DNA from: an uncultured Chlorobiaceae bacterium
GTDB lineage: Bacteria; Bacteroidota; Chlorobiia; Chlorobiales; Chlorobiaceae
DNA: 37,938 bases
Direction: 5' to 3'
Assembly (NCBI GenBank): GCA_903869365.1
Contig: CAIPYV010000077.1
Span: forward strand, 1 to 37,938
Part shown: piece after piece, positions 1-37,938 of the stretch
Numbering within the stretch: the stretch's first letter is position 1
How the letters are laid out: every line of letters begins with the position of its first letter
Translations under genes and position numbers: made by a program
The notes under the pieces: generated by a model
Told to the model about the DNA's origin: nothing
Databases searched by the model: none
Seen by the model: the letters and a program-made list of their open reading frames with translations, nothing else

Positions 1-62
1 GGAGAGTCTGTATGATTTTCGTAAGTTTTTTTATAACCAGTAACGGCAAACCATCTTTCTCC

Positions 63-764
63 ATGTGCGGTCGATTCGTTTTTTTTGAGCTAAAAGATTT
101 CATCAAGCAGCTCCACCAGTACGAACTCCCTTTTGTCGAGGAGCAAGAGATAGACTTTTCAGCAAACTACAACATTGCCCCCGACACCGATATTGTGGTT
201 CTCCTGGGAGACCAGAGCAAGAATACCCTCACGCTTGCACACTGGGGCGTTATTCCGCACTGGGCCAAAGCACTGCCGAAAGTCCGCCCAATCAATGCGC
301 GCTCTGAAACCCTCGCCATAAAGCCATACTTTCGCCACATGCTGCACCGGTCGCACTGCATCATCCCTGCCAGCGGCTTCTATGAATGGAAGCAAACAGC
401 AAAGAGCAAAAAGCAGCCTTACTACATTCAAAGGGCTGACGGCAAACCAATGGCATTCGCAGGATTGTGGGACATCTGGAAAGAAGACGCCAGTGCCGCA
501 CCTGTTGTGTCGTGCACCATTATTACCACCGATGCCAACAGCGAAATGAAATTCGTTCATGATCGTATGCCGGTTATCCTTGAGCCGGAACACTGGAAAG
601 AGTGGCTCAATGCCAGCAAGCCCGGAGCAGGGAAGCTGCTGCTGCCATCAAAAGACGGTGCACTCACACTCTATCCAGTCTCAACGAAAGTCAACAACCC
701 CAAGAACAGCCAGCACGACTGCATTGATCGTTACGACGAAAGCAACGAGGTAACTGCAATATAA
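63..764 (+). CDS. SOS response-associated peptidase (SRAP/YedK/HMCES family)
   Basis: This 233-residue protein belongs to the SRAP family, which crosslinks to abasic sites in single-stranded DNA through the alpha-amino group and thiol of Cys2 and so shields them. I start it at 63 rather than at an in-frame ATG at 12, because the family requires Met-Cys-Gly-Arg at the N-terminus so that Cys2 is exposed after Met removal. Visible family motifs are MCGRF (1-5), YNIAP, NARSET, SGFYEWK (with the active-site Glu) and VHDRMPVIL (with the conserved His). Length is normal for the family. It converges on the Fic gene, and the two ends share a perfect hairpin. Family assignment is firm; the cellular role is inferred from the family. 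Confidence 0.93.
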   Translation: MCGRFVFFELKDFIKQLHQYELPFVEEQEIDFSANYNIAPDTDIVVLLGDQSKNTLTLAHWGVIPHWAKALPKVRPINARSETLAIKPYFRHMLHRSHCIIPASGFYEWKQTAKSKKQPYYIQRADGKPMAFAGLWDIWKEDASAAPVVSCTIITTDANSEMKFVHDRMPVILEPEHWKEWLNASKPGAGKLLLPSKDGALTLYPVSTKVNNPKNSQHDCIDRYDESNEVTAI

Positions 765-827
765 TACTGCTGGCGGTATTTCATGCAGGCGTTACTGGAA
801 GCCAGAAAACACGTTGTTTGTTTGATC

Positions 828-873
828 CCACAGTGAATGATTGAATACAGGGTATTCATATCATTCACTGTGG
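828..873. terminator. Perfect hairpin between convergent SRAP and Fic genes
   Basis: Thirteen bases at 828-840 pair perfectly with 861-873, and inside them 843-848 pairs with 852-857 around a 3-base loop. The Fic stop codon (861-863, minus strand) lies inside the stem. There is no clear T-tract on either side, so it may act as a bidirectional terminator or as an mRNA 3'-end stabiliser. Confidence 0.6.
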
Positions 874-2408
874 TTATCCTGAGAAAAAGCCGTCGCGACA
901 TACTGTTCAATGGCCAAGACTTCGGCATCAGTCAACGAAGCGAACTCTTTGTGGCGTCGGCGAAGAGGGAGTTTCATGCCGTTTTGAGTGATGAACATAA
1001 TGAGGTCGCGTATCTGGTTTCCGGGCATGTCGATGTGCTCACCGATTGATGTCAGCGCAAGGTCATAGCATCTCAGGTATTCCACCTCCTTTGGGAGGAG
1101 GGTTGTGATGGTGTGCTCGACGCAGGTGTAGAGATATTCAGCAAGTGCGGTGTAATCGCCGAACCGGTAGAGATCGGAGGTATCATTAAGCACTTCGATG
1201 TTGCCTTTTGGTGTTGGCTGCCATTCAATAGAGGGCATGAGCGGTGCGCTGAAGTCACGCAGGGCTTGCTGGTACTGCTCGATATGCTCAAGCATGACTG
1301 CGCTGACCGGAAAAACCATACCCGCAGGTGCAAATTTCCTTTCGGCAAGAATATGATGAACGAGTGCTCTGTGCAAGCGTCCATTACCGTCCTCGAAGGG
1401 GTGCATGAAAACAAATCCGAATGCGAGCAGGGCGGCATGAATGACAGGATCAACTGAGCCGCCGCTCATGATGCGGTGACTATCCAGAAGTCCCTGCATC
1501 AGTGATGGAAGATCCTGGGGTCGTGCACCGATGAACTCCGGAACCGGCTCGCCATCACGATTGCGTTCACCAAGAAAGACTCCTTCAGAGCGAAGCCCCC
1601 TTGCAACAAAACGGTTGTCCTGAATGAGTTTGCCATGCATCTCCATGATTTCGGAGAGGGAGAGCGGCTGCCGCCCTGCTTGCTGAATGACCAGTGCCCA
1701 GCGTTCGATCCTGTTTCGGGCTGGTCGCTCTCCCTCAATGGCAAATGAAGCGCGGCTGTCGGCAAGAAGCAGAAAGCTGGCTGCACGACGCCAGACATCC
1801 TGGCTGGTTCTACCCATGACCTGCTCGACCTGAAGAGAGAGTGCGGCCCTGGTGAACGCTTGCAGCGCCTCTGTTTTACGGACTACAGGGCAGAAGTCAC
1901 GGTTGCCAAGAAGGTTGTTTGTGATTTTGTGTCGTGGTGATTGCCTCTCGGGCCCGGTGAAATAATTCTCAGGGTCAAGAAGCGGAAGATAGCGCACTCC
2001 GGGTGAAATGTCTTCAAGCGAAAGTCTCTTGCCGGTGAGCCATTCATAAAGAAACCAGAGCCTTCGGGCTTGCTGCTTGCCCTGATAGGTTGCAAGGACC
2101 GCTGTGACTGCTTTTGCTCCGAGCTTGATGAGGATGCTTTTAAGAACAAGTAGGTCAAGCGTTTCATGCTTGAGAGCAAAAAAGATATGCCCTGCAACAT
2201 TGCCCTCTGGGCGGTATCGCTGGTCATAGACACGTATCCCGTTTTCCATCCGGACACTCCCTCTGACATGTCCGGTCGCAACCGCACAAAGCTCCCTTAA
2301 CGGCAGCTCTGAACCGAGTGAGCGCTGCAGTGCAGCATAACCAACCCATCTTCGGCTGGCATCAATGGTGATCTCACTATCGGAAATGCTTTGGATCGTG
2401 TTCGGCAT
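861..2408 (-). CDS. Fic-domain protein (probable AMP-transferase) with N-terminal inhibitory motif
   Basis: Fic enzymes transfer AMP (or another phosphate-containing group) to hydroxyl side chains of target proteins. The active-site motif HPFEDGNGR is at residues 336-344 and matches the canonical HPFx[D/E]GNGR exactly, so the protein should be catalytically competent. Upstream, SFAIEG at 221-226 fits the [S/T]xxxE[G/N] inhibitory helix motif, whose Glu blocks ATP gamma-phosphate placement; because it lies N-terminal to the Fic core in the same chain, this resembles the class II arrangement. The protein has 515 residues, with about 200 residues before the Fic region that I do not recognise and a C-terminal tail of about 150 residues. 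No separate antitoxin gene is adjacent. The target is unknown. A TATAAT box and three GTCGAA repeats lie upstream. Confidence 0.9.
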   Translation of the reverse strand: MPNTIQSISDSEITIDASRRWVGYAALQRSLGSELPLRELCAVATGHVRGSVRMENGIRVYDQRYRPEGNVAGHIFFALKHETLDLLVLKSILIKLGAKAVTAVLATYQGKQQARRLWFLYEWLTGKRLSLEDISPGVRYLPLLDPENYFTGPERQSPRHKITNNLLGNRDFCPVVRKTEALQAFTRAALSLQVEQVMGRTSQDVWRRAASFLLLADSRASFAIEGERPARNRIERWALVIQQAGRQPLSLSEIMEMHGKLIQDNRFVARGLRSEGVFLGERNRDGEPVPEFIGARPQDLPSLMQGLLDSHRIMSGGSVDPVIHAALLAFGFVFMHPFEDGNGRLHRALVHHILAERKFAPAGMVFPVSAVMLEHIEQYQQALRDFSAPLMPSIEWQPTPKGNIEVLNDTSDLYRFGDYTALAEYLYTCVEHTITTLLPKEVEYLRCYDLALTSIGEHIDMPGNQIRDLIMFITQNGMKLPLRRRHKEFASLTDAEVLAIEQYVATAFSQDNHSE

Positions 2409-2410
2409 AA

Positions 2411-2470
2411 GTGTCGAAAAATGAATGTTGGTGTCGAATTATTGTGCATTATAACGCTTTTTGTCGAATT
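2411..2470 (-). promoter_or_regulatory. Candidate fic promoter with three phased GTCGAA repeats
   Basis: On the minus strand a perfect TATAAT sits at 2453-2448, about 40 bp upstream of the fic start. GTCGAA (TTCGAC on the coding strand) occurs at 2413-2418, 2433-2438 and 2463-2468, spaced by exactly 20 and 30 bp, so all three fall on the same helix face around the -10 box. The last two extend to GTCGAATTAT. No good -35 hexamer is visible at 17 bp. This pattern suggests an operator, but no regulator is identified. Confidence 0.4.
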
Positions 2471-2850
2471 ATGCGCTCTTCAGGGCAAGGGGAAGCCCTT
2501 TTCGTTCATTCAGCACTGCTCGTGCATCAGAACGGCTTCGCTTTTAATTGAATAAGTCACGGCTTCGCAATACACCAATTTTTTTTAAAACTGTTCTGTC
2601 ATTCATGCCGCAAGAGTTCAGCACCATTCGCCAGCGGCGTGCTGACACCTGCGGAAGCGCATCGAAGAGCTGTCACCGAATGCAGGCTCTGAGCCTCCTG
2701 CTTTGCGAGCTCTTTTCCTTGTTGATCCTTTGACCCGATGGAAGATGGAGTCAGGCCGGACGAAGATACGGGGTTCCGGATTGCTTTAAGAACAGATGAT
2801 CATCTGGCTTACTCTCTTGGAACCAATAACTTATACATCAGGAGAGAAAA
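2471..2850. other. Non-coding stretch between fic and the decayed small gene
   Basis: About 380 bp with no convincing gene on either strand. A 61-codon frame at 2548-2733 has neither a ribosome site nor recognisable composition. The only clear signal is a ribosome binding site (AGGAGAG) at its right end, serving the small gene that starts at 2851. Confidence 0.5.
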
Positions 2851-3124
2851 ATGGGCTGGTTGAGCAATTATCAAAGCAAAAAGATCACAGTTCTTGAGAG
2901 TAAGGATGATGACGCGATAGAGGATCTCGAAATTGACGTATGGGGGCTTTTATATTCAGGGATCTAAAAAAAAAGACATGGACTTCACGGTGATTGAAAA
3001 TGAAATGGTAGGCCAGACAGGGTATTCACGAAGGCAGCTCCAGAACTTTAGAGAAGGCAGTACGCAAAAGAAGGGGAACACGGTTTATACGGCAGAAGCG
3101 ATACTCATTCAGGGCAAGGATTAG
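2851..3124 (+). pseudogene. Frameshifted small protein gene, family not recognised
   Basis: A good ribosome site (AGGAGAG) precedes ATG 2851, which opens a 38-codon frame ending at TAA 2965-2967. From about 2938 the next frame continues convincingly to TAG 3122-3124. Removing a single G near 2938 would join them into one protein of about 90 residues, reading ...LEIDYGGFYIQGSKKKD... at the join. The two halves have similar hydrophilic composition, with Lys- and Gln-rich segments. I do not recognise the family. It lies divergent from fic and directly upstream of the DUF4236 gene. It is most likely a one-base frameshift; two separate small ORFs are possible but less likely, because the second lacks its own ribosome site and ATG. 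Confidence 0.45.
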
Positions 3125-3207
3125 GAAAGATACGGAAGTGCTATATTGTACGCTCCGGACACTGTTGCGAAACTGCAGGCAAGGCGAAACTTAAACGGGA
3201 GTGAGTG

Positions 3208-3402
3208 ATGGGATTCTTCATCCGAAAAAGCATAAATATCGGGCCGATCAGATTGAACCTATCCAAGTCAGGCATAGGCGTATCGGTCGGAGTCAAAGGT
3301 GCTCGCGTTGGAACCAGGCCGGACGGAAAGAAGTATGTAACCGCTGGGCGCAAGGGCGTGTTTTTCAGAAAGTTTCTGTCACCGAAGCTAAAGGGAGAGT
3401 GA
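3208..3402 (+). CDS. DUF4236 small protein
   Basis: A 64-residue protein matching the DUF4236 pattern: an opening MGF.IRKSI.IGP.RLNLSKSGIGVSVGVKGARVG, then a Gly-rich stretch and a short basic tail. The domain is usually found at the N-terminus of small bacterial proteins, and its function is unknown. A GTG three bases upstream is in frame, but the ATG at 3208 gives the canonical MGF start. The gene is intact although it sits among damaged genes, and its stop is followed 4 bases later by the start of a truncated reading frame, suggesting it was once the first gene of a pair. Confidence 0.8.
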   Translation: MGFFIRKSINIGPIRLNLSKSGIGVSVGVKGARVGTRPDGKKYVTAGRKGVFFRKFLSPKLKGE

Positions 3403-3406
3403 ACCC

Positions 3407-3451
3407 ATGAAAGCGGAACTGCAGCGCATAATAGACCAGATCGAGCCCTGA
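3407..3451 (+). pseudogene. 14-codon stub of a gene truncated at a junction
   Basis: ATG 3407 is preceded by a good ribosome site (AGGGAGAG) inside the end of the DUF4236 gene. It encodes MKAELQRIIDQIEP and then stops. Immediately to the right lies the sheared C-terminal end of a toxin gene on the opposite strand. A well-initiated frame that ends within 14 codons next to another broken gene is best read as the start of a coiled-coil-like protein cut by a deletion at about 3450. Confidence 0.45.
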
Positions 3452-3454
3452 ACC

Positions 3455-3705
3455 AATGACTGTGTTGACTTATCTCCGCCACCCAATAGAAAGTAAGTTG
3501 TATCCCCCATTCGGGTGTAGTATACTCAATAACCTGGGTCGACATCAATCTTCATCTCTGAAACCCCTTCACCGACCGGACTACAATTACCAAAGTTTCC
3601 AAACATGGCATTTTTTAGCCGAGCCAAGATTCGATATTTGGCTGTTCTATCTTTGAGATTTGACAGCCATGAGTCAAAATCGGTTGTTTGTTTAAACGTA
3701 TTCAT
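3455..3705 (-). pseudogene. HigB/RelE-type toxin pseudogene (nonsense codon, 3' truncation)
   Basis: The minus-strand frame from ATG 3705 begins MNTFKQTTDFDSWLSNLKD and continues with ILARLKNAMFGNFGNCSP and VGEGVSEMKIDVDPGY, a close match to the small 'addiction killer' (HigB-like RelE superfamily) toxins, ribosome-dependent mRNA nucleases. An in-frame TGA at 3528-3526 then interrupts it exactly where the family has Arg (GYRVYY), as expected from a CGA-to-TGA change. Beyond the stop the same frame continues VYYTRMGDTTYFLLGGGDKSTQ, again family-like, and homology stops near 3460 where the stub on the other strand ends. The last 20 or so residues and the antitoxin gene that normally follows are missing. 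The family and the disruption are clear. Confidence 0.85.
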
Positions 3706-3904
3706 GAGAAATAATGTATCCTTTTGAATACAATAAAGCAAGCCCTGACATCAGGGCACCAGCGCAAACATAAACATCCTTCAGTCTTTCTTCCACACTG
3801 CTCAGAACCATTGAAAAAGTAATTAGTGAGGAAATATAACATTCAGCCTGGCTAACTACCGGGTTTTTTATTGACCACACCACTCCTAAATACCAGCTGC
3901 GCTC

Positions 3905-4371
3905 CCTGACTACATGAAGTTCGGAGCTGTGCGAGAGATGCACCAAGCGAAAGCAGCTGGTACCGCTATCGAAGCCTAAGTTCAGGAAGATGGTCGCACC
4001 TATTTCGGGGCACACATTGTTATGGAGTCATCTTTTTTGCGGTAGATCAGAATAAGATCAGGCTTAACGTGGCAATCACGACAATCATTCAGTGTGCCGA
4101 TCAGCGCATGGTCATCCGCATTTAAATCCCGAAACAGGTCGTCTATAGAGCCAACCTTTATGAGTTCTCCGCGCCTCGCTTCCATAATAGCCTCAATGGT
4201 TTCTGCATTGGGGATGAGCGGGTCAAACGGCAATGCTTTTTCAGCAACAACCCGTTTCAGCATGAGCCTTACGGCATCGGACATCGTGAGCCCTATGGAA
4301 GCCAGTACAACTGCGGCTTCAGCCTTGGTTTTTTCGTCAATTCGCGCCCTCACAACAGAATTCGCACTCAT
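3905..4371 (-). pseudogene. RelB/DinJ antitoxin fused to the C-terminal half of a YafQ-like toxin
   Basis: From ATG 4371 the minus-strand frame encodes about 86 residues typical of RelB/DinJ antitoxins (opening MSANSVVRARIDEKTKAEAA, then GLTMSDAVRLML, then EKALPFDPLIPNA). Without a stop it runs into DHALIGTLNDCRDCHVKPDL and ILIYRKKDDS, the C-terminal half of YafQ-type toxins. The antitoxin stop and the toxin's first half are missing, so a deletion has fused the pair in frame. The 123-codon frame ends at 4000 inside about 64 foreign-looking bases (3957-4020); past these, in another frame, the expected toxin tail resumes (FRLVHLSHSSEL, about 3915-3955). The locus is thus broken twice. Whether the chimera is still made is unknown; the N-terminal ribbon-helix-helix part looks intact. 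Confidence 0.8.
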
Positions 4372-4380
4372 GTCTTTTCC

Positions 4381-4714
4381 TCTATTAGGTCGAGTAACCC
4401 CTATTGAAGATGTTATTGCTGAATTGGAGGCAGAACTTGAAAATTGTCCTGACTAAAGAGGCAAAAGATTCTCTTCGTGAGATAGAAACCTATATCAGCC
4501 AGACCAGCAAAAGGGCAGCTAAAAAAACCATCATCACCTTTTTGCAATAAGATCACCAGGCAGTTGCCCGCATATGCCCAATAGCGCAAAGCCCGGCAAA
4601 ATAACAGATACCAGGGAGCTGTACTTCTCTGATATACCGTTCTGTGTTGTCTATACTTCAGATAACAAAACGATTACTGTACTGTCAATCTTCCACACTG
4701 CACAGAAGAGATGA
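4381..4714 (+). pseudogene. ParE/RelE-family toxin pseudogene with antitoxin remnant
   Basis: Bases 4381-4456 carry the acidic end of a small protein (IEDVIAELEAELENCPD, stop 4454-4456), consistent with an antitoxin C-terminus whose beginning is lost. Overlapping it, TTG 4437 opens LKIVLTKEAKDSLREIETYI, typical of ParE-like toxins, and stops after 37 codons at TAA 4548-4550. Downstream the family resumes in another frame: PNSAKPGKITDTREL, then FSDIPFCVVYTSDNKTITVL and SIFHTAQKR, ending at TGA 4712-4714. At least one nonsense codon and one frameshift (near 4575) inactivate it. The overlap of antitoxin end and toxin start is the usual TA operon arrangement. No intact partner remains. Confidence 0.8.
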
Positions 4715-4811
4715 AGAGATTGCTTCAAATTGAGGAATGAGCGTGTCTGCATATTGTATTTTTCATGCAAAATCGTATATTAACGATTGTGAATTTGTTC
4801 TTATTAAACAT

Positions 4812-4945
4812 TGCTGGTCATCAAGAAAGGCTGAGGGAATAGACCCGATGAAGCCTTGACAACCGATTCTGTTTGTTAAACAGAGCACGGTGCCACATTC
4901 TACTTCTGCACTCTATACATCTGGTTTTTTACGGATGAAGCTGAA
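4812..4945 (+). ncRNA. SAM-I (S-box) riboswitch
   Basis: The sequence at 4821-4900 follows the SAM-I core: ATCAAGA..GG.TGAGGGA...GACCCGATGAAGCC, then CAACC, a hairpin (CTGTTTGTTAAACAG), then CGGTGCCACATTC. These are the conserved kink-turn, pseudoknot and SAM-binding segments. SAM binding is expected to switch off the downstream methionine-pathway gene, here through the terminator at 5037-5080. The 3' boundary of P1/P4 is approximate. Confidence 0.87.
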
Positions 4946-5036
4946 GAACGATGAGTGAAAAAGAGCTTTTTTCAGCCTCTCTTTTCAAAACAGGCGTGCA
5001 GATCAAGGCGCTGCCATACGAAACAGAGTTATCTAT

Positions 5037-5080
5037 TAAACCTCTTCCAGACTCATCAGGGAAGGGGTTTTTTTATTTTG
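5037..5080 (+). terminator. Riboswitch-controlled terminator before the gamma-synthase gene
   Basis: AAACCTCTTCC (5037-5047) pairs with GGAAGGGGTTT, with one G-U pair, followed by a run of seven Ts and TATTTT. It ends about 30 bases before the start codon at 5111, the usual place for the expression platform of a transcriptional SAM-I switch. Confidence 0.8.
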
Positions 5081-5110
5081 TTTATCTTTAAATTTTTAAT
5101 CGAGGTATCC

Positions 5111-6247
5111 ATGAGTTTTCAGACTGACACTATCCACGCCGGAGTAGGGCCCGACAAGGCATACGGCGCCATTATGACTCCGATTTACCAGTCATCAACC
5201 TTTGTGTTCGAGGATATCGGGAAGCACCGGGGATTTGATTATACGAGAAGCGGCAACCCGACACGCAAGGCACTTGAAGACTCGCTCTGCGCACTTGAAG
5301 GATGCACTTCAGCTGTTGCGGTAACTACCGGTATGGCGGCGATTACGACCACACTGAACCTCTTTCATTCAGGGGATGAGATTATCTGTACCGACGACTG
5401 TTATGGAGGTACTTCAAGGCTGATGAAGACCGTTGAAGAGCATTTCGGCATCAAGGTGCATTTTGTCAACCTTCAGGACGCCGACAATCTTCTTCCGTTT
5501 GTCAATGCCAATACAAAGGCTGTATGGGTTGAAACCCCATCCAATCCATTGTTGAACCTTGTTGATATTCCAGCGGTTTCAGCACTCGCAAAAGAGAGAG
5601 GCCTTGTAACCATTGTTGACAATACCTTTCTCTCTCCTTACGGCCAGAAACCATTTGAACTTGGGGCTGATGTTGTGGTTCACTCCACCACCAAGTACCT
5701 CAACGGTCACTCCGATGTTGTTGGCGGAGCAGTATTGTCGAACAGTGAGGATCTCGATGCCAGACTTAAATTTCTTGTCAACTGCCTTGGTACCTGTGCC
5801 CAGCCGTTCGACTGCTGGCTGGTGCTTCGCGGGATCAAGACTCTTGTGGTACGGATGCGTGAGCATGAGCGGAATGCCTTGGCAGTTGCAGAATTTCTAC
5901 AGAAGCATCCAAAAGTGAAGAGAGTGTTTTATCCTGGATTGCCAACCCATCCCCAGCATGAACTGGCTAAACAACAGCAGCGGAGTTTCGGTGGTATGGT
6001 CTCCTTTGAGCTCGATGGGCCAATTGAGGAACTTTACAGAGTGCTGAAAGCCACCAAGCTTTTTGCACTTGCAGAAAGCCTTGGCGGTGTTGAATCGCTG
6101 ATTGAACATCCGGCGACCATGAGCCATGCTTCAATGGATAGTGAACACAGGGCGGCAGCAGGGATCACTGATTTTATCATAAGGCTTTCTGTAGGAATCG
6201 AAGATCGCGATGACCTTATCGCTGACTTGCAGAGTGCGTTAGGTTGA
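5111..6247 (+). CDS. metB: Cystathionine gamma-synthase/lyase-type PLP enzyme
   Basis: A 378-residue member of the Cys/Met-metabolism PLP-dependent enzymes (fold type I). Visible are the SSTFVFE and YTRSGNPTR segments (28-53), the GMAAITT phosphate-binding region (74-80), VDNTF (169-173) and the PLP lysine in STTKYLNGHSDVVGG at Lys195. MetB condenses an activated homoserine with cysteine to cystathionine; the closely similar gamma-lyase works the other way and cannot be excluded by eye. The SAM-I riboswitch directly upstream favours methionine synthesis. I start at ATG 5111 (after AGGTATCC); an in-frame GTG at 4955 would place coding sequence across the terminator. The next gene follows after 18 bp. 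Confidence 0.88.
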   Translation: MSFQTDTIHAGVGPDKAYGAIMTPIYQSSTFVFEDIGKHRGFDYTRSGNPTRKALEDSLCALEGCTSAVAVTTGMAAITTTLNLFHSGDEIICTDDCYGGTSRLMKTVEEHFGIKVHFVNLQDADNLLPFVNANTKAVWVETPSNPLLNLVDIPAVSALAKERGLVTIVDNTFLSPYGQKPFELGADVVVHSTTKYLNGHSDVVGGAVLSNSEDLDARLKFLVNCLGTCAQPFDCWLVLRGIKTLVVRMREHERNALAVAEFLQKHPKVKRVFYPGLPTHPQHELAKQQQRSFGGMVSFELDGPIEELYRVLKATKLFALAESLGGVESLIEHPATMSHASMDSEHRAAAGITDFIIRLSVGIEDRDDLIADLQSALG

Positions 6248-6265
6248 GAAGGCTTAGAACTCAAT

Positions 6266-7036
6266 ATGCTGCAGATGCTCTCTTCTTTGTTACATCATGG
6301 TTCTTCTGTGCCCGAGAACTCTCCTCTGCCCTATACGGTCAAAGTAAGTTCAAGGGCAAAGAACGCTCGCTTAAAGATGACCCCACATGGCGGTCTGGTG
6401 GTTGTACTCCCTGAAGGGTTTAATAAAAAGCATCTTCCCGCTCTTCTTCAACGACACGAAGCGTGGATCAAACAGGCGGCGGCAAGGATTGAAGTGCATC
6501 GCCCTGAACCTCTTCCCTTGACAGAAAATGGACTGCCATACACTATTGCATTGCACAACAGCAATGAAAAGTGGAGTGTTGTGTACAATAATCAAGGCAG
6601 GAGAGTGCTCGATGTTGATGATGCCGGAGGGAGAAGGCTGCTTCTTTCAGCTGATGTTGCAGATGCGGAACTCTGTCGCAGTCAATTGCTTACCTGGCTC
6701 AAGCGACAGGCTCACAAGCATCTTATTCCCTCCTTAGGGAAACTTGCCGCGGCTCAAGATTTTAAGTATGCCGAGGCATTGGTTCGTCTACAGCACTCCC
6801 GATGGGGTAGTTGTACCTCCCGTCAATTGATAACCTTGAACACCAAGCTGCTTTTTTTGCCCGACCATCTGGTCCGTTACATTATGATTCACGAGCTATG
6901 CCACACGGTTCAGATGAACCATTCCAAAGCATTCTGGGCTTTGGTCAGCAAGCACGATCCTCTCTGGCACACTCATAATGTGGAGATGAAAAGTGCCTGG
7001 AAATACGTGCCTGCATGGGTTTCCGCTCAGTCGTAA
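6266..7036 (+). CDS. YgjP-like metallopeptidase domain protein (DUF45)
   Basis: A 256-residue protein of the YgjP/DUF45 family (COG1451-like), predicted zinc-dependent peptidases of unknown substrate. The zinc motif HELCH is at 209-213 with a third ligand candidate in MNHS (His219). The diagnostic segment RWGSCTSRQLITLNTKLLFLP is at 179-199. The N-terminal half has the usual KVSSRAKNARLKMTPHGGL beta-rich opening. No signal peptide is convincing, so a cytoplasmic location is likely. It lies 18 bp after the gamma-synthase gene and is probably co-transcribed, though no functional link is known. Confidence 0.88.
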   Translation: MLQMLSSLLHHGSSVPENSPLPYTVKVSSRAKNARLKMTPHGGLVVVLPEGFNKKHLPALLQRHEAWIKQAAARIEVHRPEPLPLTENGLPYTIALHNSNEKWSVVYNNQGRRVLDVDDAGGRRLLLSADVADAELCRSQLLTWLKRQAHKHLIPSLGKLAAAQDFKYAEALVRLQHSRWGSCTSRQLITLNTKLLFLPDHLVRYIMIHELCHTVQMNHSKAFWALVSKHDPLWHTHNVEMKSAWKYVPAWVSAQS

Positions 7037-7223
7037 CCCCACAGCTTGTATATGCTGATGCAAGATATGAATGGAATCGTTATATTGAAGAATCCCGCCT
7101 TTTTCCTCCCTTGAGCCAGATGTTCTTTCATGCTGACAGGGATCATGCGTGAAGAGAAGAGCGTCCAAAGGCGTTCTTATGTTCTCAAAACTATTCAAAT
7201 AATCAGTTCTACTCAGATACTCT

Positions 7224-8480
7224 ATGCTCTTCGATTCATTAAACATCATCGATCCGATTTTACAAGCAGTTCAGGAAGAAGGTTATACTACTCCAACACC
7301 GATACAGGCAGAAGCCATACCGATTATTTTACAAGGGAGTGATTTACTTGGCTGTGCACAGACAGGTACAGGGAAGACAGCAGCGTTTGCCATTCCCATT
7401 CTGCAGCTTCTCAGTGCCAACAAGGTTAATGAGAAAAAAAGGAAAATAAGAAGCCTGATCGTTACACCAACTCGAGAGTTGGCCATCCAGATCGGCGATA
7501 GTTTTAAAGCGTATGGTCGCCACACCGGATTAACCAATACGGTGATTTTCGGCGGCGTGAATCAAAACCCGCAAGCATCTTCATTGCTTCGCGGCGTTGA
7601 CATTGTTATTGCAACCCCTGGCAGACTTTTAGATCTCATGAATCAGGGGCACTTAAATTTACGTGATGTTGAGATACTTGTTCTTGACGAGGCGGATCGC
7701 ATGCTCGACATGGGTTTTATTCACGATGTCAAAAGGATTCTGGCAGCACTTCCCAAAAAAAAGCAGTCACTCTTCTTTTCTGCCACTATGCCCCCTGAAA
7801 TTGTCAAGCTTGCCGCCTCAATTTTGCATAATCCCTCCCATGTTTCGGTCACTCCGGTCTCTTCAACGGTAGATATTATTAATCAATATGTTTATTTTGT
7901 AGACAAAGGAAATAAAAATGCCTTGCTGGTTGATATTTTAAGAGATCCAGTCATAAAAACGGCTCTGGTTTTTACGCGGACAAAGCATGGTGCCGACAAA
8001 GTGGTCAAAATTCTGCAGAAGCACCATATCACTGCGGAGGCGATACATGGAAACAAAGCACAAAATGCCCGTCAGCGCGCATTGAAAAATTTTAAAGCAC
8101 AGGATACCCGTGTCCTCGTCGCGACTGATATTGCCGCACGTGGTATTGATGTTGACGATCTTGAATACGTCATCAATTTTGAAATGCCCAATATAGCGGA
8201 AACCTATGTCCATCGTATTGGCCGAACGGGAAGAGCGGGAGCAAAAGGAACGGCGTACTCGTTTTGTGATGCCGAAGAAAAAGAGTATCTGCGTGATATT
8301 GAAAAACTGATAGCAAAAAAAATTCCTGTTATTGACACTCATTCTTTTCCATTGCTTGATCATCATCCGGTCAAAGTACCCAAACAGCAAGGGAGAGGAA
8401 ATTCGGGTCACCCTGCGCCGAAACCTTTTGCAAAGGCCACTTCAAAAAGATGGTCTGATAAGCCGAGGGCTGCCCGATAG
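7224..8480 (+). CDS. rhlE: DEAD-box ATP-dependent RNA helicase, RhlE type
   Basis: A 418-residue DEAD-box helicase that unwinds RNA structure. The motifs appear in order: Q-motif region [10 protein letters not shown] (24-33), Walker A AQTGTGKT (45-52), PTREL (82-86), TPGR, DEAD (155-158), SAT (186-188), and in the second RecA lobe [20 protein letters not shown] and HRIGRTGR near residue 330. A short basic tail (about 375-418, rich in Lys, Arg, Pro and Gly) resembles the RNA-binding tails of RhlE. The 187-bp leader from 7037 has no other gene and could hold a regulated 5' UTR, as is common for RNA helicases. No clear ribosome site precedes the ATG. RhlE is the best subfamily guess. Confidence 0.92.
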
Positions 8481-8536
8481 TTGGCTCTTGTTAGGGTGTA
8501 CCACTAAAAGTATCATTCAACGCTAAAGCAAAATCT

Positions 8537-9640
8537 ATGCATATAGGTATTCCAGTTGAAATCAAGTCCGGAGAGAACAGGGTTTCCTGTACTCCTTCCG
8601 GAGTCCGTAATCTTGTTGCTGCAGGTCATAGGGTTGTTGTAGAGGCAGGCGCGGGTGCAGGCAGTGGATTCAGTGATGATAAGTACCGCCGCGCAGGTGC
8701 TGTTGTGACCTCTTCAGCCGAAAAGGTATGGAAAAGTGACCTTGTTGTCAAGGTCAAGGAGCCACTTGAACAGGAATTTCGCTTTTTTCGTGAAGAGCTC
8801 ATGCTTTTCACCTTTTTGCATCTGGCCGGAGAGCCAGCATTGACAGACAAATTACTTGATTCAGGGGTTACGGCTATCGCTTATGAAACCGTTCAGGATG
8901 GTGGTCGTCTTCCTTTGCTTGCACCAATGAGTGAGATTGCCGGAAAAATGAGTGTTCTCATGGGCGCTTTTTATCTTGGCCATCATCACGGAGGTAAAGG
9001 AAAACTGCTGGGTGGAGTACCAGGTGTTCTGCCAGGGAAAGTGACCATTCTTGGCGGCGGATCAGCCGGAATGCATGCCGCTAAAGTAGCTGCAGGACTC
9101 GGAGCCGACGTGACCGTTCTTGAAATAGATCAGGAAAAAATGCGTTTTCTTGAATCAGCACTGCCCTCTCAGGTTCATACGCTCTATTCGACCGAACTCC
9201 ATATTGAAGAGCAGCTTGATACGGCTGATCTGGTTATCGGAGCGGTGCTTGTCCCCGGCGCTTTGGCACCAAAGCTTGTTACAAAGGCAATGCTGCGAAC
9301 GATGAAGCAGGGAGCTGTTCTTGTCGACATTGCCGTTGATCAGGGAGGATGTGTTGAATCCTGCAGACCGACAACTCATGAAAATCCTGTTTTTGTTGAA
9401 GAGGGAATTGTACATTATTGTGTGGCAAACATGCCTGCAGCATATCCTCAAACCTCAACAGAAGCCTTGACCGGGGTGACACTGCCCTATATCAGGAGAA
9501 TTGCCGATTTCGGGCTTGAGAGCGCCATGGTGATGATGCCCAGCCTCTCTAAAGGCCTGAATATCTGGAAAGGAACGATCACGCACGAAGCTCTTGCGAA
9601 ATCACTTGGCAAGCCCTGTCAGGAAAATCCGTTCGCCTGA
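8537..9640 (+). CDS. ald: Alanine dehydrogenase
   Basis: A 367-residue NAD-dependent alanine dehydrogenase (alanine to pyruvate and ammonia). The N-terminus [20 protein letters not shown] is characteristic, with catalytic Lys in VKVKEP (around 74), His95 in FLHLAGEP, and the Rossmann motif [20 protein letters not shown] near 173-192. [11 protein letters not shown] and the closing TGVTLPY segment are also present. Length is standard. It is separated from the helicase by 56 bp and from the DUF1003 gene by 61 bp, with no clear terminator between. Confidence 0.95.
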
Positions 9641-9701
9641 TTGCAGATACCGTTTATGTTTTGCAGTTCCGTAACACATGTGCTTATACAAGGAGAAACC
9701 T

Positions 9702-10247
9702 ATGGAAACAGTCCCGAAAAAATTGAATACTATCCCAGCCACTCCTGTGCCGAATAATTATTTCAGATTTCATCTGCCGCATCTTCATCTTGGCTCTGTC
9801 TTTGGAGACGATTGGTTCTCACTGAAAGCCGAGGCCTTCGCTCGTTTTTTCGGAACCCCTGTTTTTCTCGTAGGGCAGACCGCCATCGTTGCCATCTGGA
9901 TTGGGTTGAATGCCTTTGGACTTACCAAGTTCGATGTTTATCCGTTCATCCTGCTCAATCTTGCGTTCAGTCTGCAGGCCGCTTATGCCGCTCCGCTTAT
10001 CCTGCTTGCACAAACACGACAGGCTGACCGCGACAAAGCCCATGCAGATGCAGATGCACAGCATCGTGAAGCTCTTGCATTGGCGAGCGAACAGCGCCAG
10101 ACCTATGCGGTACAGCAATCCGAACAGCTTCTGGCGCTGCTTCAACAGAACACTCAATTAACCGAACTGGTAAAAGAGTTGAGCCAGCGTATTGAGGTTC
10201 TGACCAGTGATATGCACAGTAAAGTCATTCAAGACAGCAAGAGATAA
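9702..10247 (+). CDS. DUF1003 membrane protein
   Basis: A 181-residue protein with two hydrophobic segments (roughly residues 48-68 and 78-100) joined by a short loop, matching DUF1003: an FFGTPVFLVGQTAIVAIWIG-type first helix and PFILLNLAFSLQAAYAAPLI-type second helix, then LLAQTRQADRDK. The C-terminal third is charged and predicted coiled-coil (Gln- and Glu-rich). Function is unknown. I choose ATG 9702 because AAGGAGAAACC sits just upstream; an in-frame ATG at 9678 has no such site. It may be co-transcribed with ald. Confidence 0.85.
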   Translation: METVPKKLNTIPATPVPNNYFRFHLPHLHLGSVFGDDWFSLKAEAFARFFGTPVFLVGQTAIVAIWIGLNAFGLTKFDVYPFILLNLAFSLQAAYAAPLILLAQTRQADRDKAHADADAQHREALALASEQRQTYAVQQSEQLLALLQQNTQLTELVKELSQRIEVLTSDMHSKVIQDSKR

Positions 10248-10347
10248 TACGTTCCTTGCTATATTGTATCGTTTTATTTCTCGATTAAGTTACATTAAAT
10301 ATACTCTTTAAATAAAGCAATATCACTTAAACTAAAGGAAAAAAGTC

Positions 10348-11577
10348 ATGAATGCATCCCGTTCCATTCTTGCGTTTCTGCTTGCGACTTCATTTTCCAC
10401 GGTCGTCACAGCCGCCGATGTTGTCAAAATTGCCATCACCGGACCTTTTTCAGGGGGGTCAGCGCCTATGGGTGTCTCTATGAGGGATGGAGCCAAACTT
10501 GCCATTTCCCAGATTAACCAAAACGGTGGTATCAATGTCGGTGGCAAAAAGATGAAGATTGAGCTTATCGAACGCGACGACGAAGGCAAGAATGACCGCG
10601 GTGCTCTTGTAGCCCAGGAAATATCATCAATGGGAGATATTTCAGCCGTCATTGGCACGGTTAACACCGGGATTGCCGTAATGGGAGATAAATATTATGT
10701 CGAAAAAGGAATTGTCAAAATTATCACCCCGGCTGCAGGCAGTGCTTCAATGACACAGTGGAGCAAAGCGGGAACGAAAGATTTGCCGATTTTCCGTTTT
10801 GCCTCACATGACGGCATTCAGGCACAGATGGTGGTTGAAAAAGCTCTCAAGCTTGGTTTCACGAATGTTGCCATAGTGCACGACGCAACCAATTATGGTG
10901 TTTCTGGACGAGACGACCTTATTGAGCAGATCAACAGACAGAGGGGCAAACTGAAAGTGGTATCGGTTGAGAAGTTTGCCATTGGCGACAAGGACATGAC
11001 AGGGCAGCTTATGAAAGCCAAGTCAGCTGGTGCGCAGGCGATACTGATATGGGGTATAGGGCCTGAGCTGGCTGCTGTAGCAGCTGGCAAGGAGAAGCTG
11101 GGATTCAAAGTTCCAATGATTGGCGGATGGACCTTGTCGATGAGCAATTTTATCGATACAGCAGGAGCCGCCGGCAATGGCGCTCTGATGCCGCAAACGT
11201 TTATAGAAGATGAGTCGATAGCTAGAGCTAAACCATTTATTCAGGCCTACCATAAGGCTTATGGAGTTACCAGGATACCTTCTCCAGTCTCTGCAGCGCA
11301 GGGTTATGATGCTGCTCTGTTGTTAGCTGAAGCTATTCATGAGGCAGGTTCTACTACTCCCTCCAAAATAAAGTTCTCATTAGAGAACCTCAAAGTGACT
11401 GTCAAAGGAGCCATCGCAGACTGGAAAAAACCATGGTCAACGTGGAATCCGTCGAATGTTGAGTCACATGAGGCGTTCCGAAGGGCAACCACCGTTATGG
11501 GTAAAGTTCAGAACGGGCGGGTTGTATTGGCTGATCCGTCAGAAAAATTTGTGTTGGCGGGAACAACTGCCAAATAA
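10348..11577 (+). CDS. ABC transporter substrate-binding protein (branched-chain amino acid type, LivK-like)
   Basis: A 409-residue exported binding protein of the LivJ/LivK type. A signal peptide ends near residue 23 (VVTAAD), and the mature chain begins with VVKIAITGPFSGGSAPMGVS and GAKLAISQINQNGGI, the standard first strand and helix of this family. It lacks a lipobox, so it is probably a soluble periplasmic protein. The hydrophobic-amino-acid/amide uptake family also includes urea and short-amide binders, so the ligand cannot be named from sequence. It heads a four-gene operon with permease and ATPase genes and has a strong ribosome site (AAAGGAAAAAAG). Confidence 0.9.
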   Translation: MNASRSILAFLLATSFSTVVTAADVVKIAITGPFSGGSAPMGVSMRDGAKLAISQINQNGGINVGGKKMKIELIERDDEGKNDRGALVAQEISSMGDISAVIGTVNTGIAVMGDKYYVEKGIVKIITPAAGSASMTQWSKAGTKDLPIFRFASHDGIQAQMVVEKALKLGFTNVAIVHDATNYGVSGRDDLIEQINRQRGKLKVVSVEKFAIGDKDMTGQLMKAKSAGAQAILIWGIGPELAAVAAGKEKLGFKVPMIGGWTLSMSNFIDTAGAAGNGALMPQTFIEDESIARAKPFIQAYHKAYGVTRIPSPVSAAQGYDAALLLAEAIHEAGSTTPSKIKFSLENLKVTVKGAIADWKKPWSTWNPSNVESHEAFRRATTVMGKVQNGRVVLADPSEKFVLAGTTAK

Positions 11578-11612
11578 GTCTGGATTCTTTAACAGGTGTG
11601 TAACTGGCAATC

Positions 11613-12497
11613 ATGGACGCAACATATATTGCTCTTGCTCAGATGGCTGTTGGCGGAGGACTGATGGGCATGGCCTATGCTCTTGTGGCTTACGGGTTTC
11701 AGCTGACCTATGCCGCGGGCAAAGCAGTGAATTTCGGGCAGGGCGAACTGGTTATGCTTGGCGCTTTTGCAGGTATTTCCCTTGCCGGTACCGGTCTTCC
11801 CTATTGGGTTTCTGTGTTGGGGGCGATGGTGGCAGGGGCAGCGCTTGGATGGTTAGTTGAGCGTGTTGCGGTCAGGCTGGCCTTGAAGCAGCATAATGAA
11901 GGATGGATTCTGCTCACGATTATTGTGGGGTTGTTTGCTCTCTCTTCGGTGGAGAATATCTGGGGACGAGAAGACAGAGCATTTCCTGCCCCATGGCCCA
12001 CCGGTGCACTCGATATTTTCGGAATCTCGGTCACCTGGCCGGAACTGGCTATCGCAGCGGGTGCATTGGGTATCATGACGCTTGTTGAGCTTGCCAAGCG
12101 CTATACGATGGCAGGTATAGCTGTTCAGGCAGTCAGTGCAGATCCTGAAGCCGCCGAGCTCTGTGGAGTTCGTTCACGCTCTGCGATCTCTCTCTCATGG
12201 GCAGTTTCAGGGGCTGCAGCAGCATTTGCAGGAACGGTTCTTGGTCCTGTGACAACTGTCGGACCCACCATGGCGGCTGCGTTGACTCTGAAAGCCTTTT
12301 CTGTGGCGGTGGTTGCAGGTCTCGACAGCGGGTTTGGTCTTCTTATAGCCGGTATTGCGTTAGGGGCGGCAGAAAATCTTTCCGGCTATGTGCTCGGCAG
12401 CGGTTGGCGCGAAGCTCCAGGCCTTATTCTTCTTATTCTTGCGTTGGCTATTCGACCGCAGGGTGTTTTCGGTAAAAAAATTATCCGTAAAGTTTAA
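11613..12497 (+). CDS. livH: ABC transporter permease, LivH type
   Basis: A 294-residue inner-membrane permease with about eight hydrophobic helices. It shows the family's YGFQLTYAAGKAVNFGQGEL (conserved N-F-G-Q-G motif) near residues 30-50 and the EAA-like cytoplasmic loop AVSADPEAAELCGV around 170-183, where the ATPase docks. The second half carries the usual Gly/Ala-rich GLDSGFGLLIAGIALGAAEN. It follows the binding protein by 35 bp and precedes the permease-ATPase fusion by 10 bp, so it is one half of the transmembrane channel. Confidence 0.9.
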   Translation: MDATYIALAQMAVGGGLMGMAYALVAYGFQLTYAAGKAVNFGQGELVMLGAFAGISLAGTGLPYWVSVLGAMVAGAALGWLVERVAVRLALKQHNEGWILLTIIVGLFALSSVENIWGREDRAFPAPWPTGALDIFGISVTWPELAIAAGALGIMTLVELAKRYTMAGIAVQAVSADPEAAELCGVRSRSAISLSWAVSGAAAAFAGTVLGPVTTVGPTMAAALTLKAFSVAVVAGLDSGFGLLIAGIALGAAENLSGYVLGSGWREAPGLILLILALAIRPQGVFGKKIIRKV

Positions 12498-12507
12498 GGG
12501 GGATGCC

Positions 12508-14421
12508 ATGTTTGCCCGTGTCTCTATTGGTCTCAGGGAGACTACCGCGGAACGAATCGTACGTATAGCCCTTTTTGTAGGACTTGCTGCTCTTCCTGCT
12601 CTCTGGCAAGGTCAGTATGCACTTGGCCTGCTTACCCTGATGGCTGTTTACGCAATACTTCTGATCGGCCTTGATGCAACCGTTGGATACCTTGGACAGG
12701 TTAACCTCGCCCAGGCTGCGCTTTTTGGTCTCGGTGCCTATGGGACAGCATTGGCCGTCCAGGCAGGGGTTTCTTTTCCTTTGGCGTTATTAGCCGGAAT
12801 TATTGCGGCTCTGCTCCCTGGTGCCGCATTGGCATTGCCAGCCCTGCGTTTGGAAGGCCCTCAGTTCGCTCTCTCTACCCTCTCTTTCGCTACCTTGTCG
12901 GTCATCGTTCTCAATGAGTCCGAATCAATTACCAATGGAGCCCTTGGACTCTCGATTGTCAGGCCATCCCTGTTTACGGTTGAGCTTGATGCAAGAGGTT
13001 ATTACTGGCTCTGTCTGCTGGTTTTGTTTGTGGCGTGGTGGGTTTCTCAGATTCTGCTTAAATCTCGCTTTGGACTCTCTATTGAGGCCTTGCGCGACTC
13101 TCCAACAGCTGCAGACGCCTTGGGTATAGGCACTTTACGCCACAAGGTCTTGGCTTTTGCATGGGGAAGTGCACTTGCCGGTCTTGCCGGTGCGTTACAT
13201 GCGTTGAATTTCGGCTACCTGCAGCCGGCAGCCTTCGGATATGACTTGATGGTTATGCTGCTGCTCGGTGTTGTGTTCGGAGGTCGCCGAAGCCAATGGG
13301 GTGCATTTGTAGGAGCTGCGGTTGTGGCCATGTTGCCTAACCTGCTTTCGAACCGGACTCTTTTTTCAAGCTTTGTCAGTTTCGGTTGTATTGTTACCCT
13401 TTTTCCAATTTTCAGAGCACTCATATCTCGTAGGATTCCCCAGTTTGCGGTCACTGCTCCAGCTGCAGCAATGGCCTTGGCCCTGGCCCTCTCTTTGTTT
13501 GCACCCAACGTGGAAGAGTGGCGTAAAGGGATATTTGCTCTTTTTCTTTTTGCCGCAGTCGTGGGTCTTCCTGACGGACTTGCCGGAGCCATTGCTTCGA
13601 TGGTGCACAGACTGATACGCTTTACGCCTGATCCCTTGCCGCCTGCATCAGGAGGAATCAGGTCTGCGGGAATCTCCGTTGCCCTGCCTTTGCACGTCAT
13701 GAAGCTCAGCAAATCTTTCGGAGGGGTGAGAGCCGTGGATAATATAACGTTGGATATTGGTCAAGATGAGGTTCTTGGGCTGATTGGACCCAATGGTTCG
13801 GGAAAGACAACGTTTATCAATTTGGTATCCGGACTCTATGCGCCCGACTCTGGAACGGTAGAAATTGCCGGTACCAGACCGGTGCCCGGTAGTCTTATGT
13901 CGGCATGCTCAGCCGGAGCTGCCCGCACCTTTCAAAATCTGCAATCCTTTTCAGGCTTGACGGCATTGGAATCAATTGTTGTGTGTCAACGTGACGGAGG
14001 GAAATCGGAAGCTATGGGTTGGCTTCGCGCGGTAGGTCTTGAAGAGAAGGCTCGGCAACGCTGTTCAGAGATCTCTTATGGAGACCTCCGTTTTCTTGAA
14101 ATAGCGCGGGCTATTGCCACAAGGCCCCGTATCCTGATGCTCGACGAACCGGCAGCAGGAATGTCCAAGCCTGATATTGAGCGTCTTGTTGCACTGGTCG
14201 CCTCGATTAAACGTGCCGGTTTGCCGATTCTGCTTATTGAACACCACCAGGACGTTGTTGCCGAACTGTGTGACCGGGTTGCGGTCATGGATGGAGGACG
14301 CCTGATTGCGCTTGGAACATCGGATCAGATTCGTCGTGATCCAAAGGTGATTGAGGCATATCTTGGATCAGATGATGAGGAAGCAAATGTTGAAGGTGAA
14401 ACGGAGGTACAATTATGCTGA
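12508..14421 (+). CDS. Fused LivM-type permease and LivG-type ATPase
   Basis: A 637-residue single chain combining two parts usually encoded separately. Residues about 20-355 are a LivM-type permease with many hydrophobic helices and the docking loop EALRDSPTAADALGIGTLRHK. After a linker, residues about 395-630 are a LivG-type ATPase: Walker A GPNGSGKTTF near 427, Q-loop RTFQNLQSF, signature ISYGDLRFLEIARA near 521 (LSGGQ replaced by ISYGD, as common in LivG), Walker B ILMLDEPAAGM near 541, and switch LLIEHH. I start at ATG 12508, which has GGGGGATGCC upstream; earlier in-frame starts lie inside livH. The stop overlaps the start of the LivF gene (ATGCTGA), so translation is probably coupled. 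Confidence 0.9.
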   Translation: MFARVSIGLRETTAERIVRIALFVGLAALPALWQGQYALGLLTLMAVYAILLIGLDATVGYLGQVNLAQAALFGLGAYGTALAVQAGVSFPLALLAGIIAALLPGAALALPALRLEGPQFALSTLSFATLSVIVLNESESITNGALGLSIVRPSLFTVELDARGYYWLCLLVLFVAWWVSQILLKSRFGLSIEALRDSPTAADALGIGTLRHKVLAFAWGSALAGLAGALHALNFGYLQPAAFGYDLMVMLLLGVVFGGRRSQWGAFVGAAVVAMLPNLLSNRTLFSSFVSFGCIVTLFPIFRALISRRIPQFAVTAPAAAMALALALSLFAPNVEEWRKGIFALFLFAAVVGLPDGLAGAIASMVHRLIRFTPDPLPPASGGIRSAGISVALPLHVMKLSKSFGGVRAVDNITLDIGQDEVLGLIGPNGSGKTTFINLVSGLYAPDSGTVEIAGTRPVPGSLMSACSAGAARTFQNLQSFSGLTALESIVVCQRDGGKSEAMGWLRAVGLEEKARQRCSEISYGDLRFLEIARAIATRPRILMLDEPAAGMSKPDIERLVALVASIKRAGLPILLIEHHQDVVAELCDRVAVMDGGRLIALGTSDQIRRDPKVIEAYLGSDDEEANVEGETEVQLC

Positions 14422-15131
14422 ATGTTGAAAACTTGCACGCTGGATATAGCGGTGACGATGCCGTGCGGGGGATTTCGCTACAGGTTGCGGAAGGCTCCTG
14501 CGTTGCACTGGTCGGAGCAAACGGTGCGGGTAAAAGTACCTTGGTGAAAGCCCTTTGCGGGCTTCTCATACCGCGTAGCGGGCGGGTCTCTTTTGATGGA
14601 AAAGAGATAACCGGGCTTCCAGCCAGTGAAGTCGCCAGAAGAGGTCTCTGTCTGTGTCCCGAAGGACGGCGCGTGTTCGGCCCGCTAACGGTTGAGGAGA
14701 ACCTTCTTCTTGGGGCCTATCCGCGCTTGCCATCATTCGGTCCCTTCAGGCGGGCTGCTTCCAGCGACCTGAAGCATATCTATGGCATGTTCTCTCGACT
14801 TGGAGAACGCCGATTGCAGCAGGCGGGGAGCCTTTCAGGCGGAGAGCAGCAGATGCTTGCCATTGGGCGTGTCCTTATGGCCAAGCCACGCTTTATGGTC
14901 CTCGACGAGCCTTCAATGGGCCTTGCACCTGTGGTGGTCAAAGAGGTGTTTGAGGCAATCCGCACACTCCATGCCTCAGGGATGACCATCCTGCTTTCCG
15001 AGCAGTTTGCAAGGATCGCCCTCGCTATCTCTGACCGCGCCTATATCATTGAGCGTGGCAGTGTTGTATTGGAAGGCCCCAGCAAGGAGCTTGCAAAGAA
15101 CCCAGGCGTAATGGCAGCATATCTCGGCTGA
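14415..15131 (+). CDS. livF: ABC transporter ATPase, LivF type
   Basis: A 238-residue ATPase, the second nucleotide-binding subunit of the importer. Walker A GANGAGKST is at 34-42, Q-loop CPEGRRVFGPLTVEENL near 77-93, signature LSGGEQQMLAIGRVLM near 139-154, Walker B FMVLDEPSMGLAP follows, and the switch region reads LLSEQFARIALAI. The CPEGRRVF and MGLAP segments are typical of LivF. It overlaps the permease-ATPase fusion by 7 bases and closes the operon; a T-rich stretch at 15143 follows, but I see no clean hairpin. Confidence 0.92.
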   Translation: MLNVENLHAGYSGDDAVRGISLQVAEGSCVALVGANGAGKSTLVKALCGLLIPRSGRVSFDGKEITGLPASEVARRGLCLCPEGRRVFGPLTVEENLLLGAYPRLPSFGPFRRAASSDLKHIYGMFSRLGERRLQQAGSLSGGEQQMLAIGRVLMAKPRFMVLDEPSMGLAPVVVKEVFEAIRTLHASGMTILLSEQFARIALAISDRAYIIERGSVVLEGPSKELAKNPGVMAAYLG

Positions 15132-15188
15132 AATACGACACGCTTTTTTTATTATTAACGTTATACATTTTGCTTCCTGACATCAGCT

Positions 15189-15578
15189 TCAGCGATCCCA
15201 TCGGTCACGATCATGCCGATGCCTGTCTTCCCAGTAACCGCGGTCATGCCGGCGATATTCAGCATCACGTAACTCTTTTATTTCTTCCCAGCTATATTTT
15301 CTAAGCCTGTGCGGCAGATCACGTTCCGAAATGAAATGCCATGGCCCACGGAAGTGTCTTGCAGTAAACCATTCCCCATGACGATGGAGATAGTAAAAGT
15401 CATCAACCAATATCATATTATAAGGTCCATCGACTGATATAGAAAACCTTTGCTCCGGCAAATAGACAAAGTCAGGACGAGAATGAATCTCAAATCGAGG
15501 TTCGGCCAGAGAACTACCTTGAGGAATACTGAGAAGCATTCCTGCTATTGCAATCACTAACCAGAATGTTTTTTTCAT
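15189..15578 (-). CDS. Exported hypothetical protein with Arg/Asp-rich tail
   Basis: A 129-residue protein with a clear signal peptide (MKKTFWLVIAIAGMLLSIPQGSSLA, cleavage near 25). The mature part has an aromatic-rich core, DDFYYLHRHGEWFTARHFRG and PWHFISERDLP, resembling small periplasmic proteins with repeated YY.GxWY/PW motifs, and ends in an Arg/His/Asp/Trp-rich tail (RDRWDR). Function is unknown. The signal peptide and ribosome site are close copies of those of the next gene upstream (start 16023): 18 of the first 26 residues are identical. It is the last gene of a seven-gene exported-protein run on this strand. Confidence 0.8.
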   Translation of the reverse strand: MKKTFWLVIAIAGMLLSIPQGSSLAEPRFEIHSRPDFVYLPEQRFSISVDGPYNMILVDDFYYLHRHGEWFTARHFRGPWHFISERDLPHRLRKYSWEEIKELRDAEYRRHDRGYWEDRHRHDRDRWDR

Positions 15579-15651
15579 TATGTGTCTCCTGGTAACATTT
15601 GACTTTTAATCTCTGATGGTAAATTATTCGAATCATTTCCTCGAGCATTCT

Positions 15652-16023
15652 TTATTTTGCTGTTTTTTTACCTCCTTTTTTTCCATCTTGAGTTGACTGA
15701 TCCTTGGTATTCATCTGGCCATCTTGTTTGGATTGTCCATGATTTCTGCCACGATCGAAATTATCTCTGTCTCTGTCTCTACCAGCTTTACGACCATAAT
15801 TGTCATCCCGATCTCTGCTTCCGCGATCTCGACGATCATAATGTTCATATCCACGCCTCTCTTCCATCCTTCTTCGATCATATCGTTCTTCCCGCTCCCT
15901 GCGGTGCTCCCTTCGATCCCATCGTTCCGGTTCACGATCTCTATATTCAGCATGAATACTGCCATTTGGAATGCCAGAAATCATTCCAGCAATTACAATC
16001 ACCAACCAGAATATTTTTTTCAT
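15652..16023 (-). CDS. Exported highly charged Arg/Asp/Glu-rich protein
   Basis: A 123-residue protein. I start it at ATG 16023, which follows AAAAAAGGAGACAAAC; a longer in-frame start at 16113 would put about 30 residues before an obvious signal peptide (MKKIFWLVIVIAGMISGIPNGSIHA). The mature chain is almost entirely charged and low complexity (Arg, Asp, Glu, Tyr; repeats of the RDRD/DRR kind) and ends in a Lys-rich tail (GKKGGKKTAK). It is probably disordered and polyampholytic in the periplasm. No family is recognised. Neighbouring genes on the same strand also encode exported proteins. Confidence 0.75.
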   Translation of the reverse strand: MKKIFWLVIVIAGMISGIPNGSIHAEYRDREPERWDRREHRREREERYDRRRMEERRGYEHYDRRDRGSRDRDDNYGRKAGRDRDRDNFDRGRNHGQSKQDGQMNTKDQSTQDGKKGGKKTAK

Positions 16024-16066
16024 TGTTTGTCTCCTTTTTTCAAAAGTTATTAAATCAAAAAGCAGC

Positions 16067-16378
16067 TTATGGTTCAACAATGATATAGTTATTCTGAGGG
16101 CGCATTCGTTCATTTCGTAACTCTCTTTCCCTCAGCCGAACTTCTTCCCGCTCTAATCGTAATCGTTCCTGTTCAGTTTTCTCTTCTTGCTGCCGTAATT
16201 GAGCATCTGCCTTAGCATCCATGATCTCAAGTTTCTGCTGGTGCTTCTCTTCTTGAATCGCGGCCTCTTCACGATCTTTCTCTCTCCAGAAAGCAGCGTC
16301 TGCAAAGGAGACCTTGACCTCTGACATAATAAGCACTATCAATGCTACGGCCGTTATTACTGATTGAGTTTTTATCAT
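16067..16378 (-). CDS. Exported coiled-coil small protein
   Basis: A 103-residue protein with a signal peptide (hydrophobic residues 8-20, cleavage probably after SFADA) followed by a continuous Glu/Gln/Arg-rich helix (about 32-92) with heptad-like spacing, predicted coiled coil, and a short hydrophobic end (NNYIIVEP). No family is recognised. It lies 43 bp upstream of the Arg/Asp-rich protein gene and 26 bp downstream of the next, consistent with a shared transcript. A structural or scaffolding role in the envelope is only a guess. Confidence 0.75.
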   Translation of the reverse strand: MIKTQSVITAVALIVLIMSEVKVSFADAAFWREKDREEAAIQEEKHQQKLEIMDAKADAQLRQQEEKTEQERLRLEREEVRLRERELRNERMRPQNNYIIVEP

Positions 16379-16404
16379 GACTTCGTAATTAATTTACAGG
16401 TTTT

Positions 16405-17019
16405 TTATACCCCGAGGCCGCTTGCAGCTTTATTTGCCTCCGTTACATCTACCTTATTTGCTGATAAATAATTCAACAGCTTTCCAGTTGTCGAAACAGC
16501 ATTTGAAACTAATGGCGGAACATTTCTCACTAAAAACAACACAGGGCCAACCTCACTGAACCCTATGGAGGATGTATTGATACTTGTTAAGGCACCAACC
16601 ATTTTTTTTGTCTCAATGACCGCTTGAACATATTTCAGTGCAGCATGACCCGCAAGTTTTTTATGCTCAGCATCCAGAGCTTTATTTGACTCAATACGTG
16701 GTCGTATAACATCACTGCAAGCATTTGATTCTGCTATCATGTCATCATCTGATTCTGCAGCACTCCCTTGTTCAGCAAATTTCAGCGTGGCCTTTCTTGC
16801 AGCCAACTCCTCTTTCAAGTCTAACGCATCGATAATAAGGTACTGAGATTCAAGATAGTTGCGCAAAGCCCTTCTGCAATCATGAACAACCTCTCTGACC
16901 TGTGAATTTCCGCCGTGGGAGTCACTGCTGATGACAATATCGGGCAGACCGAATGCCGCCTTTGCCGGCGATGCGACCAACAGTGAGGCTCCAACGAGAA
17001 CCAGTGTTTTTAACTTCAT
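16405..17019 (-). CDS. Exported hypothetical protein, 204 residues
   Basis: The N-terminus MKLKTLVLVGASLLVASPAKA is a clean signal peptide (cleavage near 21, before AFGLPD). The mature part looks mostly helical, with two cysteines (DCRRAL and SNACSD) that could form a disulfide in the periplasm. The C-terminal third contains moderately hydrophobic stretches (SEVGPVLFLVRNVPPLVSNA). I recognise no family or catalytic motif. It is 29 bp downstream of the next gene in the exported-protein run. Confidence 0.75.
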   Translation of the reverse strand: MKLKTLVLVGASLLVASPAKAAFGLPDIVISSDSHGGNSQVREVVHDCRRALRNYLESQYLIIDALDLKEELAARKATLKFAEQGSAAESDDDMIAESNACSDVIRPRIESNKALDAEHKKLAGHAALKYVQAVIETKKMVGALTSINTSSIGFSEVGPVLFLVRNVPPLVSNAVSTTGKLLNYLSANKVDVTEANKAASGLGV

Positions 17020-17048
17020 GATGAGTTATCTGTTTTTAGGGTAAAATG

Positions 17049-17783
17049 TTATCGAACACCTTTGGCATTCAGTTGATCAACAAGGCTTAATGCTGTTTCT
17101 TTAGCGGCAACAATAAGCGCATTACGGCTTGCTACGCTTTGGTCCGGTCCCAAACCAGAAAATTGAACAGGACCTACAGAACCAACCTTTCTCGGAAGAG
17201 TGGTACTGATATCCCAGAGATTTGCCCGTACAGAAACATAAACACGCCTGTTTCCAGATACCGGATCGACATCATTAACTCCGATATCAATAGTTCCCGT
17301 GGCTAAATAGCGGACGTCACACTTTCTGGACGCATTAATAATTTTTGCTCTTGTTTGCGCACTTAAATCATCTTTATGGACAAATTCCGGTTTGATAACT
17401 GCCGGGTCAGGGCCACCACCATTGATCATGACATCATCATATGCCGCATACTCAATTCCTGCATTAGTCAAAACCTCTCCCATAGCCGAATCAATATCCT
17501 GTGAACTCGTAACCTCATAGGTAACGGCATCTGCTTTTCTTAGAGTGCTCCCGCCAGTTTGCTCCACCTGAGTGCCTGAAACAAAACCAAGGGAACCAGG
17601 CGAAGTATTTTTTCGTACTCGAACGTCAGTTCTCCTTTCATCAAACTGGGTGATGGATGTTGCTTTTCGTGCCATAAATAAAAAAGTGAAAAGCGAATGA
17701 GTTGACCTCATTGGTTCGGCAAAGGAGGGCTCAGAAATAAAAAGCGAAAGAGCACCAAGGAGCAAGAAGTATTTACATCTCAT
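17049..17783 (-). CDS. Exported hypothetical protein with a possible CsgG/FlgT-like C-terminal domain
   Basis: A 244-residue protein with a signal peptide (MRCKYFLLLGALSLFISEPSFA). The mature C-terminal half has the rhythm of the alpha/beta domains seen in CsgG, FlgT and LpoB-like envelope proteins: a helix, then CDVRYLATGTIDIG, then RVYVSVRANLWDI, and a closing helix of alternating Ala residues (ALIVAAKETALSLVDQL). This is a visual resemblance only. The N-terminal 60 residues after the signal are unassigned. It has 13 bp to the next gene upstream, so co-transcription is very likely. Confidence 0.72.
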   Translation of the reverse strand: MRCKYFLLLGALSLFISEPSFAEPMRSTHSLFTFLFMARKATSITQFDERRTDVRVRKNTSPGSLGFVSGTQVEQTGGSTLRKADAVTYEVTSSQDIDSAMGEVLTNAGIEYAAYDDVMINGGGPDPAVIKPEFVHKDDLSAQTRAKIINASRKCDVRYLATGTIDIGVNDVDPVSGNRRVYVSVRANLWDISTTLPRKVGSVGPVQFSGLGPDQSVASRNALIVAAKETALSLVDQLNAKGVR

Positions 17784-17796
17784 AATTATAATAAGG

Positions 17797-18975
17797 TTAT
17801 TTTAATTGATCAATTATTGTCGAAGCATCACGAAAGCTGTCAATAGCTTCAGCACCTCTTGAAGCATGCTCTTTAATCCAGCTGGAATTTACGTTAGAAA
17901 ACTGTTTTGATGTATCATAGAGCAACTCGTTTAACGTTTTTTTATATTGTTCCCAATCTTCAATTCTTGCATCATAAGCTTTTGCAAGAGTTACAATTTG
18001 AGTGTTATAGATATTTTCATTGAAAAGATATTTTTTTACATCAGGCTGGAAAATTTTAATTGTGCCTAAGGTACGATAGATCTTTTGTTTTGAGTAAGCC
18101 CCATCAACTTCTGTCCCACGGAAAGCACGAAGAGAAAAGTCAACTTCATAATCAGGATTTGGCAGGTTTAACGTAAAGGTATTTCCGTCACAGAACCTTA
18201 AAGCCATAACCCTTCCGACAACTTCACCGGGGCTCCAAGGTATAATCGGAATATTGTTTGTTGAGGCAATTGACGACTCTAATTCATTGGCAATAAGATT
18301 TTTCAGAGCTTTCGGGCTTTGATTATTAGCGGTAACCATTTTCAATGCTTCAGGTTCAATATCTATATTTTTAACCTGCAGATATTTTGTATGGCGTCCT
18401 TTAAACTGTAAATCAGCAAACTTGTTAAGCCATTCATCAAATGGATTGATCCCTAATTCGTTCGTTAAATAAAGCTTTTTGAACAACGTCACAATCTGCT
18501 CATCACTCAGCCTCTGATTGACGGTATCATGATATCGTATCCTGAGAGGATAAGCCGCAATCAACTGTTTTGATGCCCTGTCAAAAGCCAGAACATTAGC
18601 GTTTATGCCAAGAAATAAAAGCAGATGGCCATCCAGCTCCATATATTCAACCTTCTCATAGGTAAGGGCAAATGCGACAGTAATTTGATTGCCTTGACCG
18701 ATTCTCCCCAGTTCGGTTGTTACTCTTGCCTCTTCATGAGGCCTGGTTTTTATTTTTTCATAAAAAACTTTATTAAGCAGCGGTTGACCGTTTTCACTTT
18801 TTAGAAATTCAACTTTTGAGCTATATGGGTAGAGTTCATTTCTGTTTTCATAGTTGCCGGAAAAAGCAAAACCTGAAAAAAGCAGTTTATCCTGTGCCGC
18901 TGCCGTTAACGAAAAAAAAGTCAACACTACGAATAAAAGAGTTATTCTTTTCCACCGGCTATGGTAATAACGCAT
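17797..18975 (-). CDS. Exported hypothetical protein, 392 residues
   Basis: The largest unknown in this cluster. Residues 8-27 (ITLLFVVLTFFSLTAAAQD) form a signal peptide. The mature chain mixes beta-rich and helical segments, with a hydrophobic patch (GHLLLFLGINANVLAFD) and a helical C-terminus ending IDSFRDASTIIDQLK. No motif known to me appears. It lies 28 bp downstream of the L,D-transpeptidase gene and 13 bp upstream of the CsgG/FlgT-like gene, placing it centrally in what looks like one envelope operon. Its AT-richer sequence compared with flanking housekeeping genes may hint at transfer, but I did not measure this. Confidence 0.72.
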   Translation of the reverse strand: MRYYHSRWKRITLLFVVLTFFSLTAAAQDKLLFSGFAFSGNYENRNELYPYSSKVEFLKSENGQPLLNKVFYEKIKTRPHEEARVTTELGRIGQGNQITVAFALTYEKVEYMELDGHLLLFLGINANVLAFDRASKQLIAAYPLRIRYHDTVNQRLSDEQIVTLFKKLYLTNELGINPFDEWLNKFADLQFKGRHTKYLQVKNIDIEPEALKMVTANNQSPKALKNLIANELESSIASTNNIPIIPWSPGEVVGRVMALRFCDGNTFTLNLPNPDYEVDFSLRAFRGTEVDGAYSKQKIYRTLGTIKIFQPDVKKYLFNENIYNTQIVTLAKAYDARIEDWEQYKKTLNELLYDTSKQFSNVNSSWIKEHASRGAEAIDSFRDASTIIDQLK

Positions 18976-19003
18976 AGGTGTATTGGCTGATCTTATAAGG
19001 TAG

Positions 19004-19702
19004 TTATAAGGATTTCGCTGCCGAAGTAGCTTCGTTTTTTGATATTGAATTGGCAGATGTTATACCAAAAAAATCGACTGGAGATTTCGTTTCAGGAAGT
19101 ATATAGACAAATCCCTTGTTTTTAAAAATCGGACAAATAAGGGAATCAAAAAAATTCACAGGGACATTGATACATCCCCATGAAATCCTGTGTTCTTTGG
19201 GATCCTGTGACGCTAATCGTTCCAGACGCTTTTGGCCGGGGACGTTAACAACAGCATGAATTGCAAGACCCGCATCATAATCAATCCACAGATACAGCCC
19301 CCCATGTAAGTTTTTACCTAAATGAGCTACATACCTTCCAGCCGGGGTTATCCGATGCTGCGGAGGAATCTGGGCAAGACTCTTGTTGCCGACACCCTCC
19401 GTATCATAATCACCCACCGTCATGCCAAGAAGCGCCTGTGTTGTTCCTAAAATTTGGCCATCGGCATCAAAAACAAAGATTTTCGTCTGCTTTTTATCAA
19501 GTATGACAAATGGCATTCCATGATTATCATGAGAGTTGACCACCCAGTCAGCCACCAGCCGAACATGATCTGAAGCTTGTTCAGCAGCAAAAAAAGCCTT
19601 GCATTCACTTTCGGCTGCAGCATTTGAAAGAGAGAGAAATTCAAAACTGAAGATAAGGGCTGTTACATAAAGCCAATAATGAAGGTTGAATTGAGTTTGC
19701 AT
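19004..19702 (-). CDS. L,D-transpeptidase (YkuD/ErfK-type) family protein
   Basis: A protein of 232 residues from ATG 19702, with a signal peptide (YWLYVTALIFSFEFLSLSNA). L,D-transpeptidases make 3-3 crosslinks or attach proteins to peptidoglycan using a cysteine. The catalytic segment reads HRISWGCINVP, matching [S/T]HGChN except that Trp replaces the His before Gly-Cys; such ISWGC variants occur in family members I have seen described as divergent. An upstream His (LAIHAVVNVPG) fits the conserved first His. An in-frame ATG at 19771 has AGGAG directly abutting it, too close to work well, and would bury the signal peptide, so I prefer 19702 although it lacks a ribosome site. It is the first gene of the exported-protein run. 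Confidence 0.8.
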   Translation of the reverse strand: MQTQFNLHYWLYVTALIFSFEFLSLSNAAAESECKAFFAAEQASDHVRLVADWVVNSHDNHGMPFVILDKKQTKIFVFDADGQILGTTQALLGMTVGDYDTEGVGNKSLAQIPPQHRITPAGRYVAHLGKNLHGGLYLWIDYDAGLAIHAVVNVPGQKRLERLASQDPKEHRISWGCINVPVNFFDSLICPIFKNKGFVYILPETKSPVDFFGITSANSISKNEATSAAKSL

Positions 19703-19771
19703 GTTACTAGTAAGTAAAGAATCTGTTATTGAAAGAGTATGTTCCGAAATATCGCAAAAATCAAAATTCAT

Positions 19772-20241
19772 CTCCTGCTTCCAAATAAGAGTAATGTCAA
19801 AAAATAAAGGAAAAGAATGTCATCTTATGTTGTTCGGTTCTGAGGTGGGATTACAAGGAAGGGTAAATGAACCTCAACTTAAGAAATAAAATACAGTTAC
19901 ACCAACCCCGCTATAAGAGCAAATATATCATTTCAATCGAGTGGTCACAATACCTCGTAAGAGATTTTTTTTAAAAACAAGCTTATCCTCACCCTTGAAT
20001 AAAATAAACTGTCTCATTGGTGTCTCAATTTATGTTGATAGGTGTTACAGATAAAAATTTTCCAAACAAGAAAAAGAAATATATATACAGAAATAACTCT
20101 ATATATAATAATATATTAGATTGTCTTTGGTTCTAATGTCATTGATTTTTGGCGCAAAAATTGCATTAAAGTTACAAAGATAGGTTTTATGGAGATGTGT
20201 GTTTTGTAAAAAATAATGTAAAATTTTTTTAGAGCAGCCCA
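19772..20241. other. AT-rich intergenic region between divergent genes
   Basis: About 470 bp separating the leftward exported-protein cluster from the rightward TPR gene. It must hold both promoters, but no confident -35/-10 pair stands out. A strongly AT-rich stretch lies at 20060-20125. A 31-codon frame at 19794 has no ribosome site and is not supported. Confidence 0.5.
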
Positions 20242-20874
20242 ATGAAAAATTCTATAATGATTCTTGTTATAGCGGTTATGGCTATAACACTTTTATCTCC
20301 TTCAGGTTACGCGGCAAAGAATACAAAAGGTCTTTATGCAAGTGCTGCAGCCAAGTTTAAAGCAAATAATTTCAAAGGAGCTATTGAGGATTATAACAGG
20401 GCCATTGATCTCAATCCAAATGATAGTTACGCATATCTTCATCGTGGCATCGTAAAAGGCACGAGCGGTGAAACTTCTGGAGCTATAGCCGACTACACCC
20501 GAGCGATAGAGCTTGATCCAAAGAATTCGCTCGCCTACTCTAATCGGGGTATTGAAATAGCTCAAAAGGGAGATTACTCAGGTGCGATAGAAGACTACAC
20601 CAAGGCAATTCAGCTTAACCCCAGATATTCTTTGGCGTATAATAATCGTGGAAATGCTAAAGCAGCGTTAAAAGACTATGCTGGTGCCATAACAGACTAC
20701 ACAAGAGCGATTGAGTTAAACCGTAATTATGGTTTAGCGTACAGTAATCGAGGAACAGCAAGAGGCGCTATGGGAGACAAAGATGGAGCCTTGGCTGACT
20801 ATAAAATGGCCGCCCACCTTAACGAACCTGGATCCAAAGAATGGTTAAGCAGCAGAGGCTATTCTCTGGAATAA
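20242..20874 (+). CDS. Exported TPR-repeat protein
   Basis: A 210-residue protein with a signal peptide (MKNSIMILVIAVMAITLLSPSGYA) followed by about five 34-residue tetratricopeptide repeats (starting near residues 27, 61, 95, 129 and 163). Each has the pattern A..F/Y..A...Y..AI.L.P....AY..RG, as in GAIADYTRAIELDPKNSLAY. TPR arrays form a curved helical scaffold for protein partners. The partner is unknown; the divergent envelope gene cluster to the left makes an envelope role plausible. A terminator follows the gene. Confidence 0.9.
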   Translation: MKNSIMILVIAVMAITLLSPSGYAAKNTKGLYASAAAKFKANNFKGAIEDYNRAIDLNPNDSYAYLHRGIVKGTSGETSGAIADYTRAIELDPKNSLAYSNRGIEIAQKGDYSGAIEDYTKAIQLNPRYSLAYNNRGNAKAALKDYAGAITDYTRAIELNRNYGLAYSNRGTARGAMGDKDGALADYKMAAHLNEPGSKEWLSSRGYSLE

Positions 20875-20887
20875 CATTAGCATAAAA

Positions 20888-20925
20888 TAAGCCAGGCAGA
20901 AGTTCTATTCGGTCTGGCTTTATCC
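20888..20925 (+). terminator. Rho-independent terminator after the TPR gene
   Basis: AAGCCAGGC pairs with GTCTGGCTT (one G-U) around a 15-base loop, followed by a short T-containing stretch (TTTATCCC). It lies 14 bp after the TPR stop codon. Confidence 0.65.
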
Positions 20926-21127
20926 CCCATTTCCCTCCTTTACTCTATCAACAAATCCAAACCCATTGGGACGGCATAAAAACTTGTCGTTCAACTATTT
21001 ATTTGTCTTCTTGTCCTGAAAAAATTACTTTTCCGTACGTTTATATTTCTTCATAACGATATATGCGACAAATAAATAAAGTTGTATTTCTTGTAACTCT
21101 ATACTTTCTACGCAGCACTCTCTTTCC

Positions 21128-22882
21128 ATGCATGAATTTGATTTTCTTGGTGAACTGGTGCTTATCGGAGCACTGGCAGTGGCTATTATCCTGGTTTTTC
21201 AGCGTCTGAAAATCCCGCCGGTCATCGGGTTGATATTTACAGGTATCCTTCTTGGTCCATCAGGTATTGCCGCAGTCTATGATCAGAAACTGATCTCAAC
21301 CCTTGCCGAACTTGGTGTGATTCTGCTCTTATTTACGATAGGCCTTGAATTTTCACTTGATGACCTTAAAAAACTGAAAAAAATTGTTCTGGTTGGCGGT
21401 ATTGTCCAGATTCTGGTAACTGGTCTGGCAATCAGCTTTCTTTCCTACTGGTTTATGCTCGTCATCGATCGAGGCATTACACTTTCAGCCGCGGCATTTC
21501 TTGGATTTACCTTTTCGGTCAGCAGTACGGCGATATGCCTGAAGATTTTAACAGACCGAGAAGAGCTTGCCTTGCCGCATGGACGAATAGCACTGGGGAT
21601 CCTGATTTTTCAGGACATAGCAATTGTTCCCTTGATGATCGGCATTAATTTGCTGAATCCAGAGACCGCATCCACTTTCGAAATCCTGGCAAAAAAAATT
21701 GGTATCATTGTGCTGTTTGCAACCGGCATATTTATCAGCTTCAGGTTGCTCATGCCGAAAATGGTTCGTCTTATTGCCTCTCTCCATGCAAGGGAAGTTC
21801 TGGTGATCGGGGCACTTGTTATTTGTTTCGGTGCGGCCTATCTGACCTCTTTGGTAGGGCTATCTCTTGCTCTTGGTTCATTTGTCGCCGGTATGATTAT
21901 TGCCAGTACCGACGAAAGTCATCAGATAAGTGTGACCATCGATCCTTTTCGAGAGGCGTTCAGCAGCATCTTTTTTATATCTGTAGGGCTGCTGCTCGAC
22001 ATCAAAATGATCAATCTCCCGTTTTTTGTCACCATAGCTCTTCTGGTGCTGATGGTTAAAGGGTTGATTGTCGCCGGTGTTTCACTCTCTCTTGGCAACT
22101 CATTGAGAGTCAGCATGATGGCAGGAATGGCGCTTGCCCAGATCGGAGAGTTCTCCTTTGTTCTTGCTGAGACCGGTTTAAAGAACAACCTTATCAATCA
22201 TGAGGTGTTCCAGGCTATGCTTGCTATCAGTGTGGTCACCATGATTGTTACCCCCGCTATGATTGCTGTTGCTCCCCGTTTTGCCGATCAGGTGGTCCCT
22301 GCACTCGGGTTTATTCCGCTTGTATCAAGGGATTCATCCGCCCTTCCTGTACGACCTCCTGACAGTACCATTATTTGTGCGGGCGAGATTCATGCCGCTA
22401 TTATCGGTTTCGGTCTGAATGGCCAGAATGTGGCAGCGGTGCTTCATGCAACCAATATCTCATATACGGTACTTGAAATTGACAGGGATATGGTTAAAAG
22501 CATGAGAAACAAGGGTGAACCGATTTATTACGGCGACTGTACAGATAAAAAAGCACTGCTTCGGGCAGGAATAGATCATGCTCGTGCAGTTGTACTCGGT
22601 ATTTCAGATGCAACAGCAATCGGGAAAAGTATTACGATGATCCGTGAGATCAATAAAAAAGCCTTCATCATTGTAAGGGCCAGAACCCTTGATGATGTCG
22701 CCTCCCTTTACAAAGCCGGTGCAGATGTTGTTGTTACCGAAAAATTTGAAACATCCATCCAGATTTTTTCGCTGCTGCTTAACCATTTTACGGTTGATCC
22801 AGAACTTATTCTCGAACAGCAGGAAATAATCAGGCGTGAATGTGAAAAAATTTTCACTACTGCTTCAGTCCGAAGCAAATAA
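21128..22882 (+). CDS. Kef-type cation/proton antiporter with TrkA-N domain
   Basis: A 584-residue CPA2-family membrane protein. Residues about 5-385 carry the Na+/H+-exchanger-type core with roughly 12 hydrophobic helices, including KIPPVIGLIFTGILLGPSG and IGLEFSLDDLKKL and the FSVSSTAICLKIL segment. Residues about 420-545 form a cytosolic Rossmann/RCK (TrkA-N) domain with the nucleotide motif GFGLNGQ, which usually gates the transporter in response to NAD(H) or other ligands. Potassium efflux coupled to proton entry is the likely activity; whether glutathione adducts are involved cannot be told. It is a single gene with its own upstream region of 250 bp. Confidence 0.9.
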   Translation: MHEFDFLGELVLIGALAVAIILVFQRLKIPPVIGLIFTGILLGPSGIAAVYDQKLISTLAELGVILLLFTIGLEFSLDDLKKLKKIVLVGGIVQILVTGLAISFLSYWFMLVIDRGITLSAAAFLGFTFSVSSTAICLKILTDREELALPHGRIALGILIFQDIAIVPLMIGINLLNPETASTFEILAKKIGIIVLFATGIFISFRLLMPKMVRLIASLHAREVLVIGALVICFGAAYLTSLVGLSLALGSFVAGMIIASTDESHQISVTIDPFREAFSSIFFISVGLLLDIKMINLPFFVTIALLVLMVKGLIVAGVSLSLGNSLRVSMMAGMALAQIGEFSFVLAETGLKNNLINHEVFQAMLAISVVTMIVTPAMIAVAPRFADQVVPALGFIPLVSRDSSALPVRPPDSTIICAGEIHAAIIGFGLNGQNVAAVLHATNISYTVLEIDRDMVKSMRNKGEPIYYGDCTDKKALLRAGIDHARAVVLGISDATAIGKSITMIREINKKAFIIVRARTLDDVASLYKAGADVVVTEKFETSIQIFSLLLNHFTVDPELILEQQEIIRRECEKIFTTASVRSK

Positions 22883-22988
22883 GAAATTTGCTCATGTTTC
22901 GTTACATTTCCTGATCATGGTCAATATTTTTGTATATTCATAGTCACTAAGACCATATCTCTCTTCACACACACAGCCGATATGCGTT

Positions 22989-23951
22989 ATGCCACATCAA
23001 GAGTCATCCCCTACACAGAAATTTATTCGTTATCGGCAGGAACTTCTCGAACTTCAGGCTTCCCAGGACAATGCAGCTGTAAAACGTGCATCCTACGAGC
23101 TTTTATTAATGGAGAAGAGCTGCTTTATTGAATTGAATGGTATTGTTCATCACTATCATGATTCCGGCCCGAAAGATGCCGCTCAGACCGTGGTACTGAT
23201 TCATGGTTGGGATTGCTGGTGGATGTGGTGGCATCATGTGATACGCTACCTCAATGACAAGGGGATTCGAACAATTGCCTATGACATGCGTGGACATGGA
23301 TGGTCTGATAATGATCCGAAAAACCACTATCATATCGATTTTTTTGCACATGATCTCAATGAGCTTGTTATCAAAGTCGGGCTTGGACAATTTCATGTAG
23401 CAGCTTTTTCTTTCGGACCATTTGTTGCTCTTGATTACGCAAGGGTTCATCCCGAGCTTATTCGCTCAATGACGTTTTTTAATTTCGGATATCTGCACAA
23501 CAGTGAGTTTATCAACAAAGCAGCCTCTACCACCATTACCTTTGTTTTCAATAATCTTCTGAGAAAACTGACATGGTGGCTTCCCGCTTATATTTTTGCC
23601 CGGCTTGTCCTTTCGAAGAATACCGTTATGCTCCATGATATTCTCATTGGATTTAAAAGTCTCGGACTCTGTGCGCCAGAAGCTATCGACCAGACAACTC
23701 TCCAGATAACCTCATTCGAGCTTACCGGATCAGTGCCCGATATGGTCAGCAGCGTTGATATCCCTATGCTGTTTGTCGCAGGCGAAGGCGATACGATCAT
23801 GACCAGCGAGAATACCAAAAAGCTGAAAGAGTATGCAAGGAATGGAAGATATGTCTGTGTACCTGACTGCGGACACCTGATTACGGTTGAACTGCCGGAA
23901 ACAGCCTCGGAATTGATTTGGGGACAGGTAAAAGCATTCTCAGGAGTTTAA
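22989..23951 (+). CDS. Alpha/beta hydrolase
   Basis: A 320-residue alpha/beta-hydrolase-fold protein. It has VVLIHGWDCWWMWW (oxyanion-hole HGW at 72-74), YDMRGHGWSDND, a nucleophile elbow AAFSFGPF (Ser141; first Gly of GxSxG replaced by Ala), an acid candidate in AGEGDTIM and the catalytic His in DCGHLITVELPE near the end. About 60 residues precede the core. The substrate is unknown; this subgroup includes esterases and haloalkane-dehalogenase-like enzymes. Its stop codon overlaps that of the convergent trpF gene (23948-23951). Confidence 0.87.
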   Translation: MPHQESSPTQKFIRYRQELLELQASQDNAAVKRASYELLLMEKSCFIELNGIVHHYHDSGPKDAAQTVVLIHGWDCWWMWWHHVIRYLNDKGIRTIAYDMRGHGWSDNDPKNHYHIDFFAHDLNELVIKVGLGQFHVAAFSFGPFVALDYARVHPELIRSMTFFNFGYLHNSEFINKAASTTITFVFNNLLRKLTWWLPAYIFARLVLSKNTVMLHDILIGFKSLGLCAPEAIDQTTLQITSFELTGSVPDMVSSVDIPMLFVAGEGDTIMTSENTKKLKEYARNGRYVCVPDCGHLITVELPETASELIWGQVKAFSGV

Positions 23952-24595
23952 TCAGCCGCTTCGTGTATTGCGCGGATAAAGGCTTTCATTTTTACGGTAT
24001 CCTTGATACCCGGACTGCTTTCAACACCAGTTGCCGCATCGACGCCGTATGGATGGACACAGCGAATGGCTTCACCCACGTTGTTTTCGTTCAGCCCTCC
24101 AGCCAGAATGGCGTAGCAGGAGTTACCAAGCTCACTGAAGATACGTGAGGCAAGAGAAGCCTTGATGCTGTGTCCCGTACCGCCCGGCATGCCCGGTCGG
24201 TACGCATCAAACAGAAAAGTATTGATGCCGCTCTCTTTGGCGAAAGCCGTGACCTCTTCTACGGCAAAGTTTTCTGCAGGCCGGAAGACCTTTATTATTT
24301 TTACATCTTTAATGGATCGCGCTTCTTCAGGGGTATAGTGGTCATGGTGAAGTTGTGCAATATGCAGCTTGCAGAATCGGCAGAGAGCATTGATTTCTGC
24401 AGGTGTTTGATCAACAAAAATACCTGCAGTCTGAACAAACGGCGGCAAGGTCTTAATGATCCTCTTTGCCAGTTCCGGATCAATCATTCGAGGGCTGATG
24501 CTGCTGAAATTAAAACCCAGGGCGTCTGCTCCGGCATGGCATGCTTCAAGCGCATCCTGAAGCCTTGTTATTCCACAGATTTTAATTTTTGTCAT
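23948..24595 (-). CDS. trpF: Phosphoribosylanthranilate isomerase
   Basis: A 215-residue TIM-barrel enzyme of tryptophan synthesis, converting N-(5-phosphoribosyl)anthranilate to the carboxyphenylamino-deoxyribulose phosphate. The opening TKIKICGITRLQDAL carries the catalytic Cys, the middle has GVFVDQ-like GIFVDQTPAEI, and the end has ILAGGLNENNV and GVDAATGVESSPGIKD with the catalytic Asp and phosphate-binding Gly residues. I start at ATG 24595, giving the family-typical MTKIKICGI; in-frame ATGs at 24622 and 24670 only add atypical residues. No other trp gene is nearby. Confidence 0.93.
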   Translation of the reverse strand: MTKIKICGITRLQDALEACHAGADALGFNFSSISPRMIDPELAKRIIKTLPPFVQTAGIFVDQTPAEINALCRFCKLHIAQLHHDHYTPEEARSIKDVKIIKVFRPAENFAVEEVTAFAKESGINTFLFDAYRPGMPGGTGHSIKASLASRIFSELGNSCYAILAGGLNENNVGEAIRCVHPYGVDAATGVESSPGIKDTVKMKAFIRAIHEAAD

Positions 24596-24846
24596 TGACT
24601 TGGCATTTTTTGTTGTAGCCATCGGGCGGAGATTAAGCGGTAAGATAAGCGTTACCTCGTGTAACACCAAGTCTATGGAAGTAGGGGTGATTCATGAACC
24701 CAAACGAGCCTGAAGTTTTCCTGAGAGAATAGTTTTCAGCCCGCACTCGAAATTGACAGGTAAATCGGTAAGTGGTTGTGATTTTCTCATATTGTGCGTA
24801 TATTCGGCACCGGTTATGATTCAGGGCAGCCGTTGTCATTGTACAA

Positions 24847-24918
24847 TGGGGCGTCGCCAAGTGGTAAGGCATCGGCCTTTGGAGCCGACATCCGCAGGTT
24901 CGAATCCTGCCGCCCCAG
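24847..24918 (+). tRNA. tRNA-Gln (TTG anticodon)
   Basis: A 72-base cloverleaf: acceptor TGGGGCG pairs with CGCCCCA, the anticodon loop CTTTGGA gives anticodon TTG, and the T arm reads GCAGGTTCGAATCCTGC. The U1-A72 acceptor end with G discriminator is typical of bacterial tRNA-Gln. CCA is not encoded. Confidence 0.95.
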
Positions 24919-24924
24919 CAAACA

Positions 24925-24955
24925 AAAAAAGCAACCTTTTCGGGTTGCTTTTTTG
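24925..24955. terminator. Bidirectional terminator between tRNA-Gln and ahcY
   Basis: AAAAAAGCAACC pairs with GGGTTGCTTTTTT around TTTTC, flanked by an A-run and a T-run, so it can stop transcription from tRNA-Gln rightward and from metK-ahcY leftward. Confidence 0.85.
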
Positions 24956-24978
24956 TGTTCAGTAAACATCCGCAAATT

Positions 24979-26391
24979 TCAATAGCGGTAATGGTCTGGT
25001 TTGTATGGCCCATCAAGCGGTACACCAATGTACTCCGACTGCTCATTGGTAAGTCTGGTGAGTTTTACACCAAGCTGTTCAAGATGCAGTCTTGCCACCT
25101 CTTCATCAAGCTCTTTCGGCAAACGGTAGACACCGATCTCATACGGCTTTGTCCAGAGTTCGATTTGAGCAAGTGTCTGATTCGTGAAGGAGTTGCTCAT
25201 GACAAATGAAGGATGACCGGTAGCACAACCCAGATTGACAAGACGTCCTTCAGCAAGAAGATAAATCGAGTTGCCGTTTTCAAACGTATATTTATCAACC
25301 TGAGGCTTAATATTCAGTCTTGTTGCTCCGGCATAGTTATAGAGTTGTTCAACCTGAATCTCATTGTCAAAGTGACCGATGTTGCACACAATAGCTTCAT
25401 CCTTCATCTGCCTTATATGCTCAAGGGTAATGACATCTTTGTTGCCGGTTGTGGTAACAAAAATATTTCCCTCCTTGACAGCTTCATCCATGGTGGATAC
25501 TTCATAGCCCTCCATAGCCGCCTGGAGTGCGCAGATAGGATCGATTTCTGTGACAATCACACGAGCCCCATAAGCGCGCATCGATCTGGCAGAACCCTTC
25601 CCTACATCTCCATAACCGAGCACAACAACAACTTTACCCGCAACCATGACATCAGTTGCCCGCTTGATGCCGTCAGCAAGTGACTCACGGCATCCGTAGA
25701 GGTTGTCAAACTTTGATTTGGTAACGGAGTCGTTGACATTGATGGCAGGGAAGAGCAGTTCACCTTTTTCCAGCATCTGGTAGAGGCGGTGAACACCGGT
25801 AGTCGTCTCTTCCGAAACACCCTTCATTTCTGCAGCAACCTTGTGCCAGCGCTGCTTGTCCTCTTCAAAAACCTCCTTCAACTGCTGGTAGAGAGCTTTC
25901 TCTTCGGCATTACCAGGAGCTTTTTCGAGCAGTTCCGGGTTGTTTTCGATTTTGTAACCCAGTATGATCAGGAGTGTCGCATCACCACCGTCATCGACAA
26001 TAAGGTTCGGTCCTTTTCCGCCTTCAAATTCAAGGATCTGGCGTGTACACCACCAGTATTCTTCAAGGGTTTCACCTTTCCACGCAAAAACCGGAACACC
26101 GGTTTTTGCGATAGCCGCAGCGGCATGGTCCTGAGTGGAAAAAATGTTACAGCTTGCCCAGCGAACCTCAGCACCAAGGTCAACAAGGGTTTCAATAAGT
26201 ACGGCTGTCTGGATGGTCATGTGGAGCGAGCCAGCAATACGGGCGCCTTTCAAAGGACTCTTGCCAGCATATTTCCGTCTGGTAGCCATAAGGCCCGGCA
26301 TCTCTTTTTCAGCAATCTCAATCTCCTTGCGTCCCCATTCAGCAAGTGAGAGATCCGCTACTTTATAATCAAGCACCTCAGCAACTGTCAT
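24979..26391 (-). CDS. ahcY: Adenosylhomocysteinase (S-adenosylhomocysteine hydrolase)
   Basis: A 470-residue enzyme that splits S-adenosylhomocysteine into adenosine and homocysteine, restoring the methyl cycle. It contains the near-invariant [25 protein letters not shown] region (split here as [16 protein letters not shown]), the [13 protein letters not shown] motif, the Rossmann motif [14 protein letters not shown], and the family's final Lys-x-x-His-Tyr-Arg-Tyr-like ending (YKPDHYRY). The 470-residue length includes the insert found in many bacterial enzymes. It lies 32 bp after metK, and both share the SAM-Chlorobi-type leader. Confidence 0.97.
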
Positions 26392-26423
26392 ATCGTTTCT
26401 TGGTTTTAATAGATTGAGATTGT

Positions 26424-27638
26424 TCAGGCCAGGTTGAATGCTTTCTTCAGCTCAGCAACCTTTTCAGTTTTTTCCCAAGGGAAGATATCACGACCGAAAT
26501 GACCGTAGGCGGCAGTCTGCTGATAGCTCCAGCCCTGTGGTTTGTCGAGGCTGAACCGTTTGATGATGGCTGCAGGACGAAGATCAAAAATCACTTCAGC
26601 TTTTTCCTGAATCTCGGCATCATTCAGGCCATGTTTAGCCGTATCGTGGGTATTGATATAGATCGATACCGGACGTGCGACACCGATGGCATAGGAGACC
26701 TGAACCGTGCACTTGTCAGCAAGGCCGGCAGCGACAATGTTCTTCGCAACATGGCGTGATGCATAAGCTGCACTGCGATCTACCTTGGAAGGATCTTTAC
26801 CGCTGAAGGCGCCGCCGCCATGAGGAGCTGCTCCGCCATAAGTGTCGACAATGATTTTGCGGCCAGTCAGGCCGGTATCGCCATGTGGACCACCGATGAC
26901 AAAGCGTCCGGTAGGGTTGATATGAAACTTTGTGTTTGCATCGATCAGGGAATCAGGGATGACAACCTTGATGACATGTTCAATGATGTCATGTTTAATA
27001 ACCTCCTGCCATGCTGCTTCGCTGATCTCTTCCGGTTCAGGATCATGCTGGGTTGACACTACAACAGCATCAACTCGGACCACTTTGTCGTTTTCATATT
27101 CAAGGGTGACCTGACTTTTTGCATCAGGACGAAGGTAGGTCATCATCTTGCCTTCCTTGCGGATTTCAGCAAGGAGCTTGACAAGCTGTTGAGCAAACTG
27201 GATAGCTGCAGGCATCAACTCAGGAGTTTCAGTGCATGCATAGCCGAACATCATACCCTGGTCGCCAGCACCGACACGGTCAAACTCATCAGCAATCTCT
27301 TCCTTGCGGTCAACACCGCGATTGATATCAGGTGACTGACTGTGCAGAGCCGAAAGAACGCCGCATGAGTTCGCTTCAAACATGTATTCGCCTTTGGTGT
27401 AGCCGATTTCGCTGACAACCTTACGGGCTATGGTCTGGATATCAACAGTTCCTTTTGTGGTAACTTCACCACCGACAATAACCTGGCCTGTTGTGACAAA
27501 GGTTTCGCAGGCAACACGTGAACTGGAGTCCTGACGAAGAAAATCATCAAGAACCGCATCCGAAATCTGATCGGCAACCTTGTCCGGATGTCCTTCTGAT
27601 ACTGATTCTGAGGTAAAAAAATACCTTTTCTGTGACAT
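26424..27638 (-). CDS. metK: S-adenosylmethionine synthetase
   Basis: A 404-residue enzyme making SAM from methionine and ATP. The N-terminus [20 protein letters not shown] carries the ATP-binding His, [12 protein letters not shown] is the signature near 122-133, and [19 protein letters not shown] supplies the phosphate-binding P-loop-like segment. Length is standard for bacteria. It is the first gene of the metK-ahcY operon on the minus strand, preceded by a structured leader of about 100 bases. Confidence 0.97.
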
Positions 27639-27729
27639 ATTTCAATAAGTTTGTGATTAAACAAATACAGTAACAACAACAGAAAACTGTAGTAACGGCG
27701 TGTTTTTCAGTGAGATAATTTCACGGGGA

Positions 27730-27810
27730 AACGACTGGACACGGAAAAACTTCCGACAAGCTCAGGGGCTAAACCCGTCTATAGCTTGCGGCACCGTGTC
27801 CATAGGTAAT
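27730..27810 (-). ncRNA. SAM-Chlorobi-type leader RNA of metK-ahcY
   Basis: Upstream of metK an 8-bp perfect stem (27737-27744 with 27794-27801, GGACACGG/CCGTGTCC) encloses a second stem (CCG-A-CAAGCT with AGCTTG-CGG) and a loop containing GGG and CCC segments able to pair. SAM-Chlorobi RNAs are known only from Chlorobi, in the 5' UTRs of operons with metK and ahcY, exactly this context. I match by position, phylum and structure, not by alignment. Ligand and mechanism are presumed to be SAM sensing. Confidence 0.8.
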
Positions 27811-27873
27811 GGGGATGCCAAAAAAATACGATCAAAATGTAAGCAATCGTTCTCTTCTATGCAAAAAAATCTC

Positions 27874-28851
27874 TTATCCTAAACGTATTTCAGAGTAATC
27901 GCCGATATTTATTTTATGAGGCGATCCTGTAATAGAAGCATTGTTCCCAACGATTGAGTGTTCGAGCGTGATATGCTCAACCCGAGCCTCACTGCCGATA
28001 ATGGAATCCCTTATAATAGCATTTGTAATCGTTGCCTGTTCTCCTATCGTTGTATTGGGACCGATAATGGCGTCTTTAAGAATGGCACTGTCAGCAATAA
28101 ACACAGGGTTGTTGATAATGCACCCCGTATATTTTTTTTCTGAATGGTTACCCTGAAGAAGAATTTCATTGGTTGAAAGCAGGGTTTCCGACTTGCCACA
28201 GTCGTACCAGCCATGAACCGGAAAGGTTGTGAATATTTCTCCCCGTTCTATCATGAGTTGCAAAGCATCGGTAAGCTGGTATTCCCCCTTTGTTTTTATC
28301 TCCTGACCTATCAGATAGTCGATGCTGGAAAAAAGCGAGCCAGCCTGTTTCAGAAAATAGAGGCCGACAATGGCAAGGTTGCTGACCGGAGTGTCCGGCT
28401 TTTCGACCAGTTTCAGAATTTTTTCATCACGGGTTACCGCGACTCCGAATCGTCTGGGGTCCGCAACCTCTTTTACTCCAAGGGTAGAAAACGGACTTTT
28501 CACAACAGCTTCAAGGTCGACATCAAAAATGGTATCGCCGAGAATAATAAAGAGAGGTTCATTCTCCACAACGTAAGGCTTGCACATCCAGATGGCATGA
28601 GCAAGCCCGAGCAGCTCCTTCTGGGTTACAAAGGTGAACTTGATGGTATAGTGCTTCCGAAGCCACTTTTCAATCATGTCACCCATATAACCGACGATGA
28701 CAATAGCCTCATCGATGCCTGATGCAATCAGTTTGTCCATAATATGGCCGATAATGGGTTTTCCTGCCACATTAAGCAATACTTTTGGATTCGAAAGGGT
28801 GTGTGGGCGTAAACGACTGCCTACTCCGGCAACAGGAATGATTGCTTTCAT
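27874..28851 (-). CDS. Sugar nucleotidyltransferase with C-terminal beta-helix
   Basis: A 325-residue NDP-sugar pyrophosphorylase. The N-terminus MKAIIPVAGVGSRLRPHTLS is the nucleotide-binding signature (GxGxRLxPxT), followed by NPKVLLNVAGKPII with the sugar-phosphate-site Lys, ILGDTIFDVD with the metal Asp, and VEKP. The last 70 residues have hexapeptide-like repeats (AILKDAIIGPNTTIGEQATI), a left-handed beta-helix tail. The likely product is a dTDP- or UDP/GDP-sugar; the substrate cannot be fixed. It precedes the metK leader on the same strand. Confidence 0.88.
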   Translation of the reverse strand: MKAIIPVAGVGSRLRPHTLSNPKVLLNVAGKPIIGHIMDKLIASGIDEAIVIVGYMGDMIEKWLRKHYTIKFTFVTQKELLGLAHAIWMCKPYVVENEPLFIILGDTIFDVDLEAVVKSPFSTLGVKEVADPRRFGVAVTRDEKILKLVEKPDTPVSNLAIVGLYFLKQAGSLFSSIDYLIGQEIKTKGEYQLTDALQLMIERGEIFTTFPVHGWYDCGKSETLLSTNEILLQGNHSEKKYTGCIINNPVFIADSAILKDAIIGPNTTIGEQATITNAIIRDSIIGSEARVEHITLEHSIVGNNASITGSPHKINIGDYSEIRLG

Positions 28852-29074
28852 GTTTTTCCGATGGTTATGAGTTCTGAAATCAACCTTGGTCTTGTCATCT
28901 TTTTATGTTACAAAGAAGAAGTTATAAAACTAAAGAGACCAATTAAAGGGGAGAGAAGTAATTAAATACCGAATTCAGTTGTATTTTACACCTGCGGCAT
29001 GCATATTCGTGCATTGTTCAAGAGATGTTTGCGTGGCATGACGCGAGTCGGTCGATTAATCACTCTGTATAGTT

Positions 29075-29506
29075 ATGGCTGGAAGATATAAGGGATTTTT
29101 TAAGCAGTCAGGTGTTATTCCTGTTCTTGACAACAGGCTGGTGCTTATTACGTCCAGAAAATCTGAGCGCTGGATTATTCCAAAGGGATATGTCGAAAAA
29201 GGGTTGTCGCCATCAGAATCAGCCGCAAAAGAGGCTTATGAAGAAGCCGGTTTGATAGGGGTAGTGCATCACAAAGAAGCCGGCCAGTACCGCTATCGCA
29301 AGTTCGGAAAATCGTTTTCGGTTCAGGTTTATCCACTGTTCATTGAAACCATGCTTGATGAGTGGGATGAAATGCATGATCGGCGCAGAAAGCTCGTTAC
29401 ACCCGCCGAGGCAATCGAGATGCTGTGCCATGATGATCTCAAGCGGATCATTGAGGAGTTTTTTATCATCCATCGTTCACGCATCTCTTCTATCCCGTTA
29501 TTCTGA
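29075..29506 (+). CDS. Nudix hydrolase
   Basis: A 143-residue Nudix protein. The Nudix helix is GYVEKGLSPSESAAKEAYEEAGL (Gly38 onward): the metal-binding core KEAYEEAG is kept, but the first Glu of Gx5E is Leu and the usual Arg of REUxEE is Lys. PKGYVE and the later KFGKSFSVQVYPLFI resemble the diphosphoinositol-polyphosphate/Ap4A group. Hydrolysis of a nucleoside diphosphate derivative is expected; the substrate is unknown. Confidence 0.87.
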   Translation: MAGRYKGFFKQSGVIPVLDNRLVLITSRKSERWIIPKGYVEKGLSPSESAAKEAYEEAGLIGVVHHKEAGQYRYRKFGKSFSVQVYPLFIETMLDEWDEMHDRRRKLVTPAEAIEMLCHDDLKRIIEEFFIIHRSRISSIPLF

Positions 29507-29508
29507 AG

Positions 29509-29545
29509 CGTGTTGAGCCTTATTTTTCTCAGCACTGTTTTATAA
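29509..29545 (+). terminator. Possible terminator after the Nudix gene
   Basis: GTGTTGAG (29510-29517) pairs with CTCAGCAC (29528-29535), one G-U pair, followed by TGTTTTAT. Moderate stem, weak T-tract. Confidence 0.5.
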
Positions 29546-29604
29546 AATTATTTTTGGAAGTTAATCTTCTTGTCGTATATTAAAAGCCTTCTAATGTTAT
29601 GAAA

Positions 29605-29677
29605 CGGGGTGTGGCGCAGTTGGTAGCGTGCCTGCTTTGGGAGCAGGAGGCCCCGAGTTCGAGTCTCGGCACCCCGA
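29605..29677 (+). tRNA. tRNA-Pro (TGG anticodon)
   Basis: Acceptor CGGGGTG pairs with CACCCCG. The anticodon loop TTTGGGA gives TGG, and the T arm reads CCGAGTTCGAGTCTCGG. First of four clustered tRNAs. CCA is not encoded. Confidence 0.95.
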
Positions 29678-29709
29678 CAGAGAGAAGAGAAGTTCTGATG
29701 ATTGATGCT

Positions 29710-29782
<73 letters not shown>

Positions 29783-29808
29783 CAAAAAGAAGTCCGTAGC
29801 GTTTCTAT

Positions 29809-29883
29809 GGTGATTGTAGCTCAGTTGGTTAGAGCGCCAGGTTGTGGCCCTGGAGGTCGGGGGTTCGAGCCCCCTCATTCACC
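29809..29883 (+). tRNA. tRNA-His (GTG anticodon)
   Basis: The anticodon loop TTGTGGC gives GTG. An extra 5' G at 29809 can pair with C at 29883, the G-1:C73 pair that marks tRNA-His. The T arm reads GGGGGTTCGAGCCCCC. One T-T mismatch is present in the acceptor stem. Confidence 0.93.
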
Positions 29884-29893
29884 CATGTTTTTT

Positions 29894-29965
29894 GGCCCCA
29901 TCGACTAGCGGTTAGGTCACCACCCTTTCAAGGTGGCGGGACGGGTTCGAATCCCGTTGGGGTCA
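29894..29965 (+). tRNA. tRNA-Glu (TTC anticodon)
   Basis: Acceptor GGCCCCA pairs with TGGGGTC. The anticodon loop CTTTCAA gives TTC, and the T arm reads ACGGGTTCGAATCCCGT. Last tRNA of the cluster. Chlorobiaceae use tRNA-Glu both for translation and as the start of chlorophyll precursor synthesis. Confidence 0.95.
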
Positions 29966-29984
29966 CACTTTACTTGTACATTAT

Positions 29985-30019
29985 AAAGCTCTGTTCGTTG
30001 CCGGCTCAGGGCTTTTTTT
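29985..30019 (+). terminator. Terminator after the tRNA cluster, abutting pheT
   Basis: AAAGCTCTG (29985-29993) pairs with CAGGGCTTT (30007-30015) with one G-U, followed by a T-run to 30019. The T-run ends 5 bases before the first in-frame ATG (30025) of pheT. Confidence 0.75.
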
Positions 30020-30048
30020 CATTCATGAATGCAGATTTTCCTTTTCCT

Positions 30049-32460
30049 ATGAAAATATCTGTCAACTGGCTCAAAGATTTTCTTCCTTCCTTCTCTCCCG
30101 ATACTCCTGTACTTGTTGAAAAGCTGACGTTTCTCGGGCTTGAAGTCGAAGAGGTTCATGAGCGCACGCTTCCCGATCACCTTGTTGTTGTCGGTCGAAT
30201 CGAAGAGGTTCAGCCTCATCCCAATGCCGAACGACTGACGATTTGCAGAGTTAACGTCGGCCGTGAAGAACCTCTGCAGATTGTCTGCGGAGCACCCAAT
30301 GTAAAAGCAGGAATGCTCGTTCCGGTGGCAACCGTGAAAGCGAAGCTTCAACTTCCGGATGGAGAGACCCTGACCATCAAGGCATCAAAAATTCGCGGCG
30401 AACGCTCTTTCGGAATGATTTGTGCAGCTGATGAACTTGGGTTATCCGGAGACCATTCAGGCGTTATGGAGCTTGAGCCGACATGCACAATCGGAGAACC
30501 ATTTGCCCGCTACCTTAAAGGTGATGTAGTACTTGATATTGCAGTAACACCCAACCGCCCTGATGTACTTTCCCATCTTGGCGTTGCAAGGGAGCTCGCA
30601 GGACACGAAAAAATACACTATCCGAAGCAGACCGACGTTGCATTCTCAACAACCAGTTCACTGGTAGAAGTTCAGGATGCAGCGGCATGTCCCTACTATA
30701 CTGGAGTGGTTATTCGCGGCATAAAAGTTGCGCCGTCACCCGAATGGCTTTGCAGAAAGCTTGAAAGCATCGATATAAGGCCAAAGAACAACATCGTTGA
30801 TAGTACCAACTATATTCTTCATGCCCTTGGTCAGCCACTTCATGCTTTCGATCTCGGCAAGCTTGCTGGCGGGAGAGTCGTGGTTCGAAGCGATATGCAT
30901 GCCGAGTTCGCAGCAATCAATCAGCAGGTCTGCCATGTCGAGCCGGGAATGCCGGTTATCTGTGACAGCGAAAAACCGGTAGCTCTTGCCGGAGTCATGG
31001 GAGCTCTTGATTCGGCAGTCAGTGATATCACTACCGATATATTGCTTGAAGCAGCATATTTCGATCCATCCATGATCAGGAAATCGGCCAAAAAAGCTGG
31101 TATTTCTTCTGATTCCTCATACCGGTTTGAACGGGGAGTAGATCCAGGTAATGTAAAAATGGCATCAGCATGCGCTGTAGCACTTATTCTTGAACTTGCC
31201 GGAGGAACGATTGATGATACGCGAGAGTGGGGGAGTGCAGTTGCCGATCTGCGTCAGGTCGTCCTCAGGCCAGAGAGGGTGAACGCCCTGCTCGGCAGCT
31301 CGATCAGTGCAGCCGATATGGTCGAGATGCTTGAACGTATCGGTTTTTCTCTCTATAGAACAGACGAAGAATCAGTAACGTTCAAGGTACCCTCATACAG
31401 GGTGGATGTTGCCGCGGAAATTGATCTGGTTGAAGAGATTGCCCGTCTCCATGGCTACGACAATATTCAACCCTCCCGGCAGATGGCGACCACCTACCCG
31501 GAGTCCCGCAACTCCCCGGAGTTTTTCCCTGATTTCTTACGATCCATTATGGTCGGCTTAAACTTCAGGGAAATTCTTACCAATCCCCTGATGAAAAGAG
31601 AAGAGGCAGGATTGTTCAGTGACCAGCTGGTAGGAGTTCTTAATCCAATCAGTGAAGGGCTTGAAGTGCTCAGGCCGGGACTGATTCCAGGATTTCTCAA
31701 GGTTATCAGCCATAATATCCGCCACGGAAACAGAGATTTAAAATTCTTTGAGGTTGCAAGAGGTTTCCAGACTCTTCCAGAGGGTGAGCGGGTTGGCAAG
31801 TCGCTTCTTGAGAGCTACACGGAGCAGGAATATCTTGTTCTCGCCATGACGGGCAGCCGTTTTCCCAGAATATGGAACCTGTCGCCGGAAAAGTCTGATT
31901 TTTATGATCTTATGGGTGCTGTCGAGATGCTCCTCGAGAAGCTGAATTTGCTTGATAAATCAGTGGTGAATATTTATAATGACAAAACTGTCACTGTTGA
32001 TGTGCAACTGACAGAAAAGGGAAAGACCCGTTTACAGAGGGTGGGGGTGGTTCAGCAGGTTGCTATAGACCTTTTGGATGTTTTTGACATTCGCCAGGAC
32101 GTATATATCGCTGAAATTGATGCAGCGGTTCTGGAATGCTGTTTCAGTCCGGATGTTACCTATGTCCCACCGTCCAGATTTCCTGTTGTTCAGAGGGATG
32201 TATCGCTTGTTCTGCCGCCGTCAGTAACCGTTCAGTCACTCGTAGAGCTTGTGCGTTCAAGTGACTCTTTAATCAGGGATGTATGTGTGTTTGATCTTTT
32301 CGAGCGCCACAATAACGATAGCGGAGAGCGCAGTGTTGCACTCTCACTGGAAATTGCTGATTATACGGGAACATTGCAGGATGAAAGAATCAGCGATATT
32401 CTTTCAAAAGTCGGCAGTAATGCCGAGAGTAAGCTTGGTGCGGTAATTCGACAAGTCTGA
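30049..32460 (+). CDS. pheT: Phenylalanyl-tRNA synthetase beta subunit
   Basis: An 803-residue bacterial PheT. It begins MKISVNWLKDFLP, then an EMAP-type tRNA-binding domain (VVVGRIEEVQPHPNAERLTI, near 43-62), B3/B4 domains with the editing site, B5 domain, the catalytic-like core, and a C-terminal FDX-ACB anticodon domain (PPSRFPVVQRDVSLVLP). I choose ATG 30049 as the family-typical start; ATG 30025 in the same frame adds eight residues, and neither has a ribosome site. Extending further upstream would run through tRNA genes. pheS is not in the window, so alpha and beta subunits are unlinked here. Confidence 0.94.
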   Translation: MKISVNWLKDFLPSFSPDTPVLVEKLTFLGLEVEEVHERTLPDHLVVVGRIEEVQPHPNAERLTICRVNVGREEPLQIVCGAPNVKAGMLVPVATVKAKLQLPDGETLTIKASKIRGERSFGMICAADELGLSGDHSGVMELEPTCTIGEPFARYLKGDVVLDIAVTPNRPDVLSHLGVARELAGHEKIHYPKQTDVAFSTTSSLVEVQDAAACPYYTGVVIRGIKVAPSPEWLCRKLESIDIRPKNNIVDSTNYILHALGQPLHAFDLGKLAGGRVVVRSDMHAEFAAINQQVCHVEPGMPVICDSEKPVALAGVMGALDSAVSDITTDILLEAAYFDPSMIRKSAKKAGISSDSSYRFERGVDPGNVKMASACAVALILELAGGTIDDTREWGSAVADLRQVVLRPERVNALLGSSISAADMVEMLERIGFSLYRTDEESVTFKVPSYRVDVAAEIDLVEEIARLHGYDNIQPSRQMATTYPESRNSPEFFPDFLRSIMVGLNFREILTNPLMKREEAGLFSDQLVGVLNPISEGLEVLRPGLIPGFLKVISHNIRHGNRDLKFFEVARGFQTLPEGERVGKSLLESYTEQEYLVLAMTGSRFPRIWNLSPEKSDFYDLMGAVEMLLEKLNLLDKSVVNIYNDKTVTVDVQLTEKGKTRLQRVGVVQQVAIDLLDVFDIRQDVYIAEIDAAVLECCFSPDVTYVPPSRFPVVQRDVSLVLPPSVTVQSLVELVRSSDSLIRDVCVFDLFERHNNDSGERSVALSLEIADYTGTLQDERISDILSKVGSNAESKLGAVIRQV

Positions 32461-32473
32461 TACTCTTTGTTCT

Positions 32474-32779
32474 ATGCATGATTTTGATGGGCAGAACATC
32501 AAGGTTGATTTCAACCTTCTTGAGCAAAATATTGAACTCCTCATTGCCCGGTTGAACGAGTGCCGGAAAGAGAATGATGTATTGCGATCTGAACTGTCAA
32601 GTCTGCAAAATATTTTGAGGTCATGCAAGCTGCCTGGAAGTGTCGGTTCCACAGTAATGGAGTCAAACGGCAGTTCAGCAGGTCTTTTTACCTATGCAGA
32701 GCAACTGCAGGTAAAACATAAGTTAGTCATGCTTTTGCAGAAAATAGAAATGGAACTCAGAAACAATCAGGCATTGTAA
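32474..32779 (+). CDS. ZapB-like coiled-coil protein preceding zapA
   Basis: A 101-residue protein with a coiled coil (LLEQNIELLIARLNECRKEN and DVLRSELSSLQNIL, about 15-50), a Ser/Gly-rich linker, and a second helix (EQLQVKHKLVMLLQKIEMEL, about 76-95). Position directly before zapA and the LEQ...LIARL...ENxxLRxEL pattern resemble the small coiled-coil proteins encoded next to zapA in proteobacteria. A role in cell division, partnering ZapA at the FtsZ ring, is inferred from position and composition. It is 13 bp after pheT and 9 bp before zapA. Confidence 0.75.
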   Translation: MHDFDGQNIKVDFNLLEQNIELLIARLNECRKENDVLRSELSSLQNILRSCKLPGSVGSTVMESNGSSAGLFTYAEQLQVKHKLVMLLQKIEMELRNNQAL

Positions 32780-32788
32780 AGTGATGAG

Positions 32789-33049
32789 ATGGAAAAAATT
32801 GATGTAAATGTTTATGGCGACAGTTATCCTTTAAGGGTCGAAAGACGTGAACTGACCGAAAAGGCTGCTCGGGATGTCGATGGAGTGATGCGACTATTTG
32901 CAGAAAAAGCTCCAACCTTTGAGTCTGCGAAACTGGCAGTTCTTGCTGCAATTTCATTTGCAGAAAAAAAGATCGAACTTGAAGAAGAAATGGCTTCGCT
33001 GAAGCAGAACATTGCCAGACTCAATGATTTTTTAGGGCAAAATCTGTAA
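32789..33049 (+). CDS. zapA: Cell division protein ZapA
   Basis: An 86-residue ZapA. MEKIDVNVYGDSYPLRV is the N-terminal beta domain and the rest is a long helix (KLAVLAAISFAEKKIELEEE) forming the dimer/tetramer coiled coil. ZapA bundles FtsZ filaments. It is directly followed by the probable 6S RNA and then rny. Confidence 0.88.
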   Translation: MEKIDVNVYGDSYPLRVERRELTEKAARDVDGVMRLFAEKAPTFESAKLAVLAAISFAEKKIELEEEMASLKQNIARLNDFLGQNL

Positions 33050-33074
33050 TAAACCGTTACATTAAGTGAGAAGA

Positions 33075-33312
33075 AATATCCGCACCAGCTGATAGAAGTG
33101 ATTTGTAAGTAAAAGAACTAACACCAAAGAATAGGGAGCCAGACTCTTCTTTTTAATTGCAGGCCTTGTTGAATTGTTGAACCTTGTCGTTCACTCTTCA
33201 AGAGCAGTGGAAACATTGTTCCCTTGGAAGCAAAAAATCTGAAGGAAGCACCCACCGTTTATAACGGGTTCTTGAATCTTACACACTTCAACCAATGGTG
33301 CGGATTTTTTTT
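33075..33312 (+). ncRNA. ssrS: Probable 6S RNA
   Basis: A long rod-like RNA between zapA and rny. The closing stem ATCCGCACCA (33078-33087) pairs perfectly with TGGTGCGGAT (33296-33305) and runs into a T-run. Continuing inward, GAAGTG pairs with CACTTC, GTAAG with CTTAC, and AAGAAC with GTTCTT. A small hairpin CCGTT-TAT-AACGG (33255-33267) lies on the 3' side of the central region, as in 6S RNAs, and a terminal hairpin (CTCTTCAAGAG) sits near the middle. 6S RNA mimics an open promoter and sequesters sigma70-type RNA polymerase. The neighbour zapA is the classical 6S neighbour in proteobacteria. At about 235 bases it is longer than most. Confidence 0.78.
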
Positions 33313-33364
33313 GTTTTAAACGGTGCTTCTTATTTCTTAAGAGCATGAAAATGGAGGTAGTTTA

Positions 33365-34939
33365 ATGGGTATAGTGATAAGCCTGTTTTTAATTGTTTTT
33401 GCTTCGGTAGTTTTTTTTGTGGTGGGATTTTTTATCGGACGTTTTTTTCTTGAACGGATCGGAACGACAAAAGTGCTTGAAGCCGAGGAACGTGCGGTAC
33501 AGATAGTGCAGGAAGCCCAAAAAGAGGCTAACGAGTACAAGGAACTTAAAGTCAGCGAAGTTAACCAGGAGTGGAAAAAGAAGCGCAGAGAGTTTGATCA
33601 GGAAGTTGTTATTAAAAACAACAAGTACAACCAACTCCAGAAGCAGACTCAGCAGAAGGAAGCCCAGCTGAAAAAACAGAGTCAGGATATCAGGGATATC
33701 GAACGAAAAATTCAGGATCAGCGCAAGGAGATCGACCAGACTACAGAGCAGGTCAAGCTTCGTGCGGCAGAGCTTGAACGGATCATTGCAGAACAGAATC
33801 AGCGCCTTGAAAGCATCAGCAACCTTCAGGCAGAAGAGGCGAGGGAGATGCTGATGAACAATATGGTTGCCAAAGCTCGAGAGGAAGCGACTGAAACCAT
33901 TCATCAGATTCATGAAGAGGCTGAGCAGAAGGCGAACCGTCTTGCCGAAAAAACCCTCTTGACCGCCATACAGAGGATCTCTTTTGAACAGGCGACTGAA
34001 AACGCACTCTCAGTTGTTCATATTCAGAGCGATGAACTCAAAGGCCGTATCATCGGACGCGAAGGACGCAACATTAAAGCCTTTGAAAACGCCACAGGAG
34101 TCGATATCATTGTCGATGACACACCAGAGGTTGTTATTCTTTCCTGTTTTGATCCCCTCCGCCGCGAACTGGCCAAGCTTACCCTCCAGAAACTTCTTGT
34201 TGACGGAATCATTCATCCCGTGGCTATCGAAAAAGCCTTCGAAGACGCCAAAAAGGAGATTGATGATGTCATTATCAGTGCCGGAGAAGAAGCGCTGTCA
34301 GCACTCCAGATTTCTGACATGCCTTCAGAAGTGATTGCGCTTATCGGTAAAATGAAGTTTTACACAGTTTATGGCCAGAATTTGCTGCAGCACAGTCGTG
34401 AAGTTGCCATGCTTTCAGGTCTTATGGCAGCCGAGCTCAAGCTTGATTCCCGTCTTGCCAAGCGTGCCGGCCTTTTGCATGATATCGGACTTGTTCTGCC
34501 GGAAAGCGATGAACCTCATGCAATCACAGGAATGACCTTCATGAAAAAATTCAACGAATCTCCTCTTGTGCTCAATTCCATTGCGGCACACCATGGCGAT
34601 GTCGGTAAAGAGTCACCAATAGCCGACCTCATCGATGCCGCCAATGTTATTTCCCTCTCCAGGCCCGGCGCCCGCGGAGCCGTAACATCCGACGGCAACG
34701 TGAAACGTCTTGAAAGTCTCGAAGAGATTGCCAAGGGATTTCCAGGAGTGCTGAAAACCTATGCATTGCAGGCAGGAAGAGAGATCAGGGTCATTGTTGA
34801 AGGAGATAATGTCAGCGATTCACAGGCAGATGTTCTTGCCCATGATATAGCCCGCAAAATTGAATCAGAAGCGCAGTATCCCGGACAAATCAAAGTATCT
34901 ATTGTTCGCGAAAAACGCTCAATAGCCTATGCAAAATAA
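33365..34939 (+). CDS. rny: Ribonuclease Y
   Basis: A 524-residue membrane-anchored endoribonuclease that starts mRNA decay. Residues 1-26 are a transmembrane segment (FLIVFASVVFFVVGFFIG), about 30-205 a long Lys/Glu/Gln-rich coiled coil, about 218-285 a KH domain (GRIIGREGRNIKAFENATGV), and about 330-430 an HD domain (RAGLLHDIGL with catalytic His-Asp). A good ribosome site (TGGAGG) precedes ATG 33365. It follows the 6S RNA terminator directly. Confidence 0.96.
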   Translation: MGIVISLFLIVFASVVFFVVGFFIGRFFLERIGTTKVLEAEERAVQIVQEAQKEANEYKELKVSEVNQEWKKKRREFDQEVVIKNNKYNQLQKQTQQKEAQLKKQSQDIRDIERKIQDQRKEIDQTTEQVKLRAAELERIIAEQNQRLESISNLQAEEAREMLMNNMVAKAREEATETIHQIHEEAEQKANRLAEKTLLTAIQRISFEQATENALSVVHIQSDELKGRIIGREGRNIKAFENATGVDIIVDDTPEVVILSCFDPLRRELAKLTLQKLLVDGIIHPVAIEKAFEDAKKEIDDVIISAGEEALSALQISDMPSEVIALIGKMKFYTVYGQNLLQHSREVAMLSGLMAAELKLDSRLAKRAGLLHDIGLVLPESDEPHAITGMTFMKKFNESPLVLNSIAAHHGDVGKESPIADLIDAANVISLSRPGARGAVTSDGNVKRLESLEEIAKGFPGVLKTYALQAGREIRVIVEGDNVSDSQADVLAHDIARKIESEAQYPGQIKVSIVREKRSIAYAK

Positions 34940-34955
34940 ATGTGTTCAACCCCTG

Positions 34956-34980
34956 AAGGGAAAGCTCAAAGCTTTCCCTT
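34956..34980. terminator. Perfect hairpin between convergent rny and hisB
   Basis: AAGGGAAAGC (34956-34965) pairs with GCTTTCCCTT (34971-34980) around TCAAA. The hisB stop codon (TGA, minus strand 34968-34966) lies in the loop, so the last hisB codons form one arm. No T-tract. Confidence 0.55.
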
Positions 34981-35568
34981 GGTTGATGCAATCCCGGAAC
35001 CGGTTACGGCAACAGCAGCTTTCATCGCATAAGCAAAAGCCTTGAACAGAGCCTCTATTTTGTGGTGCGTATTCTCTCCATCAAGAATCGACAGGTGAAT
35101 ATTGGCTTTCATACTTTCTGAAAGTGAAACAAAAAAATGCTTCACCATCTCTGTTGAAAACCCTTGAATGACCGCCCGTTTGAACGTTGCATTGAAGACA
35201 CAATAACTTCTTCCCCCCAGATCAACGGCACAGCGAGCCAGAGCTTCATCCATAGGGATGATCGACCAACCATAGCGCTGGATCCCCCGTTTATCGCCAA
35301 GCGCATCAGCGATAGCTTTTCCAAGCACAATGGCAATGTCTTCAACAGAGTGATGATCATCCACATCAAGATCCCCCTTGCATTCGATCGCCAGGTCAAA
35401 TCCCGAATGCCTGCTGAAATTGGTCAGCATGTGATCGAAAAACACCACTCCAGACCTGATGGAGCTTATTCCTGTACCGTCAAGAGAGAGAGTGGCACAG
35501 ATATCTGTCTCTTTTGTGGTTCTCGTTACCGTTACGCTACGGAGCGCACTATCTGTTATTTCATTCAT
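34966..35568 (-). CDS. hisB: Imidazoleglycerol-phosphate dehydratase
   Basis: A 200-residue dehydratase of histidine synthesis (imidazole-glycerol phosphate to imidazole-acetol phosphate). [17 protein letters not shown] and [14 protein letters not shown] are the two manganese-binding His-rich segments, and [19 protein letters not shown] is the repeated second set. It lacks the N-terminal phosphatase of the enterobacterial bifunctional form. The upstream DUF2905 gene ends only 7 bp before it, so co-transcription is likely. Confidence 0.96.
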
Positions 35569-35575
35569 GAAGAGA

Positions 35576-35818
35576 TCAGCGGATAAATTTGTTAAGAAGA
35601 AACAGCAAAAGGCTCACCAGCACAGAGAGCAGTAGAGAAGAGCCTAATGGAAAATAAAACCTGAAGTTACTTTTCTCTATGGTAATATCAAGAGGAAGGC
35701 TTCCAAACCAGTTGAACCAGCGAGATGATGCTCCACTCTCAAAAATCATAAGAAGCAGGCCGCATCCAACGATGATCAGGCCAGCAGCAACAACTATTTT
35801 TCCTGCATCTGAAAACAC
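35576..35818 (-). CDS. DUF2905 small membrane protein
   Basis: An 80-residue protein with two transmembrane helices (about 7-27 and 56-76) and the DUF2905 signature between them ([20 protein letters not shown] and PLGSSLLLS). Function unknown. It lies 7 bp upstream of hisB on the same strand. Confidence 0.85.
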
Positions 35819-35904
35819 GATTTGGATATGTTGAAAAAGTTACTAAATTATGGCCATCATCGTATGAAGATACGATATTTGCAAATTTATTAAAGCGGCT
35901 GGAA

Positions 35905-36252
35905 ATGCATGTTTTTATTGTCATTGTCGGTTTACTTGCATCCATTCTGCTCATAGGCTCCATCTTGCTTCAGAGTCCTAAAAGCGGCAGCGGGCTTACC
36001 GGTGGTATGTCCAGCCTCGGAACTGTTCAAACGCTTGGTGTAAGAAGGACCGGTGATTTTTTAAGCAAGACAACGGGCATGCTCGCAGGATTTGTCATGG
36101 TCATTTGTTTTATTGCACAGTTCACTCTGCCAGGCAAAAAAACAGCAGCAACTGCAACTGAAAGTGTTCTTCAGAAAAATCTCCCTGCAGCACCAGCTCA
36201 AGGGAAAACATTGCCAGCAACACCCTCTCGACCAGTGTTGCCTGCAAAATAA
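35905..36252 (+). CDS. secG: Preprotein translocase subunit SecG
   Basis: A 115-residue SecG, an accessory subunit of the SecYEG export channel. It has a first helix ([20 protein letters not shown]), the conserved [17 protein letters not shown] loop, a second helix ([18 protein letters not shown]), and a Pro/Ala-rich cytoplasmic tail. tRNA-Lys follows 8 bp later. Confidence 0.93.
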
Positions 36253-36260
36253 AAGTATAT

Positions 36261-36335
36261 GCGCCCGTGGCTCAATGGTAGAGCAATTGACTCTTAATCA
36301 ATGGGTTGGAGGTTCGAGTCCTCCCGGGCGCACCA
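36261..36335 (+). tRNA. tRNA-Lys (CTT anticodon)
   Basis: Acceptor GCGCCCG pairs with CGGGCGC. The anticodon loop CTCTTAA gives CTT, and the T arm reads GGAGGTTCGAGTCCTCC. CCA is encoded (36333-36335), unlike the other tRNAs in the window. Confidence 0.94.
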
Positions 36336-36341
36336 TATAAC

Positions 36342-36382
36342 AGAAGGACTTACAGGATTACACTTGTAAGTCCTTCTTGTTT
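36342..36382. terminator. Strong terminator hairpin overlapping the end of the ScmC-like gene
   Basis: Thirteen bases at 36342-36354 pair perfectly with 36365-36377, followed by TTGTTTT on the plus strand. It ends the secG/tRNA-Lys transcript. The ScmC-like stop (36358-36360) lies in the loop and the last codons (KKDLQV) form one arm. Confidence 0.8.
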
Positions 36383-37290
36383 TCTACCTCAGATCTCCCT
36401 GTTACCTTTTCCATTTCAACCCAGAACATACCATCAAGGGTGACAGAAAGCCTGTAGGCAGGAATATGGTGAGCCATCCGGCAGACATTTTCAAAGATCA
36501 GACAGTGCATCTCTTTCCGCTGGTCGCTCTCAGAAAAATTTGAATACTTTTGCCATATCTGCAGTACAGAAGCATTCATTGCTGCAGCATTTTCAGCCTT
36601 CTTCAATAAAGGTACCGCCGCATCCCGATCTTTCGACCGCTCAAGAAAGAAAATTCCAGCAAGAGGCACTCCGAGCGAGACATCCCAGAATTTTTTGCCC
36701 ATACCTCCATTCAGGAAACTGCTCCATGTAGGCATAGGATGGACACGGTACCGATTATGAGGTTCACAGACCACAAGCACCTCATCATCACAGCGGCTTA
36801 ACCATTCACCGTGCAGCCTGCTGCTGCAGGTCGATTTACCCGTGCCGCTTCCTCCGGCGAGAAGATATGCCTTACCCTCATGTTCAGCCATGGCAGCATG
36901 AAAAGGCACACCGCCGGATTTGATAATCGAGCGGTAGACAGGATACAGAAGGCGACACATATTGATCATTGCAATACTCATGTCGCCGCCATGATCAATA
37001 TAAGCAGTAACATCACCGCCAGAGGAGGTGTTCAGCAGGATTGTCTGCAGCGATTCAAGATGACTCTCAGCAGGTGCACCGCTCTCGAATAATTCCGGGT
37101 GTCCGATAAAATCCAGCCTCCGTGCTCTTCTGCAATGCAGTAACAAATCCTGTTCATCATAACACTCAGGCAACGTCAAAATTTCCGCAAAATGGTCAAT
37201 CCAACCCTGTACCTGAGATTCCGCCGAAAGATCCCATACAGCCGAAGTTCCAAAAGACAACCGGTATTTCCGTCCCTTATGAAATTCCAC
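36358..37290 (-). CDS. HPr-kinase-like P-loop protein, ScmC-like
   Basis: A 310-residue protein with a Walker A motif GGSGTGKST (146-154), preceded by VPFHAAMAEHEGKAYLLA and followed by a CDDE motif (167-170), the layout of HPr-kinase/PEPCK-type P-loop proteins that occur in peptide-modification (RiPP) loci. The resemblance in arrangement and neighbour to ScmC of the SynChlorMet cassette (described in Chlorobium limicola and others, with two radical SAM proteins and a PqqD-like protein) is from memory, not alignment. GTG 37290 is the start, after AAGGGTGACGG. It begins 13 bp after the precursor-like peptide gene. No radical SAM or PqqD gene is in the window. Possible activity: phosphorylating the peptide or a partner. 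Confidence 0.75.
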   Translation of the reverse strand: MEFHKGRKYRLSFGTSAVWDLSAESQVQGWIDHFAEILTLPECYDEQDLLLHCRRARRLDFIGHPELFESGAPAESHLESLQTILLNTSSGGDVTAYIDHGGDMSIAMINMCRLLYPVYRSIIKSGGVPFHAAMAEHEGKAYLLAGGSGTGKSTCSSRLHGEWLSRCDDEVLVVCEPHNRYRVHPMPTWSSFLNGGMGKKFWDVSLGVPLAGIFFLERSKDRDAAVPLLKKAENAAAMNASVLQIWQKYSNFSESDQRKEMHCLIFENVCRMAHHIPAYRLSVTLDGMFWVEMEKVTGRSEVENKKDLQV

Positions 37291-37303
37291 CCGTCACCCT
37301 TAA

Positions 37304-37522
37304 TTAAGCTGTTCCGCGAGACAATCCCGAAGATTCACAATTTCCTCTTGCAGAGATTCCCGAACTTTCACAGTTATTACCAGCAATAGATCCTGTTTTA
37401 CAAACTGTCGCTACAGAAGATCCAGAGTTGCAATTATCGTCAGCACCTATGGCGCCGTTCATTGACAACGCTTTGAGTTCAGGTTTTTCCCATAAGATTT
37501 TACGCATGTTATTTTCGTTCAT
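37304..37522 (-). CDS. Cys-repeat precursor-like peptide, ScmA-like
   Basis: A 72-residue peptide from ATG 37522 (an in-frame TTG at 37531 is an alternative). The N-terminal part MRKILWEKPELKALSMNGAI has the WxKPxL pattern of RiPP leader sequences. The C-terminal 45 residues (core-like) are rich in Gly, Ser and Asn with four cysteines spaced 10, 10 and 11 residues apart, each followed by [N/K/E][S/T][G/S]: NCNSGSS, VCKTGS, NCESSGIS, NCESSGLS. No signal peptide is visible. The HPr-kinase-like gene follows 13 bp later. Modification of the Cys/Ser/Thr units is inferred; the mature product is unknown. Confidence 0.7.
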   Translation of the reverse strand: MNENNMRKILWEKPELKALSMNGAIGADDNCNSGSSVATVCKTGSIAGNNCESSGISARGNCESSGLSRGTA

Positions 37523-37715
37523 GATGTTCAACTAAAAGAAAAAAACCCCATTGATGGAATATACCAAAAATACAAACTGTAATGGTTGACTGGTACAGAG
37601 TATATCGAATGTCTGTACAACAAGAAGGAGTACAAAATCGTTTCAATGCAATCAACCGAAGAACTTCCAGCATCGTCAACCGCATAACGATAGCGCATTG
37701 CATCCTGACTCCATG

Positions 37716-37938
37716 TTATTTCAATAACCGCACACCAGTGATGGTTTTTGGAAGCGTAATATGCACACATGTCCCATTCATAGGCTTGCTTTCAATCTTG
37801 ATATCCCCGTTCATCTCCTTGATGATTCCATAGCTTATCGAAAGACCAAGTCCAGTGCCTTTTCCCGACTCTTTGGTGGTATAGAAAGGATGCATGATGT
37901 ATTCAATATTTTTTTCACTGATCCCTATCCCGGTATCC
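37716..37938 (-). CDS. Histidine kinase, C-terminal ATPase end (partial)
   Basis: Only the last 74 codons lie in the window; the gene continues past 37938. The frame shows the HATPase G1 box DTGIGIS, then F-box-like HPFYTTKESGKGTGLGLSIS with the G2 box GTGLGLS, and ends VHITLPKTITGVRLLK at TAA 37718-37716. It would autophosphorylate a His upstream and pass phosphate to a response regulator not seen here. It lies about 190 bp upstream of the peptide gene on the same strand; the gap holds no gene. Confidence 0.9.
   Translation of the reverse strand, partial: DTGIGISEKNIEYIMHPFYTTKESGKGTGLGLSISYGIIKEMNGDIKIESKPMNGTCVHITLPKTITGVRLLK

Follow-up and report, generated by a model that had tools for sequence, protein, structure and literature searches.

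The gene pair and its surroundings

The window analysed here, 37,938 nucleotides long, is the entire contig C77 of an uncultured Chlorobiaceae bacterium whose genome (2.93 Mb in 136 contigs) is 99.99% complete. Near its right end lie two genes on the minus strand that an earlier note on this DNA had singled out, describing a 72-residue peptide with a WxKPxL leader-like start and a Cys-repeat tail, encoded 13 bp upstream of a P-loop protein gene, with tRNA-Lys and secG to the left of both. The open reading frames lie where the note had placed them, as do the tRNA gene and secG (35905-36252). The features of the region are as follows, with the basis of each assignment in brackets.

37304..37522, minus strand: ScmA-type precursor peptide gene, 72 aa (open reading frame; precursor profile; below the TIGR04252 cut-off)
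37475..37492, minus strand: leader motif W-E-K-P-E-L, residues 11-16 ([WY]-x-x-P-x-[LV] is common to precursors of other Scm loci)
37307..37432, minus strand: core with four C-x(2,3)-G repeats, Cys 31, 41, 51 and 62 (family repeat pattern)
37291..37303, minus strand: 13-bp spacer containing the ribosome-binding-like AAGGGTGA (sequence)
36358..37290, minus strand: ScmC, HPr-kinase/PEPCK-like P-loop protein, 310 aa (TIGR04249; AlphaFold model; hhalign to HprK)
36898..36900, minus strand: conserved His131, equivalent of the HPr-kinase catalytic His (35 of 35 ScmC proteins; aligned to the HprK His)
36829..36855, minus strand: P-loop GGSGTGKST, residues 146-154 (sequence; ScmC alignment)
36784..36789, minus strand: Asp168-Asp169, the HPr-kinase DD motif (D168 in 35 of 35 and D169 in 33 of 35 ScmC proteins; aligned to the HprK DD)
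36342..36377, no strand assigned: tRNA-Lys terminator hairpin with the ScmC stop codon in its loop (hairpin in most aligned relatives)
36261..36335, plus strand: tRNA-Lys(CTT), bordering the insertion on its left (conserved secG-tRNA-Lys order within the genus)
37716..37937, minus strand: 3' portion of a multicopy histidine-kinase gene that the contig edge truncates (open reading frame; overlap with other contigs)

The peptide is read from an ATG and could alternatively start at another, in-frame ATG (37507) or at a TTG (37531); the P-loop gene, which lies 3' of it, begins with GTG. Transcription of the pair heads toward tRNA-Lys and secG, so that genes to the right of the pair are upstream of it; a promoter scan returned sites no more numerous than in shuffled sequences.

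The P-loop protein as ScmC

The SynChlorMet cassette is defined in NCBIfam by the families TIGR04248 to TIGR04252, i.e., ScmD, ScmC, ScmE, ScmF and ScmA. By its profile match the P-loop protein is clearly ScmC, as the earlier note had proposed: it scores 272.1 bits against TIGR04249, more than twice the equivalog cut-off of 125, over positions 1-291 of the 292 in the profile. A Pfam search with the same protein gave no match above threshold, and a sequence search of the PDB gave no real match. In an alignment of 35 ScmC proteins, the window protein keeps 30 of the 34 columns conserved to 85% or more, and the four that deviate lie outside the P-loop, the His and the DD pair, so that His131, the GxGKST P-loop and Asp168-Asp169 are all retained and the kinase motifs are intact. 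Aligned by hhalign with true HPr kinases of related genomes, ScmC shows these three elements in the same order and spacing (probability 85, E=6e-6, 86 columns). An AlphaFold model built with 11 ScmC sequences as input (pLDDT 82.5, pTM 0.83) predicts a fold like that of the PEP carboxykinases (PEPCK), which are the best PDB fold matches among those listed (Z 14.6, 265 aligned residues, rmsd 5.2); HPr kinase structures are absent among the matches listed, and the PEPCK fold is related to that of HPr kinase. The same genome encodes a full-length ordinary HPr kinase (HprK) on contig C96; that role therefore does not have to fall to ScmC, and we have discarded the idea that it is the cell's own HPr kinase.

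The precursor family

Whether the peptide is ScmA, which the earlier note took it to resemble, depends on how the family is drawn. Against the curated ScmA model TIGR04252 it reaches 16.8 bits (E=0.0059), below the cut-off of 35 bits, and in that strict sense the assignment does not hold; a profile built from 17 precursors of other Scm loci, with the window peptide left out, recovers it with E=3.3e-10 (41.8 bits), which places it in a broader Scm precursor family. The curated model is narrow, since it matches only nine of 17 precursors of other Scm loci even at E<=1. Membership of the window peptide in the family that accompanies ScmC elsewhere is, by sequence comparison, well supported.

Reading the neighbourhoods of ScmC genes in Chlorobium species, Desulfobacterota, Saganbacteria and Victivallaceae yielded 26 precursors, the window's included, which have in common an N-terminal [WY]-x-x-P-x-[LV] motif followed by Cys-x(2,3)-Gly repeats. 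Gly stands at +3 or +4 after 128 of the 140 Cys, the Cys are mostly 9-12 residues apart (median 10), Ala occupies the position three after the Gly in 48% of the repeats, and Ser plus Thr make up 43% and 38% of the residues on either side of the repeat Gly, as against a background of about 21%. In the window peptide each of the four Cys (31, 41, 51 and 62) is followed by a Gly of the family type and the spacing is 10-11 residues; this pattern was reached by 1.3e-5 of shuffled tails, under a scoring rule that was set up with the family consensus already known. The window peptide ends in Ala, and none of the family precursors ends in Ser. At two loci (L057, 9091-9477; L103, 7345-7704) the precursors are unusually long, with 14 Cys after the leader.

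Precursors adjoin ScmC in many of the loci surveyed. Among 98 Chlorobiia genomes, intact precursors were found by profile only in the four that also encode ScmC above cut-off, and each of these four encodes ScmD, ScmE and ScmF as well; weak precursor matches in two further genomes (G005 and G021) were discarded for the stop codons inside them.

Partner genes elsewhere in the genome

The earlier note had reasoned that the radical SAM and PqqD-like partners must lie to the right of the pair or elsewhere, and a profile search of the genome locates them elsewhere: ScmD, ScmE and ScmF occur above cut-off only on contig C118 (129, 628 and 604 bits, with a second ScmF at 597 bits). The order there is ScmD, ScmE, ScmF, ScmA, ScmC, ScmA, ScmF, S26 peptidase, ABC exporter; close by is an NTP_transf_5 gene, of a kind that is also found in Scm cassettes. 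Judged by gene cluster, the window pair does not form a SynChlorMet cassette, since no ScmD, ScmE or ScmF lies near it; judged by genome it does have one, in the single ScmD/E/F set on C118. Genes for an S26 peptidase, an ABC exporter or a maturase are likewise absent from the vicinity of the pair, which is thus, on the evidence of the assembly, detached from the rest of an assembly line located elsewhere in the same genome. Nor is it the only such unit, for contig C33 carries two related precursors followed by ScmC, with no radical SAM gene within the 15 kb read.

At most of the surveyed loci ScmE and/or ScmF stand beside ScmC, and most exceptions are at contig ends. The clear cases of detached ScmC are C77 and C33 of the host genome and one locus of another genome (L112, G150:C222), which has ScmC, ScmD and a nucleotidyltransferase but, over 17 kb, neither ScmE nor ScmF, and in which no precursor was recognised. 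In three Desulfobacterota loci (L108, 7617-9128; L109, 3717-5195; L110, 7752-9071) ScmC and the S26 peptidase form one open reading frame of 439-503 aa, a fusion that implies a common substrate.

Two further loci also came to light. One is lasso-peptide-like (L012, G000:C116:9001-25000), with two HPr-kinase-related genes, asparagine-synthase-like and transglutaminase-like (B2-type) genes and a PqqD-like gene; the other (L114, G000:C43:28000-37269) groups three radical SAM genes of SPASM-like type with genes for a PqqD-like protein and an S26-type peptidase, none of which exceeds a named family cut-off.

Insertion site and lineage of the pair

Past the peptide gene the contig runs for another 416 bp and breaks off inside the multicopy histidine-kinase gene, the rest of which is on C12 or C14. 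The last 139 bases of the contig (37800-37938) are identical to the first 139 of contigs C12 and of C14, which marks the gap as a repeat break in that gene; neither C12 nor C14 has Scm genes above cut-off. On the other side, the order secG-tRNA-Lys is conserved in the genus, and relatives have secG, tRNA-Lys and a similar terminator hairpin followed by unrelated sequence. The hairpin is present in most of the aligned relatives, which are without ScmC at this site. In the window the ScmC stop codon falls inside the loop of the hairpin; resident terminator sequence thus makes up the last codons of the kinase gene, and the edge of the insertion is near 36389. Integration at the tRNA gene with a direct repeat was considered and rejected, no repeat of at least 14 nt being found in 36200-37938.

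In the ScmC tree the window kinase groups with a kinase of another Chlorobium species, genome G036 (support 100/99). A grouping with the kinases of C118, C33, G037 and G038 is rejected with p-AU 0.005, a value to be read with the long branches involved and with the fact that the group was named after the tree had been seen. On this topology, and with that post hoc test, a duplication from the resident C118 cassette is not favoured. The leaders agree with the tree in setting the window apart, WxKPxL being all that the window leader keeps of the C118 and C33 leader features, and by leader and kinase alike the pair is of another Scm lineage than the C118 cassette. It looks, from these comparisons, to have been acquired separately, beside tRNA-Lys. 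The C33 kinase belongs with those of C118 and G037, which gives the two detached pairs of this genome different histories. Genome G036 itself has a locus (L046, on its contig C1) with two divergent ScmC genes in tandem and one recognised precursor.

Proposed function and its alternatives

With a little more than even confidence, we regard the pair as a genuine SynChlorMet-type RiPP module, separately acquired, in which ScmC phosphorylates the precursor while the C118 enzymes act on it in trans and the C118 exporter carries the product out. ScmC, as an HPr-kinase-like protein, would phosphorylate its cognate precursor, most likely at the Ser or Thr flanking the Gly of the Cys-x-x-Gly repeats; ScmD would serve as a leader-binding chaperone of the PqqD type and, with the radical SAM enzymes ScmE and ScmF of C118, would then act in trans on the Cys repeats, where ScmE and ScmF would probably form thioether or C-C crosslinks; and the product would be processed by the S26-type peptidase and carried out by the ABC exporter, both encoded on C118. 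The missing partners are most simply accounted for if the C118 set acts in trans. That ScmC phosphorylates its precursor is probable, because the two genes adjoin and co-occur, because two detached units hold just precursor and kinase, and because of the S26 fusions and the precedents among lasso-peptide kinases. Detachment of the pair plausibly points to a kinase that acts directly on the precursor, and the second detached pair and the kinase-peptidase fusions strengthen this. Since no precursor has a C-terminal Ser, internal Ser/Thr residues are the candidate sites, although the Ser/Thr richness of the repeats may be structural rather than for phosphorylation.

The different lineage of the window leader and kinase means that their acceptance by the C118 enzymes is not a given, and it makes a serious rival of the unlikely reading that the pair is what remains of a second, G036-like Scm cassette which has lost ScmD, ScmE and ScmF and no longer yields a product. 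The absence of maturases, peptidase and exporter nearby and the fusion of the ScmC tail into the tRNA terminator fit such a stranded state. Both reading frames are intact, though, with regular repeats in the one and, in the other, deviations from ScmC conservation that spare every kinase motif, and the same genome holds a compatible ScmD/E/F set. Two detachments in one genome, with no maturase within reach of either, would suit a two-gene system in which ScmC alone phosphorylates or otherwise acts on the peptide and radical SAM enzymes never come into contact with it; we think this quite improbable, as every genome of the class with both precursor and ScmC has ScmD, ScmE and ScmF too and the leader motif and Cys repeats, likely maturase features, have been retained.

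Doubt may also be turned on the kinase. ScmC could be a regulator, could phosphorylate some other protein, ScmD for instance, or could activate the precursor at the expense of ATP, any of which would accord with its GKST in place of the GKSE of HprK and with PEPCK, rather than HPr kinase specifically, being nearest among the fold matches listed; its adjacency to precursors in many loci, its co-occurrence with them and its fusion to the S26 peptidase make these roles improbable. Beyond the module with C118 enzymes acting in trans, which we prefer, we put forward as rather unlikely the idea that such pairs are interchangeable cartridges, each kinase setting the phosphorylation pattern on its own Cys-repeat core while one ScmD/E/F set reads the W-x-K-P-x-L leader that they share. 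If it were true, one set of radical SAM enzymes in one genome would give three products of two lineages; a yet bolder form would have Ser/Thr phosphorylation prime elimination and the addition of Cys.

Comparison with known systems

ScmA/ScmC systems are known in databases only as named families, and the literature that was searched for SynChlorMet, and for ScmE/ScmF in connection with radical SAM, returned nothing relevant and named the cassette nowhere. The detached pair offers a minimal two-gene test of whether ScmC acts on a precursor, one that does not involve the radical SAM enzymes and their sensitivity to oxygen. The broader comparison of loci gives a better definition of the precursor family than the curated model, with C-x-x-G repeats at intervals of 10-11 residues. 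It also adds the S26 peptidase, in some loci fused to ScmC, as a regular Scm partner, and suggests that kinases and precursors are arranged combinatorially.

The Scm cassette resembles ranthipeptide and sactipeptide systems in combining Cys-repeat precursors with SPASM radical SAM maturases; to our knowledge those systems do not have ScmC as a defining gene. With bacterial HPr kinase/phosphorylase, ScmC shares the arrangement of His, P-loop and DD, but it differs in the last residue of the P-loop and in that the similarity is confined to the 86 aligned columns. Among lasso peptides, HPr-kinase homologs phosphorylate the linear precursors, and the phosphate is extended with hexoses by a nucleotidyltransferase (PMC8498205). 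The Scm system is like these (paeninodin, ThcoK and SyanK, and the kinase plus nucleotidyltransferase of pseudomycoidin; PMC8498205) in joining a kinase-like gene to a RiPP precursor, a PqqD-type chaperone and a nucleotidyltransferase, and unlike them in that the window module has no lasso cyclase, its kinase is of the ScmC family and its precursors lack a terminal Ser, for which reason a terminal-Ser kinase of the lasso type was rejected. The closest likeness is to the SynChlorMet cassette itself: the window ScmC is well above the family cut-off and adjoins a precursor of the same repeat type, and the host genome has a full cassette. The pair departs from that cassette in lying apart from ScmD/E/F, S26 peptidase and ABC exporter, in a precursor below the curated ScmA cut-off, and in a kinase of other lineage than the resident one; it is a genuine but uncharacterised natural-product module, a variant of the named Scm kind.
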